The position numbers were made by a program, and so were the translations under genes. Below the pieces are notes generated by a model. That model was not told where the DNA came from, did not search any database, and saw nothing but the letters and a program-made list of their open reading frames with translations. From NCBI RefSeq assembly GCF_009765975.1, contig NZ_LMUJ01000032.1, forward strand, positions 265,548 through 329,547: a DNA stretch of 64,000 nucleotides, given 5' to 3'. Source of the stretch: Acidisphaera sp. S103 (GTDB lineage Bacteria > Pseudomonadota > Alphaproteobacteria > Acetobacterales > Acetobacteraceae). Shown here one piece after another: positions 1 through 64,000 of the stretch. Positions within the stretch are counted from its first letter, which is position 1; every line of letters begins with the position of its first letter.

Positions 1-449
1 ACCCGCGGCTCAGCGGGTTAGAAAACGTCACCTTCCTGGCTCGGCTCTACGGCGTCGATGAGCGTGAAGCCGCCGCCTATGTCGAGGAATTCGCCGAACT
101 GGGCACGTATTTCCGGATGCCGGTCGGCACGTATTCGGGCGGTATGCGCGCCAGGCTGGCGTTCGGCGCGTGCCTGGCGATCCAATTCGATGTCTACCTG
201 ATCGATGAGGTCACGTCGGTCGGCGACGCGCGGTTCCGAGCCAAATGCCTGGATGCATTTCGGCAACGGATGGACCAAGCGGACGTCATCATGGTCACGC
301 ATGATTACGAAACGATGCGCGCCTATTGCGACATCGGCGCCGTGCTCCGCAATGGCACGCTGACGCTCTTCGACGACCTGGAAGTCGCAATCGATCAGTA
401 CGCTCGCACCATGTCGACCAGTCCGAACAGCACCATGGAGATAGCATGA
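1..449 (+). CDS. Polysaccharide export ABC transporter ATPase (KpsT-like), C-terminal part
   Basis: This is the C-terminal ~148 residues of an ATPase that powers export of a capsular or related polysaccharide across the inner membrane; the start lies before the window. Visible are the ABC signature YSGGMRAR, a Walker B strand ending VYLIDEV, and a switch-histidine segment VTHD. The short C-terminal tail and the SGLENV start of the visible part fit the ABC-2 polysaccharide subfamily (KpsT/CtrD/BexA) better than an importer. The stop overlaps the start of the KpsE-like gene (ATGA), so the two are translationally coupled. The Walker A motif is outside the window and cannot be checked. Confidence 0.85.
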   Translation, partial: PRLSGLENVTFLARLYGVDEREAAAYVEEFAELGTYFRMPVGTYSGGMRARLAFGACLAIQFDVYLIDEVTSVGDARFRAKCLDAFRQRMDQADVIMVTHDYETMRAYCDIGAVLRNGTLTLFDDLEVAIDQYARTMSTSPNSTMEIA

Positions 450-1684
450 ACACCAACATCGCCTCCTCGGGCTATCGCCTGGATGCCACGGAACGTGCGA
501 CTCCGGTGGTGCCGTTGGACGTTCGGCTGCAGGTGGGGCCGGTCAGGCCGCGCGCTAGAAAACGGCGTTGGCGCATGGTCTCGCTGCTGCTGGCCGTTGT
601 GCTGCCGACGGCCTTGGCCGGTATTTATCTGTATCGCTATGCCGACGATCAGTATGTGACTGAATTCCGCTTCAGCGTGCGGCACGAAGCGCCATTGCGG
701 ATGGATGCGACCGCGAGCAGCACGCTGCCGGCAGCGCTGGGTGGATCGACTTCGCCTCTGGCTGTGATCACCGATTCCCAGGTCGTCATTCAGTATCTCA
801 AAAGCCGGCAGGTGATCGATGATATTGTCGCATCCGGCGTGGATCTCGATGCGATCTATGCGCGGAACGACAAGGATTTCCTGGCGCATCTTAAGCCCCA
901 CGCTTCGGCGGAGGAGCGTTTGCGTTACTGGCGGGGGATGATCGATCCGTTCTTCGACATGTCGACGGGTATCGTTTCGGTGCAGGTGCGTGCCTTCAAC
1001 CCCACCGATGCCCAAATTATCGCCGCCACGGCACTGCGGTTGGCCGAGAAGCTGGTCAACAACATGGCAAGCCGCGCCCATGACGACGTGCTGACATACG
1101 CGACCCGTGAGGTCGGGACGAGCGAGGCAAAATTGAAGGCCACACAGGATACGCTCACATCATTCCGCAATCGTCATGCGGTCCTGTTTCCGGAGATGCA
1201 GGCGACGTCGGACACATCCGTCGAAGGCAAGGTGTGGGAAAACCTGATCGAGGCGAAGACCGCGTTCAATGCGCAACTCGCCGTGGGTGTTTCCGCCGAT
1301 TCGATGCAGATGCGGATGCTGGGAAATCGGATCGCGGCCATGGAGACGGCATTGCGGGACGTTCACGGCCGCATGGCGCAAGCTGGTGCCGGTGGCGCAT
1401 CGGATGCGTCACTGGCTTCGGTGATGTCGGAATATGACGTTCTCCATCTCGATCAGGAGATCGCCGCCAAGGTCTATGAACGGGCCCTGATGGCATTGCA
1501 GGATGCGAGGAACGCGGCTAGTCAGCAAAGCGTCTATCTGTCGGCTTTCGTGCGCCCCGCCTTGCCGCAGGAATCGATGTATCCGGTTCGCTGGCGGATC
1601 ATGACAGAGACGGCATTGCTGAGTTTCGTGGCCTGGTGCCTGCTGCAACTTCTGTATCACGGTATTCGCGACCATATCGACTGA
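446..1684 (+). CDS. Capsule polysaccharide export inner-membrane protein (KpsE/CtrB-like)
   Basis: Inner-membrane polysaccharide co-polymerase-like protein that works with the ABC exporter and, in the family, bridges to an outer-membrane channel. The 412-residue product has a basic N-terminus, one membrane segment at about residues 45-65, a long periplasmic part with predicted helical or coiled-coil stretches, and a second membrane segment near the C-terminus (about 385-405). This two-TM layout and length are typical of KpsE/BexC/WcbD. The ATG at 446 is chosen because it overlaps the ATPase stop. An in-frame start upstream would run far into the ATPase gene. Confidence 0.85.
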   Translation: MNTNIASSGYRLDATERATPVVPLDVRLQVGPVRPRARKRRWRMVSLLLAVVLPTALAGIYLYRYADDQYVTEFRFSVRHEAPLRMDATASSTLPAALGGSTSPLAVITDSQVVIQYLKSRQVIDDIVASGVDLDAIYARNDKDFLAHLKPHASAEERLRYWRGMIDPFFDMSTGIVSVQVRAFNPTDAQIIAATALRLAEKLVNNMASRAHDDVLTYATREVGTSEAKLKATQDTLTSFRNRHAVLFPEMQATSDTSVEGKVWENLIEAKTAFNAQLAVGVSADSMQMRMLGNRIAAMETALRDVHGRMAQAGAGGASDASLASVMSEYDVLHLDQEIAAKVYERALMALQDARNAASQQSVYLSAFVRPALPQESMYPVRWRIMTETALLSFVAWCLLQLLYHGIRDHID

Positions 1685-1709
1685 GCAATATAAAATGAGG
1701 TATTTTCCC

Positions 1710-2696
1710 ATGGATATTGATGTCGTTTCCGACGCCGTCGGTTCGGATCAGCCGGTGTGCGGCCCCCTGGCCGATGCCTGGGAGACGCTGTCGGACTTCC
1801 AGGTCGTGGCTCCGGCGGACCCCAATGTATTCGCATACTTCCGGACCCTGGACCGGGTGTTGGCGGCATTGGGCGAATCCGGTGAGGTCGAGCCGGTCGA
1901 AACCGTCATGCTCCACGTCGATTACCTCGCCGACAAGGCCGGCTGTGATCCGTCGGTGGTCCTCGGCGGCGGCGATTTCACCACCCATCCGCAGATCGTC
2001 GCTGATGCATTGGTCAACATCAGTCTGGTTCTTCAGCAAAGCGTGCGGAGCCGGCCGGAACAACTGCCGGAAGGCGTTCCCGCTGACGTCTACACCCTGA
2101 TCCTGGAAGCGGAAGCGAAGCTCGCCGGCTGGTGCTCGCGGGAAAAGGCATTGACGATCGCCCGCATCGTCCTGGAAGAGCGTCCGAAGACCTGCGTCGA
2201 GATCGGCGTCTTCGGCGGCCGCTCGCTCATGCCCTGCGCCGCCGCCCTCCGCCACAACGGCGGTGGGGAAATTTATGGGATCGAGGCGTGGAGCCCGAAC
2301 GTCGCGATTGAGAACGCGACGAACGAGGCCAACGACGATTGGTGGTCCAAGATCGACTTCGCCGGCATCAAGCGGGAATTCTACCGCTTCGCCGCCGCGA
2401 CCAACCTGACGCCGCACGTGCGGCTGATAGAGGCGCCGTCCGGACGTGCGGCCGGGCTGTTCGATACGATCGATTTCCTCCACATCGACGGCTCCCACTC
2501 CATGGTGAACGCCGCTGAGGACGTCATCCTGTACGCCCGCAAGGTCCGCAGCGGCGGCATCGTCGTGTTCGACGACGTCAACTGGGCGTCCACCGCGCCG
2601 GCACGGGACCTTCTGGGTGCCCTCTGCGATGTCGTGACGGTGCTCAAGGACCCGGCGAGCGGGCTGGATATCTGTGCGGTGCTGCGGCGGCGATAG
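1710..2696 (+). CDS. Class I SAM-dependent methyltransferase
   Basis: Probable methyltransferase with a Rossmann-type SAM fold in its C-terminal half. Motif I is CVEIGVFGGRS (about residues 163-173), and a later acidic strand LHIDGSHS and FDDVNW match the Methyltransf_24-like group that often modifies surface glycans. The N-terminal ~140 residues match nothing I recognise. The ATG at 1710 is preferred over 1695 because ATGAGG at 1695-1700 makes a Shine-Dalgarno nine bases before it. It sits between capsule export genes and a sulfotransferase, so a glycan substrate is likely. That is inference; the acceptor is not identifiable. Confidence 0.8.
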   Translation: MDIDVVSDAVGSDQPVCGPLADAWETLSDFQVVAPADPNVFAYFRTLDRVLAALGESGEVEPVETVMLHVDYLADKAGCDPSVVLGGGDFTTHPQIVADALVNISLVLQQSVRSRPEQLPEGVPADVYTLILEAEAKLAGWCSREKALTIARIVLEERPKTCVEIGVFGGRSLMPCAAALRHNGGGEIYGIEAWSPNVAIENATNEANDDWWSKIDFAGIKREFYRFAAATNLTPHVRLIEAPSGRAAGLFDTIDFLHIDGSHSMVNAAEDVILYARKVRSGGIVVFDDVNWASTAPARDLLGALCDVVTVLKDPASGLDICAVLRRR

Positions 2697-2732
2697 AAAG
2701 CGATTTCAAAAACATTACGGGCTGGGACCGAG

Positions 2733-4031
2733 ATGCTGACTGGACTATACAGGCGAATATTTCACTATCACATGAAGAAATGCGGGGGATCGACATTCAA
2801 TCATTGGCTTGACACCCTGACGTTCGATGAACGCACCCATGCACTCGCGGGCTGCAAGGGCTATTCGGTCGTGGACTTCAGGCCGGACAGCGTGGGAACG
2901 ATGCAGGAGATGGTCATCCCGTCGCTTGCGAAAGCGGTGTTTCATTGGAGCGACGTGGTGCACAGCCACGGACCGCTGCGCATGTATGCGCCGGACGACA
3001 CGTTTTGCCTGACGATGCTCAGGGATCCGGTACAGCGCCTCATTTCGCAGTTTCTGGATTTTCGTCGCCTGCGCAGCATTGATATCGTCAACAGTCCGGC
3101 GGCGGTACAGGAATGTGTCGAGGACAGCCGCCATCTGCCCTTGCGCGATTTCCTGGAAAAACACGGACAACGTGGCGGCCGCAGATACCTCGACAACTAC
3201 ATGACACGGGCTTTGGTCGCCGGGCGCATCGGCAACCTGATCGACGATACGATCGATGCGGATCGTTTGTGTGAAGCCGCGCTGCTGAGCCTGGAAAAAG
3301 ACTATGACCTTGTCGGGCTGACCGAACATCTGGACCTGAGCCGCAACGCCATGTGTTCGATGGTGGGATTGCCGCCGGCACGGCAAATCCCGACCATCAA
3401 CATCACGCGCTCGGTCTTTCAGAACGATAAGGAATTGCGTGGCGCGCGCGACATCCTGAAAAGCCTGACGCGTGTCGATCGCGTGGTCTACGATCGGGCC
3501 CGGCAGTTGTTCGACCGGCGGCACAGGTTGGCGGCACAGTCTTACGAAATCGATATGTTTGAGAGCCACCACGCCGCCAGGCTGCTCGCCGAAGCGCGTG
3601 GGTCCGTCAGCGACGGCGCGACCCGCTATTCGGTGCGGGCGCCGATCGTCGGGTCGGGCTACCACGGACGGGACGGCGGCGGCATGGCGTCCTGCGCAGT
3701 CTGGACCGGCCCGGACACCCGCACGACACTTTACATGCCGACGCCGGCGAACATGCCACTGTCGCTCATTGTCTGGATACGCGGCTACGTCGACGCCCGT
3801 CAGCGCGACCAGCTTCGTGTGCGTGTCGATGGGCGGTCTGTTCCGCATTACTTCGGAGTCGCCGACGATTACGCCGACGTGCTGACAGTCGACACCTACT
3901 CCACCCGCGACTTCATCCGGTTGGAGATCGATCTCGATGAGACGCTGGAATCAGGCGACCCCGGTACCGAATTCCACGATGCCCGGGAGCGTGGCTTCGC
4001 CTTCGACAGCTACGGCTGGCGCCCACTGTGA
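2733..4031 (+). CDS. Sulfotransferase-family protein with C-terminal beta-rich extension
   Basis: Likely PAPS-dependent sulfotransferase acting on a carbohydrate. The N-terminal HMKKCGGST (residues 13-21) corresponds to the 5-prime-phosphosulfate loop (family consensus like HIPKTGGTS). TMLRDPVQRLISQF (94-107) matches the 3-prime-phosphate motif, with Arg97 and Ser105 in the usual places. About 130 C-terminal residues after the catalytic fold look beta-rich (for example LIVWIRGYVD and LRVRVDGRSV) and may be a glycan-binding or accessory module. It follows the methyltransferase by 36 bases on the same strand, consistent with decoration of the exported polysaccharide. Confidence 0.78.
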   Translation: MLTGLYRRIFHYHMKKCGGSTFNHWLDTLTFDERTHALAGCKGYSVVDFRPDSVGTMQEMVIPSLAKAVFHWSDVVHSHGPLRMYAPDDTFCLTMLRDPVQRLISQFLDFRRLRSIDIVNSPAAVQECVEDSRHLPLRDFLEKHGQRGGRRYLDNYMTRALVAGRIGNLIDDTIDADRLCEAALLSLEKDYDLVGLTEHLDLSRNAMCSMVGLPPARQIPTINITRSVFQNDKELRGARDILKSLTRVDRVVYDRARQLFDRRHRLAAQSYEIDMFESHHAARLLAEARGSVSDGATRYSVRAPIVGSGYHGRDGGGMASCAVWTGPDTRTTLYMPTPANMPLSLIVWIRGYVDARQRDQLRVRVDGRSVPHYFGVADDYADVLTVDTYSTRDFIRLEIDLDETLESGDPGTEFHDARERGFAFDSYGWRPL

Positions 4032-4394
4032 TCAGTCGCTTTCCCGCAGCACCTCGGTCTTGACCGGCAGCACCGCGCCCATCCACGTCGCGTTGATCGT
4101 GTGGTCGTCGCGCGGGCGGCCGGATTGGGGATGCAGCAGGACCGTCAGTCCCATGCGGTTCATCATCACGAACGGCACCAGGGTGGGGAACAGGTCTGGC
4201 ACGAACTGGATCTGATACATCGCCTGCACATGCGGGCCAACCGGCACGTCGTGCCAGCGCCCCATGCGCACGGCAAACCGTTCCTCCACCCACTCTCGCA
4301 ACTGTGCCGCTCGGTCGCGGCTGTCCGCGTCATAATAGACATGGATGTGGTAGTCGGTGATGCGAGCGGATTCGATCGGTGTGGTGGGCATCAT
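4032..4394 (-). CDS. DOPA 4,5-dioxygenase family protein
   Basis: Small 120-residue protein of the DOPA 4,5-dioxygenase family (aromatic ring-cleaving or related enzymes first known from betalain synthesis). It shows the family pattern: YHIHVYYD near the N-terminus, a central GPHVQAMYQIQF, and LLHPQSGRPRDDH near the C-terminus, which supplies conserved His residues. The start is the first of two adjacent ATG codons at 4394, whose ATGA overlaps the stop of the upstream acyl-CoA ligase. As third gene of a thiolase-ligase operon it may act on an aromatic or side-chain intermediate; the substrate is unknown. Confidence 0.85.
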   Translation of the reverse strand: MMPTTPIESARITDYHIHVYYDADSRDRAAQLREWVEERFAVRMGRWHDVPVGPHVQAMYQIQFVPDLFPTLVPFVMMNRMGLTVLLHPQSGRPRDDHTINATWMGAVLPVKTEVLRESD

Positions 4395-5929
4395 GCGTCC
4401 TTTCGCAACAGATGTTTCACATCGCGCTTGGTAACCTTGCCATAGCCGGATTTCGGCAATTCCGGCCAGAAAACGAATTCCGCTGGCCATTTGTATTTTG
4501 CCAGCCTACCGTCCAGATGCGCCAGCAGGTCCCCCGGCGAAGCCTGTGACCCGGCCTCCAGCACCAGCACGGCCACCCCGGATTCACCCCATTTCTCGTG
4601 CGGCATGCCGACCACGCAGGCCTCGGCGACCGCCGGGTGCAGCAACAGCGCTTCCTCGATTTCCCGCGGATACACATTCGACCCGCCGGAAATATACATG
4701 TCAGACGCACGCCCGGTGATGTAGACGAACCCCCGAGCATCCGTGTGCCCCAGGTCGCCGGTGTGGAACCAGCCGTGCGCCGTGGCCTTGGCGGTCGCCT
4801 CCGGATTGTTGTGATAGCCCAGGAACACGCCCGGTCCACGCACGCAGATTTCGCCGGTCTCGGCCGGCTTCCCGTTGTCATCCAGGATCGCGATATCCAT
4901 CCCGATGCGCGGGTACCCGCAGCTTCCTACCGGCATCTCGTCGTCGTTTTCACTGTGCAGCGCCGGCGGCAGCACGGTGATGTTGCCGGTGACCTCGCCC
5001 ATGCCGAAATACTGCACCAGCACGCGGCCAAGCTTGCGCAGCGCATACACCTGATCGGCACGGTACATCGGCGCACCGGCATAGATGACGTAGCGCAGGG
5101 AACTATGGTCGTAACGGTCCACCGAATCGTGCCGCGTCAGCATGGTCAGGATCGTCGGCACGGTGAACATGTTGGTGACGCGGTGGCGTTCGACCAGGCT
5201 CCAGGCTTCCTCGCAGTCCAGCCGTTCTCCGGATAGCAGGATGGTGGCGGCGCCGCGTGCGATCTGCGGCAGGGCATGAACCCCGGCGCCATGCGACAGC
5301 GGCGCGACGACCAGCGAGGCATCCTGTTCCGTCGTCCCCGGCATCAGGTCGCACAAATGGTTGCAGACGACATAATCCATCTGCCCATGGGTCAGCACAC
5401 CCGCCTTCGGCCGCCCGGTAGTGCCTGACGTATAGAAGAACCATGCCGGATGGTCGCGGTCCACATCGGCCGGCTGGGTCACGCGGCCGGCGAAACCGGC
5501 AAAGGCCTCCCAGTCGTCCGCACCATGGCCGCCGATCGAGATTTCCAGCCGGCAGGCCGCGTTTTCCGCACGTGCGGCCACGGCATGATCCGGAAACGCG
5601 CTGTCGAAGATATGGACAGTGGCACCGGAGGATTGCGCCAGATATGCGACCTCCGGCGGCGTCAGGCGGAAATTCGTCGGCACCCAGACCGCGCCCAGCA
5701 TCCATGCCGAAAACATGGTTTCCAGCACGGCGTTGGAGTTCCTTGCATGCAGCAGCACGCGGTCGCTATGCCGCACGCCCCGCGCTGCCAGTGCCGCCGC
5801 CGCCGCCTGGACCCGGTCGCGAAACGACGCCCAGGTCCAGGTGTTCTCACGCCAGACGATCGCAGGCCGTTCGGGGAATCGCCGAGCGGTCTGGATCAGC
5901 AGCGCCGCGAGGTTGGTGGTCGGGATCAG
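4391..5929 (-). CDS. Acyl-CoA synthetase (AMP-binding enzyme)
   Basis: ATP-dependent CoA ligase for a fatty or aromatic acid. The adenylate-forming core is clear: YTSGTTGRPKAG (P-loop), YFGMGEVTG, HTGDLG with the hinge region after it, and a C-terminal lysine segment PKSGYGKVTKRD. The first in-frame ATG/GTG/TTG is GTG at 5776, but homologous N-terminal sequence continues upstream (TARRFPERPAIVWRENTW, typical of the family) to the thiolase stop. No canonical start exists there. A CTG at 5927-5929 overlapping the thiolase TGA is my inferred start, giving 512 residues, the usual family length. If that is wrong, the annotated start falls back to 5776 with a truncated N-lobe. Confidence 0.85.
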   Translation of the reverse strand: MIPTTNLAALLIQTARRFPERPAIVWRENTWTWASFRDRVQAAAAALAARGVRHSDRVLLHARNSNAVLETMFSAWMLGAVWVPTNFRLTPPEVAYLAQSSGATVHIFDSAFPDHAVAARAENAACRLEISIGGHGADDWEAFAGFAGRVTQPADVDRDHPAWFFYTSGTTGRPKAGVLTHGQMDYVVCNHLCDLMPGTTEQDASLVVAPLSHGAGVHALPQIARGAATILLSGERLDCEEAWSLVERHRVTNMFTVPTILTMLTRHDSVDRYDHSSLRYVIYAGAPMYRADQVYALRKLGRVLVQYFGMGEVTGNITVLPPALHSENDDEMPVGSCGYPRIGMDIAILDDNGKPAETGEICVRGPGVFLGYHNNPEATAKATAHGWFHTGDLGHTDARGFVYITGRASDMYISGGSNVYPREIEEALLLHPAVAEACVVGMPHEKWGESGVAVLVLEAGSQASPGDLLAHLDGRLAKYKWPAEFVFWPELPKSGYGKVTKRDVKHLLRKDA

Positions 5930-7098
5930 CGGAGCGGTTCCAGGATCGAGACGTAGTTGGCCACGGCCGCACCGCCCATGTTGAACACCGCACCGAGGTC
6001 GGCCTTGGGCAACTGCATACCGGCTGGCGCCTCACCGACCAGTTGCATGGCGGTGATGGCGTGCATCGACACGCCGGTGGCGCCGATCGGATGTCCCTTG
6101 GCCTTCAACCCGCCCGACGGATTGATCGGCAACCGCCCATCCTTCGCCGTCCACCCCTCCAGCACCGCGCGGGCACCTTTGCCGGCCGGAGTCAGCCCCA
6201 TCGCCTCATATTCCAGCAACTCGGCGATTGTGAAACAGTCATGCGATTCGACGAAGGACAGGTCGGTCAGTCCGATGTCGGCGGATTCCAAGGCGCGCGC
6301 CCAGGCCTGCGCCGCACCCTCGAACTGCGTGATGTCGCGCTTGCTGATCGGCAGGAAGTCGTTGACCTGCACCGCGGCCTTGAAGCGGACCGCCTTGCCC
6401 ATGGCGCGCGCGGTTTCCTCATCGGCCATGATCAGTGCCACGGCGCCGTCGGACACCAGTGAGCAATCCGTCCGCTTCAGCGGCGGCGCCACATACGGGT
6501 TCTTCTCGCTGACGTTGCGGCAGAAATCGTAGCCGAGGTCCTTGCGCATCTGCGCGAACGGGTTGTCCACGCCGTTCTTGTGGTTCTTCGCGGCGATCGC
6601 CGCCAGAGCGTCCGACTGATCGCCATAGCGTTGGAAATACGTGTCCGCGATCCGTCCGAACACCCCGGCAAAACCGGCCGGGATGTCGGCTTCCTCCTTC
6701 TGGTAGCTAGCTTTCAGCAGGATATCCCCGACTTCCTTGCCTGGGGTCGCGGTCATCTTCTCCACGCCGATCACCAGCGCGATCTTACCCCGGCCCGACA
6801 GCAGGAAATCCCGAGCGCCATAGACCGCGGCGGAGCCGGAGGCACACGCATTCTCGAACCGCGTGATCGGCTTGAACCGGAGGTCCGGCACGTGCTGCAG
6901 GACCAGCGACGCCGGAAAATCCTGAGCCGAGAACCCGTTGTTGAACAGGCTGAGGAAGGTCGAATCGATCTCATGCGGCGCGATACCGGCATCGGCGATC
7001 GCGGCACCGGCGACGCGGCCGATCAGGGATTCGATATCGGGGTCTTCCAGCTTGCCGAATGGCGAGTGGGCCCAACCAACGATACAGGCTTCGGTCAT
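5926..7098 (-). CDS. Thiolase family protein (SCPx-type acetyl-CoA acetyltransferase)
   Basis: Thiolase-fold acyl-CoA acyltransferase of the lipid-transfer/SCPx-like branch. The nucleophile region ENACASGSAA, the HDCF motif in ESHDCFTIAE (replacing NEAF of classical thiolases) and the terminal GHPIGATG are all present. In catabolic operons these enzymes cleave 3-ketoacyl-CoA to acetyl- or propionyl-CoA. The start at 7098 (MTEACIVG) has a strong purine-rich site GAGGAAGGA eight bases upstream; the ATG at 7125 does not. It is the first gene of a three-gene minus-strand operon with the CoA ligase and the dioxygenase-like gene. Confidence 0.88.
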   Translation of the reverse strand: MTEACIVGWAHSPFGKLEDPDIESLIGRVAGAAIADAGIAPHEIDSTFLSLFNNGFSAQDFPASLVLQHVPDLRFKPITRFENACASGSAAVYGARDFLLSGRGKIALVIGVEKMTATPGKEVGDILLKASYQKEEADIPAGFAGVFGRIADTYFQRYGDQSDALAAIAAKNHKNGVDNPFAQMRKDLGYDFCRNVSEKNPYVAPPLKRTDCSLVSDGAVALIMADEETARAMGKAVRFKAAVQVNDFLPISKRDITQFEGAAQAWARALESADIGLTDLSFVESHDCFTIAELLEYEAMGLTPAGKGARAVLEGWTAKDGRLPINPSGGLKAKGHPIGATGVSMHAITAMQLVGEAPAGMQLPKADLGAVFNMGGAAVANYVSILEPLR

Positions 7099-7125
7099 GG
7101 TGGTTCCTTCCTCTGAATCTGGCAT

Positions 7126-7401
7126 GGAAGATTAGCGGATTGGGGGAGATATGGCGAGGCTGCGGAGATTCGGTCATCAGCGTGCGGTTGGCGGGCCGAT
7201 GGACATTTAGGATCGGTCGGGATGGATATCAAAATTATTTTCGATAATGTGCCTTGGCCCATTGATGTGATTCGTTAGTCCGATTTCGGCGGGCCGGCCG
7301 GCTCGCGCCTATTCAGGTTTGGTACAATATGCAGCAGAGCCGGCCATCGCTTTCATTCGTTTGTGCAATAGCAACTATATCTATATGGCTGGTCCTCTCC
7401 T
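7126..7401. other. Intergenic region with a 9-bp inverted repeat
   Basis: Non-coding stretch between the thiolase and a lipoprotein gene, both on the minus strand. It is AT-richer than its flanks. Perfect inverted arms GGCCGGCTC (7296-7304) and GAGCCGGCC (7337-7345) enclose a 32-base AT-rich spacer. The arms could form a terminator-type or regulatory hairpin beyond the lipoprotein gene, but no T-run follows. I see no coding sequence here. Confidence 0.4.
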
Positions 7402-7788
7402 CTATATCCGCGAGGCGGCGTGAGCGTTTTCCGTTCCGTATGCCTTAACGACTCCGTTTCTGTCGAAGGTTACGGTAAGCACGCTGGTATCCGATTGGGC
7501 GCCTCCAGCAAACATTCCCACAACAGGAACATAAGTCGCTGCATTCACCTGAGTTTTACTGTAACTATAGGTCCAAACCTCATCGCCATTCTCGGTAAAT
7601 GATTTGCCATTCGGGGCACCAAACAGCATCTGGATGTCGGCTTCTCTGGACACGCCTTTCTGAATTTGCGCCTGCTTATTGGGGTCGGCAACTGCACTGG
7701 AGCCCATCTGGCTTCCGCCGCAACCAGCTAGTGGCAAAGCCACGGTACAAATCATGAGAGTGTTAGCAAGAACGTTCGCGATTTTCAT
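7402..7788 (-). CDS. BamE/SmpA-like lipoprotein
   Basis: Small secreted lipoprotein of 128 residues. A signal peptide ends in the lipobox LAGC (Cys at about residue 23), so the mature protein should be lipid-anchored. The rest reads like a SmpA/OmlA (BamE) fold: KGVSREADIQMLFGAPNGKSFTENGDEVWTY, the typical short helices followed by a beta strand. BamE itself belongs to the outer-membrane assembly machine. This protein is diverged and isolated, so it may be a paralogue with another envelope role. AT content is higher than in neighbours. Confidence 0.72.
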   Translation of the reverse strand: MKIANVLANTLMICTVALPLAGCGGSQMGSSAVADPNKQAQIQKGVSREADIQMLFGAPNGKSFTENGDEVWTYSYSKTQVNAATYVPVVGMFAGGAQSDTSVLTVTFDRNGVVKAYGTENAHAASRI

Positions 7789-8737
7789 TTTCTACCCTCT
7801 TTCTTACCTAAATATTAGACGCTTGAATCGGCCTTTATGACTTGGCAAATCAAACATCCAAGATGAAGCTTCTGATCGCCTCGATGGCATGTAATCTGGT
7901 ACAAAATGAATTGTCAAGTGTAATAATATCGTGCGTTGGATCGATCTGGCTTTAACATTGATTGTATTGTCTGTTGGCCAAACCACTCAAGATGCTGAAC
8001 GTGACGGGCAGCATACACTGGCTACACTAAACAATGATCGATTCGTGCGGATAGCGGCCCATTTTTGTGTCTACCGGATTGACGGTCGTGGGGCCGGAAG
8101 AGCCTGGCCAGGCGATGCCTAATTATAACCGCTCCAGGTCGTTGCCACGCCCAGGCCGTCACGGCCCAGCGCAGTCCCTGCCGGCTTCACGGATCTCGGG
8201 TTGCGGCTCCGGACATCATTGGGTGAGGACTTATTGCTTGCGATCAACGTTCGTGGGCGCCTCTCGGCCCGTATTCGTCTTTTCCACGGATTGTCAACGC
8301 AGAGATCGCAGAGACCGAGGAAAGGAATCGGTGGGGGCACGATCGATGTGTGTGACAGTCCGAACAGGCAAAAGATACCCCCGGCTCAAAGGCCCAAAAT
8401 TCTTGTCAGCGCGCTCTGCGCCCCGCTCAGTGTTCTCTGCGTTTAGGGAGGAGGAAATCCCAGCACAAACGGTACCCGATTCAACCATGGTTCCGACGAT
8501 CCATGCAGAAGCGGTAAACTGAAGATGGTTCACGTAGTCGCCGCCGCCCAAACGATTAATCGCCATGATGAAGATGTGTGCATGCGGCGGGACACAGTCC
8601 GGGCTGTGACGTAAAGACGGTGCGCCGCCCGACTCGTTTGTTGTCGGGCGTCGCCGCAATGTAGGCAGGCTTCGCTTCGGCGAAGGCAGGGCATGACGTG
8701 GAGGGCACCGCCGGTGTGTCGGTCTCAACGCGGTTCG
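7789..8737. other. 950-bp gene-poor region
   Basis: No convincing gene. The left part (7800-8060) is AT-rich relative to the window and could hold the lipoprotein promoter. The middle holds the inverted-repeat element at 8296-8443. The right part (8620-8700) contains short GC-rich palindromes (GCCCGAC...GTCGGGC and a CTTCG-rich stem), resembling interspersed extragenic repeats. Several open frames occur here, but they overlap each other on both strands, carry no recognisable motif and read as chance frames. Confidence 0.5.
8296..8443. repeat. 148-bp intergenic element with 10-bp terminal inverted repeats
   Basis: The element begins AACGCAGAGA (8296-8305) and ends TCTCTGCGTT (8434-8443), perfect reverse complements. 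Further inner copies of the same theme occur (CGCAGAGA from 8308, GCTCTGCG near 8413). CTCTGCG-type palindromic intergenic elements occur scattered in many bacterial genomes; this looks like one copy. It encodes nothing recognisable. Its behaviour (mobile, transcribed or inert) is unknown, and I see no second copy in the window. Confidence 0.5.
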
Positions 8738-9427
8738 CTACTCAATCATGATCAGCCCCGCCAGGGCCTTTGGTTCGGTCAGCATGGGGTAGTGACCGGT
8801 GTCGAGTTCATGCCATCTTGCCTTCAAGGTGTCCGCGGCCCGCTTCTGATGGCTGACCGGCGGATTGACGCTCTGGCGGCACCAGATGACCGAAGCATTC
8901 CAGGTCTGCTGCCAGAAACTGTCCAGCTTTACCGGCGACGCCATCGCGGCGATCGGGTGTGGGGTATAACGGGCCAGCGCCCATTCCTTCGTTGGGCCGT
9001 CCAGCGAGACGAACATCCGGTTGGCGGCGTCCTCATAGGATGGGCCGGTTCCGACATCGGTGGTCACCGCAGTCGGCCGTTTTACGTGGTCTGCGACGGT
9101 TTCCCCATTGAACAGCGCCAATGCATCGGCGAGGACGATGCGGCCGATCCGATCGCGGGCAGTCTCGGCGACACGGGCGGCGACCATGCCGCCGCAGCTT
9201 GTGCCAACCAGAACGATGTCATGCAGATCCTCGAAGAATAGCATCTCCGAAATTTCCGCCGCCTGGGTTTCGGTATCGATCCCCGGCCGCAGCGCATGAC
9301 GGCGTTCCCCACAGCCGTCCAACGTCGGTGTGAAGACCGTATGGCCGGCGGCGCGCAGATGCGGCGCCACGTGCTGCCAGATCCATCCGCCCTGGTAGGC
9401 GCCGTGCAGCAGGACATAAGTCGCCAT
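8738..9427 (-). CDS. Alpha/beta fold hydrolase (MenH/salicylate-esterase-like)
   Basis: Serine hydrolase of 229 residues in the compact EstC/hydroxynitrile-lyase-like branch. The oxyanion-hole motif LLHGAYQGGW is at residues 6-15, the nucleophile elbow is GTSCG (Ser as nucleophile), and the C-terminal catalytic His is in DTGHYPM. Such proteins hydrolyse small esters or act as lyases; the substrate cannot be read from sequence. It stands alone on the minus strand with no operon partner, and the next gene (DUF3297) diverges from it. Confidence 0.85.
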   Translation of the reverse strand: MATYVLLHGAYQGGWIWQHVAPHLRAAGHTVFTPTLDGCGERRHALRPGIDTETQAAEISEMLFFEDLHDIVLVGTSCGGMVAARVAETARDRIGRIVLADALALFNGETVADHVKRPTAVTTDVGTGPSYEDAANRMFVSLDGPTKEWALARYTPHPIAAMASPVKLDSFWQQTWNASVIWCRQSVNPPVSHQKRAADTLKARWHELDTGHYPMLTEPKALAGLIMIE

Positions 9428-9598
9428 GTGCGTTTTCTCCCCCTCATTCTTGGCCCGAGATCAGCACAGGACGGCAGCAGACGCCACTCGTCGTTGATCG
9501 CTGCGGACCCGGGGATCGACCAGCCTATGGAATGTGGACATGGACAGCCGCGTCCGGGATCGGTATCGGGCGTCGCTTGATCGCCTGGAGGTTTCCTC

Positions 9599-9847
9599 AT
9601 GCCCGATGTCCCGCCCGACCGCCTGTCCAACGACCCCACGAGCAAATTCTATGATGAGGATGCCTTGCGCCGCGGCATCGGCATCCGCTTCAAGGGTGTG
9701 GAAAAGACCAATGTCGAGGAATATTGCGTCAGCGAGGGCTGGGTCCGCGTCGCTGTCGGCAAAACCCTCGACCGCCGGGGCAAGCCGTTGACCATGAAGG
9801 CCAGCGGCACGGTCGAACCCTATTTCCGGGATATTCCGACGGAATAG
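9599..9847 (+). CDS. DUF3297 family protein
   Basis: Short 82-residue cytosolic protein of the DUF3297 family, widespread in proteobacteria and of unknown function. The strongly conserved core RFKGVEKTNVEEYCVSEGW and RVAVGKTLDRRGKP is intact, and the length is the normal one. GGAGG eight bases before the ATG gives a strong ribosome-binding site. It ends 13 bases before the stop of the convergent PIN-domain gene. Confidence 0.9.
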   Translation: MPDVPPDRLSNDPTSKFYDEDALRRGIGIRFKGVEKTNVEEYCVSEGWVRVAVGKTLDRRGKPLTMKASGTVEPYFRDIPTE

Positions 9848-9860
9848 GCGGTGTGGCTGC

Positions 9861-10256
9861 TCACACCAGGATGATTGAGTCGCTGTAGGCGGCAATTTTT
9901 TGGTCATGGGTGACAAGCCGCAACGGGACTGCCATGGCCTGGGCAACGAGTAGGCGGTCGAACGGATCACCGTGCAGTGGCGTCAGGGTTTCGACCGCGG
10001 CAGCGTGGGCCGGCGAGATGTCCAGCATTTCGAAGCCCGCCTCCCGGAAAAAACCCAATGCTTCATCACCGGAGATCGGCATGTCGTTCACGCTGCCCCG
10101 AGCCAATGCGTGCTTGATGGCGATTTCCCAGATCGTGGCGGCGCTGACGACGATCGCGTTGTCAGGATCATTGATGAGATTTCGCGCTTTGACCGAAAGA
10201 TTGGGATGATCGGCGATGGCCCAGATCGCGATATGCGTATCAAGCAACAGCCTCAT
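9861..10256 (-). CDS. PIN-domain toxin (VapC-like)
   Basis: Probable ribonuclease toxin of a type II toxin-antitoxin system. The 131-residue PIN fold keeps the acidic metal-binding set: Asp in LLLDTHIAIW (residue 6), Glu in WEIAIK, and the paired acids of GDPFDRLL and VTHDQK. It is the second gene of a pair: its start overlaps the antitoxin stop by 4 bases, the usual coupling for such modules. Targets in the VapC family are tRNA or rRNA; the target here is unknown. Confidence 0.88.
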   Translation of the reverse strand: MRLLLDTHIAIWAIADHPNLSVKARNLINDPDNAIVVSAATIWEIAIKHALARGSVNDMPISGDEALGFFREAGFEMLDISPAHAAAVETLTPLHGDPFDRLLVAQAMAVPLRLVTHDQKIAAYSDSIILV

Positions 10257-10498
10257 ACACTGGTACCGTCGAACATCGCCGCGACGGCAGCGTTCTCTGT
10301 GTCAATGTCTTCAGGCACCCGAAATTTGCCCTTGGCGACGCCGATACGCTTGCCCCCGACGGAAGGCCGGATCGGCACCAGGCGAGCGGCGGGTCGGCCG
10401 TTACGGGCAATGACGATCTCGGTTTCCACGCCGGTCTCGACCGCTTCCACAAGGCGGGAAAGGTTTGATTTGGCTTCCAGCATGTTAAATATCGGCAC
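10253..10498 (-). CDS. Phd/YefM-type antitoxin
   Basis: Antitoxin partner of the downstream PIN toxin. The N-terminal half (NMLEAKSNLSRLVEAVE then IVIARNGRPAARLVPI) is the Phd/YefM DNA-binding fold, which normally autoregulates the operon. The C-terminal part (about residues 50-81), rich in charged residues, would wrap the toxin. Length (81 residues) is normal. The order antitoxin then toxin with overlap is standard. Confidence 0.87.
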   Translation of the reverse strand: MPIFNMLEAKSNLSRLVEAVETGVETEIVIARNGRPAARLVPIRPSVGGKRIGVAKGKFRVPEDIDTENAAVAAMFDGTSV

Positions 10499-10635
10499 GA
10501 TCGACTTCCTTAGCCAGACCAGACTAACCTAATTATTCCGATCGCGCCCGTCAAGCCGCATCTTTCCGCCAATGCGCGATTTTGCCGGGAAACGTGGTAT
10601 CCTCGGACATCAGACATCCACAACAGGACCTTTTC

Positions 10636-11856
10636 ATGTCGGCGACCGAGGCTCCGCCATTCGACGTCCGTGATCCGGCCTTTCTGGCGAATCCGTATCC
10701 GGTATTCCACCGGCTGCGCACCAGCGCCCCGGTCTACCGGGCGCCATTGGGTCGTTGGTTCATCACCCGCTACGACGACGTCGCCCAACTTCTGCGCGAT
10801 CGCCGCTTCGGCAAGGACTACGCCGACCCGGACGCGCTGATGCGCCGTTTCGGCCCAACCGCCTTGCAGGAACCGGCGGTGGTCGAACTGACACACATGA
10901 TGTTGATGCGCGATCCTCCCGATCACACACGGCTGCGCGGCCTTGTCGTGAAGGCGTTCACCGCCCGCCGGATCGAGGCCATGCGCGCGCGCGTTCAGGA
11001 CCTGACCGACCGCCTGCTCGACAAAGTCATCCCCCTCGGTCGCATGGATATGATCCGCGATCTGGCATTTCCATTGCCGGTGCTGGTGATCTGCGAATTG
11101 CTGGGTATTCCGGAGGAGGATCAGGTCCGCTTCGTCACTGGCTCCAGCACCGGCGCGGCGCTGTTGAACCCGACACCGCCCTCCCGAACCGAACTGGATG
11201 ATGCGAACCGTGGCTCCCTGGAATCCGGTGCCTATTTCGAAGCACTGTTCGAGCAGCGGCGGCGGGATCCTCGCGACGACCTGGTCACCCAACTGGTGCA
11301 GGCCGAAGAAGCTGGGGACCGACTGACGACGGCGGAGTTGCGGGCCAACGTCAACCTGCTGTTTGCCGCCGGGCATGAAACGACGGTGAACCTGATCGGC
11401 AACGGGTTCCTGTCGCTGCTGCGCCATCCGGAGCAATGGCGGTTGCTGCGCGACAACCCCTCGCTGATCTCGAATGCGATCGAGGAGATCCTGCGCTTCG
11501 AATCCCCTGTTCAGGCGGTCGCGCGCACGGTGGCGGAGCCGGTCGAACTGAGCGGCGTCGTTTTGGAGCCGCCCGCCATCGTCGTGGCGCTGATCGGCGC
11601 GGCCAACCGGGATCCCGCCGTATTCGGGAATCCCGATCGGTTCGATATCACTCGCGAGGATATTCGCCCGCTATCCTTCGGCGGCGGGATTCATTTCTGC
11701 CTCGGTGCCCAATTGGCGCGTATCGAGGCGGCAGTGGTGTTCGAGACTGTTCTGCGCCGCTTGCCGGACCTTCGGTTGGAGAAGCCGGACCAACCTAAAT
11801 GGCGGTCCAGCTTCACCTTGCGTGGCTTGACCGAACTACCGGTGGCCTGGGGATAA
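10636..11856 (+). CDS. Cytochrome P450
   Basis: Soluble class I bacterial P450 of 406 residues. The I-helix oxygen-activation motif AGHETT is at residues 245-250, the K-helix ExxR is EEILR (283-287), and the haem-binding loop is FGGGIHFCLG with Cys355 as the axial thiolate. All catalytic residues are intact. The start at 10636 is preferred over 10582 because AGGA lies seven bases before it and the family N-terminus begins there. No ferredoxin or reductase gene is next to it, so electron donors must be elsewhere. The substrate is unknown. Confidence 0.92.
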   Translation: MSATEAPPFDVRDPAFLANPYPVFHRLRTSAPVYRAPLGRWFITRYDDVAQLLRDRRFGKDYADPDALMRRFGPTALQEPAVVELTHMMLMRDPPDHTRLRGLVVKAFTARRIEAMRARVQDLTDRLLDKVIPLGRMDMIRDLAFPLPVLVICELLGIPEEDQVRFVTGSSTGAALLNPTPPSRTELDDANRGSLESGAYFEALFEQRRRDPRDDLVTQLVQAEEAGDRLTTAELRANVNLLFAAGHETTVNLIGNGFLSLLRHPEQWRLLRDNPSLISNAIEEILRFESPVQAVARTVAEPVELSGVVLEPPAIVVALIGAANRDPAVFGNPDRFDITREDIRPLSFGGGIHFCLGAQLARIEAAVVFETVLRRLPDLRLEKPDQPKWRSSFTLRGLTELPVAWG

Positions 11857-11857
11857 G

Positions 11858-12220
11858 TTATTTCACCACGACCTGGCCGTGCATGAACGGATGCAGGCCG
11901 CAGATATAGGCGAACGTTCCGGCTTTATCGAACTGATACGAGAACGTCTTGTCGGTATCCAGCGCCTTGGACCGAACTCCGAGCGCGTTGAGAACAATGC
12001 TGTGTGGGATGTCGTCCTGATTGGTCCAGGTGACTTGGGTGCCCTTGGTGATGGTCAGTTTTTCCGGTCCGAACTTGAAGTTGTCGATCTTGAGCTGAGC
12101 CGAGTCATCGGATCGCGCGATAGCCGGAAGTAGCAGGCAAGCGAGCAACAGTCCCGAACGAACAGCTCGGGATTGCAGCAGATCGCGCCGGCCGTTGAGG
12201 AGGGAACGCAAGGTTTTCAT
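11858..12220 (-). CDS. Cupredoxin-domain blue copper protein (amicyanin/plastocyanin-like)
   Basis: Periplasmic electron-transfer or copper-binding protein. After a signal peptide (about residues 1-36) comes a single cupredoxin fold whose type 1 copper ligands can all be seen: His73 (IPHS), Cys107, His110 and Met113 in CGLHPFM. The start at 12220 has GGGAG about eight bases upstream. It lies 13 bases after the metallophosphoesterase stop on the same strand, so the two form an operon under the divergent ECF-type promoter at 13187-13213. Confidence 0.9.
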   Translation of the reverse strand: MKTLRSLLNGRRDLLQSRAVRSGLLLACLLLPAIARSDDSAQLKIDNFKFGPEKLTITKGTQVTWTNQDDIPHSIVLNALGVRSKALDTDKTFSYQFDKAGTFAYICGLHPFMHGQVVVK

Positions 12221-12233
12221 TTGAACGACTCCC

Positions 12234-13157
12234 TCAACCCGCCAGTGGTGTATCGACGATGGCAAGCGGCGACTTCGTCGACACCAGGCTGATCCGAGCG
12301 GTGCCAAGGAAATTCTTCAGTTCGCCGGCTGGTACGGGATATGGGCCGGGGCCCTTGGCGACGCCGGGCACACCCTGCGGGAAGGCGGTGGAGCGGGCGG
12401 TGTGGAAGGCGACCTGCCCCTCGATCTTCTGCATCACCTGATGGATGTGGCCGTTCAGCACGGTGACGGAGCCGAAGCGCTTCAGGTAGGACAGCGCCTG
12501 GCCGCCATCTTTCGTGCCCCAGCCCCAGTCCTGATAGACGATCCACAGCGGCACATGAGCGAACACCACGATCGGGGTGCTGGAGGGCAGGCCCTTCACG
12601 TCCTTCTCCAGCCATTCAAGCTGCGCGTTTCCCAAATCGCCCAGGCCGTTGCCTTGCAGGTTGACGACATTGACCAGCCCGATGAAGTGGACGCCTTGGG
12701 CGTTGAAGCTGTACCAGCCGTCGCCGTGCGTACCCTTGCCGTAGCGGTTGAGGTAGCTCTTGCCGTTGTCTTCCAAGATGTCGTGCTCGCCGGGCACGGT
12801 GTAGGTCTGCAATTTCGTTGCCGTCAGCAATTGGGCGCCGGTGTCGAACTGTTCGGCCGTCGAAAGATGGGTGATGTCGCCGGTGTGGATCAGGAAGGCG
12901 GGCTTATCCGCCATGGAGGTCACGTGACCCAGTGCCTCCTGGAACGTGCCGGCGACGTTGGCGTTCACCGGTTTGTCGAACCCCAGATGGCTGTCGCTGA
13001 CCTGGGCGAAGGAGAAGCCGGTCTCCGCTGCCTCGGCCTGGCCGATGACGTGGGATCGGGGGATGCCGCCCGCGACGGTCCAGACCATGGCGCTGCCGGC
13101 CCAGGTCATGCATTTCAAAAACCCGCGCCGGTCGGGGTTGTGTAGGTCGGTCGTCAT
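12234..13157 (-). CDS. Tat-exported metallophosphoesterase
   Basis: Calcineurin-like phosphohydrolase exported by the Tat route. The N-terminus has the twin-arginine motif DRRGFLK (residues 9-15). The metallophosphoesterase metal ligands appear as DSH (55-57), HTGDIT and the C-terminal NGHIHQ. The start at 13157 is fixed by AAGGAG eight bases upstream. It is the first gene of an operon with the cupredoxin and diverges from an ECF sigma gene, an arrangement I recognise from several proteobacteria. The substrate (phosphoester or phospholipid) is unknown. Confidence 0.88.
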   Translation of the reverse strand: MTTDLHNPDRRGFLKCMTWAGSAMVWTVAGGIPRSHVIGQAEAAETGFSFAQVSDSHLGFDKPVNANVAGTFQEALGHVTSMADKPAFLIHTGDITHLSTAEQFDTGAQLLTATKLQTYTVPGEHDILEDNGKSYLNRYGKGTHGDGWYSFNAQGVHFIGLVNVVNLQGNGLGDLGNAQLEWLEKDVKGLPSSTPIVVFAHVPLWIVYQDWGWGTKDGGQALSYLKRFGSVTVLNGHIHQVMQKIEGQVAFHTARSTAFPQGVPGVAKGPGPYPVPAGELKNFLGTARISLVSTKSPLAIVDTPLAG

Positions 13158-13186
13158 GTTCGCGCTCCTTGGTTGATCCGAACGCA

Positions 13187-13264
13187 TTACCGAGACCGCC
13201 TCGCCGTTATTCCGCGTGAAAAAAAGATTTATGGCCGGGAATAATGGGCACGGTTCGCCGGTAT
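13187..13264. promoter_or_regulatory. Divergent pair of ECF-type promoters (GGAATAA-N14-CGGTAW)
   Basis: Minus strand: GGAATAA (13213-13207), 14 bases, CGGTAA (13192-13187), about 30 bases before the metallophosphoesterase ATG. Plus strand: GGAATAA (13238-13244), 14 bases, CGGTAT (13259-13264), just before the ECF sigma ATG at 13283. Two copies with the same 7-base -35-like box, same spacer length and nearly the same -10-like box, facing opposite ways, are unlikely by chance. Inference: both operons are driven by the ECF factor encoded here. Confidence 0.65.
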
Positions 13265-13282
13265 GATCTCTGCTTCGCATGG

Positions 13283-13816
13283 ATGGATGCTTTGGCGATC
13301 GATGCTCGCAACCGACGATTCGAACTGCTGGCGATGCCGCATCTGGATGCGGCGTTCAATCTCGCCCGTTGGCTGACCGGCAACACGGCGGACGCCGAGG
13401 ACGTGGTGCAGGACGCCTATCTGCGCGCCTTCCGCTATCTGGATACGTTCCGCGGTGAAAATTTCCGGGTGTGGCTGCTGACCATCGTTCGCAACAGCTT
13501 TCTGGACTGGCTGAAGGACAACCGCTCGGGACGTCAGCTATTTCAGCCTGCCCCCGCCGACCTGGAATGGACCGATCCAAACCCGAGTCCGGAAGCGTTG
13601 CTGCTCGACCGCGTCGATAGCGAAACGCTTAGCGCACTGGTGGCACAACTCCCCGCGGAATATCGGGAGGTGCTGATCCTGCGCGAAATCGAAGACCTTT
13701 CTTACAAGGACATCGCCTCGGTGACGGGTATTCCGTCCGGCACGGTGATGTCGCGCCTGTCCCGCGCTCGGCTGGCGTTGCGGAAGGCATGGATCAGCAA
13801 CGAGAAGAGGCCATGA
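13283..13816 (+). CDS. ECF-family RNA polymerase sigma factor
   Basis: Extracytoplasmic-function sigma factor. Region 2 (NLARWLTGNTADAEDVVQDA and FRYLDTFRG...WLLTIVRN) and region 4 (LPAEYREVLILREIEDLSYKDIA...GTVMSRLSRAR) are both intact; region 3 is absent as expected. An ATG at 13244 is in frame, but it overlaps the -35-like box of the putative autoregulated promoter. I therefore choose ATG 13283, which lies about 13 bases after the likely transcription start and leaves 177 residues. The stop overlaps the anti-sigma ATG (ATGA). Confidence 0.88.
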   Translation: MDALAIDARNRRFELLAMPHLDAAFNLARWLTGNTADAEDVVQDAYLRAFRYLDTFRGENFRVWLLTIVRNSFLDWLKDNRSGRQLFQPAPADLEWTDPNPSPEALLLDRVDSETLSALVAQLPAEYREVLILREIEDLSYKDIASVTGIPSGTVMSRLSRARLALRKAWISNEKRP

Positions 13817-14562
13817 ACCACGACCGCGCCAAGCATCTGCTTTACGCCTACGCGGATCGCCAGATCGGTATCATGCGACGCTTCTTCCTGCGTCGGCACG
13901 TGACCGGTTGCCCATCGTGCCTGGCTGAATTGGAGACGATCCAGGCGACGCGTTCGGCATTGCGCACAAATCTGCCGATGCACCGCGCCCCGCCGGCACT
14001 GGCGGCACGGATCGCGTCAGCGCTGCCGCGCGAGATGGCACCGCCTATCCCGCGGCAGAGGCTTCACTTCGGTTTCGCAGGTGGCTCGCTGGCCGGCGGA
14101 CTCGCTGGCGTTGCACTGACCCTGGCTGTGACGCGTGTGGTGCCGCCGGCAGACCCGTTGGTCGCCGACGTAGTGGCCGACCACGTGCGCTCGATGATGG
14201 CGGACCACCTGACCGACGTCCCGACCAGCGATCAGCATACGGTCAAGCCATGGTTGTCCGCGCGCCTGGATCTATCACCGGTGGTCAAGGACTTCGTCGC
14301 CGAGGGGTATCCCTTGATCGGCGGCCGGCTGGATTACGTCGATGGCCACAGAGCGGCGGCGATCGTCTACCGGCGCGACAAGCATGTGATCAACCTGTTC
14401 GCGTTCGTGGCGAACGATCGTTCGGACGCGCCGCTGCGGCTGGACACAAGGGATGGCTTCAATGTCGTCCGGTGGCGGACGGGCGGCCTGTCCTACGTTG
14501 CCGTATCAGATGTGGAGGCCGCCCAGTTGCTGGCTTTCGTGCATTTGGTCGAGAGCGGTTAA
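13813..14562 (+). CDS. Membrane anti-sigma factor with zinc-binding N-terminus
   Basis: Probable anti-sigma factor for the preceding ECF protein. The cytoplasmic N-terminus has the ZAS-type pattern HVTGCPSC (H-x3-C-x2-C). One membrane helix lies at about residues 83-105 (GFAGGSLAGGLAGVALTLAV), and a ~140-residue periplasmic domain follows that is shared by RsmX/anti-sigma proteins of this kind. A start at 13789 is possible, but ATG 13813 overlaps the sigma stop and has GAAGAGG just upstream. The signal sensed is not known. Confidence 0.82.
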   Translation: MNHDRAKHLLYAYADRQIGIMRRFFLRRHVTGCPSCLAELETIQATRSALRTNLPMHRAPPALAARIASALPREMAPPIPRQRLHFGFAGGSLAGGLAGVALTLAVTRVVPPADPLVADVVADHVRSMMADHLTDVPTSDQHTVKPWLSARLDLSPVVKDFVAEGYPLIGGRLDYVDGHRAAAIVYRRDKHVINLFAFVANDRSDAPLRLDTRDGFNVVRWRTGGLSYVAVSDVEAAQLLAFVHLVESG

Positions 14563-14635
14563 AATGGCGTCACAGTGACGAGAAACACAGCCGCCCCGTG
14601 ATGGGGCCGCTGTGTCCAGTCAACACGACGCTCCA

Positions 14636-15004
14636 TCACTTGCAGGGGAAGCGCTCGCCCAGGAAGCGGAACAATCCCTCGGTTGACGGGATCGAGCGGC
14701 GGTCGGGCATTGCGCGCACCCAATTTACGAACTGGTTCATCGTCTCCTCGCGGCTGGGGGACGGTTTCGGGAAGCAGAACGGCTTCTTGTCGCCGGCGTG
14801 GCTGAGTTCGACGTTGATCGCGCCCTGGGCAAAGCCGTGACAGAAGTTGATCTTTTCATCGGCCCCGGGTGAGTGCGGGGCGACGCCGCAAACGTCGGCC
14901 AGTTCGCCCGCCGTGTTGGTACGGATCGGCAGTTGCTGTGCCGCTTGGGCGCCTGCCGTGGCCAGGCCGGCTGCCAGGAATGCGGCTACGAACAAATGTC
15001 TCAT
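14636..15004 (-). CDS. Rap1a/Tai-like secreted protein
   Basis: Secreted 122-residue protein with a signal peptide (about 1-20) and the Rap1a/Tai pattern. Conserved Cys pairs appear in ADVCGV, NFCHGFAQGAINVE, PFCFPKP and the C-terminal ERFPCK. The founding members are periplasmic immunity proteins against type VI amidase effectors, but many homologues sit, as here, without any effector and may have other envelope roles. The start at 15004 has GGGAGA seven bases upstream. No T6SS gene is in the window. Confidence 0.8.
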   Translation of the reverse strand: MRHLFVAAFLAAGLATAGAQAAQQLPIRTNTAGELADVCGVAPHSPGADEKINFCHGFAQGAINVELSHAGDKKPFCFPKPSPSREETMNQFVNWVRAMPDRRSIPSTEGLFRFLGERFPCK

Positions 15005-15017
15005 GCGGTATCTCCCA

Positions 15018-15785
15018 TCAGGAAAAGTCGTGCCTTGGATCAGATGACGGGCCGCCGGCATCCATCCAACGCTCCCATCCCTGGGCGCGTAACAGACAGG
15101 CCGGACAGGTCCCGCAGCCGAATCCCCAGGCGTGACGATTGGTGCGGTCGCCCAAATAGCAGGTATGGGTGCGTTCGCGAATGACCTCCACGAGAGGCTG
15201 TCCGCCGAGGTCGAACGCCAACGCCCAGGTCGCGGCCTTGTCCCGCCACATCAGCGGCGTCTCCAGCACGAAGCGGCGCTGCATCCCCAGGTTCAGCGCG
15301 AGTTGCATCGCCTTGACCGTGTCGTCACGGCAATCGGGGTAGCCGGAGTAGTCGGTCTCGCACACGCCGGTGACGATGCGGCGCAGGCCGCGGCGATAGG
15401 CAATGGCGGCGGCACAGGTCAGGAACAGCAGGTTGCGGCCCGGGACGAAGGTGTTGGGCAGACCGCCTTGGTCCATCTCGATCGCGATGTCTGCGGTCAT
15501 CGCGGTTTGACCGAGACCGGCGATCGTCGCGGTCAGGTCGACGATGTGATCGACGCCAAGGCGCGGTGAGGCAAGGGCCTGACGGACGGGCTCACGGCAG
15601 TCCATCTCCACACCGTGACGTTGGCCGTAGTGGAAGCCGACGGTTTCGACGTGGGAGTAGCGGGTCAGTGCCCAGGCAAGGCAGGTGGAAGAATCCTGTC
15701 CGCCGGAGAAAAGCACCAGGGCAGAATCCTCGACCCGATCCGTCTTCACCGCGACGGGCGTTCGCGTGGGCAGGCCATGGCGCAT
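15018..15785 (-). CDS. queC: 7-cyano-7-deazaguanine synthase (QueC)
   Basis: ATP-dependent enzyme that converts 7-carboxy-7-deazaguanine to preQ0 in queuosine synthesis. It has the PP-loop [12 protein letters not shown] near the N-terminus and the C-terminal zinc-binding cluster [10 protein letters not shown]. Total length of 255 residues is near normal, slightly long. Two adjacent ATG codons exist; 15785 is chosen because the purine run AGGGGG is seven bases upstream. It diverges from the MoeB/ThiF-like gene with only ~48 bases between starts. Other queuosine genes (queD, queE, queF) are not in the window. Confidence 0.93.
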
Positions 15786-15833
15786 CATCTGTCCCCCTGT
15801 CATCTGCCGGCGTGTCATCCTATCATCAGAAGC

Positions 15834-16652
15834 ATGGACGTCGATTTCACGGAAGACGAAATCCAGCGCTACTCCCGCCACATCCTGTTGCAGGAGGTCG
15901 GTGGCATCGGCCAGGCGAAGCTGAAAGCGGCGCGGGTGCTGGTGGTGGGCGCGGGCGGGCTGGGCTCGCCGCTGATGCTGTATCTGGCGGCGGCTGGGAT
16001 CGGGACGATCGGCGTGGTCGATGACGACGTGGTCGATCTGTCCAATCTGCAACGGCAGGTCGCACACACGACCGACCGCATTGGAACCGCCAAGGTCGCC
16101 TCCGCCGCTCGGGCTGCGACGGCGATCAACCCTGATCTGCGCGTGGAGGCGTACGAAACGCGGCTGAGCGCAGACAACGCCCTGGACCTGATCGGTCGCT
16201 ACGACATCGTGTGCGACGGCACCGACAATTTCGACACGCGCTTTCTGGTGGCCGACGCCTGTGCGCTGGCGAAGCGGACGCTGGTATCCGCCGCCGTGCT
16301 GCGGTTCGACGGCCAGCTTTCGGTCTTCAAGCCGCATGAAGGCGGCCCATGCTACCGCTGCTTGTATCCGGAGCCTCCGCCGGCGGGCATGGTGCCGAGT
16401 TGCAGCGAGGCCGGGGTGCTGGGCGCGGTGACCGGGGTCATGGGCACGTTGCAGGCAACCGAGGTGCTGAAGGAAATCCTGGGGATCGGCGAGACGCTGT
16501 CCGGGCGGCTGCTGGTTTGGGATGCGTTGGCGACTCGATTCCGGACCATCAAGCTGCGACCTGACCCGACCTGTGCCCTGTGCGGGCCGGATGCGACGAT
16601 CAAGGACCTGAGTGCGCACGGCATCCCGGAAGGACCGGCCTGTGCCATCTGA
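15834..16652 (+). CDS. MoeB/ThiF-type sulfur-carrier adenylyltransferase
   Basis: E1-like enzyme that adenylates the C-terminus of a ubiquitin-like sulfur carrier (MoaD or ThiS). The nucleotide-binding loop [25 protein letters not shown] and the CDGTDNF strand are intact. The structural zinc cysteines appear in CYRCLY and CALCG. Length (272) is typical of MoeB/HesA. Whether it serves molybdopterin or thiamine cannot be decided from sequence; the adjacent DsrE-like gene supports a sulfur-transfer role. Confidence 0.88.
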
Positions 16653-17025
16653 TCCGACGCTGGGGGTGCTGCTGCTGTCGGGGTCACATGATCGTGCGCA
16701 CTATGCTTTCGTCGTCGCATCGGGGGCGGCCGCGCTGGGCCGGACGGTCGTGCTGTTCGCGACCAACAAGGGGTGTCTGGCGCTGTGCCAGGACTGGTCC
16801 GGCCTGTCGGATGCGGGGCGGGATGCGGCGATCCAGGCCCGCGGCGTTGCCGGCCTGGACACACTGCGGGAGGCCAGTCTGGAGATGGACGTCCGGATGA
16901 TCGCCTGTGAGGCGGGATTGCGGGCCGAGGCGCTGGACACTTCGCTGCTGCTGCCCCAGGTCGAGGTAGCTGGTATCGCAACTTTTCTGTCCGCCGTCGG
17001 GGCTGGACAATTCATCACGATCTGA
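16642..17025 (+). CDS. DsrE/peroxiredoxin-like family protein
   Basis: Small soluble protein of the DsrE/F-like family linked to sulfur relay or persulfide carriage. Recognisable are [22 protein letters not shown], the strand [12 protein letters not shown] with a Cys, and [12 protein letters not shown] with a second conserved Cys near residue 92. The GTG at 16642 has GGAAGGA seven bases upstream, so I prefer it to the longer GTG at 16612; it overlaps the MoeB-like gene by 11 bases. The tight coupling suggests that the two act together. Confidence 0.82.
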
Positions 17026-17080
17026 GTCATGGGCAAGCATGTGCTTGACCCAATTCGGCGCGGCTTGGCAGGAATAATCC

Positions 17081-17866
17081 ATGCGTTTTCCCGTACGGGT
17101 TCTTCTGGCGTTGGTGTTGCTTCCGGCGATTGGCGGCGGTCTGGTCCGAGCGCAGAGCACGACGCCGTCTGACACACTTCGGGTTCCGTCGCATCCATCG
17201 CGCGCTCAGCCCGTGAAACCGCCCGTTGCGGCGCCGAGACGGCCGGTCCGTAAGACGGAGGGGACCAAAACACCGGTCGTGCCGCCGCACGGCCCGACAC
17301 GTCCGCAAAAGGCGGTTGCCGCCGTGGAATCCGGAAAACCGGTGCCGCCCCGGGTCGCGTCGCCCGTCGTTCCGACTCAGCCTTCAGTTGAAACCAAGGC
17401 TGCCCCGGCCGAAAAGCTGCCCGATCCTGAAACGCCCGAGGGCGCTGCCGCGAAACTGCCTCGGTTCGTTTCCCTCCGTTCTGACGACGTCAACATGCGG
17501 GTGGGACCGGGGACCCAATATCCTATCGAATGGGTTTACAAGCGGCGCGATCTGCCGATGGAAATCGAGCGGCAATTTGAGGTTTGGCGGTGGGTGCGCG
17601 ATGCCGACGGCATCCAGGGATGGGTGCATGAGGCGACGCTGATGGGGCGGCGCAGTTTCATCGTGCAGAAGGTCGACGCGACTCTGCGGGCGGATGCCAG
17701 CGAGACTGCCTCGGCGGTCGCCATCCTGAAGCCCGGGGTAATCGGCCGTATCCGGTCGTGCAAGCCCGCGTCCGACTGGTGCGATGTGCAGACTGGATCG
17801 TATCGTGGATACCTGCGGCGGGATCAGTTCTGGGGGGCACTTCCGGGCGAGGCGATCAATCCTTGA
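17081..17866 (+). CDS. Secreted SH3-domain protein
   Basis: Exported 261-residue protein. A signal peptide (residues 1-25) is followed by a proline/lysine-rich linker of about 100 residues that is probably unfolded. Then come two bacterial SH3-like units at about 128-190 (NMRVGPGTQYPIEWVYK...GIQGWVHEATL) and 195-250 (TLRADASETASAVAILKPGVIG...SYRGYLRRDQFWG). Such DUF1058-type proteins are thought to bind cell wall or act as envelope adaptors. AGGA seven bases before the ATG supports the start. Confidence 0.85.
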   Translation: MRFPVRVLLALVLLPAIGGGLVRAQSTTPSDTLRVPSHPSRAQPVKPPVAAPRRPVRKTEGTKTPVVPPHGPTRPQKAVAAVESGKPVPPRVASPVVPTQPSVETKAAPAEKLPDPETPEGAAAKLPRFVSLRSDDVNMRVGPGTQYPIEWVYKRRDLPMEIERQFEVWRWVRDADGIQGWVHEATLMGRRSFIVQKVDATLRADASETASAVAILKPGVIGRIRSCKPASDWCDVQTGSYRGYLRRDQFWGALPGEAINP

Positions 17867-18052
17867 TCGGTGCGACCTTGTGGCGGCCATGCTGGAAACG
17901 ATTTTTTCGAAATTAACGGTCTTTCACGGAAAAATGCCGTAATGAAACGCAAAACTACCTGTCGCGTGGCTACCCTGATCCGAGCCTAAATACCAGACTG
18001 CGATCGTTAGCCCAGCCAAACGCCGGGTTCGTTCGCAGAAGGCAGAAAAGCA

Positions 18053-18523
18053 ATGAATATGATCGCTTCCAGGCCTCTAACTCAGGATCACGACTTTCCA
18101 GGCACGATGACCGTGGCGCTGCAGGGTGTCGTCGTCATCGTCAGTGACGATCCGGGGACGATCGGGAAGGTCGCGCCGGTCTGTGAATTCCTTGAACTGC
18201 GTGTGGAAGTCGTTTCGGCCGGCGTGGACTTGACCCAGGCTCTGCGGGAGCATCGCCCGATGGCGGTGATCAGCGATGTGGACGGCGAGGAGCAGGATGG
18301 TTTTCACACCATGAAGGTGATCGCGCGTTACAACCGCGACCTGCCGATCATGCTGCTGACGGGCGGCGACTCGGTGCTGATGGGCGCCGCGGACGCGGTG
18401 CAGGATATGTGGGGCCTTACGTCGGTCACCCGCACGAGTGGTTTTCCCATGGCGGGCCAGCTTGTCGCTTTTCTGTTCGGCGCCGGCCGGCGGACCGGCG
18501 GCATGCGGCTGGTGCCGATCTGA
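18053..18523 (+). CDS. Response-regulator receiver-like protein
   Basis: Stand-alone receiver-like domain of 156 residues. The paired acidic residues (VSDDP), the phospho-acceptor strand AVISDVDG and LLTGGD (the Thr position) follow the CheY order, although the match is loose and the lysine loop is not obvious (SVTRTSG). No output domain is present. It converges on the DUF6065-like gene with a 21-base gap. A 185-base AT-rich region upstream is likely to hold its promoter. Its partner kinase is not apparent. Confidence 0.6.
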   Translation: MNMIASRPLTQDHDFPGTMTVALQGVVVIVSDDPGTIGKVAPVCEFLELRVEVVSAGVDLTQALREHRPMAVISDVDGEEQDGFHTMKVIARYNRDLPIMLLTGGDSVLMGAADAVQDMWGLTSVTRTSGFPMAGQLVAFLFGAGRRTGGMRLVPI

Positions 18524-18544
18524 TACCGGTCCATTTGGCGGCTG

Positions 18545-19327
18545 TTATCCGGTCGCTGCTTCTTGCTGCCGGCTGCATTGATGCCGCGTCCTGCGCGTGG
18601 TTGTCGCATAGGCACCGAATGAGCGGTTCGGCCGGCTGTTCGGCTCTACGATCGACGCGTGATAAGCATCCCAATGCTCATCCGTCAGTTCGGAAGGCCC
18701 CGGCGTGACGTCCATCCGGTTGAGCGTGTCGTTGCTGTAGCTGTGGCGCGGCACTGGTTGGGCCTGGACCAGCGGAAAATCGGCGCGCAGGCGAATCGGC
18801 ATGTGGCTGCGGGTGAATCGCATGTTGGTGAACAGGGGACCGAACCAGCGGTCCGTTTCGACAATGCCCTCGAACAGGCAAAGCCCGCCGACCTGGGGCA
18901 TGTTGGCGGGAGATCGCACGAGCAGATGCCAATCCGGCGCGGTCTGCGCGATCAATCCGGTCCAAAGTTGCAAGGTTCCAGGCTCGGGCAATGCCGTTAG
19001 AAACGGTGGCGAGCAGCCCTTCAGAGTCTCGGGCGCCAAGGAATCGAATTCCGCCGCGTAGTCGGGAAGCTGTGCCGAAGGCAGCAGCGGCATCCAGTCT
19101 GGTGCGGCGTCGCAGCGCCAGAATACATCAGAACCGTCCCAGAGCAGCTCGAGGTCGATGGGTGGAAACAGCCACCATCCGAACGCGGTAGCGCTGGTCA
19201 GCGCCTCACAATACCGCACGGCTCTTACTGGCAGGGTGCCGCACGCGGATCGGTCTGCCCGCATAGGCGCCCTGCCGTGGCTGGTGAGTTGATAAAAGCG
19301 GACGATGGGATCGCTGCTGCCGGTCAT
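18545..19327 (-). CDS. DUF6065-like protein
   Basis: 260-residue protein of unknown function that I match to the DUF6065 group. Family-like features are a central FGWWLFPPIDLELLWDG and the block LLVRSPANMPQVGGL followed by LFEGIVETDRWF and MRFTR. The C-terminal ~40 residues are basic and look disordered. There is no signal peptide or membrane segment, so it is cytosolic. It lies downstream of a short peptide gene with two 18-residue repeats on the same strand, separated by a strong hairpin, so it may act on that peptide. That link is inference; no catalytic motif is recognisable. Confidence 0.7.
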   Translation of the reverse strand: MTGSSDPIVRFYQLTSHGRAPMRADRSACGTLPVRAVRYCEALTSATAFGWWLFPPIDLELLWDGSDVFWRCDAAPDWMPLLPSAQLPDYAAEFDSLAPETLKGCSPPFLTALPEPGTLQLWTGLIAQTAPDWHLLVRSPANMPQVGGLCLFEGIVETDRWFGPLFTNMRFTRSHMPIRLRADFPLVQAQPVPRHSYSNDTLNRMDVTPGPSELTDEHWDAYHASIVEPNSRPNRSFGAYATTTRRTRHQCSRQQEAATG

Positions 19328-19462
19328 GATAAGGGCTACCTTTGCGGCGGGAGGAAGGCCCCCCAGGGCCGAAATCGGCGTCGCGGTGGCCTGCTTCGAA
19401 CATGAGGCAGGCCTGAAGGCGGCGCTACGCCTGGATTTCCTTGTGCATCAAATACGCACATT

Positions 19463-19498
19463 CGTCCGTGGCACGACGAGATCGACGTGCCACGGACG
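19463..19498. terminator. 13-bp perfect hairpin between peptide gene and DUF6065-like gene
   Basis: CGTCCGTGGCACG (19463-19475) and CGTGCCACGGACG (19486-19498) are perfect inverted arms around a 10-base loop. On the minus strand the hairpin follows the peptide stop by about 24 bases. No clear U-run follows, so it may be an attenuator or a 3-prime stabiliser rather than a full terminator. It would allow more peptide than downstream protein to be made. Confidence 0.55.
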
Positions 19499-19521
19499 TG
19501 TCGCCGCGATCGGTTATCCGA

Positions 19522-19686
19522 TCAGGCACCCAGGATCGGCAGGCGGTAGCCGCCGCCCAGGCGGATCTTGCCGGCGTCAGCGGTGTTCGCTGGCAGACGG
19601 TAGCCGCCACCCAGGCGAATCTTGCCTGCGTCGGCGGTGGAAGCTGACGTAACGACTTCGGCGGCGCTTTTGCTGTAAACCAACAT
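19522..19686 (-). CDS. Tandem-repeat small peptide, candidate RiPP precursor
   Basis: 54-residue peptide. A 16-residue leader-like N-terminus (MLVYSKSAAEVVTSAS) is followed by two tandem 18-residue units, each holding TADAGKIRLGGGYRLP and differing only at the last two residues. The DNA repeats have a 54-base period and differ at several third positions, so the protein sequence is being conserved. ATG 19686 is chosen over 19713 because AAGGA lies seven bases upstream. Repeated core segments behind a short leader are typical of ribosomally made, modified peptides. No known modifying enzyme class is nearby; the DUF6065-like gene is the only close partner. Confidence 0.65.
   Translation of the reverse strand: MLVYSKSAAEVVTSASTADAGKIRLGGGYRLPANTADAGKIRLGGGYRLPILGA
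19532..19639 (-). repeat. Two tandem 54-bp coding repeats
   Basis: In-frame duplication within the small peptide gene, each copy 54 bases (18 codons). The copies share the TADAGKIRLGGGYRLP protein core but differ by several silent bases (for example GGCAGGCGGTAG against GGCAGACGGTAG on the plus strand). They are therefore not a fresh duplication, and the repeat appears maintained. Confidence 0.85.
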
Positions 19687-19721
19687 TCGGATTTCCTTGC
19701 CTTGATGAAACACGCCAACAG

Positions 19722-19758
19722 GATCAGGGCAGTCAGCCCGTGGCCGACCGCCCTGATC
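19722..19758 (-). promoter_or_regulatory. Leader hairpin upstream of the peptide gene
   Basis: GATCAGGGC (19722-19730) and GCCCTGATC (19750-19758) form a perfect 9-bp stem with a 19-base loop, 36 bases before the peptide ATG on the minus strand. It lies in the presumed untranslated leader and could be an operator or an RNA control element. The function is not known. Confidence 0.4.
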
Positions 19759-19881
19759 GAAATCGTCTCGATAATCGTTCCTAAAACTTACAGGACCCTA
19801 GGTATCGCACGCCTTTTCGAAGTCATGTTGAAGCGATACAGCCCTTGGGATTCAAGACATAGCTGTTCCGTTGACGCGCTG

Positions 19882-19910
19882 AAGTTAGCTGGATCATAAG
19901 CCGTTGTCAA
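19882..19910 (-). promoter_or_regulatory. Candidate sigma70-type promoter for the peptide gene
   Basis: On the minus strand a consensus -35 TTGACA (19910-19905) is followed after 17 bases by TAACTT (19887-19882), a weak -10. It would give a leader of about 190 bases before the peptide ATG. The surrounding 19,770-19,960 stretch is unusually AT-rich for this window. I see no gene in 19687-20119. Confidence 0.4.
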
Positions 19911-20096
19911 GCTATATATTCCTAATATGACGCTTTTCCATGAAATTAGTCCTTTGCGAATGAAGGAGGGTTCCGGATTGGGCACAAATCGCACCCTCCG
20001 CGGCAGCTTTCGCCACGGGGGGTCTGATCACGGCCGTGGGTTCGGATGAGACTCGCTCCTCGCGACGATAATCCGGCCAATTGGCGAGGGGGCTGC

Positions 20097-20113
20097 ATCC
20101 CGCCCGGCGGGAT
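20097..20113 (-). terminator. GC-rich hairpin after the YeiH-like gene
   Basis: ATCCCGC (20097-20103) and GCGGGAT (20107-20113) form a 7-bp stem with a 3-base loop. It starts six bases past the stop codon of the minus-strand transporter gene. There is no T-run, so factor-independent termination is uncertain. Confidence 0.35.
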
Positions 20114-20119
20114 CACGTT

Positions 20120-21151
20120 CTACAGCACGTGGGTCCAGCTCTGCACGGCGAGGCTCGACGCGGCGACCACGAACCAGGTTACCAGGCCCAGAACGAGTGG
20201 CCGGCTGCCGGCGCCGACGAAGGCGCGCCAATGGCCTTGCAGTCCGACAGCAGCCAAGGCGACGACCATCACGACACGGCCCAGCATCTGCACCTCCATC
20301 GCGTGCGAACCGATCAGGCCAGCGGTGTTGGCCGCCGCCGCGAGCACGAACAAGATGATGAAGGCCGGCACCGCGGCGTAGACGCGCCTGGCCAGCGACT
20401 GCGAGGCGGCGTTCTCATCCTTCGCCAGCAGGGGCATTGCCAGACCGAAGCCCAGCACCAGCGGAATGATCATTGTCGTGCGGGTCAGTTTGACGATCGT
20501 CGCGATGGTGCCCGCTGCCTGGCTGAAGGCGAACCCGGCGGCGACCACGGCCGAGGTGTCATTGATCGCGGTCCCGGCCCAAATCCCGAAGCCGTTGTCG
20601 CTGAGGCGAAGCAGGTGGCCCAGCGCCGGGAAGGTGAACACGGCGACCATGTTGAAGAAGAACACGACAGTGATCGAATACGCGATCTCCTCGGCTTTCG
20701 CGCGGATCACCGGCGCGAGGGCAGCGATGGCCGACCCGCCGCAGATCGTAGTGCCGATGCCGATCAGGCAACGCATCCGCCAGTCGATACCGAGCGATTT
20801 GCCCAGCCACAAGGCGCAGAGGAGGCCCGACGTCATGGTGACCGCGAGCAGCGGTAATGATCCGAGGCCGGTTCTGGCGATGTCGCCGAGGTTGAGGCTG
20901 GCACCCAGCAGGATGATGCCACCCTTCAGGCACAGCTTGCTGGTTTCTGAAATCCCCAGGGATTTTTGCCGTGCGATGGATGGGGCCGCGTTCGCGAGCA
21001 ACACGCCGATGGCGATCGCGAACAAAGGGGCACCGATCAGCGGTGCAAAGGATCCGCCGACTTCGGCCAGCGCGGCGATACAAATGCATAGGAGCAGGCC
21101 AAGACCGCGACGCAACCACGCCTGTGTCGCTATCTTGGATTGCGTCTGCAT
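20120..21151 (-). CDS. YeiH/UPF0324 family membrane transporter
   Basis: Integral membrane protein of 343 residues with about ten hydrophobic helices, family UPF0324 (Cons_hypoth698, YeiH). Members are called putative sulfate or sulfite exporters; the true substrate is unsettled. Family marks include GIGTTICGGSAIAALAPVI and FGIWAGTAINDTSAVVAAG. The ATG at 21151 has AAGG seven bases upstream, whereas the longer GTG start at 21187 has no ribosome-binding site. It is on the same strand as the peptide/DUF6065 genes, but 430 bases separate them. Confidence 0.88.
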   Translation of the reverse strand: MQTQSKIATQAWLRRGLGLLLCICIAALAEVGGSFAPLIGAPLFAIAIGVLLANAAPSIARQKSLGISETSKLCLKGGIILLGASLNLGDIARTGLGSLPLLAVTMTSGLLCALWLGKSLGIDWRMRCLIGIGTTICGGSAIAALAPVIRAKAEEIAYSITVVFFFNMVAVFTFPALGHLLRLSDNGFGIWAGTAINDTSAVVAAGFAFSQAAGTIATIVKLTRTTMIIPLVLGFGLAMPLLAKDENAASQSLARRVYAAVPAFIILFVLAAAANTAGLIGSHAMEVQMLGRVVMVVALAAVGLQGHWRAFVGAGSRPLVLGLVTWFVVAASSLAVQSWTHVL

Positions 21152-21534
21152 CGTCAGGCCTTGAACCGCCACTTCATTCTCCGTCACTTAGCGACGCGAG
21201 ATATTGGCGTATGAACGAACATCTGTCACCAATCAGACGCCGTATAAAAAATTCTCGCGAATTAGCGGGTAAGGGCAGAAAGTTTTAGCCAATTCATTCA
21301 AACGAGATTCATCATTTTTCACGATTTCGTGATGTTTCAGCGCGAGGAGTATTGCTGTTTGTCGCGTAATTCAGTACGTATCGATACAATACTCCCGTTC
21401 AAGTTGTGGAAGCTCAATGAATTTAGCAGTCGCCTGAGAAGGTTGTCGCCATTCGCCGGCAACCCTCACGCTCCCAAGACACGCCGGCGGCTCCGGATCA
21501 TGCGGCCACGCTCCGCCTGCGCCTCTTCGGTCAC
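21152..21534. other. Intergenic region upstream of the BTAD regulator
   Basis: About 380 bases. The left part is AT-rich and probably contains divergent promoters for the YeiH-like gene and the regulator. From 21427 to 21534 the frame of the downstream regulator stays open and reads like the missing first strand of its domain (LRLRLFGH just before the ATG), yet it contains no ATG, GTG or TTG. No separate gene is apparent. Confidence 0.5.
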
Positions 21535-23637
21535 ATGGCGGTGGACGATTCGAAGGGCCGAACCTATCTGCCGCGGACACGAAAAACCCGAGCCCTTCTG
21601 GCCGTCCTGGCAATGGCGAGCCCAAGGCCGGTGCTGCGCCAGCAATTGGCCTCATTGCTTTGGAGCCGCCGCGAGCAGGAGCAGGCCCGTGGCTCCCTGC
21701 GGCAGAGCGTGCATGAGCTGCAGGACGCGCTGGGTCCGGCATGGAGCCATCTGTTCGTCACCGATCGACATTATCTGTCACTTCGCGGCGCAGCCATGGA
21801 GATCGATGTCCTGTCGCTGGCGCAGCCCGCCGCGATCTCGGTGGAAATCCTCGGTCAGTTCGAGGATGTGCTGCTGGAGGACCTCAACGGTCTCGACCCC
21901 GCATTCGACCGCTGGCTGGATGATGAGCGAGCCAGGTTTCGGCGGATCGGCCGGGCGATCGGCGAAAGCCTGCTGGCCAAATGTGAGGATCCGATCGCCG
22001 CGATCGGTGCGGCCGAACAGTTGTTGGCCATCGATCGAACGCATGAGGGGGCGTGGCGCACGATCATGCGCAGCCATGCCGAACGCGGCGACCTGGGGGC
22101 GGCGGCGACGTCCTATGAGCGCTGTCGCGGCATCCTGGCCGAGAATTTGGATGGCCGTCCTTCGCCCGAAACCGAGGATCTGATCGGGCGCATTCGTGCG
22201 CAGGCCAGTGCGGGGCGGCTTTCGGGCCAGCCCAATCCCGGTCGCGGCATGGCGGAAGACCAGGCCTTCTACACGCCACCTCGGCCCACTCCCCGCCGCG
22301 ACAGATCGACGTTGCGCCTGCGCGTGGCGCCCTTGCGGACGATTGGCACAGAGCATGATGACGGGCTGGCCCTGGGGTTGGCCGAGGAAATCTCCGCCGG
22401 TCTGTCACGATTCCGTTGGATATCATGCGTGCCCGGCAGCTTCTGGCCAGGCATGCCGGCCGGTGGCGATGCTTCAGCGGGCGGCCTGGTCGCGTTGGAA
22501 GCGGACCTTGTCCTGGACGGCACAATTCAATATGGCGCCGGCCGGGTTCGGATCATCGTCCGGCTGATCGACATGCGGGCGGATGGAGAGATCGCCTGGG
22601 CCGGGCGGTTCGATCGTTCGATAGCCGATCCGCTGAGCATGCAGGACGAGTTGGGGGCCGCGATCGTCGCCCAGGTCGATCCCGAGTTGATGAAGCATGA
22701 GGGTCGGCGAACCGCGGGCGGACGATTGCATGATATGACGGCGCAGGACCTGTTGTTGCAGGCTCTGCCCGCGCTCTATCGGCTGGAACGGGTCGGCTAC
22801 GTCGATGCCCGCCGTTTGCTGGAGGCTTCGCTGCGCGTGGACCCAGGCAATTCGGTGGCGCATGGATGGCTGGCCTATTGGAACCTGCTGTATGTCGGGC
22901 AGGGCTGGGCGACCGATCCGGGGGAATCCGCCGCCGAGGCCGCACGTCTGGCGGAACGGGCGGTGATGCTCGATCCGGGGGATGCGCGAGCACTGACCTT
23001 GGCGGGGCATGTGCGCGGCTTCCTGGGTAAACACCCGGAAGAGGCTAGCGCCCTGCACGAACGGGCCATCGCGCTCAATCCCAACCTGGCGATCGCGTGG
23101 TGTTTCTCCGGCCTTGCGCATTTTTACATGGGCCGTCACGAAGAAGCGCTGCGGCGTATCAACCAGGCGATCCACCTGTCGCCGTCCGATCCGCATGTTT
23201 TCTTTTTCGACATGGCCCTGATCATGCCGCACCTGATGCGCGGCGATTGCGCGAGCGCGGTCGAAGCCGGGCGGCGGGCGATCGAACTCAATCCATTATT
23301 TTCGTCGGCATACAAAGGATATCTTGCCGCCCTGGGGTGGATACGTCGCCCGCGTGAGGCGCGGGAGGTGCTGGACCGGTTGCTGGCCCTTGAGCCAGGC
23401 TTTTCGATCGAGGCGGCGGTGGTGCGGTCGCCGCTGAAGCGTCCCGAGGATATTGCCCGCTATGCCGAAGGTCTCCGGCTGGCGGGGCTGCGCGAGCGAA
23501 ACGGACCGCTGGGCACGGCGACCCTGGCGATCGAGCATTCTGTCATTGATCTTGTGGTTGAGGCACCGCACAGTCCCGTTACGATGCTGGATGGGTCGTA
23601 TAGCAGGGGAAAACTGGGAAATGACACGAATTGGTAG
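21535..23637 (+). CDS. BTAD/winged-helix transcriptional regulator with TolB-like and TPR domains
   Basis: Large one-component regulator of 700 residues. Residues ~1-90 form an OmpR/SARP-like winged helix (RTRKTRALLAVLAM...LASLLWSRREQEQARGSLRQ). About 95-220 is the BTAD helical domain (ERGDLGAAATSYERC). About 260-400 resembles the TolB-N/FlgO-like module found in adenylate-cyclase relatives, and about 420-650 are TPR helices. No cyclase or kinase domain is present. The coding frame stays open upstream with domain-like sequence, but 21535 is the only ordinary start. It overlaps the next gene by 17 bases. Confidence 0.82.
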   Translation: MAVDDSKGRTYLPRTRKTRALLAVLAMASPRPVLRQQLASLLWSRREQEQARGSLRQSVHELQDALGPAWSHLFVTDRHYLSLRGAAMEIDVLSLAQPAAISVEILGQFEDVLLEDLNGLDPAFDRWLDDERARFRRIGRAIGESLLAKCEDPIAAIGAAEQLLAIDRTHEGAWRTIMRSHAERGDLGAAATSYERCRGILAENLDGRPSPETEDLIGRIRAQASAGRLSGQPNPGRGMAEDQAFYTPPRPTPRRDRSTLRLRVAPLRTIGTEHDDGLALGLAEEISAGLSRFRWISCVPGSFWPGMPAGGDASAGGLVALEADLVLDGTIQYGAGRVRIIVRLIDMRADGEIAWAGRFDRSIADPLSMQDELGAAIVAQVDPELMKHEGRRTAGGRLHDMTAQDLLLQALPALYRLERVGYVDARRLLEASLRVDPGNSVAHGWLAYWNLLYVGQGWATDPGESAAEAARLAERAVMLDPGDARALTLAGHVRGFLGKHPEEASALHERAIALNPNLAIAWCFSGLAHFYMGRHEEALRRINQAIHLSPSDPHVFFFDMALIMPHLMRGDCASAVEAGRRAIELNPLFSSAYKGYLAALGWIRRPREAREVLDRLLALEPGFSIEAAVVRSPLKRPEDIARYAEGLRLAGLRERNGPLGTATLAIEHSVIDLVVEAPHSPVTMLDGSYSRGKLGNDTNW

Positions 23638-24661
23638 GATCCGTGGTCTCGCGCTGCTGACTGGGGCACTGATGTGCGCGGTTTGGGGCCGGCCGGCGAT
23701 GGCGGAGGGATCGGGGTCGGCGACATTGGACGCGGCCATCGCGCGTGGACAGGTGCTGTGCGGGTTGTCGGGTCAGGTGCCAGGATTTTCGCTGCCCGAC
23801 AGTCAGGGCGTCATGCGGGGACTGGATGCGGATTCCTGTCGGGCGGTCGCGGCGGCGGCGCTGGGCGATGCCGGCAAGGCGAAGTTCGTCGCGACCACGA
23901 CGCAGAACCGCTTCACCGCGCTGCAATCGGGTGAAGTCGACGTGTTATCCCGCAGCACGACCTGGACGCTCGGGCGCGAGGCCAACCTGGGGTTGGAGTT
24001 CGCCTGGGTCAATTACTATGACGGCACCGGATTCCTGGTGAAGACGTCATCCGGCGTAAAGTCGGCGAAAGACATGGACGGTGCGACGATTTGCGTGCAA
24101 CCCGGCACGAGCACGGAACTCGCCATCAACGACTACTTCCGGCTGAACAAGATGAAGTTCACGCCAATTCTGATCCAGGACCTGCCGGAGATACAAGGTG
24201 CGTTCCTGTCGGGTCGTTGCGATGCGTACTCGACGGATTCGTCCGCGCTGGCGACGTTCCGGTTTAGCCAGGGACCAAAGGCGGCCGATCTGGTCTTGCT
24301 GCCTGAGATCATCAGCAAGGAACCGCTGGGCGTGATGGTCCGTAAGGGCGACGATAAGTGGTTCGATGTCGTACGCTGGACGTTTATCGCGATGATCACG
24401 GCCGAAGAGAAGGGAATCACCAGTGCGAACGTGGATACGTTCATGAACAGCGCGGACCCGGATATCCGGCGGCTGCTTGGGCTGGAAGGGGACATGGGCA
24501 AGGCGTTGGGGCTGGATAACAAGTGGGCCTACAACGTGATCAAGCAGGTCGGGAACCTCGGGGAGGTTTGGGACCGGAATATCACTCCGATGGGTGTGAC
24601 CCGGGGGATCAACAATATCTGGACGAAGGGTGGCTTGCAGTACGCACCGCCGATTCGGTGA
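23621..24661 (+). CDS. Amino-acid ABC transporter substrate-binding protein (AapJ/BztA-like)
   Basis: Periplasmic type 2 solute-binding protein of 346 residues with a signal peptide (cleavage near AMAEG, residue ~28). The body reads like the general amino-acid binders AapJ/BztA: VLCGLSGQVPGFSLPDSQG, LDADSCRAVAAA, FVATTTQNRFTALQSGEVD and EIISKEPLGVMVRKGDD. No permease or ATPase genes follow, so it is an orphan or serves a distant transporter. Its start lies inside the end of the BTAD regulator gene, so the two are co-transcribed, which suggests that it may present a ligand to signalling. Confidence 0.88.
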   Translation: MTRIGRIRGLALLTGALMCAVWGRPAMAEGSGSATLDAAIARGQVLCGLSGQVPGFSLPDSQGVMRGLDADSCRAVAAAALGDAGKAKFVATTTQNRFTALQSGEVDVLSRSTTWTLGREANLGLEFAWVNYYDGTGFLVKTSSGVKSAKDMDGATICVQPGTSTELAINDYFRLNKMKFTPILIQDLPEIQGAFLSGRCDAYSTDSSALATFRFSQGPKAADLVLLPEIISKEPLGVMVRKGDDKWFDVVRWTFIAMITAEEKGITSANVDTFMNSADPDIRRLLGLEGDMGKALGLDNKWAYNVIKQVGNLGEVWDRNITPMGVTRGINNIWTKGGLQYAPPIR

Positions 24662-24860
24662 CGGTGAGGCCTGGTGGTGGCCAGGGTGGTTTCCCGGCCA
24701 TCGCCATCCAAACCTGGAACGTCGCGCCGCGGCGATAACCGCGCATCCGTATTTAGAAATCCTGTTCGATCCCCAGAACCAGCCGGCGGATTCCTCCATT
24801 GTTGCCGGTCCGGTGTTGCCCGTTCGCGCGCTGGACTGTAGGGCGAACTGAAACCGTGAC

Positions 24861-24877
24861 AGGACCCGACGGGTCCT
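24861..24877. promoter_or_regulatory. 7-bp hairpin in the SDR gene leader
   Basis: AGGACCC (24861-24867) and GGGTCCT (24871-24877) pair perfectly around GAC, nine bases before the AAGGAG ribosome-binding site of the SDR gene. It may end the upstream transcript or control access to the ribosome-binding site. The whole 24662-24898 gap holds no other supported feature. Confidence 0.35.
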
Positions 24878-24898
24878 GGCGTTTCAAGGAGAATGTGG

Positions 24899-25708
24899 AT
24901 GGCTGGACGGCTTGAAGGCAAGGTCGCGATCATCAGTGGCGCGGGATGCATTGGCCCCGGGTGGGGTAACGGGCGGGCCGCCGCCGTGGCCTTCGCGCGG
25001 GAAGGTGCGCGCGTATTTGCGGTTGATCGTAATGCAGACGCGATGGCCGAGACTGTGGAACGCGCGACCGAGGCGGCGTCCGCCGGTGGCGAAATCCGCA
25101 CCTATACCTGCGACGTCACCGTCAGCGACCAGGTTCGGGCGATGGTGCAGGCCTGCGTTACCGCATTCGGTCGCGTCGATATCCTGGTCAACAACATTGG
25201 CGGGTCGACCAAAGGCGGCGTGGTGGAATTGTCGGAAGATGACTGGGACCGGCAGATGGACTTCAATCTGAAGTCGGTGTTTCTGGGTTGCAAGCACGTC
25301 ATCCCCGTGATGGAAGCCGCCGGCGGCGGTGCGATCGTCAATATGTCCTCGGCCTCTGGGGTACGTTGGACCGGTTCGGCGCAGGTCGGATATGCCTCTT
25401 CAAAAGCCGCGGTGATTCAGTTCGGCCGGGTAACCGCCGTCGAATACGCGCCGAAGCGTATCCGGGTGAACACCGTGATCCCCGGGCAGATGCATACGCC
25501 GATGGTGGAAGCTCGGCTCGCGGGACAGCGGTCCGGCGGCGATGTGGCGGCGTTGCTGAGAAGCCGCGAGGCACGCATTCCGCTGGGATTCATGGGCGAC
25601 GGACGCGACATCGCAAACGCCGTGCTATTCCTGGCCTCGGATGAGGCACGTTTCATCACCGGCACCGAAATCATCGTGGACGGCGGCATGACCGCGCGCT
25701 GCGACTGA
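24899..25708 (+). CDS. Short-chain dehydrogenase/reductase
   Basis: Classical NAD(P)-dependent SDR of 269 residues. The cofactor loop is GAGCIGPGWGNGRA (residues 14-27), an extended form of the usual TGxxxGxG. NNIGG, the catalytic Ser (NMSSASG) and YASSK with the active Tyr and Lys are intact, and the C-terminus ends IIVDGGMTAR. The ATG at 24899 is preferred over 24893 because AAGGAG is seven bases before it. The substrate is unknown; it stands alone between the binding-protein gene and the convergent malonyl-CoA decarboxylase. Confidence 0.9.
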   Translation: MAGRLEGKVAIISGAGCIGPGWGNGRAAAVAFAREGARVFAVDRNADAMAETVERATEAASAGGEIRTYTCDVTVSDQVRAMVQACVTAFGRVDILVNNIGGSTKGGVVELSEDDWDRQMDFNLKSVFLGCKHVIPVMEAAGGGAIVNMSSASGVRWTGSAQVGYASSKAAVIQFGRVTAVEYAPKRIRVNTVIPGQMHTPMVEARLAGQRSGGDVAALLRSREARIPLGFMGDGRDIANAVLFLASDEARFITGTEIIVDGGMTARCD

Positions 25709-25779
25709 GGACGATGTGACATACGGTTTCGCCGCGGTCCCGGCCGCGACGAAACCGCGTCATCACCCCGATCGGACGT

Positions 25780-27165
25780 TCAGCTCCAACCCCGCGCCAG
25801 CTTCCGCACCGCCGTGGACGCGTTGCGCTTCCCTTCACCGGCGTAATCTTCGTGCCAATCCTCGATCTTCGCCGGATCGTACAGGTAGTTGACCATCAGG
25901 GTCGCGCTTTCCTTCGCGCCTTTGTCCGACGTGTCACCGACCATGTTCAGCCGTTCAACCCGAGCGCCGTTGGACAGGTGGAAATGGGCGACGGGATCGC
26001 GGGCGCGCTTGCCGTTCGCTTCAATGAGAAGGTAGCGAGCGGCCAGTCGTACCAACACGGGTTCGGCGGTTTTGCGCAACGCGATTTCGCGCCACCAATG
26101 GCGCTTGCCGAGGATTCCGGCGAGTGCGGCGCTTCCGGTCTCCGCCGGAAAGGCGGAGGCCAGGCTGGCGGACTCATCGTCGCTCAGCAGCTTCGGTTCA
26201 TCCTTGGCCAACAAAGGGTCCAGCCAGTGGCGAAAGCCCGGAATGGGTGACAATGTCGCGAATGCCTTCAGATTGCGGAACTCATTGGACAGTTCCTCGA
26301 CCACGCGCTTGATAAGGAAATTGCCGAAACTGATTCCGGCCAGGCCCGACTGGCAGTTACTAATCGAGTAGAAGATCGCGGCATCTGCCTGGGCGGGGTC
26401 CTGCACGGGGGCTTTCTCGTCCAGCAAAGCCTGCACGCTGCCGGCCAATCCCTTTACCAGTGCGACCTCGACGAAGATCAGCGGCTCCCGGGGCATGCGA
26501 GGATGAAAGAACGCGTAGCAGCGACGGTCCGAATCCAGCCGGTTCTTCAGATCCCGCCACGACCGGATGGCATGTACCGCTTCGTAATCGACCAGTTTTT
26601 CCAGCAGCGCGGCGGAACTGTTCCAGTCGATCCGTTGCAGTTCCAGGAAGCCGATGTCGAACCACGCCGCCAACAACCCGCGCAGGTCGGCATCCAGCGC
26701 GGTGAGCAGTTTGTCCGTCCCACGCAGCTTCAACAGTGAACCCCGCAGATCGACCAGGAATTTCCGTCCGTCGGGAATAGAGGTGAACTGCGTCAGCAGC
26801 TTCAGCCGTGGCGGTTCCAGCGCCCGGCGTAGCGCGGCCTTCGCCGTCGCACGCTCTGCCGGGTCGGCGGCTGCCTGCACCTTGGTGTAGGCGGCGGCAA
26901 CCGCGTCCGGGTCCGAATCGAAACCCGCCAGCGTGCGCAGGAATGCCGTTCGGCCGGCTTCATCCTGCGACAGATAAGTCTGCGCCAGCTTGGCCGCCCG
27001 GTTTCGCGCGCTGACCTCGCCACCTCGTCCGGCCAGGCAGGTTTGCATCTGTGCTTCGAGGGTCTCGTCCGGCTCGCCTGTGACGCTGGAGGCCATGTCG
27101 CGCCAGACCTCGGTGATGCGCTTGATGGCGCGGTCCAGCAGACCAGTGGAAACAGCTTCGCTCAT
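25780..27165 (-). CDS. Malonyl-CoA decarboxylase
   Basis: Cytosolic enzyme that turns malonyl-CoA into acetyl-CoA and CO2. The family signatures HPRMPREPLIFVEVALVKG, FYSISNCQSGLAGISFG and FATLSPIPGFRHWL are intact. The second and third contain the GNAT-like active-site region with the catalytic Ser/His pair. Length (461) is normal for the bacterial form (MatA/MLYCD). The usual partners matB (malonyl-CoA synthetase) and a dicarboxylate carrier are not adjacent. It is followed 30 bases away by the NAD(P)HX repair gene on the same strand. Confidence 0.93.
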   Translation of the reverse strand: MSEAVSTGLLDRAIKRITEVWRDMASSVTGEPDETLEAQMQTCLAGRGGEVSARNRAAKLAQTYLSQDEAGRTAFLRTLAGFDSDPDAVAAAYTKVQAAADPAERATAKAALRRALEPPRLKLLTQFTSIPDGRKFLVDLRGSLLKLRGTDKLLTALDADLRGLLAAWFDIGFLELQRIDWNSSAALLEKLVDYEAVHAIRSWRDLKNRLDSDRRCYAFFHPRMPREPLIFVEVALVKGLAGSVQALLDEKAPVQDPAQADAAIFYSISNCQSGLAGISFGNFLIKRVVEELSNEFRNLKAFATLSPIPGFRHWLDPLLAKDEPKLLSDDESASLASAFPAETGSAALAGILGKRHWWREIALRKTAEPVLVRLAARYLLIEANGKRARDPVAHFHLSNGARVERLNMVGDTSDKGAKESATLMVNYLYDPAKIEDWHEDYAGEGKRNASTAVRKLARGWS

Positions 27166-27195
27166 GCGGGCCTCATTCGGACGACGATGGACGGA

Positions 27196-28689
27196 TCATA
27201 GCCTGCGTGACACGGAAATGGCGCCTGATGTTTCGATGGCAAGGGCATCATTAAGTGCCGGTAACAGGTCCTCGACCACCAGGCCGGGGCCGGCGAGCGC
27301 AGCGGCCCGCCCGTGCAGGTAGGCACCCGCGGCGGCGGCGTCCCACGCCGCCATGCCCTGTGCCAGCAGGCCACCGATGATGCCGGAAAGTACGTCTCCG
27401 GCGCCCGCCGTCGCCAGCCAGGGCGGTGCCGAGAGATTGATCGCCGCCCTGCCATCCGGCGACGCAATGATCGTGTCGGCACCTTTCAGCAGCACGACCG
27501 CGCCAGTTCGCGCGGCGGCATTTCGAACGGCGGCGAGACGATCGTCGTTCGGAGCGCCGAAAACACGGGCGAACTCTCCGGCATGGGGCGTCAGGACGGC
27601 GGCACCCGTCAACGCATCGGGGTCGCCGGCGAAGGCCGAGAACACATCCGCGTCGCCCACCACGATCCGGTTCGCGGCGATCAGGGCAGGGAAGATGGTT
27701 CGGGCTTCGTCCGGCCCAAGGCCGGGCCCGCATACCCAGACCTTACGGCGATCGTCCTTCAGAAGTTCGGTTATGGGGGCTTCGGTGACCAGCAGGCCAG
27801 GTTCACTCGACCGGTAGGTCTCCGCCGCGCCGCGCGCCGCGATGGTCACCATGCCGGCCCCCGCTCGGCGGGCGGCTTCGGCGGCGAGACGGGCGGCACC
27901 GGTCATAGCGGCACCACCCACGACAGTGACATGGCCGCGGGTGTATTTGTGGGATTCTGCCGTCAGCGACGGCAAGCGCCACAAGCTGGGCAAGCCGGCA
28001 AAGGTGTTGGGCGCAACGGTTTCGAGAACGATGTCAGGGATGCCGATATCGGCGAGTTCGATGTGGCCGCACAGATTGCGGCCGGGCAGCAGCAGGTGGC
28101 CGGGCTTCAGGCGAAAGAACGTCACGGTCAGTTCGGCGGTCGGGGCGTAACCGAGCGGTTGGCCGGTGGCGCCGTCTAGGCCGGAAGGGACGTCGATGGC
28201 GACGACCCGTTTGGCGGCTCGCAGCGTGTCGGCGACAAGATCGGTCAGGGGACGGGTCAATCCGGCGCCGAATACCGCGTCGATGACAACGTCCGATCGG
28301 GCGGCTTCCGCCGGGTTGAACGGTACGATGGGGCCACGCCACAGGTGGGCGGCACCCGCTGCGTCGGCGTGCGGACGGGGAGGCGCGAGGGCCGCGACGC
28401 GAACAGGCCAGCCGTCCTGCGCCAGCAGTCGGGCGACAACGTAGCCATCGCCGCCATTGTTGCCGGGGCCGGCAAGGACCAGAACGCGGCCACGCTTAAT
28501 GCGACGCTGGATGGCGCGGGCGACCGCACGCCCGGCTGCCTCCATCAGGACGGGACCGGCGTGGCCATGTTGTGCGGCAGCCTGATCCGCTTGTGCCATT
28601 TGGTCGGGCGTGAGCAAGGCGGCACGGCCGTGGAGGCGGGAGACCAGATCGGGATCAAAGATCGGCGTGCGCCTGGGATGTGAGGCCAA
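27196..28689 (-). CDS. nnrD: Bifunctional NAD(P)H-hydrate epimerase/dehydratase
   Basis: Metabolite-repair enzyme that restores hydrated NADH/NADPH. The N-terminal half is the epimerase (YjeF_N; LAGPGNNGGDGYVVARLL and VDAVFGAGLTRP). The C-terminal half is the ADP-dependent dehydratase (HKYTRGHVTVVGGA, VCGPGLGPDE and GAGDVLSGIIGG). The fused layout and ~497 residues are the standard bacterial form. The start is a TTG at 28689, with AAGGA seven bases upstream; no ATG fits the N-terminal domain. Confidence 0.92.
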   Translation of the reverse strand: MASHPRRTPIFDPDLVSRLHGRAALLTPDQMAQADQAAAQHGHAGPVLMEAAGRAVARAIQRRIKRGRVLVLAGPGNNGGDGYVVARLLAQDGWPVRVAALAPPRPHADAAGAAHLWRGPIVPFNPAEAARSDVVIDAVFGAGLTRPLTDLVADTLRAAKRVVAIDVPSGLDGATGQPLGYAPTAELTVTFFRLKPGHLLLPGRNLCGHIELADIGIPDIVLETVAPNTFAGLPSLWRLPSLTAESHKYTRGHVTVVGGAAMTGAARLAAEAARRAGAGMVTIAARGAAETYRSSEPGLLVTEAPITELLKDDRRKVWVCGPGLGPDEARTIFPALIAANRIVVGDADVFSAFAGDPDALTGAAVLTPHAGEFARVFGAPNDDRLAAVRNAAARTGAVVLLKGADTIIASPDGRAAINLSAPPWLATAGAGDVLSGIIGGLLAQGMAAWDAAAAGAYLHGRAAALAGPGLVVEDLLPALNDALAIETSGAISVSRRL

Positions 28690-28887
28690 TGTCGTGATCC
28701 TTTGTGCGGTGGCGCCTCGAACCCGGCTTGAGCATATGGGCGGTGATTCCCCCTCGAATATGGCACGGGCTGGGAGATTGTGTCGTCTGCCGGCCTCTCA
28801 CAATGATGATGGCTTCCGCTTTCGCCGCCGCGTTGGGGCAGTCGGAAATCCTCTCCCGCGGTCATCCATCTGGTGTAGCGTGCGTAT

Positions 28888-29259
28888 ATGCGCGCTCCGG
28901 AGAAACTCACCACTTACCTGCTGGAACTGCTTGCCCCGCTCGGTCCGATTTCGGCGCGGCGGATGTTTGGCGGCGTCGGATTGTTCCATGGCGGCACGAT
29001 GTTTGGGCTGATCGCCCGGGAAGAGCTGTACTTCAAGGTCGGTGACGCCAACCGGCCGGCGTACGAGGCCGCCGGCGAGGCACCATTCAGCTACGATACG
29101 AAGTTGGGAACCCACACCCTCGGGTCATATTGGCATTGTCCGCCCGAGTTGCTGGACGACGCGGAGACATTCCAGGCGTGGGCGCGCCAGGCGATCGAGG
29201 TGGCGGCTGTCGCGGCGCGCGCCAAACCGAAAGCGGCCCGCAAGCGAGGCGCTTCTTAG
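28888..29259 (+). CDS. TfoX/Sxy family protein
   Basis: Short 123-residue protein matching the TfoX N-terminal domain: RRMFGGVGLFHGGTMFGLI, ELYFKVGD and a C-terminal SYWHCPPELLDD. In gammaproteobacteria TfoX/Sxy promotes competence gene expression with CRP; in alphaproteobacteria single-domain forms are of unknown role. The C-terminal ~25 residues are Ala/Lys/Arg-rich and probably disordered. It diverges from the NAD(P)HX repair gene and converges on the broken GNAT gene, with 13 bases between the stops. Confidence 0.88.
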   Translation: MRAPEKLTTYLLELLAPLGPISARRMFGGVGLFHGGTMFGLIAREELYFKVGDANRPAYEAAGEAPFSYDTKLGTHTLGSYWHCPPELLDDAETFQAWARQAIEVAAVAARAKPKAARKRGAS

Positions 29260-29272
29260 GCTGCTTCGAGCG

Positions 29273-29812
29273 TCAGCCGCTCCACTCCGAGGACAGGATC
29301 GCGCATTGCACCGACGACCACCATTCGCCGCGTGCCAGGACGTTTTCCCGCAAAACGCCTTCCTGCCGCATCCCAAGCTTTGTCATGATCCGGCATGATG
29401 CCGCGTTTTCAACACGGCACTGGGCATAAACCCGATGCAGCCGCAGTCGGTCGAACGCCAGACGCATCATCGCGAAGCCGATCTCTGTGGCCAGGCCGTT
29501 GCCGACGCGATCCTGGCTGACGCCCCATCCAATTTCGCCTTGCCGCTACCGCGCGCTGCGGACATGCAGGATCGCTTCGCCGACAAGCTCGTTCGATTGC
29601 TTTTCCACGACCGCCAGGAAATAGCCGGCCCGAGGATCCTGCGACTGATCAAGCAGCGCGCGCTGGATCATCGCACTGACTGAATCGAACGTCACCGGGT
29701 CGACAGGAACATGGTGCCAGTAATCCTCCCGGCACATGTAATCGAAAAAGCCCTGGAGATCGGCAACACCGGTATCCCGGATCAGCAATCTCTCTGTTTC
29801 CAGAACGAGCAT
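29273..29812 (-). pseudogene. GNAT N-acetyltransferase (RimJ/RimL-like) with in-frame TAG
   Basis: Reads as a 179-codon GNAT acetyltransferase (start MLVLETERLLIRD at 29812) interrupted by one amber codon at 29548-29546. Before it the protein runs to AILHVRSAR; after it the same frame continues RQGEIGWGVSQDRVGNGLATE, the acetyl-CoA loop, and on to HRVYAQCRVEN and SCRIMTKLGMRQEG, all typical of the family. No frame change is needed, so a single C-to-T change (CAG to TAG) would explain it. It is likely a recent pseudogene; a sequencing error or read-through is possible. Confidence 0.85.
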
Positions 29813-29832
29813 CGCCGGTCCTCCACGCGATT

Positions 29833-30465
29833 TTACGCGGCTCGGGTCAGCCGCTTCACGAAGGCGGAAATCCGGTGCCGGCGCATCTCGCTGCGGGCCT
29901 TGTCGTCCGTCGTCATATAGTTGAGTTGCACGCCATATCGCTGCCCGACGAACGTCCGGTGCCCATGCCATGTCGTCGGGCCGTTGGGGAACACCAGCAG
30001 GGTTCCATTTACGGGAGGCACCTCGACAGCGAAATCCTCCAGGTCGTTCGGGCCGCGCAGCAGCCGCAGGCAGCCCTCCTGACGGGTCCAGGCATCGGTT
30101 TGCCGGTTCAGATACAGCAGCACTGTCACCCGCTTGGCCAGCGAATCACAGTGAATCCGCCCATCCCGCTCACTGGTCCATCCCCGCAGCGTCACCATGG
30201 TCGGCGAATCATGCAGATCCAGCCCGAACAGCCGCTCGATCGAGGCCCGCAGTTCGGGGCCCTCTATCGCCGTCATCAGGGCGGTGGCGGCGGGTCCGAG
30301 CCGAACCGCGTCCACGGGAAACGACCCGCGCTTGCCAAGTGACGGCAGGTCCGCCAGCACGGCGTGCAGGCTTGCGGGCGGCACGAATCCCGGCACCACG
30401 ACATGCGGGAACGGATCGGTTGCGACCGGCGTGGCGGCCAGCCCGGCGTAATCGAGTTCGATCAT
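29833..30465 (-). CDS. 2OG-Fe(II) oxygenase-like protein
   Basis: Probable non-haem iron dioxygenase of 210 residues. The HxD of RIHCDS (about residues 111-116) and the distal His in WHGHRTFVG, followed by Arg in QRYGVQLNY for 2-oxoglutarate, fit the prolyl-hydroxylase-like superfamily. DPFPHVVVPGFVPP at the start is common in this group. The ATG at 30465 overlaps the stop of the fused phosphatase/ADP-ribosylglycohydrolase gene (ATGA), so the two are translated together. The substrate is unknown. Confidence 0.8.
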   Translation of the reverse strand: MIELDYAGLAATPVATDPFPHVVVPGFVPPASLHAVLADLPSLGKRGSFPVDAVRLGPAATALMTAIEGPELRASIERLFGLDLHDSPTMVTLRGWTSERDGRIHCDSLAKRVTVLLYLNRQTDAWTRQEGCLRLLRGPNDLEDFAVEVPPVNGTLLVFPNGPTTWHGHRTFVGQRYGVQLNYMTTDDKARSEMRRHRISAFVKRLTRAA

Positions 30466-32297
30466 GATGGCGTGCGCCTTAGCAGCAAAGCCTCGGTCAG
30501 GTCGAGGATATCGTCGGGCCAGTACTCGTCGGGCCTGGGCCGCGTCGGGTGCAGCGCTGGATCGGGACGGCAGGTCAGCACAGGCATCACCCATTGCGAC
30601 GGCAAAGACGACCGGCCGTCTGCCGCGCCAAGGAGGGCACCGGTGACAGCCCCATTGGTATCGGTGTCGCCGCCCTGTCCGACGGTTGCGATCAGGGCCG
30701 GTCGAAACGCCGTTCCAGCCGCCAGATGGTAGAATGCGTTCTGCAGGGCGATCAACACCCAGCCCATATGGTGCTGGAAATCTCCGGGCGCCACCCCGGC
30801 GGCAGCCTGGCGCAGCGCGGTGGCGACCGGCGCGGCTTCCGCCCCCGCCGCATCGGCGACGTGTACCGCTGTTTCGATCATCCCGCCTCGGTCCGCCCCC
30901 GCCAGTGCGGCTGCGATGGCGGCGGCGAAGGCGGCACAGGCGGTGCGGCAGATCGGGGGCGGATGCGACAGCGACGAATCCTCACTCGCCACAAGAGCTG
31001 CTTCCGCTGGATCACGAGCCCAGACCCCGATCGGCGCGATCCGCATCAGGGACCCGTTGCTTTGGCTGTTCCTGTCGGCTGCGCGTCGGGCAGCCGAGGC
31101 TTTGTCCGCCAAAATCCCCGCCGCCGCGCCAAACGCCAAACCCGTGGTATGACCGCAGTCGAATGGTTCGCTGGTGAACCAGCGCCCGTAAGCAGCAGCG
31201 GCGTCTTCAATATCGTAACGGCCGCACCGAACCAGGCTGTGTGCCAATGTCAGCCCTAGTTCGGCGTCATCCGTCGGCTGCCCTGCCAGCGTCTTCCACA
31301 CTGGGCTGTCCGCCAGCTCGCGCACGCCGTCCGGGTAGGCGGCCTGGATCGTCTCCGCTGCCTGGAATTCTACCTGCGAACCCAGGCTGTCGCCGATCAC
31401 CATCCCCAACATGCAGCCCAGGGCACGGTCGAACCGCTGGCCCTCCGCCACCCGAGGCCAGGTCAGTGCGAACTTCGCCTCCCGCCGAGGTTCCGTGCTG
31501 CCACGCCATTTGCGCGACCGCAGGGTCGCGACCGCGGCCGGCGCGCCGCCGAAGCAGGCGAAAGGGCGGCTGTCGCCATCCTCACCGTAAGTGACCGGCA
31601 CGCCGTCCTCGGCCACCAGAACGCCGCCCGCGGCCGTCAACAACGCATGCCCGGCCGCGATATCGTGCGCATTGACCGGACGCAGCGTAACGGTGGCGAT
31701 GCCGTCGCCCACCGCGACCCGAGCCAGGCGATAGGCGATGGACGGCAGCGGCGTGAAGCGCGCGGGTGCGCAAGCCACGCTGCTCCAGACCGGCCGCTGG
31801 CCGGCCCCGTGGTTCAGGAACACCACGTCGGTGGCGGTCAATTCACGCCGGCTCAGGTCGACATCCACTGGCACGCCATTGCGGGAAATGCTGCCGCCTT
31901 CCGCCCAGGCGATCAGGTCGGGGCCGCGATCCGGGCTGGTGGGGGCATAGACCACGCCCAGCACCGGCGTGCCCCGGCGTAGCAGCGCCACCGAGATCGC
32001 ACTGCCTCGCCGCCCCTCCAGGAACGCCCGGGTGCCGTCATGCGGGTCGACCACCCAGCAATAGCCGTTCGCCTCGGCGGCCAGCACACCTTCTTCCTCG
32101 CCGACGAATCGGGCCGCCAGCAGCGCGGTCAATCGTTCGCGAAGAAACAGTTCGATCTCGGTGTCGATCGGCGAGGTGTCGGTATCGCTGAAGCGCGGCC
32201 CGTCCGGCCGGGCGAATTCGGCGGCGAGCCAAGTCCCGGCCTGTTTCACAAGGTCGATCACGGCCGGCAGAATCGGGGGCAGGGTTGTTGTCGTCAT
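30462..32297 (-). CDS. Inositol-monophosphatase family / ADP-ribosylglycohydrolase fusion protein
   Basis: Two enzymes in one 611-residue chain. Residues ~1-260 are an inositol-monophosphatase/CysQ-type phosphatase with the metal-site motifs GEEEG (66-70), DPHDGT (84-89) and HDIAAG (211-216). Residues ~285-590 are an ADP-ribosylglycohydrolase fold with GCMLGMVIGDSLGS at its start, DDAELG and the late GGDTDTN metal motif. Both active sites look complete. The pairing suggests joint removal of phosphate and ADP-ribose groups from nucleotides or proteins. It is coupled to the 2OG oxygenase gene downstream. Confidence 0.88.
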   Translation of the reverse strand: MTTTTLPPILPAVIDLVKQAGTWLAAEFARPDGPRFSDTDTSPIDTEIELFLRERLTALLAARFVGEEEGVLAAEANGYCWVVDPHDGTRAFLEGRRGSAISVALLRRGTPVLGVVYAPTSPDRGPDLIAWAEGGSISRNGVPVDVDLSRRELTATDVVFLNHGAGQRPVWSSVACAPARFTPLPSIAYRLARVAVGDGIATVTLRPVNAHDIAAGHALLTAAGGVLVAEDGVPVTYGEDGDSRPFACFGGAPAAVATLRSRKWRGSTEPRREAKFALTWPRVAEGQRFDRALGCMLGMVIGDSLGSQVEFQAAETIQAAYPDGVRELADSPVWKTLAGQPTDDAELGLTLAHSLVRCGRYDIEDAAAAYGRWFTSEPFDCGHTTGLAFGAAAGILADKASAARRAADRNSQSNGSLMRIAPIGVWARDPAEAALVASEDSSLSHPPPICRTACAAFAAAIAAALAGADRGGMIETAVHVADAAGAEAAPVATALRQAAAGVAPGDFQHHMGWVLIALQNAFYHLAAGTAFRPALIATVGQGGDTDTNGAVTGALLGAADGRSSLPSQWVMPVLTCRPDPALHPTRPRPDEYWPDDILDLTEALLLRRTPS

Positions 32298-32354
32298 GGG
32301 ACCAAGGAGTCTAGGCGTTCGCGCCGGGACACGCTATCTCCACGTCCGCCCGCC

Positions 32355-33506
32355 ATGGATAAACTCACCGCCCCGTTGCAGCACACCGGCCCGCTGCCCG
32401 CCTACCAGGCCATGATCGCCAATGGATCGCTGGCGGCCGACCCGGCTCAGGCGACCGCGATCAATCGCCTGCAGGATTTGTGGGAGCGGCTGCGTGGCTA
32501 CGATCCAAGGCCGGTTCCCGAAGCCGGTGGCGGTCTGCTGGCCCGTCTGATGCGCCTGCGCCACACCGAGGAATATGTGCCGACAGGCCTGTATCTGGTG
32601 GGTGAGGTCGGCCGCGGGAAATCCATGCTGATGGACCTGTTCTTCGACACCGCCGATGTCGGACGCAAGCAGCGCATCCATTTCCATCGGTTCATCCAGA
32701 ACGTCCACACGCGTATCCACACGTGGAAGAAAGCGCATCCGGACGTGTCCGATCCGATCCCGCCGTTGGCGGATCAGATCGCGGCCGATTCGGCGCTGCT
32801 GTGCTTCGATGAGTTCCAGGTGAACGACATCGCCGACGCGATGATCCTGGGGCGGTTGTTCCAGGCGCTGTTCGATCGTGGTGTCGTCGTGGTGACCACC
32901 TCGAACACCGCGCCGGACGACCTGTTCAAGGGACAGCCCGGCCGAGATGCCTTCCTGCCGTTTATCGCGCTGATCAAACAGCGTCTGGAATTGCTGGTAA
33001 TGGACGGCGGCCGCGACTATCGGCGGGAGCGCATGCGTGGTCTGCGCACCTGGCTGGTGCCGGCGGACGCGATGTCTCGCCGGGAACTGGATAAGGCATT
33101 CCTGAGGCTGACCGGCGGTTCAGCGACCAGGCCGATAACCCTGACGGTGATGGGGCGCGCACTGGTCGTCCCCCAGGCCGCCGATGGCGTTGCGCGTTTC
33201 GATTTCGACAGTCTGTGCAACGCCGCATTGGGAGCCGGCGACTATCTGGCGATCGCGACGACTTTTCACACGCTGATCCTGGACGACATTCCCCGCCTGT
33301 CGCCCGACAATTACGATCAGGCGCGGCGGTTCATCGTGTTGATTGATACTTTGTACGATCAGCACGTGAAGTTGGTGGCCTCGGCCGATGCGACTCCGGA
33401 CCAACTGTATCAGCACGGCGAAAATGCGAAGATGTTCGAACGCACCGCATCCCGTCTCGACGAGATGCAAAGCGAAGATTGGCTCTGTCTGGCGCATCTA
33501 ACATAA
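32355..33506 (+). CDS. zapE: AFG1/ZapE family ATPase
   Basis: Cell-division-linked ATPase of the ZapE/AFG1 family (383 residues). Walker A is GEVGRGKSMLMD, Walker B is ALLCFDEFQVND, and HFHRFIQNVH and VTTSNTAPDDLF are family-specific. In many alphaproteobacteria this gene sits just before mdh-sucCD. Here mdh lies about 6 kb further on, with efflux and HD-GYP genes in between. The ATG at 32355 is 58 bases from the divergent fusion gene start. Confidence 0.92.
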   Translation: MDKLTAPLQHTGPLPAYQAMIANGSLAADPAQATAINRLQDLWERLRGYDPRPVPEAGGGLLARLMRLRHTEEYVPTGLYLVGEVGRGKSMLMDLFFDTADVGRKQRIHFHRFIQNVHTRIHTWKKAHPDVSDPIPPLADQIAADSALLCFDEFQVNDIADAMILGRLFQALFDRGVVVVTTSNTAPDDLFKGQPGRDAFLPFIALIKQRLELLVMDGGRDYRRERMRGLRTWLVPADAMSRRELDKAFLRLTGGSATRPITLTVMGRALVVPQAADGVARFDFDSLCNAALGAGDYLAIATTFHTLILDDIPRLSPDNYDQARRFIVLIDTLYDQHVKLVASADATPDQLYQHGENAKMFERTASRLDEMQSEDWLCLAHLT

Positions 33507-33692
33507 ATTACAATTTACGTTCGAGTGCGTTTGTCTACGATTTCACTGTAGTGATCCGATAAAATATCCCCACATCGCGACATTACACACCAGATTCTCA
33601 GTCTATGAGACATTCGAAGCTTGGCAAGCCGTTGCCGTCCGGCAATACTACCCTCAGGTGAGGCCGGTTCGGCCGTCTAAGGGAGATAATGA

Positions 33693-36600
33693 ATGATCGG
33701 TCTGGTGCGCCTCTCACTGCGCCGGCCTTACACGTCTGCCATCGCGGCCATGCTTGTTGTTCTTCTGGGTGCGTTGTCGATCACACGAATGATCGTCGAC
33801 ATTTTCCCCGTCATCGACATTCCCGTGGTTCTTGTCGTTTGGAATTATCCAGGCCTGACAACCGAAGACATGGAACGGCGCGTCGTTTTCATCACTGAAC
33901 GTGCCTATTCCACGACGGTCAATGGTATCTCCCGTATCGAATCGCAGTCGATTCCGGGCACTGGGATACTGAAGGTCTATTTCCAGGCAGGCACCGACAT
34001 CGGTGGTGCCATCGCGCAAATATCGTCAGTGAATAACACGATTCTTCGTAACGCACCGCCCGGTATGCAGCCACCGGCGGTGATTCAGTTCAACGCGTCC
34101 AACGTTCCGGTTGTGCAATTGACGATGACGTCGAAGACGCTGACGGAGCAGCAGATCTACGACTACAGCTTGAATTTTATCCGAATAAAGCTGTTTACCA
34201 TTCCCGGCCTTTCCACGCCCGGGCCGTTCGGCGGCAAGCAGCGGCAGATGAATGTCGACGTCGATCCGGGGCTATTGGCAGCCAAAGGCTTTGCGTTGAC
34301 GGACGTCGTCAACGCGCTGCAGGCGTCGAACGTGATCGTGCCCGCCGGTACCGCGCGGATTGGCGACCGCACCTACAATGTGGAGCTTAATTCCAGTCCC
34401 TCGGCCGTGGATCGCTTCAACGCCCTGCCGATCGGCGTATTCAACGGCGTGCCAGTGACGATCGGTGACGTCGGCCACGTTAGCGACAGTTTTGCCACCC
34501 AAACCAATATCGTGCATGTCAACGGCAAGCGTGCCGTCTATCTGGCGATCCTCAAACATGCCGATGCATCGACTCTCGCCGTGGTCGATGCAACCCGAGC
34601 AGCATTGCCGGAGATCCAGGCGGCCGCGCCGAATGGTCTGGAATTGAAACTTGATTTCGATCAATCGGTATTCGTGCGTGCTGCGGTGGAGAACGTGGTG
34701 CGTGAGGCGATTATTTCCTCCATCCTGGTCTCAGTGTTGATCCTGGTGTTCCTGGGAAGCTGGCGGAACACGGTGATCGTTTCGGCTTCCATTCCGTTGT
34801 CGGTGTTCGCCGGCATCATCGGGCTATTTCTGACCGGCAACAGCATCAACCTGATGACGTTGGGCGGTTTGGCGCTGGCGATTGGGTTGTTGGTCGACAA
34901 CGCGACCGTGGTCATCGAAAATATCCATCGAAACTTGACACTCGGTAAGAAGTTGACGGTGGCGATCCTCGACGGCGCCGGCGAGGTGATCCAGCCTTTG
35001 ACCGTCGCGACCCTGGCGATCTGTATCGTGTTCTTTCCCGTGGTGATGTTGTTCGGCGTGGCGCGCTATCTGTTCATCCCGCTGGCCGCCACGGTCGTGT
35101 TCTGCATGCTCGCATCCTACGCGCTGAGCTTTACCGTGGTGCCGAGCTTCGGCCGGCTTCTACTGGCGTCGGACAGCGATCATCACGGCCCGTCGACGGG
35201 TTTTTTCGGCATGTTCGATCGCGCGTTCGAGCGGTTCCGCGGCGGCTACGGCCTGATGCTCGAAGGCGCGCTACGGCACCGGGGCTTCGTGCTGCTTCTG
35301 TTTGTCGCGCTGCTGGGGGTCACGGGCGTCGTTGCCACGACCATCGGGCTGGATTTCTTCCCCAGCGCCGACGTCGGCCTGATCAAGCTGCATTACCGCG
35401 CGCCGGCCGGGACACGCATCGAGGACACCGAACGGCTGGTGCTGAAGGTGGAGGATGCGGTCCGGAAAATTATCCCGGGCCAGGAATTGGATACCATCAA
35501 CGACACGGTCGGCGTGCCGTCATCCTTCAACCTGGCGTTCGTGCCGAGCGACAATGTCGGTGACATGGATGCGGAGATTCTGATCTCCCTGAAAAGTGGT
35601 CACCATCCGACGATTGATTACGTCCGCAAGATTCGGCAGACCCTGCCGCCCCAGTTCCCCGGAAGTGTCTTTTATTTCCAGACCGCCGATATCGTCAGTC
35701 AGGTGCTGAATTTCGGCTTGCCGGCCCCAATCGACGTGCAGATCCAGGATGTGAATTTCGACCGCTCCTACGGCTTGGCACAGCAACTCGTGCAGCGGAT
35801 GAAGACGATCCCGGGTGTCGCCGACGCGCACGTTGTCCAGGTACTGAACTATCCGGCGCTGCAAATCGACGTGGACCGGCTGCGCGCCGCGAAGCTCCGG
35901 ATATCCCAGCGCGACGTGGCCAACAACATGCTGACGTCGCTATCGTCGTCCGTGCTGGTGTCGCCGAACTTCTTCCTCAATCCGCAGAATAACGTGAACT
36001 ATTCGGTGGCGGTGCAGACCCCGATCGAGAAGATCAACAGCGCCGCTGACCTATTGAGTACATCTGTGAGTGCGCCCGCCCCGGATCCGACATCGGTGGA
36101 TCCGGCCGCGCTGCCTGCGTCACCGGTGATGCGGCTGGGCGACATCGCCACGATCTATCCGCGCTCCAGCCTGGAATCGGTGAACCACTACACGGTGCAG
36201 CGCGAACTCGACATCGCAGCCAATGTAGATGGACGCGATCTGGGTGCGACCGCGGCCGACATTCAGACAGCGATCAACGACATCAGCAAAGGGCTGCCGA
36301 TCACCACGCATATCGACATCCGAGGTCAGAATGAGGTCATGCAGGCGTCTTTTCGCAGCCTGGGACTGGGAATGATCCTGGCGGTGATCCTGGTCTATGC
36401 GCTGCTGGTGATCTTGTTCCAGTCATGGGTCGATCCATTCATCATCATGATGGCGGTGCCAGGTGGCCTGCTGGGGATCATCTGGATGCTGGCGTTGACC
36501 GGCACCACGATTAACGTCGAATCGCTGATGGGTTCGATCATGACGATCGGCATCTCGGTGTCGAATTCGATCCTGGTGGTAAGTTTCGCCAACGACCTGC

Positions 36601-36923
36601 GTGCGCGTGGTGAGATGACGCCGTTCGCCGCGGCGGTCACCGCCTGCACGATCCGGTTGCGGCCGGTGCTGATGACCGCGCTTGCCATGATCATCGGCAT
36701 GCTTCCCATGGCGCTCGGTCTTGGCGACGCCGGCGAGCAGAACGCGCCGCTCGGTCGCGCCGTGATCGGCGGACTGATCATGGCAACCCTCGCGACGCTG
36801 TTCATCGTTCCGATCTTCTATACTTTGCTGCGACGGAAGCCCCCCACCCTGCATACACTCGATGTCCGCTTCGCCGCCGAGGCGGCCGGCGCGGAAAACA
36901 CCGGAGAAGCCTCACATGGCTAG
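33693..36923 (+). CDS. RND efflux transporter permease
   Basis: Inner-membrane proton-driven pump subunit of 1076 residues in the AcrB/MexF superfamily. It has a first helix after MIGLVRLSLRRP, two large periplasmic loops and the second helix cluster starting near residue 880. LMTLGGLALAIGLLVDNATVVIEN contains the conserved Asp of helix 4, and SLMGSIMTIGISVSNSILVVSFAN is in the second half. GGGAG seven bases before ATG 33693 fixes the start. The permease comes before its adaptor gene, the reverse of the usual order, and no outer-membrane channel gene is nearby. Confidence 0.92.
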   Translation: MIGLVRLSLRRPYTSAIAAMLVVLLGALSITRMIVDIFPVIDIPVVLVVWNYPGLTTEDMERRVVFITERAYSTTVNGISRIESQSIPGTGILKVYFQAGTDIGGAIAQISSVNNTILRNAPPGMQPPAVIQFNASNVPVVQLTMTSKTLTEQQIYDYSLNFIRIKLFTIPGLSTPGPFGGKQRQMNVDVDPGLLAAKGFALTDVVNALQASNVIVPAGTARIGDRTYNVELNSSPSAVDRFNALPIGVFNGVPVTIGDVGHVSDSFATQTNIVHVNGKRAVYLAILKHADASTLAVVDATRAALPEIQAAAPNGLELKLDFDQSVFVRAAVENVVREAIISSILVSVLILVFLGSWRNTVIVSASIPLSVFAGIIGLFLTGNSINLMTLGGLALAIGLLVDNATVVIENIHRNLTLGKKLTVAILDGAGEVIQPLTVATLAICIVFFPVVMLFGVARYLFIPLAATVVFCMLASYALSFTVVPSFGRLLLASDSDHHGPSTGFFGMFDRAFERFRGGYGLMLEGALRHRGFVLLLFVALLGVTGVVATTIGLDFFPSADVGLIKLHYRAPAGTRIEDTERLVLKVEDAVRKIIPGQELDTINDTVGVPSSFNLAFVPSDNVGDMDAEILISLKSGHHPTIDYVRKIRQTLPPQFPGSVFYFQTADIVSQVLNFGLPAPIDVQIQDVNFDRSYGLAQQLVQRMKTIPGVADAHVVQVLNYPALQIDVDRLRAAKLRISQRDVANNMLTSLSSSVLVSPNFFLNPQNNVNYSVAVQTPIEKINSAADLLSTSVSAPAPDPTSVDPAALPASPVMRLGDIATIYPRSSLESVNHYTVQRELDIAANVDGRDLGATAADIQTAINDISKGLPITTHIDIRGQNEVMQASFRSLGLGMILAVILVYALLVILFQSWVDPFIIMMAVPGGLLGIIWMLALTGTTINVESLMGSIMTIGISVSNSILVVSFANDLRARGEMTPFAAAVTACTIRLRPVLMTALAMIIGMLPMALGLGDAGEQNAPLGRAVIGGLIMATLATLFIVPIFYTLLRRKPPTLHTLDVRFAAEAAGAENTGEASHG

Positions 36924-38034
36924 ACGTGGTCTTTTTGGCACATTCCTGCTGTACCTGATCGGCGTACTGGTGATTGGCGGCGCGGCGTTCGGCGCGTGGC
37001 GCATGCGATACGATAAGGGCATGGCGCTATCGGCGTCTCGCGAAGCACTGGCCGAGGGCGTCGCCCGTGGACCAGTGGTGCAGGTCGTGCAGGTGAAAGA
37101 GGGACCCAAGGAGCGTCTGATTAATCTTCTCGGCGAGGCACGGCCCTATCAAACGGCGACCTTGTACAGCAAGGTCAGCGGCTATGTGACATCGATCGCG
37201 GTCGATCGTGGCGACCGCGTCAAGGCCGGGGACCTGCTGGCGACGGTCGCCTCGGTGGAGACCGACCAGCAGTACGAGTCCTCGCAGCGCGATCTGGAAA
37301 ACAAAAAGCGCAACTGGGAACGGGCCAAGGATCTGGTGGCACATGGCTGGACGTCGCATCAGGCGGCGGACCAGGCCCAAACCGACTTTACCATGGCGAC
37401 CGCGACGGTGGCGCAGAACGCGACGCTGAAATCGTACGAGCAGATCAGGGCGGCATTCGATGGCGTCGTGACCGCTCGGTTCGTCGACGTCGGCGCGCTG
37501 GTGCAGAATTCGACCACCAACAAGACCAGCAACCAACCGGTGCTGACGATCGCGGATGAAAGCCGGCTGCGGGTCGATGTGTATGTGGAACAACGCGACG
37601 TGCCGTTCGTGCATGTCGGCGATCTCGCCGACGTCGCCGACGGCGCCAATTCCGATCGCAAGATAACCGCGCGGATTTCCCGCACCTCCGACGAACTCGA
37701 CCCACGCACCCGGACGTTGTTCGTGGAACTCGACGTGGACAATGCAAACCACTTCCTGGTGCCCGGCAGTTTCGCCTACGTGGCGCTGCATGTCCCGGTT
37801 CACAGCTATCCCGAGGTTCCGGTCGCCGGGCTGATCGTGCGTGGCACCCGCACGATGATCGCCGATCTCGACAGCGATCAGACCGTGCACCTGCGGCCGG
37901 TAAAGGTGGCGGATACCGACGGAATCCATGCCCTGCTTGCGGAAGGTGCGACGATCGGACAGCGCGTGGCGATCAATCTGCCCGATGAAGTGAACGACGG
38001 TGGCCGCGTGCAACCGGCAACCAGCGGCCAATAG
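36916..38034 (+). CDS. RND efflux periplasmic adaptor (membrane fusion protein)
   Basis: Adaptor of 372 residues linking the RND pump to an outer-membrane channel. The layout is an N-terminal membrane anchor (residues 8-28), a lipoyl half (TLYSKVSGYVTSIAVDRGDRVKAGD), a short coiled coil (YESSQRDLENKKRNWERAK), the second lipoyl half (IRAAFDGVVTARFVDVGALV) and beta-barrel/MP domains. It overlaps the permease end by 8 bases, with GGAGAAG as ribosome-binding site. Confidence 0.9.
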   Translation: MARRGLFGTFLLYLIGVLVIGGAAFGAWRMRYDKGMALSASREALAEGVARGPVVQVVQVKEGPKERLINLLGEARPYQTATLYSKVSGYVTSIAVDRGDRVKAGDLLATVASVETDQQYESSQRDLENKKRNWERAKDLVAHGWTSHQAADQAQTDFTMATATVAQNATLKSYEQIRAAFDGVVTARFVDVGALVQNSTTNKTSNQPVLTIADESRLRVDVYVEQRDVPFVHVGDLADVADGANSDRKITARISRTSDELDPRTRTLFVELDVDNANHFLVPGSFAYVALHVPVHSYPEVPVAGLIVRGTRTMIADLDSDQTVHLRPVKVADTDGIHALLAEGATIGQRVAINLPDEVNDGGRVQPATSGQ

Positions 38035-38313
38035 AGGCGGCATGGCAGCGGGATCGGGCGGTTGATCGAAGCGCCGCCGTCCGATACCAGCCTGAGAAGA
38101 AATGATATAGCCGGCGCTTCCTGACACGCCGTCGTGGATCGGTCCGCGACGTTGCCGATGTCCCGGGTCAAGCGGGTGACCCGCAACGCTTTGTTGCGCA
38201 ACCTACCAAATTACAACCATAAGGAGAATAAAGCGGGCCATGTTCGCGGCTTTGCGTTATTGTGGGCGCCGATAGCGACACATGAACCGACAATTCAGGA
38301 AACATCATCGGGG
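38035..38313. other. Intergenic region before the HD-GYP gene
   Basis: About 280 bases. AAGGAGAATAAA at 38221-38232 precedes an ATG at 38240 that would give only an 11-residue peptide, perhaps a leader; I do not call it. The frame of the HD-GYP gene is open from 38134, but the sequence before 38314 does not resemble a receiver domain. No clear promoter can be assigned. Confidence 0.4.
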
Positions 38314-39444
38314 ATGGACGCCCAGAAGCCTGATCGAACCGGCAAACCCTACATTGCCATCGCCGTCGGCAATGGCGTGCTGCGATCCCGGGTGACGAAC
38401 TGCCTGATGTCGTTTTATCGATTTGTGGAATACCCGGATATTTCGCAAGCCATCGCCGGTTGCCGAACACATGTGCCTCGCCTCGCCCTGGTCAGCGAGG
38501 AATTGTCCATGAACACCGGCTGCGACTTTGTCCGTATGCTGCGCAACGATCCCAACCTGAAGACGGTTCCGGTCGTGATGGTGGTCGACACGGACGATGA
38601 GGCGACGCGCGACCGGGTGGTGCGATGCGGCGCCGAGAGTTTCATCGTCGATCCATACCCCCGAAGCACGCTGATCAACATGATATCCGGCCTGCTGAAC
38701 CGTCGTGTCGAGGATAAGTGGCAAACGTTGCAGCTGCCACAGCGACAGGCGTTGACCAATACGCTGAACTTGTTCAACGGGATCGCGAATGGAATCGGCA
38801 ACGGTGAGCCGATCCCGTATCAAGCCGTCAGCGAGGCTTGCCAGCCGCTGGTCGAAGCGGTTGGCAACGATGACTTCGTCGACATCCTCAAAGGCGTGAG
38901 AAATCACGACAATTATACGTATGCCCATTCGATGCGGGTCGCGACATATCTCGCGTTGTTCGGCTTCAATCTCCGGCTGCCAAAGAACGAACAGGTCATT
39001 CTGGCCAGTGGCGGCCTGCTGCATGATGTTGGCAAGATGTCCATTCCGCATGAGGTTTTGAACAAGCCCGGCCGCCTCAACGTGGCGGAATTTGAGGTGA
39101 TGAAAGGACATGTCGCTGCGTCCGTGACCTATCTGCAGGGTTGTCCCGATCTGCCAAAGGGTATCGGCATCATAGCCTCTCAGCATCACGAGAAGCTGGA
39201 TGGCACCGGCTATCCATTGGGACTGGCGGGAAACAAGCTCAATCGACTGGCCCGGATGGCGTCGATCATCGATGTATTCACGGCGTTGACGGATCGCCGC
39301 GTCTATAAGCGGGAGATGGCGGCCGAGACCGCCCTCAAACTGATGGCCGACGACATGACGTCGCATTTGGACATGAAGCTGTTAGGCCTGTTTCGCCAGA
39401 TGCTGCTTGACGCCACGCGAGCAGTGCCGCGGCGCGATGACTGA
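38314..39444 (+). CDS. HD-GYP domain protein with degenerate receiver domain
   Basis: Probable c-di-GMP phosphodiesterase of 376 residues. Residues ~12-128 have a CheY-like fold, but the phospho-acceptor Asp is missing: the strand LALVSEELS has Ser/Glu there, so phosphorylation control is doubtful. Residues ~190-350 are a full HD-GYP domain with HSMRVA (His205), HDVGK (237-241), HHEKLDGTGYP (291-301) and DVFTALTDRR, suggesting an active enzyme. The ATG at 38314 starts right before the receiver fold. It follows the RND operon on the same strand after 279 bases. Confidence 0.87.
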   Translation: MDAQKPDRTGKPYIAIAVGNGVLRSRVTNCLMSFYRFVEYPDISQAIAGCRTHVPRLALVSEELSMNTGCDFVRMLRNDPNLKTVPVVMVVDTDDEATRDRVVRCGAESFIVDPYPRSTLINMISGLLNRRVEDKWQTLQLPQRQALTNTLNLFNGIANGIGNGEPIPYQAVSEACQPLVEAVGNDDFVDILKGVRNHDNYTYAHSMRVATYLALFGFNLRLPKNEQVILASGGLLHDVGKMSIPHEVLNKPGRLNVAEFEVMKGHVAASVTYLQGCPDLPKGIGIIASQHHEKLDGTGYPLGLAGNKLNRLARMASIIDVFTALTDRRVYKREMAAETALKLMADDMTSHLDMKLLGLFRQMLLDATRAVPRRDD

Positions 39445-40578
<1,134 letters not shown>

Positions 40579-40624
40579 AGCGCCGTCGCGTCGGCCGGGA
40601 ACGTCCAGGGTCCGTCAATCAAAC

Positions 40625-40654
40625 AACCATCCTCAGCCTGCTCTGAGGATGGTT
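40625..40654. terminator. 12-bp hairpin between mdh and sucC
   Basis: AACCATCCTCAG (40625-40636) and CTGAGGATGGTT (40643-40654) pair perfectly around CCTGCT. The right arm ends one base before the AAGGAG ribosome-binding site of sucC (40656-40661). It looks like a partial terminator or attenuator dividing mdh from sucCD, or a structure that tunes sucC translation. The short GGTTT end gives only a weak U-run. Confidence 0.6.
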
Positions 40655-40667
40655 TAAGGAGCCCGCC

Positions 40668-41864
<1,197 letters not shown>

Positions 41865-42740
41865 ATGTCCGTTCTGGTCAACGCCAACACCAAGGTCATC
41901 TGCCAGGGTTTTACCGGTGCCCAGGGCACCTACCACTCCGAACAGGCGATCGCCTACGGCACGAAAATGGTCGGCGGCGTGACGCCGGGGAAGGGGGGCA
42001 CGATGCACCTCAACCTGCCGGTGTTCGACACGGTGTGGGACTGCCGGGAAAAGACCGGCGCCGATGCCACCGTGATCTACGTGCCGCCCCCCTTCGCCGC
42101 CGACGCGATTCTGGAGGCGATCGACGCCGAATTCCCCCTGATCATCTGCATCACCGAGGGGATTCCGGTGCTGGACATGGTCCGTGTGAAACGTGCCCTA
42201 AGTGGCTCCAAATCCCGCCTGATCGGACCGAACTGTCCCGGTGTGATTACCCCCGACGAGTGCAAGATCGGCATCATGCCCGGCCATATCCACAAGCGCG
42301 GCACCGTTGGTATCGTCTCCCGCTCCGGCACGCTGACCTACGAGGCTGTCGCGCAGACCACGGCGACCGGCATGGGCCAGACAAGCTGCGTCGGCATCGG
42401 CGGCGACCCGGTCAAGGGCACCGACTTCATCGAGGTCCTGGAGATGTTCCTGGCCGACCCCGAAACCAAGCAGATCGTCATGATCGGCGAAATCGGCGGC
42501 CAAAGTGAAACCGAAGCCGCCGATTTCCTGGCCCACAACAAGGTCAAGAAACCCGTGGTCGGCTTCATCGCCGGCGCCGCGGCCCCTCCAGGCCGCCGCA
42601 TGGGTCACGCCGGTGCGGTCATCAGCGGCGGCAAAGATACCGCCGCGGCGAAAATGGAGGCCATGCGCAGCGCCGGCATCCACGTCGCCGACAGCCCCGC
42701 CGCACTCGGCAGTACGATGGTCGAGGTGCTGAAGCGGTAG
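41865..42740 (+). CDS. sucD: Succinyl-CoA synthetase alpha subunit
   Basis: Subunit alpha (291 residues) carrying the CoA-binding Rossmann domain ([15 protein letters not shown]) and the phospho-histidine domain. The phosphorylated His is in the segment [18 protein letters not shown]. It begins directly after the sucC stop, so the subunits are made together. The sucA/sucB genes that often follow are not here; the next gene runs the other way. Confidence 0.97.
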
Positions 42741-42853
42741 CCGCTCCCGTCCCGAACCCTGCGTTCAGGCCACGGTCGTGCCAACGCCCTCATGGCCAAA
42801 GCCTTCCCGTCGTGGTTGGCTATTGGCTTACCCTCGGTGATAGAATTTTACCC

Positions 42854-44350
42854 TCATGACCCGGAGGGCGCGGGGTGAACCACCCGTGCGGCCGGGAATG
42901 TCGCCTGGACCGTCGTCCCCGCTTCGGAACTGCTGATGATCTCCAGGGTTCCTCCATGCAACATCATCAGTTTGCGGCTGATTGCCAGGCCCAGGCCTGT
43001 GCCGCCGAACTTACGGCTGGTCGAAGAGTCCACCTGGCGAAAGGGTTCGAACAGAAATGGCTTTGCCGCTGGATCGATGCCAATGCCGGTATCGCTGATC
43101 AGAACGGCCAGGTCGCCGTCCGCTACCGCCTCTGCCCGCACGATCGTGGTCCCGCCGACGGGACTGAATTTGACCGCGTTGGCGAGCAAATTCAGCAGCA
43201 CCTGAAGCACGGCGCGCTGGTCGATCTGAAGCGTCACGCCGGCGAGGCTCAGATCGTAGATGATCTTCACGTTTCCGGCTTCGGCCTGCGGCGTCATCAT
43301 GCGTTGACAGGCGCGCAACAGCGTACCGAGGTTCACCGGTTCCTCGACTAGGTCATAGTGACCGGCCTCAATCTTGGATATGTCGAGAAGGTCGTTGACA
43401 AGTCCCAGCAGATGCCTGCCCCCGGCATTGATATCCTCGGCGTACGAGATGTACTTGGCGTCAATCGGGCCGGCTGTCTGGTCGCGTATCAATTCCGAGA
43501 AGCCGATGATCCCGTTCAGCGGTGTCCGCAACTCATGGCTCATGTTCGCCAGAAACTCTGACTTGGCTCGGTTTGCGTCCTCGGCGAACTCTTTCGCGAT
43601 GGCGAGTGCTTCCAGGGCGTTTCGGCGTTCTGTCACGTCGGTGAACGTGCGCACGGCCTCCCCCTCTGGCAAATGGGTTGTACGCACTTCCAACACCCGG
43701 CCATTCGGACGCCGGCGCTCATAGATAACGGGCCCGTCCAGCAGCGCCGCGCGCTGCACGAAAGAACGGAACTCCTCATCGCTCGAGACGAACTCCTGCT
43801 GCTCCAGTTGGTAGGCAAGAACATCCTCGAATTTCGGGTGGCCCGCCATCAGGTCGGGCGGCAGGTCAAGCAGTTCGACGGCACGCCTGTTGCAGATCGC
43901 CACTACACGTACGCTGTCAATCACGATCAGGCCCTGGTCCATGTGCTCCAGGGCCGCTTCGAAGATTCGCGACTTCTCGGCCGCGTGATCTTCAGTGTCG
44001 CGAAGGGCTGCCGCTGTCCGCTGCAAAAGCGTGTTTTGGTCCGCGAGGCGCCCAAACTGCCGGCCAATCATTTGCAATAGAATGACGAATTCGGCAGCCA
44101 GACAGGCGGTCGCAAATCCGACAAGTGCGGCATCGTGCCGCCACGCTGCCAGGACATCGCCGACGACAGTGATCGCAATTAGGACCATGCAGCTCAGCAG
44201 AAAGCCACTTCGGCGCCAGCGCGCAGGAGAGCGGCCGAGCGCCATTCGCTTAGCCAACCGCCGACGCCAATCCGCACGCAGCCGAACCAGCCCACGGATG
44301 GATGCGAGCGCATCGGCGATCCGTGCCAAAAGGCGAACGACGCTCGCCAT
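42854..44350 (-). CDS. PAS-containing sensor histidine kinase
   Basis: Membrane-bound sensor kinase of 498 residues. Two hydrophobic helices lie near residues 48-68 and 74-97. A coiled linker and a PAS domain (about 125-240, [32 protein letters not shown]) follow. HisKA carries the phospho-accepting His in [15 protein letters not shown], and the HATPase has [20 protein letters not shown] and [12 protein letters not shown]. There is no receiver domain and no response regulator next door, so the pathway is unknown. ATG 44350 has AGGAG eight bases upstream; a TTG at 44380 is an alternative. Confidence 0.9.
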
Positions 44351-44732
44351 GCAAGCGGCTCCTGTCAAGGACAGCTTCAAGCTCTAAGCCAACCACATTT
44401 CTCAATGGGCTTGCACGCATCCGGCGTCCAGTGTCGCGCTTGCCGAGGACGTAGGGCCTCTGTTTCAATTCAGCATCCTTCCTATCTTTCGGCGTCCCGA
44501 CGGGTTGAAGGCGGTAAGAGGGCTGGGTTGCTGAGTTTGGATGAACTGTTCGAGGGGCGCCACTTCGATCGCGAGGTCGCCCAATCGCGTTAGGGACGCG
44601 GCTCACACCGCGCGCCCAACCGCGACTGCATCATCAGAATCCGGCCAGCTTGACTAATCCGCCTTGCCTCCGGCAGTGTTCCTAAAAACCGACGCCTACA
44701 GTGGCCGAGGCATAAAAAGGGAGGAACGCCCA
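44351..44732. other. Intergenic region with transposase remnant
   Basis: About 380 bases between the kinase gene and the TRAP operon. It contains the short transposase-like fragment at 44528-44593 and probably the promoter of the TRAP operon. AGGGAGGAA lies just before 44733. Nothing else is recognisable. Confidence 0.4.
44528..44593 (+). pseudogene. IS6-like transposase N-terminal remnant
   Basis: A 21-codon fragment reading LLSLDELFEGRHFDREV then AQSR and a stop. LFEGRHFDREV is the usual opening of IS6-family transposases, which normally continue with a long catalytic domain; here it is cut after about 17 residues. No inverted repeats or catalytic part remain. The call rests on a short match. 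Confidence 0.45.
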
Positions 44733-45752
44733 ATGCAGCGCAATAAGCTGTCACGCAGGCATGTCATCGCGGGAGCGGCTGGGGTCAGTACCGCCACCAT
44801 CCTGCACTGGCCGGCCAACGCCGCGGAATTCAGCTACAAGCTGGGTAGTTCCTCGCCGATGGAGCATCCGGCGATGGCGCATTCGAAGGATGCCGCCGAC
44901 AAGATCAAAGAGCAAAGCAACGGGCGTATGGAGATCACCATATACCCCAACAGCGTTCTAGGCGGCGATACGGCGATGATCGCACAGGCGATCTCCGGCG
45001 CGTTGGAAATGTATATTCTGCCGATCGATCTGCTGGCCCCGCGCAATCCGGTCTGCGGAATTCCCGGCGTCGGCTTCGCCTTCCCGGACTACAATCACGT
45101 TTGGGCCGCCATGGACGGCGACCTCGGGAATCTGTTGCGCAGCGTTGCCGAACAGATCGGGCTGTATTGCCTCGACAAAGGCTATGACCACGGTTTCCGT
45201 CAGATCACCACGCGCAGCAAACCGATCACCGGCCCGGACGATCTGCGCGGCTTCAAGATCCGCCTGCCGGTCGCACCCTACCTGATTTCCCTGTTCAGGC
45301 ACCTCGGCGCATCGCCGACCGCCATCAACTTCAATGAGGTGTACAGCGCCCTGCAGACCGGGATCGTGGATGGCCAGGAAAATCCGCTCGTCCTGATCGA
45401 TACCGCCAAACTGTATGAGGTGCAGAAATACTGCAGCCTCACCAACCACGTCTGGGCCGGCTTCCATGTCTCCTTCAGCGTCCCCGCGTGGAAGAAGCTA
45501 CCGCCGGACCTGCAGGAGATCGTGCATCGCAACTTCACCGCGGCGGCCCTGGCGGAACGCCAGGACTTCGTGACGATGACAGCGAATGAGGAGAAGAACC
45601 TGACCGCCAAGGGTCTCACCTTCAATTCCCCTGACACCAAACCGTTTCGAGACGTCCTGGCGAAGAACGGATTTTATCCCGACATGAAGAAGACCGCCGG
45701 CGACAAGGCCTGGTCGCTGCTCGAGAAATACGTCGGCCCACTTACGTCATGA
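44733..45752 (+). CDS. TRAP transporter substrate-binding protein (DctP family)
   Basis: Periplasmic solute receptor of 339 residues for a TRAP importer of carboxylates. It carries a Tat-like N-terminus (SRRHVIAGAAG), unusual but known in this family. The DctP fold shows LGSSSPMEHPAMAHSKDAADKI, the conserved Arg in GFKIRLPVAP that binds the carboxylate, and VDGQENPLVLI. ATG 44733 has the strong site AGGGAGGAA upstream. It overlaps the fused permease gene by ATGA. Confidence 0.92.
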   Translation: MQRNKLSRRHVIAGAAGVSTATILHWPANAAEFSYKLGSSSPMEHPAMAHSKDAADKIKEQSNGRMEITIYPNSVLGGDTAMIAQAISGALEMYILPIDLLAPRNPVCGIPGVGFAFPDYNHVWAAMDGDLGNLLRSVAEQIGLYCLDKGYDHGFRQITTRSKPITGPDDLRGFKIRLPVAPYLISLFRHLGASPTAINFNEVYSALQTGIVDGQENPLVLIDTAKLYEVQKYCSLTNHVWAGFHVSFSVPAWKKLPPDLQEIVHRNFTAAALAERQDFVTMTANEEKNLTAKGLTFNSPDTKPFRDVLAKNGFYPDMKKTAGDKAWSLLEKYVGPLTS

Positions 45753-47629
45753 GCCTCGGCACGCCGGCAATCGTTCATGCGGACGCGCCATCCTGGGCGC
45801 GCCTGCGCCGCGTCGCGTTCATGCTGGACATGGGCATCGGTTTTGTCTGTGAGACGATTGGCGCGATACTCGTGCTGGCCGAGGTCGTCATCCTCTTCTC
45901 CGGCGTCGTCTCGCGCTATCTGCTCGACAGTCCGTTGTTCTGGACCGACGAACTCGCGAACTTTCTGTTCCTTTGGCTATCCATGCTGGGCGTCGTGGTG
46001 GCGCTACGCCGCGACGGGCATATGCGGCTGACCACGCTCGCCAACTGGATGCCGGCGCACATCGCGAACTGGTTCGCCGCCGTTGCGGCCCTGGTGGTGA
46101 TCGCCTTCGTGCTGGAAGTCCTGATGCCGGCGGCGCAGTACTGGGATCAGGAACGTTTCGTAGAATTGATCTCGTTGCAGATTTCCGATGGCTACCGCGT
46201 CGTCGCCATACTCGTCGGCACCACGCTCGCCGCGACCATCGCGCTGCTCCGGCTGTTGGAAACGACGACCCCGCGCAGTTTTGGCCTCGCACTGGTCACG
46301 GTCGCGGGCATCGCGGCCTTGTTGTGGGCTGGCCAGTCAGTGCTGCTGACCATGGGATTCGGCAGCCTGATCATCTTCTTCGTTATCATCGTCGCCGCCT
46401 GCGTCGCCATCGGCGTGCCGATTGCGTTCGCATTCGGTATAGCAACGATGTCCTACCTGGGCCTGACCAGTAGCCTGCCGCTGTCCGTTGTGGTGAACCG
46501 GATGGATGAGGGCATGTCGAACCTGTTGCTGCTCTCGGTGCCGATGTTCGTGTTCCTCGGCCTGCTGATGGAAATGACGGGTATCGCGCGGGTCATGGTC
46601 GCGTTCCTCGCCGCACTGGTGGGCCATGTGCGAGGCGGCCTGTCGTACGTGCTGCTGGGGGCGATGTATCTGGTGTCCGGCATTTCCGGGTCGAAGGCCG
46701 CCGACATGGCAGCGGTCGCGCCGGTGCTGTTCCCCGAGATGCAGGCCCGCGGTTCGCACCCCGGCGAACTCGCCGCCTTGCTGGCGAGTTCCAGCGCGAT
46801 GTCGGAGACAATCCCGCCCAGCCTGGTGTTGATCACGATCGGATCGGTGACCAATGTTTCGATCACGGCGCTGTTCACCGGCGGCCTGCTGCCGGCGGCG
46901 GTGGCGGCGCTCGCGCTCGTTGTGGTGTGCTGGTTCCGCTCGCGTCACATGGATACCGGCGGCGGAAAACGCGCGCCGCTGAAACAGATTCTGCTGACAT
47001 TTGTCATCGCTGTCCCCGGCCTCACCTTGCCGTTCGTGATCCGAGCGGCGGTGATCGAAGGCGTGGCGACCGCGACCGAGGTCTCCACCGTCGGCGTCGT
47101 CTACACCGCAATGCTCGGGCTGCTGGTCTACCGCCAGTTCGACTGGCGGCGGATCTATCCGATTCTCGTCGATACTGTTTCGTTGACCGGCGCCGTGATG
47201 CTGATCATCGGCACCGCGACGGCGATGGCCTGGGCACTGACGCAGTCCGGTTTTTCGCAGTGGCTTGTCGTGGTGATGGCGTCTGTGCCCGGCGGCAAGC
47301 TTGGCTTCCTCGCCATCACGGCGGTGACGTTCGTGGTTCTCGGCAGTGTGCTGGAAGGTATTCCGGCCATTGTGCTGTTCGGCCCGTTGCTGTTCCCCGT
47401 CGCCAAGTCGATGGGCGTAAACGAGGTCCATTACGCATTGGTGATCATCCTGGCGATGGGCATCGGCCTGTTCGCGCCGCCATTCGGCGTGGGGTTCTAT
47501 GGCGCATGCGCGATCGGACGTGTCTCTCCCGACGACGCATTTGGACGCATGTGGCCTTATCTCGCGGCGTTGGCGGTGGCTCTCGCGATCGTTGTCGCGG
47601 TGCCCTGGCTCTCGATCGGCTTCCTGTGA
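45749..47629 (+). CDS. Fused TRAP transporter permease (DctQ-DctM)
   Basis: Integral membrane protein of 626 residues joining the small (DctQ) and large (DctM) TRAP subunits. Residues ~25-190 are DctQ (LVLAEVVILFSGVVSRYLLDSPLFWTDELANFLFLW split over two helices). From ~205 on is the DctM body (GIPIAFAFG-like segments, LLSVPMFVFLGLLMEMTG, GAMYLVSGISGSKAADM). Fused forms are common in some alphaproteobacteria. It works with the preceding binding protein to import an organic acid using the sodium or proton gradient. Confidence 0.92.
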   Translation: MSLGTPAIVHADAPSWARLRRVAFMLDMGIGFVCETIGAILVLAEVVILFSGVVSRYLLDSPLFWTDELANFLFLWLSMLGVVVALRRDGHMRLTTLANWMPAHIANWFAAVAALVVIAFVLEVLMPAAQYWDQERFVELISLQISDGYRVVAILVGTTLAATIALLRLLETTTPRSFGLALVTVAGIAALLWAGQSVLLTMGFGSLIIFFVIIVAACVAIGVPIAFAFGIATMSYLGLTSSLPLSVVVNRMDEGMSNLLLLSVPMFVFLGLLMEMTGIARVMVAFLAALVGHVRGGLSYVLLGAMYLVSGISGSKAADMAAVAPVLFPEMQARGSHPGELAALLASSSAMSETIPPSLVLITIGSVTNVSITALFTGGLLPAAVAALALVVVCWFRSRHMDTGGGKRAPLKQILLTFVIAVPGLTLPFVIRAAVIEGVATATEVSTVGVVYTAMLGLLVYRQFDWRRIYPILVDTVSLTGAVMLIIGTATAMAWALTQSGFSQWLVVVMASVPGGKLGFLAITAVTFVVLGSVLEGIPAIVLFGPLLFPVAKSMGVNEVHYALVIILAMGIGLFAPPFGVGFYGACAIGRVSPDDAFGRMWPYLAALAVALAIVVAVPWLSIGFL

Positions 47630-47797
47630 CCGCGGAGCCTGTGGGCTCAGTTACAAATTTCTTCCGGCCGATCCGCTTCCGGCATTGGGCGCTTTGAAAT
47701 CGGAGATTTGAATCAAGGGGAAGGGGGCCAACTGGCCGAGCTCGCCGTGTCACGCGACTGATTCAAGCAGCTCAGCGTTTCTCGCCACCCGGCACAG

Positions 47798-47938
47798 TCA
47801 ATTGACCGGTTCCTCCGCGTCCGCCGAGTAGACGAAACGCGATTTGTTGTTGTCCAGGTTGCCTGAATCCGCGAACGTGGCCTTGCAACGACCGAGAACC
47901 TGGCGCATGCCGGTTTTGGGCGCCGACAGGTTCGTCAT
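47798..47938 (-). CDS. Small hypothetical protein (46 aa)
   Basis: Candidate gene in the gap between the TRAP operon and the EmrA-like gene. It encodes a polar 46-residue peptide (MTNLSAPKTGMRQVLGRC to an acidic end). Third codon positions are mostly G/C like real genes here, and AGG precedes the ATG by four bases. I recognise no family. The remaining parts of 47630-48100 show nothing else supportable. It could be a chance frame. Confidence 0.35.
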   Translation of the reverse strand: MTNLSAPKTGMRQVLGRCKATFADSGNLDNNKSRFVYSADAEEPVN

Positions 47939-48100
47939 ACTACCTGCATGAGATCCCACACCGAGCGATCCTGATTGCTCCTTCGAGGAGGCCCGCCGGA
48001 AGCCCCGTGTCTTAAGGGCGGCCGAGGTATCTTTCCGGCCTGGATGAATGGTGGCCTTTCGACACAGTCCGTTTCGTTCCACTTGCAACGGGTGCCCGAT

Positions 48101-49654
48101 ATGACCGAGCAAAGCGACAAAACAGGTTCGATCAATGCGCAACCAGCAGTGAATGAAGATGCTTCGGCTGCCCACGACGCGAAACCAGCGGAGACACCGC
48201 TGGAATCCGGCCCCGTGCCGCAGGAGCCCCGAAAGGCTACGCGGAAGCGAAAGCTTCTGTTCGGTGTGCTCGGCGTTGCTGTCCTGGCGGTTGTCCTCGT
48301 GTTCGGCATCCCGTGGGTCAAGGCGATGCTCAGCACCGTCTCCACGGACGACGCCTACGTGAACGGGCACGTAACGTTTGTTGCGCCCCGCGTGGCGGGA
48401 CAGATTTCCCGCGTTCTGGTGGATGACAACAACCGCGTGCGCAAGGGCGATCTCCTCGCCGAACTGGACAAGGAGCCATACCAGGTTGTGGTCTCCGAGA
48501 AGCAGGCAGCGGTCGACACCGCGAAAGCGGACCTGCAAGCAGCCACCGCGGCGGCGCGCGCGGTCGAAGCGCAGGCAGTGAGTCAGCGCTGGAACCTGCA
48601 ACACGCTGTGGAGGGTGTCGACAGCCAGGTCGCTCTGCTGCACGCGCGGGTCGCCACCATCGCCAAGAGCAAGGCTGCACTGGTGTTGGCGCAGCTTCAA
48701 TTCGATCGGGCGCGGCAACTGGTCCCCCGGGGAGATACGCCGCGCGAGGTATTAGACCAGCGGCAAGCGGAGCTGACGACGACTGGCGCAGAACTCGCCG
48801 AAACCTTGGCCGAAGTCTACCAGATTCGCGTCTCGCTGGGGCTGCCGGCCCAGCCGGCCGGGGACGGTGATCTCGGCCAGGTGCCACCCGATCTCGACGA
48901 GACCTTTTCGTCCGTTCTCGAGGCGCAGGCGGAGCTCATTCAGAGCGCTGCTCAGCTTGGTGTCGTGCATTCGTTCGATCAAGGTCCGAAAGAGATGCTC
49001 GACCAGTTCTATAAATTGGGCGACATCAACACCACGTTCGCCCAGTACGCGGCGAACGCCCCGGCCGTCAAGCAGGCCGAGGCGAAACTCGAAGCCGCCA
49101 GGCGCGATCTCGCGCAGGCCCAACTGAATCTTCGTTACTGCGACATCACGGCGGATATCAACGGCGTCGTCACCAGGCGCAACGTCAATCCGGGCAATTT
49201 CGTCCAGGTCGGCCAGAATTTGATGGCGGTTCGCTCGCTTAGCGAGATCTGGGTCGACGCCAACTTCAAAGAAACGCAGTTGCGCGACCTGCGCATCGGG
49301 CTGCCGGTCGATCTGCACGTCGACATGTACGCCGGCAAGCACGTCTTCAAGGGTCGGATATCCGGCTTTACCGAGGGGACCGGGTCGACCCTGGCATTGC
49401 TGCCGCCCGAGAACGCCACGGGTAATTTCATCAAGGTGGTTCAGCGGTTGCCGGTCCGGATCGATCTTGTCGATTACGACCCCGATCAGGAACCTCTGTT
49501 CATCGGCACTTCGGTCGTTCCCGATGTCTACATCAACAAGCAGCCGACCGGCCCGGATGCTGGCAAGTTCCTTCAGACCTCTGTGCCGCCTTCTTCGGGG
49601 GCTGGTTCGGCTGCCGGCGCGCCAATCGCCCGTGCGTCGGGCACTGGGCGATGA
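48101..49654 (+). CDS. emrA: HlyD/EmrA-family efflux adaptor
   Basis: Membrane-fusion adaptor of 517 residues for an MFS multidrug exporter. An acidic cytoplasmic N-terminus leads to one membrane helix (about residues 50-72). STDDAYVNGHVTFVAPRVAGQI and VLVDDNNRVRKGDLLAELD form the first lipoyl half, a long coiled coil spans about 130-340, and the second lipoyl half is CDITADINGVVTRRNVNPGN. VDANFKETQL is diagnostic of EmrA. It is coupled by ATGA to the EmrB-like gene. No repressor gene is adjacent. Confidence 0.9.
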   Translation: MTEQSDKTGSINAQPAVNEDASAAHDAKPAETPLESGPVPQEPRKATRKRKLLFGVLGVAVLAVVLVFGIPWVKAMLSTVSTDDAYVNGHVTFVAPRVAGQISRVLVDDNNRVRKGDLLAELDKEPYQVVVSEKQAAVDTAKADLQAATAAARAVEAQAVSQRWNLQHAVEGVDSQVALLHARVATIAKSKAALVLAQLQFDRARQLVPRGDTPREVLDQRQAELTTTGAELAETLAEVYQIRVSLGLPAQPAGDGDLGQVPPDLDETFSSVLEAQAELIQSAAQLGVVHSFDQGPKEMLDQFYKLGDINTTFAQYAANAPAVKQAEAKLEAARRDLAQAQLNLRYCDITADINGVVTRRNVNPGNFVQVGQNLMAVRSLSEIWVDANFKETQLRDLRIGLPVDLHVDMYAGKHVFKGRISGFTEGTGSTLALLPPENATGNFIKVVQRLPVRIDLVDYDPDQEPLFIGTSVVPDVYINKQPTGPDAGKFLQTSVPPSSGAGSAAGAPIARASGTGR

Positions 49655-51270
49655 CCGGTGCGGTCGCGTCGGCGTCGCCCCTGAATGCCCGACTCCGCCC
49701 GGCGATAAACCCCTGGGTCGTCGCCGCTGTCGTCGTGGTGCCGACCTTCATGGAGGTGCTGGACACCACCATCGCGGTCGTGGCGCTGCGCTATATCGCC
49801 GGTGGGCTGTCGGCCACGGTGGATGACGGCGAATGGGTCATCACCAGCTACCTTGCCGCCAACGCGATCATCCTGCCCATCACAGGCTGGCTGATCGCGC
49901 ATCTTGGACGCCGCAATTATTTCCTGCTTTCCATTGCCGTCTTCACCCTCGCCTCGGGGATGTGCGGCATGGCCACGAGTCTCGGCCAGTTGATCCTGTT
50001 CCGCGTGCTGCAGGGTCTTGCGGGTGGTGGCCTTCAGCCGTCGAGCCAGGGCGTGCTGCTGGACGCCTTCCCGCCCGAGCGGCAAGGCATGGCCATGACG
50101 CTGTTCGGCCTGGCCGCGCTGATCGCGCCCGTCGTCGGCCCTACGCTCGGCGGCTGGATCACCGACAGCTATTCCTGGCGGTGGGTGTTCCTGATCAACA
50201 TTCCCGTTGGTCTTCTGGCTTTGAGTGCGTGTGCCATCACACTCCGGGATCCCGATTATCTCACGGCACAGCGCACCGAGTTGCGGAAGAAACCATTCAG
50301 CTTTGACGGCATTGGCCTGTCGCTGTTGGTCATCGTCGTCGTCTGTTGGGAGGTGACGCTCAGCAAGGGCCAGGAATGGGACTGGCTGGACGACCCGTTC
50401 TGGCGTGTGCAGACGTTGATGATCTTGTTCGCCGTCGGCTTGGTCGCGCTGATCATCTGGGAACTGCGCCATCCGAGCCCGGTCGTGAACTTCCGTCCGT
50501 TGCGAGAACGGAATTTCGTCGCCTGCTGCATCATCATCTTTTGCGCCTTCGCGGTGCTATATGCGTCCAGCACCGCGTTGCCTGCCTTGTTGCAGTCGCT
50601 GTTCGGCTACGATGCCTTGAGCGCCGGACTTGTCATGTCGCCGGCCGGCTTCTTTGCCGTCATCACCATGCCGTTCGTCGGACGCGCGCTCGGTCGTGGA
50701 ACCGATGCGCGGTGGGTGCTTGCCGCGGGTCTCTTGACCATGGCCGTGGGGAGTTACTGGATGTCGCAGATGAACCTGGACATCAGTCCGGGGCAGGCCG
50801 TCTGGCCGCGGGTGGTGCTGATCATCGGGCTTGCGATGTGCTTCGCTCCTGCGAACGTGGCGGCTTATCTCTATACGCCGCTCGCGCTGCGCGGGGCCGC
50901 GGTCGGCCTGTTGAGCCTCCTGCGCAACGAGGGTGGCAGTGTAGGAACTTCGCTGGGTCAGACGGTGCAGGAGCGCCGTGACCAGTTCCACAGCCTCCGC
51001 CTTGGCGAATGGCTCGATCCCTTCAATCCGGCGGTGCGTTCCTTCCTCGATCAGGCGTCCGGACCGTTCCTGCAGCAGAGCGGTGATCCGGTCGCCGCGC
51101 AGCAACAGGCCTTGCAGACGCTGGCAAACCTGCGCCAGCAACAGGCATCGTCGCTCGCCTACTTCGATGTGTTCTGGGTGCTGGCCGTCGTCATGGTTGC
51201 GCTTGTATTCGCTGTGCTGCTGATGAAACGCTCCGTCGCGGAGAAAGGCGCTCGGATCGGATCCGAGTAA
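49651..51270 (+). CDS. emrB: DHA2-family MFS multidrug transporter (EmrB-like)
   Basis: Fourteen-helix proton antiporter of 539 residues. Typical DHA2 motifs are VPTFMEVLDTTIAVVALRYI, WVITSYLAANAIILPITGWL, RVLQGLAGGGLQPSSQ and GPTLGGWITDSYSWRWVFLINIPVG (the antiporter motif C). A C-terminal region rich in Gln follows the second-last helices. It pairs with the upstream EmrA-like adaptor to pump hydrophobic drugs or acids through an outer-membrane channel encoded elsewhere. Confidence 0.92.
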   Translation: MTGAVASASPLNARLRPAINPWVVAAVVVVPTFMEVLDTTIAVVALRYIAGGLSATVDDGEWVITSYLAANAIILPITGWLIAHLGRRNYFLLSIAVFTLASGMCGMATSLGQLILFRVLQGLAGGGLQPSSQGVLLDAFPPERQGMAMTLFGLAALIAPVVGPTLGGWITDSYSWRWVFLINIPVGLLALSACAITLRDPDYLTAQRTELRKKPFSFDGIGLSLLVIVVVCWEVTLSKGQEWDWLDDPFWRVQTLMILFAVGLVALIIWELRHPSPVVNFRPLRERNFVACCIIIFCAFAVLYASSTALPALLQSLFGYDALSAGLVMSPAGFFAVITMPFVGRALGRGTDARWVLAAGLLTMAVGSYWMSQMNLDISPGQAVWPRVVLIIGLAMCFAPANVAAYLYTPLALRGAAVGLLSLLRNEGGSVGTSLGQTVQERRDQFHSLRLGEWLDPFNPAVRSFLDQASGPFLQQSGDPVAAQQQALQTLANLRQQQASSLAYFDVFWVLAVVMVALVFAVLLMKRSVAEKGARIGSE

Positions 51271-51363
51271 GATCAGCACACGCCTCGCGGGCCCGGCCGG
51301 TTTGCGCGCACGCAATAGTTTGCCGCATGATGCTCCATCGTCCAACGAAGCAGGAAAACGCAC

Positions 51364-52515
51364 ATGTTGATGAGCACCGACCGGATCCTGGTCAGTCATG
51401 TCGGCAGTCTGCCGCGCGCCGAAACATTGTCCGATCTACTGATCCGCCAGGAAGCCGGCGAGACGATCGATGCCGCCGAACTGGCCCGGCAGGTGGAGAC
51501 GGCAACCGCGCATGTGATCGGCAAGCAGGTCGAAGCCGGCGTTGACGTGGGCAACGACGGTGAACAGTCGCGCGTTGGCTTCCAGACCTATGTGCCGCGC
51601 TGCCTGTGCGGCTTCGGCGGTGAATCCAAGCGTCCGCCGGCTCGAGATCAGTTGGAATTCCCGAGTTATGTCCGGCAGATGGCTTCGCGTTTTCCGCACT
51701 CGGCGCGCGTAACGAATGCGCCGGCGGCGTTGTCCGAGGTGCGATATGTCAACAGCGCGCCGATCAAGGAAGACGCGGCGCGGCTCAAGCGCATGGGGGG
51801 TCGCTTTAGCGAATGTTTCATGACGGCGCCGTCGCCGGGTATCGTTGCCACGACGATGCTCAACCAGCATTACGATAGCCACGAGGCCTATCTGATGGCT
51901 CTGGCGAAAGCGTTGGCCAACGAATATCGCGCGATTCATGATGCCGGCCTGGTCCTGCAGATCGACAGTCCGGACCTGGCGATGGAACGACATCGGTTTT
52001 TCGGTCATCTGACGGACGCCGAGTTCCTTAAGCAGCTCGAGCTTCATATCGCGGCGATTAATCTCGGCATTGACGGCATTCCCCGCGATCGTATCCGTCT
52101 GCACGTCTGCTGGGGTAACAATGACGGGCCGCATATCCATGACATAGCGATGGCCGCCATCCTTTCGGAATTGTACAGAGCGAATGTTGGCGCACTGTCG
52201 ATCGAGTTCGCCAATCCCAGGCATCAGCATGAATACAGTGCACTGCGTAACAATCCGCTGCCCGCGCATATGCTGCTGATGCCCGGTGTTCTCGACACCA
52301 CCACGAATTTTGTCGAGCATCCGGAAATCGTCGCTCGGCGGCTCGAGGAGGCCGTCTCCGTGGTCGGGGACCGTGAACGTGTGATCGCCGGAACGGATTG
52401 CGGCTTTGGCACGTTCGCTGGCCGCGAATACGTGGCCGACGAGATCGTCTGGGTGAAGCTCGCCGCCGCCGCCGAGGGGGCGCGCATTGCCTCGAATCGG
52501 CTATGGGGCCGGTGA
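51364..52515 (+). CDS. Cobalamin-independent methionine synthase II (MetE C-terminal-like) family protein
   Basis: TIM-barrel protein of 383 residues related to the catalytic half of MetE, without the N-terminal half. The zinc set looks present: His and Cys in RLHVCWGN, Glu in SIEFANPRH, and Cys in GTDCGFGT. Such short forms use other methyl donors or thiol acceptors. HVGSLPRAE and QIDSPDLAMERH are family marks. AGGA eight bases before ATG 51364 supports the start. It is followed seven bases later by an EthD-domain gene, so the two may form a catabolic unit. Confidence 0.86.
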   Translation: MLMSTDRILVSHVGSLPRAETLSDLLIRQEAGETIDAAELARQVETATAHVIGKQVEAGVDVGNDGEQSRVGFQTYVPRCLCGFGGESKRPPARDQLEFPSYVRQMASRFPHSARVTNAPAALSEVRYVNSAPIKEDAARLKRMGGRFSECFMTAPSPGIVATTMLNQHYDSHEAYLMALAKALANEYRAIHDAGLVLQIDSPDLAMERHRFFGHLTDAEFLKQLELHIAAINLGIDGIPRDRIRLHVCWGNNDGPHIHDIAMAAILSELYRANVGALSIEFANPRHQHEYSALRNNPLPAHMLLMPGVLDTTTNFVEHPEIVARRLEEAVSVVGDRERVIAGTDCGFGTFAGREYVADEIVWVKLAAAAEGARIASNRLWGR

Positions 52516-52522
52516 CGGCAAG

Positions 52523-53098
52523 ATGATCGCGGCAATCAGCCTTATGCGGCGTCAGGACGTCAAAAGTCTGACGCAGTTCCGCCGTCACTGGCTCGATATA
52601 CATGGTCCCCTGGTCTGCGCGTTTCCCGGGCTTCGGCGCTACGTGCAATGCCATGTCGTCGCGTCCGCCGCGATGAACGAGGCTGCCCGTTCGATGCGGA
52701 TCGATGGGTTTCCGATCCTGTATTTCGATAGCGACCAGGATCGGACCCGCGCGCATCGCTCACCGGAAATGGCGGCCTGCAATGTCGATTCACGGCAATT
52801 CGTCGGCGCCGTCTCGCGCGTCATCGCGGACGTCTCGGGCGATCCCCGGTCGAATGCGGGACGCTTCAGCCTGATCGAGATCTGGCCCGAGGATGTTTCA
52901 CCCGCACCGAGGTCGGTCCATTACCGGGTACGGGAACAAGGCGCCGCGCCGAATAGTGTCATTCCGCATCTGTCTGTTATCGCCGGCGCCGTGACTCAGA
53001 CCTGGTATGACAGCCTTGTCGACCTGGAATGCGCTGTCGATACGCTGGACGATTCCCGCTCCGCGCGATTTGTTGTCGAAGAGCACTGGCTGGTTTGA
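52523..53098 (+). CDS. EthD-domain protein
   Basis: Protein of 191 residues whose N-terminal half has the EthD dimeric ferredoxin-like pattern (ISLMRRQDVKSLTQFRRHWLDIHGPLVC...LRRYVQCHVV). EthD proteins occur with degradative or tailoring enzymes as accessory proteins. The C-terminal half may be a second, degenerate copy (VHYRVREQG...IAGAVTQTWYDSL). ATG 52523 lies seven bases after the MetE-like stop. The function is unproven. Confidence 0.75.
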   Translation: MIAAISLMRRQDVKSLTQFRRHWLDIHGPLVCAFPGLRRYVQCHVVASAAMNEAARSMRIDGFPILYFDSDQDRTRAHRSPEMAACNVDSRQFVGAVSRVIADVSGDPRSNAGRFSLIEIWPEDVSPAPRSVHYRVREQGAAPNSVIPHLSVIAGAVTQTWYDSLVDLECAVDTLDDSRSARFVVEEHWLV

Positions 53099-53115
53099 CC
53101 GGCCGCTCGTATCCA

Positions 53116-55074
53116 CTACTCGATGCGGTTCAGCGTCAGATCCTCCCCGTGTTCATGCCTTACCAGGCCCGTCACTTGCCCCGTATCGTCCTTCACGAAA
53201 CTAATCTGCGCTGGTAGAGTGGTGGCGAAGAAATCGTGGTCCGTATACGCGTAGATTGGGTATTCGTTGTATCCGGTCACTTGCGCGGACAGGTGATCGT
53301 GGTCCCGGCCGATGATCATCGTCAGGGCGGGACCGGTATATCGCCCCACATAATCATCGAGCAGGGGGGCGGCGATCGTTGTCGGCTCGTGTGGCTTTCG
53401 CTCGTCATCCAGGCGCTGCTGCAATTGCTGCACGACCGCGGCGCTGACGCGCTCAGCCGTGCGGTCCCGGCCATCCTGATGCAGGACCAGTGCCGTCGCC
53501 GGCCTGCCTTCGGTTGCAAGGAAGGTCAACTGGGCAGCCGCCACGGTGTAAAAGAAATCGTGGTCGCTGTAAGCAAAGACGGGAAACTTCTTGCGGTCGG
53601 TTCCCTGCACGAAAAGCTGGTCACCCGCGCGGGTGACCGAAAAAATATAGGTCGGCGTCAGCGCGTAATACCCGACATCCTTGTCCAGCGTGTCGGGGTC
53701 GACTGACACCCGCGTGCGCGGCTTCAACTCCTCGGCGACCCGCTGCTCATAGTCTGCCTGCAACTGACTGGCGCATGCCGGAGTGATGCGTTCCAGGGTC
53801 GTCGCGAGTCCGTTCTTGTAATGAATGACATGATCGACCTTGCCCGATTCGTCGACGACGAAGGTGTTCTGCTCCGCTGATATCGTCAGGAAGAAATCGT
53901 GATCGGCATACGGATATTCCGCGACCTGCGGCATCCCGGTGCGGCCCGTCAGCAAGTGGTCGCCATCGCGCGTCACGGTCATGACCGATCCGGTCGCCAT
54001 GTCCTCGTAGAAGCCTTCGTCTGCTTCGAGCAGCTTTGGATCAACGGTTATCCGTTGGTGCGGCGCGCGGCGATCCGGAAGTCTGGCCTCCTCACCGCCG
54101 GAGGCGGCCGTGGTTGCCGATAGCGGTCCCGCCACGGCCACGGCCAACGGCAGAATGCTGGCCGCAATCAGGAGACGGCTGCGCCGGCTGATGCCCATGG
54201 TCGCCGTTGTCTCGCTCAATATCCGCTCGATGCGAGTGCCGACCGTTGCGGGTCGCGCCATCGCCACGGCGCCAGGAAGACGCTGGCCGCGGGTGGAAAC
54301 GTCCAGCAGGATTTCCGCGTAACCGATCCGGTCGTCCAGACCGACGATGGCGGCATCGTCACTGGCCGCCTCGGCCAGCACCGAAAGGTGGCGTTGCAGC
54401 CACCAACTGAGCGGATTGAACCAGAAGATCGCGCGGTTGACGCTGGCGGCGATTTGGACGGCAAAGTCGCGGCGCGCGACATGCGCGCCTTCGTGCGCCA
54501 GTACCGCCGATCGCTTGGCTGGTGACCACGTTGTATGGTCGCCCGGCAACAGGATGACCGCCCCAAACGTCGCCGGGGCCGCGACACGCGGGCTGGCGCG
54601 CACGTCATGGCGGCCGGTCCAGCTTTCGCGAACCGGGGCCGCCGACCGCATGATCCGCCAGGACAGCGCGAGTCCCACGATCAGCCGCAGGATCAGCATG
54701 GCGGATACCACGGCGTAAAGCAGCACAACGAGGCCTCGCGCCGCCGCCGGCGATGCGGCCGCATGTTGGCTTGCAGGCGCAATCGTATCAACTGATACGA
54801 CGTATCGATTGGGCTGCACGACCGCCGCCTGCGCCTCGGGCTGGGGGGCGGCCAGTATCGGTGCGATCCGCGGCATGGGAAACGCGATGCCGGGCAGTGC
54901 CGCGGCCGCAAGCCTGGTCGCCGCCGGCATGAGCAGCGATGCACCCAGCACCAGCGTCCATGCGGCAAGCAACACATGCGGATTGCGTGTGCGGCAAAGC
55001 TTCAAACCAAGACCGACCACAGCCGCAAGCAAGAGCGAGCGTACCGCCGCTCCGACCAGCATTTCCAGCATCAC
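53116..55074 (-). CDS. M56-family (BlaR1-like) sensor metallopeptidase with three C-terminal repeats
   Basis: Membrane antirepressor-type protein of 652 residues. Several hydrophobic helices span residues 5-140, and the zinc motif HEGAH (194-198) is followed by WFNPLSWWLQ and EAASDDAA (third ligand region), as in BlaR1/MecR1. A further membrane helix is at ~300-320. Instead of a penicillin-binding domain, the C-terminus has three similar units of about 110 residues, each with Y-x-DHDFF (389-395, 502-508, 610-616). It overlaps blaI-like by ATGA. In the family, ligand sensing triggers cleavage of the repressor; the ligand here is unknown. Confidence 0.88.
   Translation of the reverse strand: MMLEMLVGAAVRSLLLAAVVGLGLKLCRTRNPHVLLAAWTLVLGASLLMPAATRLAAAALPGIAFPMPRIAPILAAPQPEAQAAVVQPNRYVVSVDTIAPASQHAAASPAAARGLVVLLYAVVSAMLILRLIVGLALSWRIMRSAAPVRESWTGRHDVRASPRVAAPATFGAVILLPGDHTTWSPAKRSAVLAHEGAHVARRDFAVQIAASVNRAIFWFNPLSWWLQRHLSVLAEAASDDAAIVGLDDRIGYAEILLDVSTRGQRLPGAVAMARPATVGTRIERILSETTATMGISRRSRLLIAASILPLAVAVAGPLSATTAASGGEEARLPDRRAPHQRITVDPKLLEADEGFYEDMATGSVMTVTRDGDHLLTGRTGMPQVAEYPYADHDFFLTISAEQNTFVVDESGKVDHVIHYKNGLATTLERITPACASQLQADYEQRVAEELKPRTRVSVDPDTLDKDVGYYALTPTYIFSVTRAGDQLFVQGTDRKKFPVFAYSDHDFFYTVAAAQLTFLATEGRPATALVLHQDGRDRTAERVSAAVVQQLQQRLDDERKPHEPTTIAAPLLDDYVGRYTGPALTMIIGRDHDHLSAQVTGYNEYPIYAYTDHDFFATTLPAQISFVKDDTGQVTGLVRHEHGEDLTLNRIE
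53119..54050 (-). repeat. Three tandem ~110-residue units in the M56 protein
   Basis: The units begin at about residues 343, 457 and 567, with VDPKLLEADEGFY, VDPDTLDKDVGYY and APLLDDYVGRY. Each has the order L-D..x-G-x-Y, T-x-x-R-x-G/H-D-x-L, then YPxYAYxDHDFF-like and a final RT/E-R-I/V. The pattern recalls DUF3471-type beta domains. The repeats are diverged, so the array is old. Confidence 0.7.
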
Positions 55075-55451
55075 CCCCTCCGTTGCCTCGCCTTGGCGAT
55101 CTTGGCGGCGAATTGTTGCAGTTCACGCGAATCCAGCATGTCGGTGTCGACCATGCCGACAAGCACTTCCTCGACCGATCCGTTGCACAGCCAGTCGGCG
55201 ATCCGCCGCACCGCCCGAGCGGCCACTGCGCGGCGCGCTTCGGCTGCCTCGAACACGTAGGTCCGGCCTTGCACCGAATGCGTCACGAAACCTTTGTCCT
55301 CCAATCGTCGCAGCACGGTGCGCACCGTGGATTCCTTCAGCGGCCGCGACAGTTGTTCTCGTACTGCCTCCGACGTCAGCGGACCGCCGGCCCAGACCAA
55401 CTGCATCACATCACGTTCAAGATCGCCGAGTTCCGTCGAATTTTCCGTCAT
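55071..55451 (-). CDS. BlaI/MecI/CopY-family transcriptional repressor
   Basis: Winged-helix repressor of 126 residues: LGDLERDVMQLVWAGGPLTSEAVREQL (helices 1-2), KESTVRTVLRRLEDKGFV (recognition helix) and SVQGRTYVFEAAE (wing). The C-terminal dimerisation region has VEEVLVGMVD. It is co-transcribed with the M56 sensor, the standard pair in which the sensor inactivates the repressor. The start at 55451 begins at the family N-terminus; the longer frame to 55508 crosses the likely operator. Confidence 0.9.
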   Translation of the reverse strand: MTENSTELGDLERDVMQLVWAGGPLTSEAVREQLSRPLKESTVRTVLRRLEDKGFVTHSVQGRTYVFEAAEARRAVAARAVRRIADWLCNGSVEEVLVGMVDTDMLDSRELQQFAAKIAKARQRRG

Positions 55452-55472
55452 TGCCCTGCTATCGCCTGTAGT

Positions 55473-55487
55473 GCTACGCAGCGTAGC
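55473..55487. promoter_or_regulatory. Dyad operator candidate between blaI-like gene and efflux operon
   Basis: GCTACG CAG CGTAGC is a perfect 6-bp dyad with a 3-base centre, lying 22 bases before the repressor ATG and 51 bases before the adaptor ATG of the divergent RND operon. BlaI-type repressors bind short dyads in their own promoters. Its place suggests that it governs both directions. Confidence 0.5.
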
Positions 55488-55537
55488 GGACACTGTGAAG
55501 CACCTCAAGTCACGCTCTGGTGGGGTCGAAAGTGGCG

Positions 55538-56704
55538 ATGCGTGTGGTTCTGATCCTGACCGGCATCATTGCCCTGGTCATCGGTGGGCTGGTGTATTTC
55601 CATGCGCTGTCGCTGGATCAGATGCAGCGCGTCTGGCACCCGGCGGCTGTCGTCGCGCCCCCGCCACCGGCCGCGGTGCCCGTGGTCGTCGCCGCCGCGC
55701 GCACCCAGGACGTGCCGATCTACCTGTCCGGCATCGGCACCGTGCAGGCCTACAACACCGTCAACGTGCAGACCCAGGTGGACGGGCAGATCAGCCAGAT
55801 CCTGTTCCAGGAGGGGCAGGACGTGAAAGCCGGCGACAGGCTGGCGATCATCGATCGGCGACCGTATCAGGCGCAGTTGCAGCAGCAGGTCGCCGCCCGC
55901 ATGCGCGATCAGGCCTTGCTGCAAGGCGCGCGTCTCGATCTCGCCCGTTACACGGAACTGGTGAAGAAGGATTACGCCACCCAGCAGCAGGTCGACCAGG
56001 AACAGGCGCAGGTCGGTCAGTATGAGGGCGCGGTACTGAACGACACCGCGCAGATTGCCTATGCACAGACGCAACTCGGCTTCACCACTATCGCCTCGCC
56101 GATCGATGGGCGCGTCGGCATCAGGCAGGTCGATGTCGGCAATTTTGTGCGCGCCGCGCAAGGCACCACGATCGTGGTGGTCACGCAGTTACGCCCGATC
56201 TCGGTCATCTTCACGGTGTCGGCCGAGGCGGTCGAGCGCAGCAAGCTCGACCTTGGGGTCGCCCATGTGCCGGTGATCGCGCTGGCGAAGGACGACACCA
56301 CGGAACTGGATCGCGGATCGGTTGCCGTGGTGGACAACATGGTCGACCAGACAACCGGTACGATCAAGCTGAAAGCCAATTTTCCCAATGAAAAACTGAA
56401 GCTTTGGCCGGGCAACTTCGTCAACGGCCGGCTGGTCGTCGATACGCGCCATGACGGCGTCACGGTGCCGTCGGAGGCGGTGCGTCATGGTCCACGCTGC
56501 GACTTCACCTGGATCGTCCGTCCCGATCAGACCGTGGCGACACGCTGCGTCACGGTCGGTCAGACGTTCGCCGATCGAACGCTGATCGAGAAGGGTCTCG
56601 CGCAAGGTGCGGAGGTCGTCGTGGACGGCCAGTACCGTCTGGACGAAGGCAGCAAGGTCGAGATCACGCGCCGGCCACCGGCCCGATCGGCCTCGGCCGA
56701 TTGA
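55538..56704 (+). CDS. mdtA: RND efflux adaptor (MdtA-like)
   Basis: Periplasmic adaptor of 388 residues. An N-terminal anchor (residues 3-22) precedes the lipoyl halves (NVQTQVDGQISQILFQEGQDVKAGD and TTIASPIDGRVGIRQVDVGNFV), a coiled coil (LDLARYTELVKKDYATQQQVDQ) and the barrel (LRPISVIFTVSAE), all closely MdtA-like. The ATG at 55538 is chosen over a GTG at 55520. It is the first gene of an mdtABC-like operon, divergent from the BlaI/M56 pair. Stop and the next start are 7 bases apart. Confidence 0.92.
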   Translation: MRVVLILTGIIALVIGGLVYFHALSLDQMQRVWHPAAVVAPPPPAAVPVVVAAARTQDVPIYLSGIGTVQAYNTVNVQTQVDGQISQILFQEGQDVKAGDRLAIIDRRPYQAQLQQQVAARMRDQALLQGARLDLARYTELVKKDYATQQQVDQEQAQVGQYEGAVLNDTAQIAYAQTQLGFTTIASPIDGRVGIRQVDVGNFVRAAQGTTIVVVTQLRPISVIFTVSAEAVERSKLDLGVAHVPVIALAKDDTTELDRGSVAVVDNMVDQTTGTIKLKANFPNEKLKLWPGNFVNGRLVVDTRHDGVTVPSEAVRHGPRCDFTWIVRPDQTVATRCVTVGQTFADRTLIEKGLAQGAEVVVDGQYRLDEGSKVEITRRPPARSASAD

Positions 56705-56711
56705 TCCGAAC

Positions 56712-59700
56712 GTGGAACTCTCCCGCCCGTTCATCCTGCGGCCGATCGCGACGACGCTGCTGGTTGTGGCGGTGCTGCTGCTGGGGCTGATCGGATACCA
56801 GTTGTTGCCTGTCGCGGCGCTGCCGGAAGTCGATTTCCCGACCATCCAGGTGGTGACCGGTTATCCGGGTGCGTCGCCCGAGGTGATGGCGACATCGGTG
56901 ACGGCACCGCTCGAGCATTATTTCGGGCAGATCGCCGGCCTGACGTCCATGAGTTCCACCAGTTCGGACGGTACCAGCCAGATTACGCTGCAATTCAGCC
57001 TGTCGCGCCGCATCGACGCGGCGGCGCAGGACGTACAGGCGCAGATCAACGCCTCCGCCGACTGGGTTCCGACCGCGCAACTGCCCACACCGCCGACCTA
57101 TCGTGAAGTCAACCCCGCCGACACGCCGGTGCTGATCCTGGCGCTGACTTCCGACACGCTGCCGCTGCATGTGGTCGACGACTATGCCGAGACAGTGCTG
57201 GTGCAGAAGCTGTCGCAGGTCGACGGCGTCGGCGCGGTGACGACGGAAGGCGGCCAGCGACGAGCCGTGCGGCTGGAGATCAACCCCGCCAAGCTCGCGG
57301 GGCTCGGCCTTTCGATGGAGGACGTGCGCAATGCGGTCGCCGCGACCACGTCGGATTTGCCGAAGGGCAGCCTCAACGGCGACCGGCAGGCGTTTCAGAT
57401 CGGTTCCAACGATCAGCTGTTCGTCGCCGACGCCTATCTAAATGCGGTGATCGCGTACCGTAATAATGCCCCGGTATTGCTGCGCGATATCGGGACGGCG
57501 GTCGATGGCGTCGAGGACGCGGAACTCGCCGGCTGGTACGCGACCGGCGGCAACGGCGGCGCGGGCAAGGCGGCGATCATCCTGGATATCCAGCGCCAGC
57601 CGGGTGCGAACATCATCGACGTCGTGGACAGCATCAAGGCGCTGTTGCCGAAGCTGCAATCGTCCTTGCCGCCGTCTTTGAAAATCGACGTGGTGACCGA
57701 CCGCACCACGACGATCCGAGCGGCCATCGCCGATGTGCAATTCACCCTGGTGCTGACAGTCGTGCTGGTGGTGATGGTCATCTTCGTTTTCCTGCGCAAA
57801 GTGTGGGCGACCGTCATTCCCAGCGTCACTCTGCCGGTTTCACTGATCGCCACGTTCGGCGGCATGGCCCTGCTCGGGTTCAGTCTCGACAACCTGTCGC
57901 TGATGGCGCTGACCGTGGCGGCGGGCTTCGTGGTGGACGATGCGATCGTAATGATCGAGAATATCGTCCGCTACATCGAAGCGGGCGAAACGCCGGTGCA
58001 GGCGGCGCTGAAGGGCGCGAAGCAAATCGGTTTCACCATCGTTTCGCTGACCATTTCATTGATCGCGGTGTTCATCCCGCTGTTGCTGATGGGCGGCGTG
58101 GTCGGCCGGCTGTTCCGCGAATTCGCCATCACGCTGTCCCTGGCCGTGGTCATTTCCGGCGTTGTGTCGCTGACCCTGACGCCGATGATGTGCGCAAGGC
58201 TGCTGCGAGCCGAGGCCGAGGAAGCGCCGCCCGGCGCCCTGTTCCGTTGGACCGAGCGGGGGTTCGAGCGGCTGTTGTGGGCGTATGAAGCGGGTCTGAA
58301 CTGGGTGCTGCGCCATCAGCCCGCGACGCTGGCGTTCAGCGTGCTGACGCTGGTCGCGACGGTGATGCTGTATGGTATGGTGAGCAAGGGCTTCCTGCCG
58401 CGGCAGGACACCGGCCTGTTGATCGGCATCACCGATGCGGCGCAGGACATCTCCTTCCCGGCGATGCAGGCGCGGCAGAACGCGGTGGCGGCGATCGTCG
58501 CGCGCGATCCGGCGGTGGTGTCGGTGGACAGTTTTGTCGGCGCCGGTTCGGTCAACCCGACGCTGAACAGTGGGCGGCTTTACATCAACATCGGCGCGCC
58601 GGACCGCCGCGCGCCCGGCGACACGCTGACCGCGGTGATGGCGCGGTTGCAGCAGGCAACGGCGAACGTGCAAGGCATCGCACTGCACTTGCAGCCCGCA
58701 CAGGATATCCAGATCGAGACACGCACGTCCCGCACGCAATACCAATATGTCCTGCAGGATCTCGACCCGGCGGAACTGCATCTGTGGAGTGGCCGGCTGC
58801 TGACGGCGATGCGCGCGCGACCGGAGCTTGCCGACGTCGCCACCGATGAACAGGCCGATGGGCAGCAACTTGTGCTGACGATCGACCGCCAGGCTGCCGC
58901 GCGCTTCGGCGTGACGCTGGCAGCGATCGACCAGACGCTCTACGACGCATTCGGCCAGCGCCAGATCGCCACCGTCTATGCCTCGGCGGAGCAATACCAT
59001 GTGGTGATGGAAGTCGATCCGGTGTTCCGCCGCGATCCCGGTGTGTTGGACAAACTATTTGTCACGGCCTCTGCCGCACAGACTTCAATCGGCAACGATC
59101 TATCTGCCGGTATCGGCCCGGGCTTCCATCAGGCCGGTGCGCCCGTGCCACTATCGGCTTTCGCGCGGATGGAACGTGGCAACGCGCCGCTGCTGATCAC
59201 GCATCAGGGTCTGTTCCCCGCCACCACGCTGTCGTTCAACCTCGCCCCCAGCGTGTCGCTCGGTGCCGCGGTGGCCGCATTGCACGCGGCCGAAGCTTCG
59301 GTCGGAATGCCGGACAGCGTCACCACAAATCTCGTCGGTAGCGCCGCCGCATTCTCTGATTCGTTGTCCAGCGAGCCGGTGCTGATCCTGGCGGCCATCG
59401 TGACGGTCTACATCGTGCTGGGCGTGCTCTACGAAAGTTTCATCCATCCGATCACGATCCTGTCCACGCTGCCTTCGGCCGGTATCGGCGCGCTGTTGGC
59501 ACTGATGCTGTTCGGACGCGACCTGGATGTGATCTCGCTGATCGGCATCATCCTGCTGATCGGCATCGTCAAAAAGAACGCGATCATGATGGTCGATTTC
59601 GCGCTGGAGGCGGAACGTGAGGCCGGCATGCCGCCCGAACGGGCGATCCATCGGGCGTGTATCCTGCGGTTCCGCCCGATCATGATGACGACGATGGCGG

Positions 59701-59903
59701 CCCTGCTGGGTGCGCTGCCGCTGGCGGTCGGGCACGGCACCGGGTCGGAATTGCGCCAGCCGTTGGGCATCGCCATCGTCGGCGGACTGCTGGTGTCCCA
59801 GGTTCTCACGCTCTACACGACGCCGGTCATCTATCTTGCGTTCAGCCGCTTGCAGCATGGCGTGGGCCGCCGGGTACGGCAGGCCGCCGCCGCATCGCGA
59901 TGA
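56712..59903 (+). CDS. mdtB: RND efflux permease (MdtB-like)
   Basis: RND pump subunit of 1063 residues. The GTG start at 56712 gives MELSRPFILRPIATTLLVVAV, the proper N-terminus; the longer frame is a read-through into the adaptor gene. Helix 4 has NLSLMALTVAAGFVVDDAIVMIEN with paired Asp residues, and the later half has LIGIILLIGIVKKNAIMMVDFALE. MdtB and MdtC form a mixed trimer in E. coli; the same is likely here, since mdtC-like follows with an ATGA overlap. Confidence 0.93.
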   Translation: MELSRPFILRPIATTLLVVAVLLLGLIGYQLLPVAALPEVDFPTIQVVTGYPGASPEVMATSVTAPLEHYFGQIAGLTSMSSTSSDGTSQITLQFSLSRRIDAAAQDVQAQINASADWVPTAQLPTPPTYREVNPADTPVLILALTSDTLPLHVVDDYAETVLVQKLSQVDGVGAVTTEGGQRRAVRLEINPAKLAGLGLSMEDVRNAVAATTSDLPKGSLNGDRQAFQIGSNDQLFVADAYLNAVIAYRNNAPVLLRDIGTAVDGVEDAELAGWYATGGNGGAGKAAIILDIQRQPGANIIDVVDSIKALLPKLQSSLPPSLKIDVVTDRTTTIRAAIADVQFTLVLTVVLVVMVIFVFLRKVWATVIPSVTLPVSLIATFGGMALLGFSLDNLSLMALTVAAGFVVDDAIVMIENIVRYIEAGETPVQAALKGAKQIGFTIVSLTISLIAVFIPLLLMGGVVGRLFREFAITLSLAVVISGVVSLTLTPMMCARLLRAEAEEAPPGALFRWTERGFERLLWAYEAGLNWVLRHQPATLAFSVLTLVATVMLYGMVSKGFLPRQDTGLLIGITDAAQDISFPAMQARQNAVAAIVARDPAVVSVDSFVGAGSVNPTLNSGRLYINIGAPDRRAPGDTLTAVMARLQQATANVQGIALHLQPAQDIQIETRTSRTQYQYVLQDLDPAELHLWSGRLLTAMRARPELADVATDEQADGQQLVLTIDRQAAARFGVTLAAIDQTLYDAFGQRQIATVYASAEQYHVVMEVDPVFRRDPGVLDKLFVTASAAQTSIGNDLSAGIGPGFHQAGAPVPLSAFARMERGNAPLLITHQGLFPATTLSFNLAPSVSLGAAVAALHAAEASVGMPDSVTTNLVGSAAAFSDSLSSEPVLILAAIVTVYIVLGVLYESFIHPITILSTLPSAGIGALLALMLFGRDLDVISLIGIILLIGIVKKNAIMMVDFALEAEREAGMPPERAIHRACILRFRPIMMTTMAALLGALPLAVGHGTGSELRQPLGIAIVGGLLVSQVLTLYTTPVIYLAFSRLQHGVGRRVRQAAAASR

Positions 59904-62900
59904 TCAGCCGGCTGTGCATCCGCCGTCCGGTGGCGACGACGCTGCTGACGATGGGCGTGCTGCTGCTGGGCATGCTGGCCTACATGAACCTGCCGATCGC
60001 CGCGCTGCCCAGCGTCGATCGGCCCACCATCAGCGTGTTTGCCAATCTGCCGGGTGCGAGTCCGGAAACCATGGCGGTTTCGGTCGGCTCCCCGTTGGAG
60101 CGTCAGCTCGGTATTATCCCTGGCATTGCCGAGATGGGCTCGATCAGCATGTCCAACGGCGAGGAGATCGACATCCAGTTCACCCTGGACAAGACGATCG
60201 ACAGCGCGGCGGGCGCGGTGCAGGCGGCGATCAATGCCGCGATGCCGAACCTGCCGCGGGACCTGCCGCAGCCGCCGACCTACTACAAAGCCGACCCCGG
60301 CGGCGTCGCGATGATTGTGCTGGCGCTGACCTCCGACATCCTGCCGCCGGGCGATGTCTACGACTTTGCTGACAGCGTGGTGTCGCAGAAGCTGTCGCAG
60401 ATCGCCGGCGTGTCGCGCGTGGTGATCAACGGCGCCGAACGCGCGGCGGTGCGGGTGCGTGTCAACCCGCGCCGGCTTGCCGGCCTGGGTTTGTCTTTGG
60501 AAACGGTGCGTGCCGCGATCTATTCCGCCACACGGGAGATGCCCAAAGGCCGCATCGACCAGGGCGAGCAGAGTTTCGGCCTGGCCGCCAACGATCAGTT
60601 GTTCCGTGCCGAGGACTTCCGCCGGGTGGTGGTCAGCTACAACAACGGCGCGCCAGTGCTGCTGGGCGACATCGCCGAGGTCAGCGACAGCGTGCTGAAC
60701 GATCTGCAGGCGGGCTGGTTCAACCGCAAGCCGGCCGTCTCGGTGCTGGTGTTCCGCCAGCCCGATGCCAACATCGTCGCCACGGTAGATCAGATACTGG
60801 CGACGCTGCCGGTGCTGAAGCATTTCATGCCGCCCTCGATCAAGGTGCATGTGGTGTTCGACCGTACCACGCTGATCAGAGCCTCGATCGCCGACGTGCA
60901 GCGCACGATCGGGATCGCGATCGTGCTGGTGGTGCTGGTGATCGCGCTGTTCGTGCGACGGTTCTGGGCGACGGTCATTCCGGCCGTGACGATTCCCGTC
61001 GTGCTGGCCGGCACGCTCGCCGCGATGGCGCTGCTTGGCTACAGCCTGGATAATCTGTCGCTGATGGCGCTGACAATCGCCGTCGGCTTCGTTGTGGACG
61101 ACGCGGTGATCGTGATCGAGAACGTCATTCGTCGCATGGAGCACGGCGCGACCGCCATCGCCGCGACACTCGGCGCCCTGGGTCAGATGGGTTCGACGAT
61201 CGTTTCGATCACCGCGGCCCTGATCGCTGCGATGATTCCGGTGCTGTTCATGCCTGATATCGTCGGCCGCTACTTCCGCGAATTCGGGCTGACCCTGGTC
61301 GCCGCGATCACGCTGTCCGCCGCGATCACCCTGACGCTGACACCGATGATGTGCGCGTGCCTGCTGACGCACCGCCCGCCCCCCCCGGCGCCACGCTGGC
61401 TCACCTGGCTCTCCGGCCTGCCGATGACGGCGTATACGCGGAGCCTGGACTGGTGCCTGCGGCATACCACGGTTTGCCTCGTGGCCGCCGTGCTGGTCGC
61501 CGGAGGCACCTACGGCCTGTACGCCGCGCTGCCAAAGGGCTTTATGCCGACGCAGGACACCGGCGTCATGCACATCATCACCATCGCCAATCCCAGCATT
61601 TCCTTCGCCGAGATGGAGAAATTGCAGCAGCGCGTTGATGAAACGGTGCTCGCCGACCCGGCCATCGATGCGCTGAGTTCGTATATGGGCGGTGGTGTGA
61701 TGAGCACCGGCAATTTGTGGATCGGCCTCAAGCCGTTGGATGTGCGCGGTGTCCCGATCGAAACGGTGATCGACCGCTTGCGCACCCAGTTGCGCAAGAT
61801 TGCCGGTATTCGCGTCTTCCTGCTGCCGGTGCAGGATCTGAATATCGGACTGGGGAGTACATCGGCACGCTACCAGTACCGGTTGACCGGCACCGACGTC
61901 GATGCAGTGGTCAAAGCCGGCGAGGCGTTGCGCCAGCGCATGATCCATCTGCCCGAGTTGATGGATGTCATCACGAACATCGATACACGCGCCGGGCTGG
62001 AAGCCGGCCTTGCCGTCGATCGCGTGCAGGCCGGCCGCTTTGGTATCACACCGCAGGCGGTCGACAACACGCTCTACGATGCATTCGGTCAGCGTCAGAT
62101 CGGGCTAATCTATCTGCCGTTGAGCTATTCGAAGGTGGTGATGGAGGTCGATCCGAAATACCAAAGCGATCCATCGAGTTTCGCAAGCCTCTATGTTCCG
62201 GGCAGCAACGGCGCTCAGGTGCCGCTTGCGCAGCTCACGAAACCCTGGCGCGCGCACGCGCCGATGTGGGTGCGCCACGCCCAGCAATTCCCCACCATGA
62301 CCTTGTCGTTCGATATCAAGCCTGGCGTTTCGATCGGCCAGGCGATCGACGCGATCCGTGCCGCGCAGGCAAAGCTGAACATCCCCGACGAGGTAAAGAC
62401 GGAGTTCACAGGCGAAGCAGGCGAGGCAAGCGCGTCGGGCGCGCGGCAGTTGCTGCTGTTCCTGGGTGCGGTCTGCGCCGTCTACATCGTGCTGGGCGTG
62501 CTCTACGAGAGTTACGCCCATCCGCTCACCATCCTTTCGACGCTGCCCGCCGCTTCGTTCGGCGCTTTACTGGCGCTTTGGCTGACGCACACCGAGTTCA
62601 GCATCATGACCGCCATCGCCTGTATTCTGGTGGTCGGGATGGTAATGAAGAACGCCATCCTGGTGGTCGATTTCGCGCTGGAGGCCGAACGCGCCGACGG
62701 GCTGACGCCGGGGGATGCGATCCGCGGGGCGGCCTTGCTGCGAGTGCGCCCGATTACAATGACAATGCTGGTGGCCGTGCTGAGTGCGCTGCCCCTCGCG
62801 ATGGGAACCGGCGCCGGGCATGAGCTGCGTCAGCCGTTAGGCATCGCGATCGTCGGTGGCCTGCTCGTTTCGCAGATGCTTACTCTGTACACGACGCCGG

Positions 62901-62977
62901 TCGTTTACCTGCTGATCGATCGGCTGCGTCAGCGGCCGCGTTTTTCTGGGGGAGCCGTTCGAGACCCGGTCATCTAG
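59900..62977 (+). CDS. mdtC: RND efflux permease (MdtC-like)
   Basis: Second RND subunit of 1025 residues, starting MISRLCIRRPVATTLLTMGVL at 59900, where its ATG overlaps the mdtB stop. It keeps the helix 4 acidic pair (NLSLMALTIAVGFVVDDAVIVIEN) and the second-half segment CILVVGMVMKNAILVVDFALE. No tolC-like channel gene follows. The operon therefore has adaptor plus two permeases only. Confidence 0.93.
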   Translation: MISRLCIRRPVATTLLTMGVLLLGMLAYMNLPIAALPSVDRPTISVFANLPGASPETMAVSVGSPLERQLGIIPGIAEMGSISMSNGEEIDIQFTLDKTIDSAAGAVQAAINAAMPNLPRDLPQPPTYYKADPGGVAMIVLALTSDILPPGDVYDFADSVVSQKLSQIAGVSRVVINGAERAAVRVRVNPRRLAGLGLSLETVRAAIYSATREMPKGRIDQGEQSFGLAANDQLFRAEDFRRVVVSYNNGAPVLLGDIAEVSDSVLNDLQAGWFNRKPAVSVLVFRQPDANIVATVDQILATLPVLKHFMPPSIKVHVVFDRTTLIRASIADVQRTIGIAIVLVVLVIALFVRRFWATVIPAVTIPVVLAGTLAAMALLGYSLDNLSLMALTIAVGFVVDDAVIVIENVIRRMEHGATAIAATLGALGQMGSTIVSITAALIAAMIPVLFMPDIVGRYFREFGLTLVAAITLSAAITLTLTPMMCACLLTHRPPPPAPRWLTWLSGLPMTAYTRSLDWCLRHTTVCLVAAVLVAGGTYGLYAALPKGFMPTQDTGVMHIITIANPSISFAEMEKLQQRVDETVLADPAIDALSSYMGGGVMSTGNLWIGLKPLDVRGVPIETVIDRLRTQLRKIAGIRVFLLPVQDLNIGLGSTSARYQYRLTGTDVDAVVKAGEALRQRMIHLPELMDVITNIDTRAGLEAGLAVDRVQAGRFGITPQAVDNTLYDAFGQRQIGLIYLPLSYSKVVMEVDPKYQSDPSSFASLYVPGSNGAQVPLAQLTKPWRAHAPMWVRHAQQFPTMTLSFDIKPGVSIGQAIDAIRAAQAKLNIPDEVKTEFTGEAGEASASGARQLLLFLGAVCAVYIVLGVLYESYAHPLTILSTLPAASFGALLALWLTHTEFSIMTAIACILVVGMVMKNAILVVDFALEAERADGLTPGDAIRGAALLRVRPITMTMLVAVLSALPLAMGTGAGHELRQPLGIAIVGGLLVSQMLTLYTTPVVYLLIDRLRQRPRFSGGAVRDPVI

Positions 62978-63033
62978 TTCGAACCGGTTTTTTCGGTTGG
63001 CACCGTCCGTCATGCCGGTGGCGGTTCGCGGCT

Positions 63034-64000
63034 CTACCGGAACACGAACTCCTTGTAGCCGCCCTTGGCCACGTCGTCAGTCTTCCGCCGGAAGTGCACA
63101 CCGTTGCCGTTGTAGCCCAGCACCCGAGGCACGTTCCTGCCCTCGACATTGCGGTTCACGCCGGTCTGCCAGGACGGTACCTTGGACGACAGCAGCTTTT
63201 CGGCCGCCTCGATCACCGTCCGCGTCCAGTCCTCCACCTCCTCCGGCCGCGTCTCCACATGCGTGTAGCCGTTCTCTCGCATGAACCGCAGGATGCCGGT
63301 CTGGAACTGCACCGTGTGCTCGATCGCCTGCGGGATATTGCCCCGGGCCGTGTGCGGCCCCAGCACCATCATCATGTTCGGGAACCCCTCGGCGAGCATA
63401 CCGAGGTAGGTGCGCGGGCTGTCGGCCCAGGCATCCTTCATCCGCAGGCCATTGGCACCGCGAATGTCGATCCGGTCGAACGCGCCGGTCACGCCATCGA
63501 AGCCGGTGGCATAGATCAGGACGTCGAATTCATGCTCCTGCTTCGTGGTCCGGATCCCCTTCGGCGTGATGCATTCGATCGGCTCATCCGCCAGCGTGTC
63601 GATCAGAGTCACGTTGTCGCGGTTGAAGGCCTCGAAATATCCGCTCTCCATCGGCACACGCCGGCTGCCGAAACCGTGGTCCTTGGGGATCAGCTTCTCC
63701 GCCACCTTCGGGTCATGCACCCTCTGGCGGATCTTGCGGGCGATGAAGTCGCTGATCGCCGCGTTGGCTTTCTCGTTCACCCCGATATCGCGGAAATTGC
63801 CCAGCCAGATCCCGAACCCCGGCTCGCCGTACAGCTTCTCCCAGAACGCCTCCCGCTCCGCCGGCGGCACCTCCAGCGTCTTGCGCGGGTCCGCCTGGTG
63901 GATGAACCACATCGCGGTGGAAGCACAATGCGCGTAGATCTCGTCATACCGAGCCTTGATCGCCTCCATCTCCGCCTTGTCGATCTTGGCGTTGTGCAAC
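63034..64000 (-). CDS. Flavin-containing monooxygenase (Baeyer-Villiger type), C-terminal part
   Basis: C-terminal ~320 residues of an FAD/NADPH monooxygenase; the gene begins beyond the window. Visible are the conserved YATGFDGVTGAF motif that precedes the last FAD-contacting part, HEFDVLI before it, and GPHTARGNIPQAIEHTVQ near the C-terminus, all common in Baeyer-Villiger-like enzymes acting on ketones. The FAD and NADPH GxGxxG motifs would be upstream, so activity cannot be judged. It converges on the mdtC-like gene with a 56-base gap. Confidence 0.88.
   Translation of the reverse strand, partial: LHNAKIDKAEMEAIKARYDEIYAHCASTAMWFIHQADPRKTLEVPPAEREAFWEKLYGEPGFGIWLGNFRDIGVNEKANAAISDFIARKIRQRVHDPKVAEKLIPKDHGFGSRRVPMESGYFEAFNRDNVTLIDTLADEPIECITPKGIRTTKQEHEFDVLIYATGFDGVTGAFDRIDIRGANGLRMKDAWADSPRTYLGMLAEGFPNMMMVLGPHTARGNIPQAIEHTVQFQTGILRFMRENGYTHVETRPEEVEDWTRTVIEAAEKLLSSKVPSWQTGVNRNVEGRNVPRVLGYNGNGVHFRRKTDDVAKGGYKEFVFR

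Follow-up and report, generated by a model that had tools for sequence, protein, structure and literature searches.

This locus raises the question of whether a short gene encoding repeated peptide cores and the DUF6065 gene that follows it form a peptide-producing pair, and what DUF6065 might do in it. The pair lies in a 64,000-nucleotide stretch of Acidisphaera sp. S103 (hereafter the window), within contig C81 of an 8.37 Mb genome, and the nearest named relatives by its DUF6065 protein belong to Rhodopila (Acetobacteraceae). An earlier note on this DNA had likened the pair to a multi-core RiPP precursor and its partner. Multi-core RiPP precursors include those of graspetides, cyanobactins and burpitides, and most RiPPs carry a conserved leader that is recognised by the enzyme, although exceptions exist.

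The peptide gene, the hairpin and their surroundings in the window

The peptide gene occupies 19522..19686 on the minus strand and is recognised by its open frame and by the retention of its family in relatives. Its ATG frame (19686..19522) translates to MLVYSKSAAEVVTSASTADAGKIRLGGGYRLPANTADAGKIRLGGGYRLPILGA, a peptide of 54 aa with two TADAGKIRLGGGYRLP cores. A direct-repeat search delimited two units of 54 nt (18 aa) on the same strand, unit 1 at 19592..19645 and unit 2 at 19538..19591, with a DNA identity of 85%. As the earlier note had described, the two 18-residue units share the same 16-residue core and differ silently: we counted 6 synonymous differences (14.3 sites) versus 0 nonsynonymous ones (33.7 sites).

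The DUF6065 gene follows on the minus strand at 18545..19327. It encodes a protein of 260 aa that matches PF19541 with an E value of 1.4e-13 and 51.3 bits (gathering cut-off 26.6), and its fold is predicted by AlphaFold2 and Foldseek to be dUTPase-like (beta-clip). Between the peptide stop codon and this gene an inverted repeat forms a strong hairpin (19463..19498, minus strand), with arms of 17 nt at 19463-19479 and 19482-19498. For the 86 nt surrounding it, the folding energy is -46.8 kcal/mol (z -5.75), and 0 of 200 shuffles gave a value as low. The described order of hairpin and DUF6065 gene on one strand is confirmed. Across 86 related loci, a tally that still includes L054, which was scored on a chance YeiH match, the hairpin after the peptide gene beat all 20 shuffles in 51, where it started at a median of 13 nt past the peptide stop. 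Two identities for the hairpin were rejected. A T-rich tail, as in a classical terminator, followed only 7 of the 51 significant hairpins, and no Rfam family matched up to E 1 when 18000-21500 of the window was scanned.

Directly upstream on the same strand lies a gene for a YeiH-family membrane protein of the putative sulfate exporter family (20120..21187, minus strand; PF03601, E 4.9e-72), which may be functionally linked to the pair. Beyond it, a divergent gene (21535..23637, plus strand) encodes a regulator with BTAD (E 3e-8) and TPR (above cut-off) matches and a weak winged-helix match, Trans_reg_C at 21.5 bits being under its cut-off of 26.2. SARPs control secondary-metabolite clusters, and this regulator resembles SARP-type BTAD regulators in combining BTAD and TPR with a weak winged helix but differs in being a Gram-negative TPR form. 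Downstream and convergent, a stand-alone response-regulator receiver (18053..18523, plus strand; PF00072, E 5e-8) might at most have some role in the module.

Pfam scans of six neighbours, covering 15.6-24.7 kb of the window, found no known RiPP modifying enzyme (radical SAM, YcaO, LanM/LanB, ATP-grasp, MNIO etc.), a ThiF-family gene aside. This gene (PF00899, window 15615-16652, plus strand), about 2 kb beyond DUF6065, has the appearance of a housekeeping gene; E1-like enzymes are present in some peptide pathways. The earlier remark that no protease lies near holds for the scanned window neighbours but not for the same genome, whose array-type sister locus stands beside tldD.

Two other identities of the module were considered and rejected. 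A known anti-phage defence system was not supported, as PADLOC models returned 0 families for the peptide and DUF6065 and a weak TPR match only for the regulator. A phage origin was not supported either, since neither the window DUF6065 nor a canonical one matched any of 50,697 phage records. The DUF6065 subfamily described below is present on 12 IMG/VR viral contigs, which may be explained by adjoining genes: terminase-like and portal-like genes, named by their look and belonging to two protein clusters of 16 loci each, lie downstream of the pair in some loci (e.g. L111, L180).

Recurrence of the pair and of its neighbours

All 33 genomes searched from the genus (Rhodopila) carry DUF6065 above the cut-off. 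Their 79 entries, after two pieces were merged, comprise 8 canonical proteins above 100 bits, 68 divergent ones at 27-50 bits and 3 below the cut-off (<27 bits); the first and last groups were excluded from the genus set of 68, the divergent subfamily to which the window gene belongs. Same-strand repeat peptides lie upstream of these divergent genes, with unit lengths, among those listed, of 17 (TTDASKVRLGGYAPTLA), 18 (TADAGKIRLGGGYRLPxx), 22, 23 and other residue numbers. Cores were detected with a position-specific score derived from 81 units of the genus, which had been collected with a pattern that demands Gly at position 10 and either D, S or N at position 3. By this score, with chance matches in YeiH barred, a core was found for 54 of the 68 subfamily loci. 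Inspection of the other 14 by eye revealed a different repeat upstream in 9, only the last unit of an array at a contig start in 1 (G000:C81), contig ends in 2, a core downstream in 1 and a broken gene in 1.

The score was then applied to loci from a profile search of genome contigs, in which 80 of 220 relatives were retained. Loci counted as held-out if they were not labelled Rhodopila and their protein was not identical to one in the 33 genus genomes. Where at least 700 nt of upstream sequence was available, a core peptide lay upstream on the same strand within 1.7 kb at 37 of 41 held-out loci, and at 33 of 34 Rhodopila/training loci. In control stretches the counts were 0/75 for the opposite strand, 2/82 for the downstream side, where the match at L121 is a true core, and 0/61 for the region 1.7-3.4 kb upstream. 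When the score was made stricter, 35/41 held-out loci still had a core and the controls were 0/75, 1/82 and 0/61. Four held-out loci (L128, L167, L168, L175) had no scored core within reach. Because the pair recurs in relatives at such rates, its association is far from chance. The earlier note had set a test in advance, namely that DUF6065 homologues should have adjacent repeat peptides and that the peptide frame should be kept in relatives, and both expectations were borne out, the latter with a copy number varying from 1 to 18 or more.

Outside Acetobacteraceae, repeat peptides accompany all 4 of 4 full-length subfamily loci (L194-L197), with the tails GNMSPAF in three and GMMAPAF in one, and the pair is also found on two Rhizobium plasmids. 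However, the association does not extend to canonical-type (partial) DUF6065 loci, where a core score above 10 was found in 0/25; two of these loci score 6.7 and 7.9 (the threshold elsewhere was 6.5), in long unrelated frames. The earlier link between repeat peptides and DUF6065 is therefore narrowed to one subfamily of the family. This subfamily is common: it is found widely among Acetobacteraceae and more sporadically elsewhere in the Alphaproteobacteria. In Acetobacteraceae its profile has matches in 71 of 200 genomes and 40 of 102 genera, a few of the matches being weak or partial, and in Alphaproteobacteria in 30 of 385 (our own genome, 4 full-length and 25 partial). Across the phylum 12 of 398 match, all partial except our own genome.

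The pairing suggests an undescribed ribosomal peptide family with a dedicated partner protein. Neither DUF6065 nor PF19541 is named in the openly accessible literature that was searched, a body that covers few subscription papers, so that a description elsewhere is possible. The pairing hands DUF6065 a concrete candidate partner that can be tested as two genes. One candidate for a natural peptide-DUF6065 fusion, the sole in-frame case (L055/L102, one gene), crosses a run of N and was discarded.

Peptidase and exporter genes near the pairs (TldD at arrays, MFS, BT1/MFS, YeiH) are recurrent without being universal. A YeiH homologue lies upstream on the same strand in 24/96 loci, a receiver-protein homologue is present in 36/96, and BT1/MFS genes precede the pair in L120, L127 and L130. 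A homologue of the BTAD/TPR regulator occurs in 29 of 40 fully flanked loci and is absent from 11; the whole genome of our strain contains 5 matches to it. Of the 55 regulator matches, 44 lie 0.6-2.8 kb upstream and on the opposite strand, and most others are about 3 kb downstream. At L260, a locus of the separate family f66, one homologue precedes the pair and shares its strand. In Rhizobium sp. SRDI969 the peptide gene is followed by DUF6065 and then by an MFS transporter gene in a single frame, the last two overlapping by 4 nt. WSM4643 has a peptide with the same three units as SRDI969, then DUF6065 and a transporter in two pieces. These Rhizobium plasmid loci (L253, L256) form an operon-like row beside tartrate and succinate-semialdehyde dehydrogenase genes.

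A second system of the array type is present beside tldD in our own genome, outside the window (G000:C99 1-1059, L039, and G000:C81 1-976, L040). Contig C99 opens with an 18-unit array of 17-residue units that runs off the contig end, and contig C81 opens with the end of an array (KVRMGGFAPTLATVR and a stop codon), behind which lies another DUF6065 gene; the two arrays are probably parts of one array, because the contig ends match. Array-type DUF6065 genes are often found at contig ends, e.g. at L018, L042, L046, L153 and L155. The probable cause is that assemblies break at the tandem array upstream, so that array lengths are underestimated in draft genomes.

Of 12 distinct loci with enough flanking sequence, 8 have the array type immediately behind tldD (10 of 14 rows, two genomes being doubled; L177 comes from a separate listing outside this tally). 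The gene is absent beside the Elioraea-type L150, L156 and L157 and beside L176. When we started instead from tldD, taking the best 30 of 57 tldD genomes with our own included, a peptide lay downstream in 10 of 29 loci with downstream sequence, one per genus. However, tldD is a near-universal housekeeping gene (57/60 genomes), so the adjacency may be old synteny, which is a fair alternative account of it. TldE is the partner of TldD. According to PMC5810440, TldD/E removes the leader of the modified microcin B17 precursor, and the placement of tldD directly upstream of array-type peptide genes offers a parallel to that system. Unlike there, the tldD of the array loci is a housekeeping gene that is not found at the window locus, and cleavage of the peptide is putative.

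The repeated motif and the predicted fold of its partner

The conserved motif of the peptides is [TVI]xDxG[KR][IV]x[LIMF]G[GA]; behind it comes a tail, xRLP or xAPTL, that is specific to the lineage. Among 90 scored peptides, 29 are single-copy, 30 are two-copy and the maximum is 18 scored copies (18 or more), all counts being minima, with 20 rows masked or cut at a contig end. The spacing of copies is mostly 17-31 residues. In 158 distinct cores position 10 is always Gly, in part because the training pattern demands it, and Asp is present at position 3 in 149. In contrast, the segment before the repeats, which the earlier note had read as leader-like, showed no conserved residue at its first or last seven positions in 67 leaders of 3-64 aa; conservation lies in the repeated motif instead.

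The repeat copies are under purifying selection, with a pN/pS between neighbouring copies of 0.187 (60 loci). They also covary with the partner: core and DUF6065 distances gave a Mantel r of 0.64, and tail residues 0.68, with 0/2000 permutations as high, in an analysis of 85 of 91 rows in which shared ancestry contributes to the correlation and remains in it. L054, whose true repeat lies nearer than the chance YeiH match on which it was scored, was excluded from both the Mantel and the pN/pS analyses. Sequence variants of DUF6065 also go together with core types. DUF6065 proteins with FGYY go with an AP-type core in 21/24 cases and those with FGWW with an R-type core in 49/49, while FGWY is mixed (4 AP, 3 R, 1 other). 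Both core types are present in 14 of 33 genus genomes. Very short repeats precede some subfamily genes, of 7 residues (YRTIGGG) or 9 (IYRFGDGGC) among those listed, at L093 (G018:C126), L073 (G003:C71), L065 (G007:C122) and L096 (G021:C64). The motif can thus shrink to a Gly-rich minimum.

On the partner side, 70 of 70 members of the subfamily alignment match PF19541 at E <= 1. C40, G65, R138, D159, R170 and W219, among others, are invariant across the 70 members, and no invariant histidine is found among them. The AlphaFold2 model of the window DUF6065 has a pLDDT of 90.5 and a pTM of 0.81. Foldseek returned 78 PDB matches at E <= 0.001, the best being 3ecy_A, a dUTPase (E 6.8e-6; TM 0.78 by target length, 0.39 by query length). 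Among the 50 PDB matches listed, all except two 6h4c chains are titled dUTPase or a synonym, and the 6h4c title names a repressor. A Foldseek search of BFVD gave uncharacterised phage proteins and dUTPases.

Sequence comparisons did not extend this similarity to homology. No PDB relative was found by sequence up to E 10, PF00692 (dUTPase) gave no match in the window DUF6065 up to E 10, and the subfamily profile reached an hhalign probability of only 0.3 against six dUTPases, for which reason we claim similarity of fold only. The DUF6065 subfamily is thus predicted to have a dUTPase-like fold, which does not imply dUTPase ancestry or activity. DUF6065 also differs from dUTPases in its length (260 aa, as compared to 119-169 aa for the listed chains) and in having a peptide gene as partner. 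A mapping by eye of dUTPase motifs 1-4 onto DUF6065 is put forward as a tentative idea; a further idea is that R..GG[FY] of the peptide may mimic dUTPase motif 5.

A candidate peptide pathway and its rivals

Our preferred reading, which we hold at even odds, is that the locus functions in the manner of a multi-core RiPP pathway, the repeat precursor being matured or bound by DUF6065. A narrower proposal, which we hold more tentatively, is that proteins of the DUF6065 subfamily mature peptides on a dUTPase beta-clip fold and find their signal in the repeated core (D.GK[IV]RLGG) with no leader, which would make a RiPP-like class whose enzyme has a new fold.

In the pathway that we propose, the locus would be a two-gene peptide module. 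The small gene would yield a leader-poor peptide, whose working element would be the motif repeated in 1 to 18 or more copies. DUF6065, with its predicted beta-clip, would recognise each motif copy, the recognition signal sitting in the repeat instead of a leader, and would most likely alter the motif or hold it for maturation. With a signal inside each core, a single precursor would give rise to anything from one to eighteen or more similar products. The hairpin would keep the peptide transcript in likely excess over the DUF6065 transcript. The BTAD-TPR regulator may control expression of the module, the product may be carried by a transporter (YeiH-like, BT1/MFS or MFS), and at array-type loci TldD together with TldE may cleave it into units. 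Binding, modification, cleavage and export, together with the role of the product, are what we infer. A selected, partner-specific motif, a likely transcript excess, a regulator, transporters and a protease together resemble a ribosomal-peptide pathway.

The comparison with multi-core RiPPs, which the earlier note had drawn, holds in part. A small precursor gene with one or more cores stands beside a single partner gene at nearly all held-out (37/41) and Rhodopila/training (33/34) loci, its copy number is variable, a transporter or regulator is often near, and TldD, the BTAD regulator and the hairpin after the precursor gene fit the same picture. However, the part usually conserved in RiPPs, the leader, is not conserved here (67 leaders) and the repeat is; no known RiPP enzyme was found beside the window pair; and the partner has a predicted dUTPase-like fold. 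The dUTPase fold is not known to us as a peptide-modifying one, and DUF6065 falls outside the modifying families of which we are aware. Because modification is a prediction here, the conserved element is not a leader and the partner lies outside those families, we liken the module to a multi-core RiPP without filing it as one. If the peptide is modified, an enzyme fold would, to our knowledge, be newly linked to peptide modification, with the recognition signal in the repeat. The openly accessible literature searched contained nothing that joined 'dUTPase fold' and RiPP, and no matching system appeared among the papers listed when it was queried more broadly.

The main rival, which is possible but which we hold to be doubtful, is that the peptide acts without any covalent change, as a multivalent ligand or scaffold. 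Its motifs would dock on a dUTPase-like DUF6065 oligomer, perhaps as an extra strand or arm, and their number would determine how many copies are brought together or titrated. dUTPases are trimeric, the predicted fold of DUF6065 is dUTPase-like, and 7dlv, a dUTPase complex with Stl, is among the listed matches. It is the motif itself that is conserved and that covaries with DUF6065. Moreover, we recognised no catalytic residues typical of a known class of peptide-modifying enzymes in DUF6065, which has no invariant His, and transporter and protease are missing at some loci. Against these points, a pathway that forms a product accounts better for the Rhizobium operon with its MFS gene, for the TldD at arrays and for the hairpin that follows the peptide gene, and multivalence is not required, because single-copy peptides are common (29/90 scored). 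If the peptide is only bound, the module would be a ligand system built on motif arrays, with a valence that evolves through changes in the number of repeats.

It is unlikely that the arrays are folded structural repeat proteins of the beta-solenoid, adhesin or ice-binding type, with DUF6065 as chaperone or accessory. AlphaFold2 did model the 8-copy array of L163 as a regular beta structure (pLDDT 90.9, pTM 0.84), but the five models span pLDDT 90.9 to 65.5 and no good PDB fold match was obtained (best E 0.7). By its title, PMC11795689 reports that AlphaFold2 gives confident but unrealistic beta-solenoids for repeat proteins, and the L163 model is of the kind thus described as unreliable. A solenoid is further disfavoured by copy number: 59 of the 90 scored peptides contain no more than two copies, which would not suffice to build one. 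These counts are minima, with 20 rows masked or cut.

Slightly more improbable still is a nucleotide or stress accessory, in which DUF6065 would be a dUTPase-like nucleotide binder and the peptide its small regulator or inhibitor. The predicted fold agrees with such a role, and the nearly invariant Arg and Asp/Glu could bind phosphates. However, a true dUTPase gene is already present in 38 of the 40 genomes searched, sequence profiles give no link to dUTPases, and an inhibitor role leaves 1 to 18 or more copies unexplained. Chance or neutral tandem duplication beside an unrelated gene, which has nothing in its favour except that tandem repeats are known to be unstable, is refuted by the core at 37/41 held-out loci versus control rates of 0-2% and by a pN/pS of about 0.19.

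Canonical DUF6065 proteins, such as that of Sinorhizobium medicae pMl3, belong to the same Pfam family PF19541 as the partner of the peptide but differ from it in having a full-length Pfam match (351 bits, as compared to 51 bits for the window protein) and no core at 25 loci. The canonical gene of our own genome (G000:C85:157433-158291) is matched as two pieces that lie in separate open frames, and it is apparently broken. That of S. medicae pMl3 (L254, 4430-7711) starts 9 nt after an autotransporter gene, which is a possible separate lead to the role of the family.
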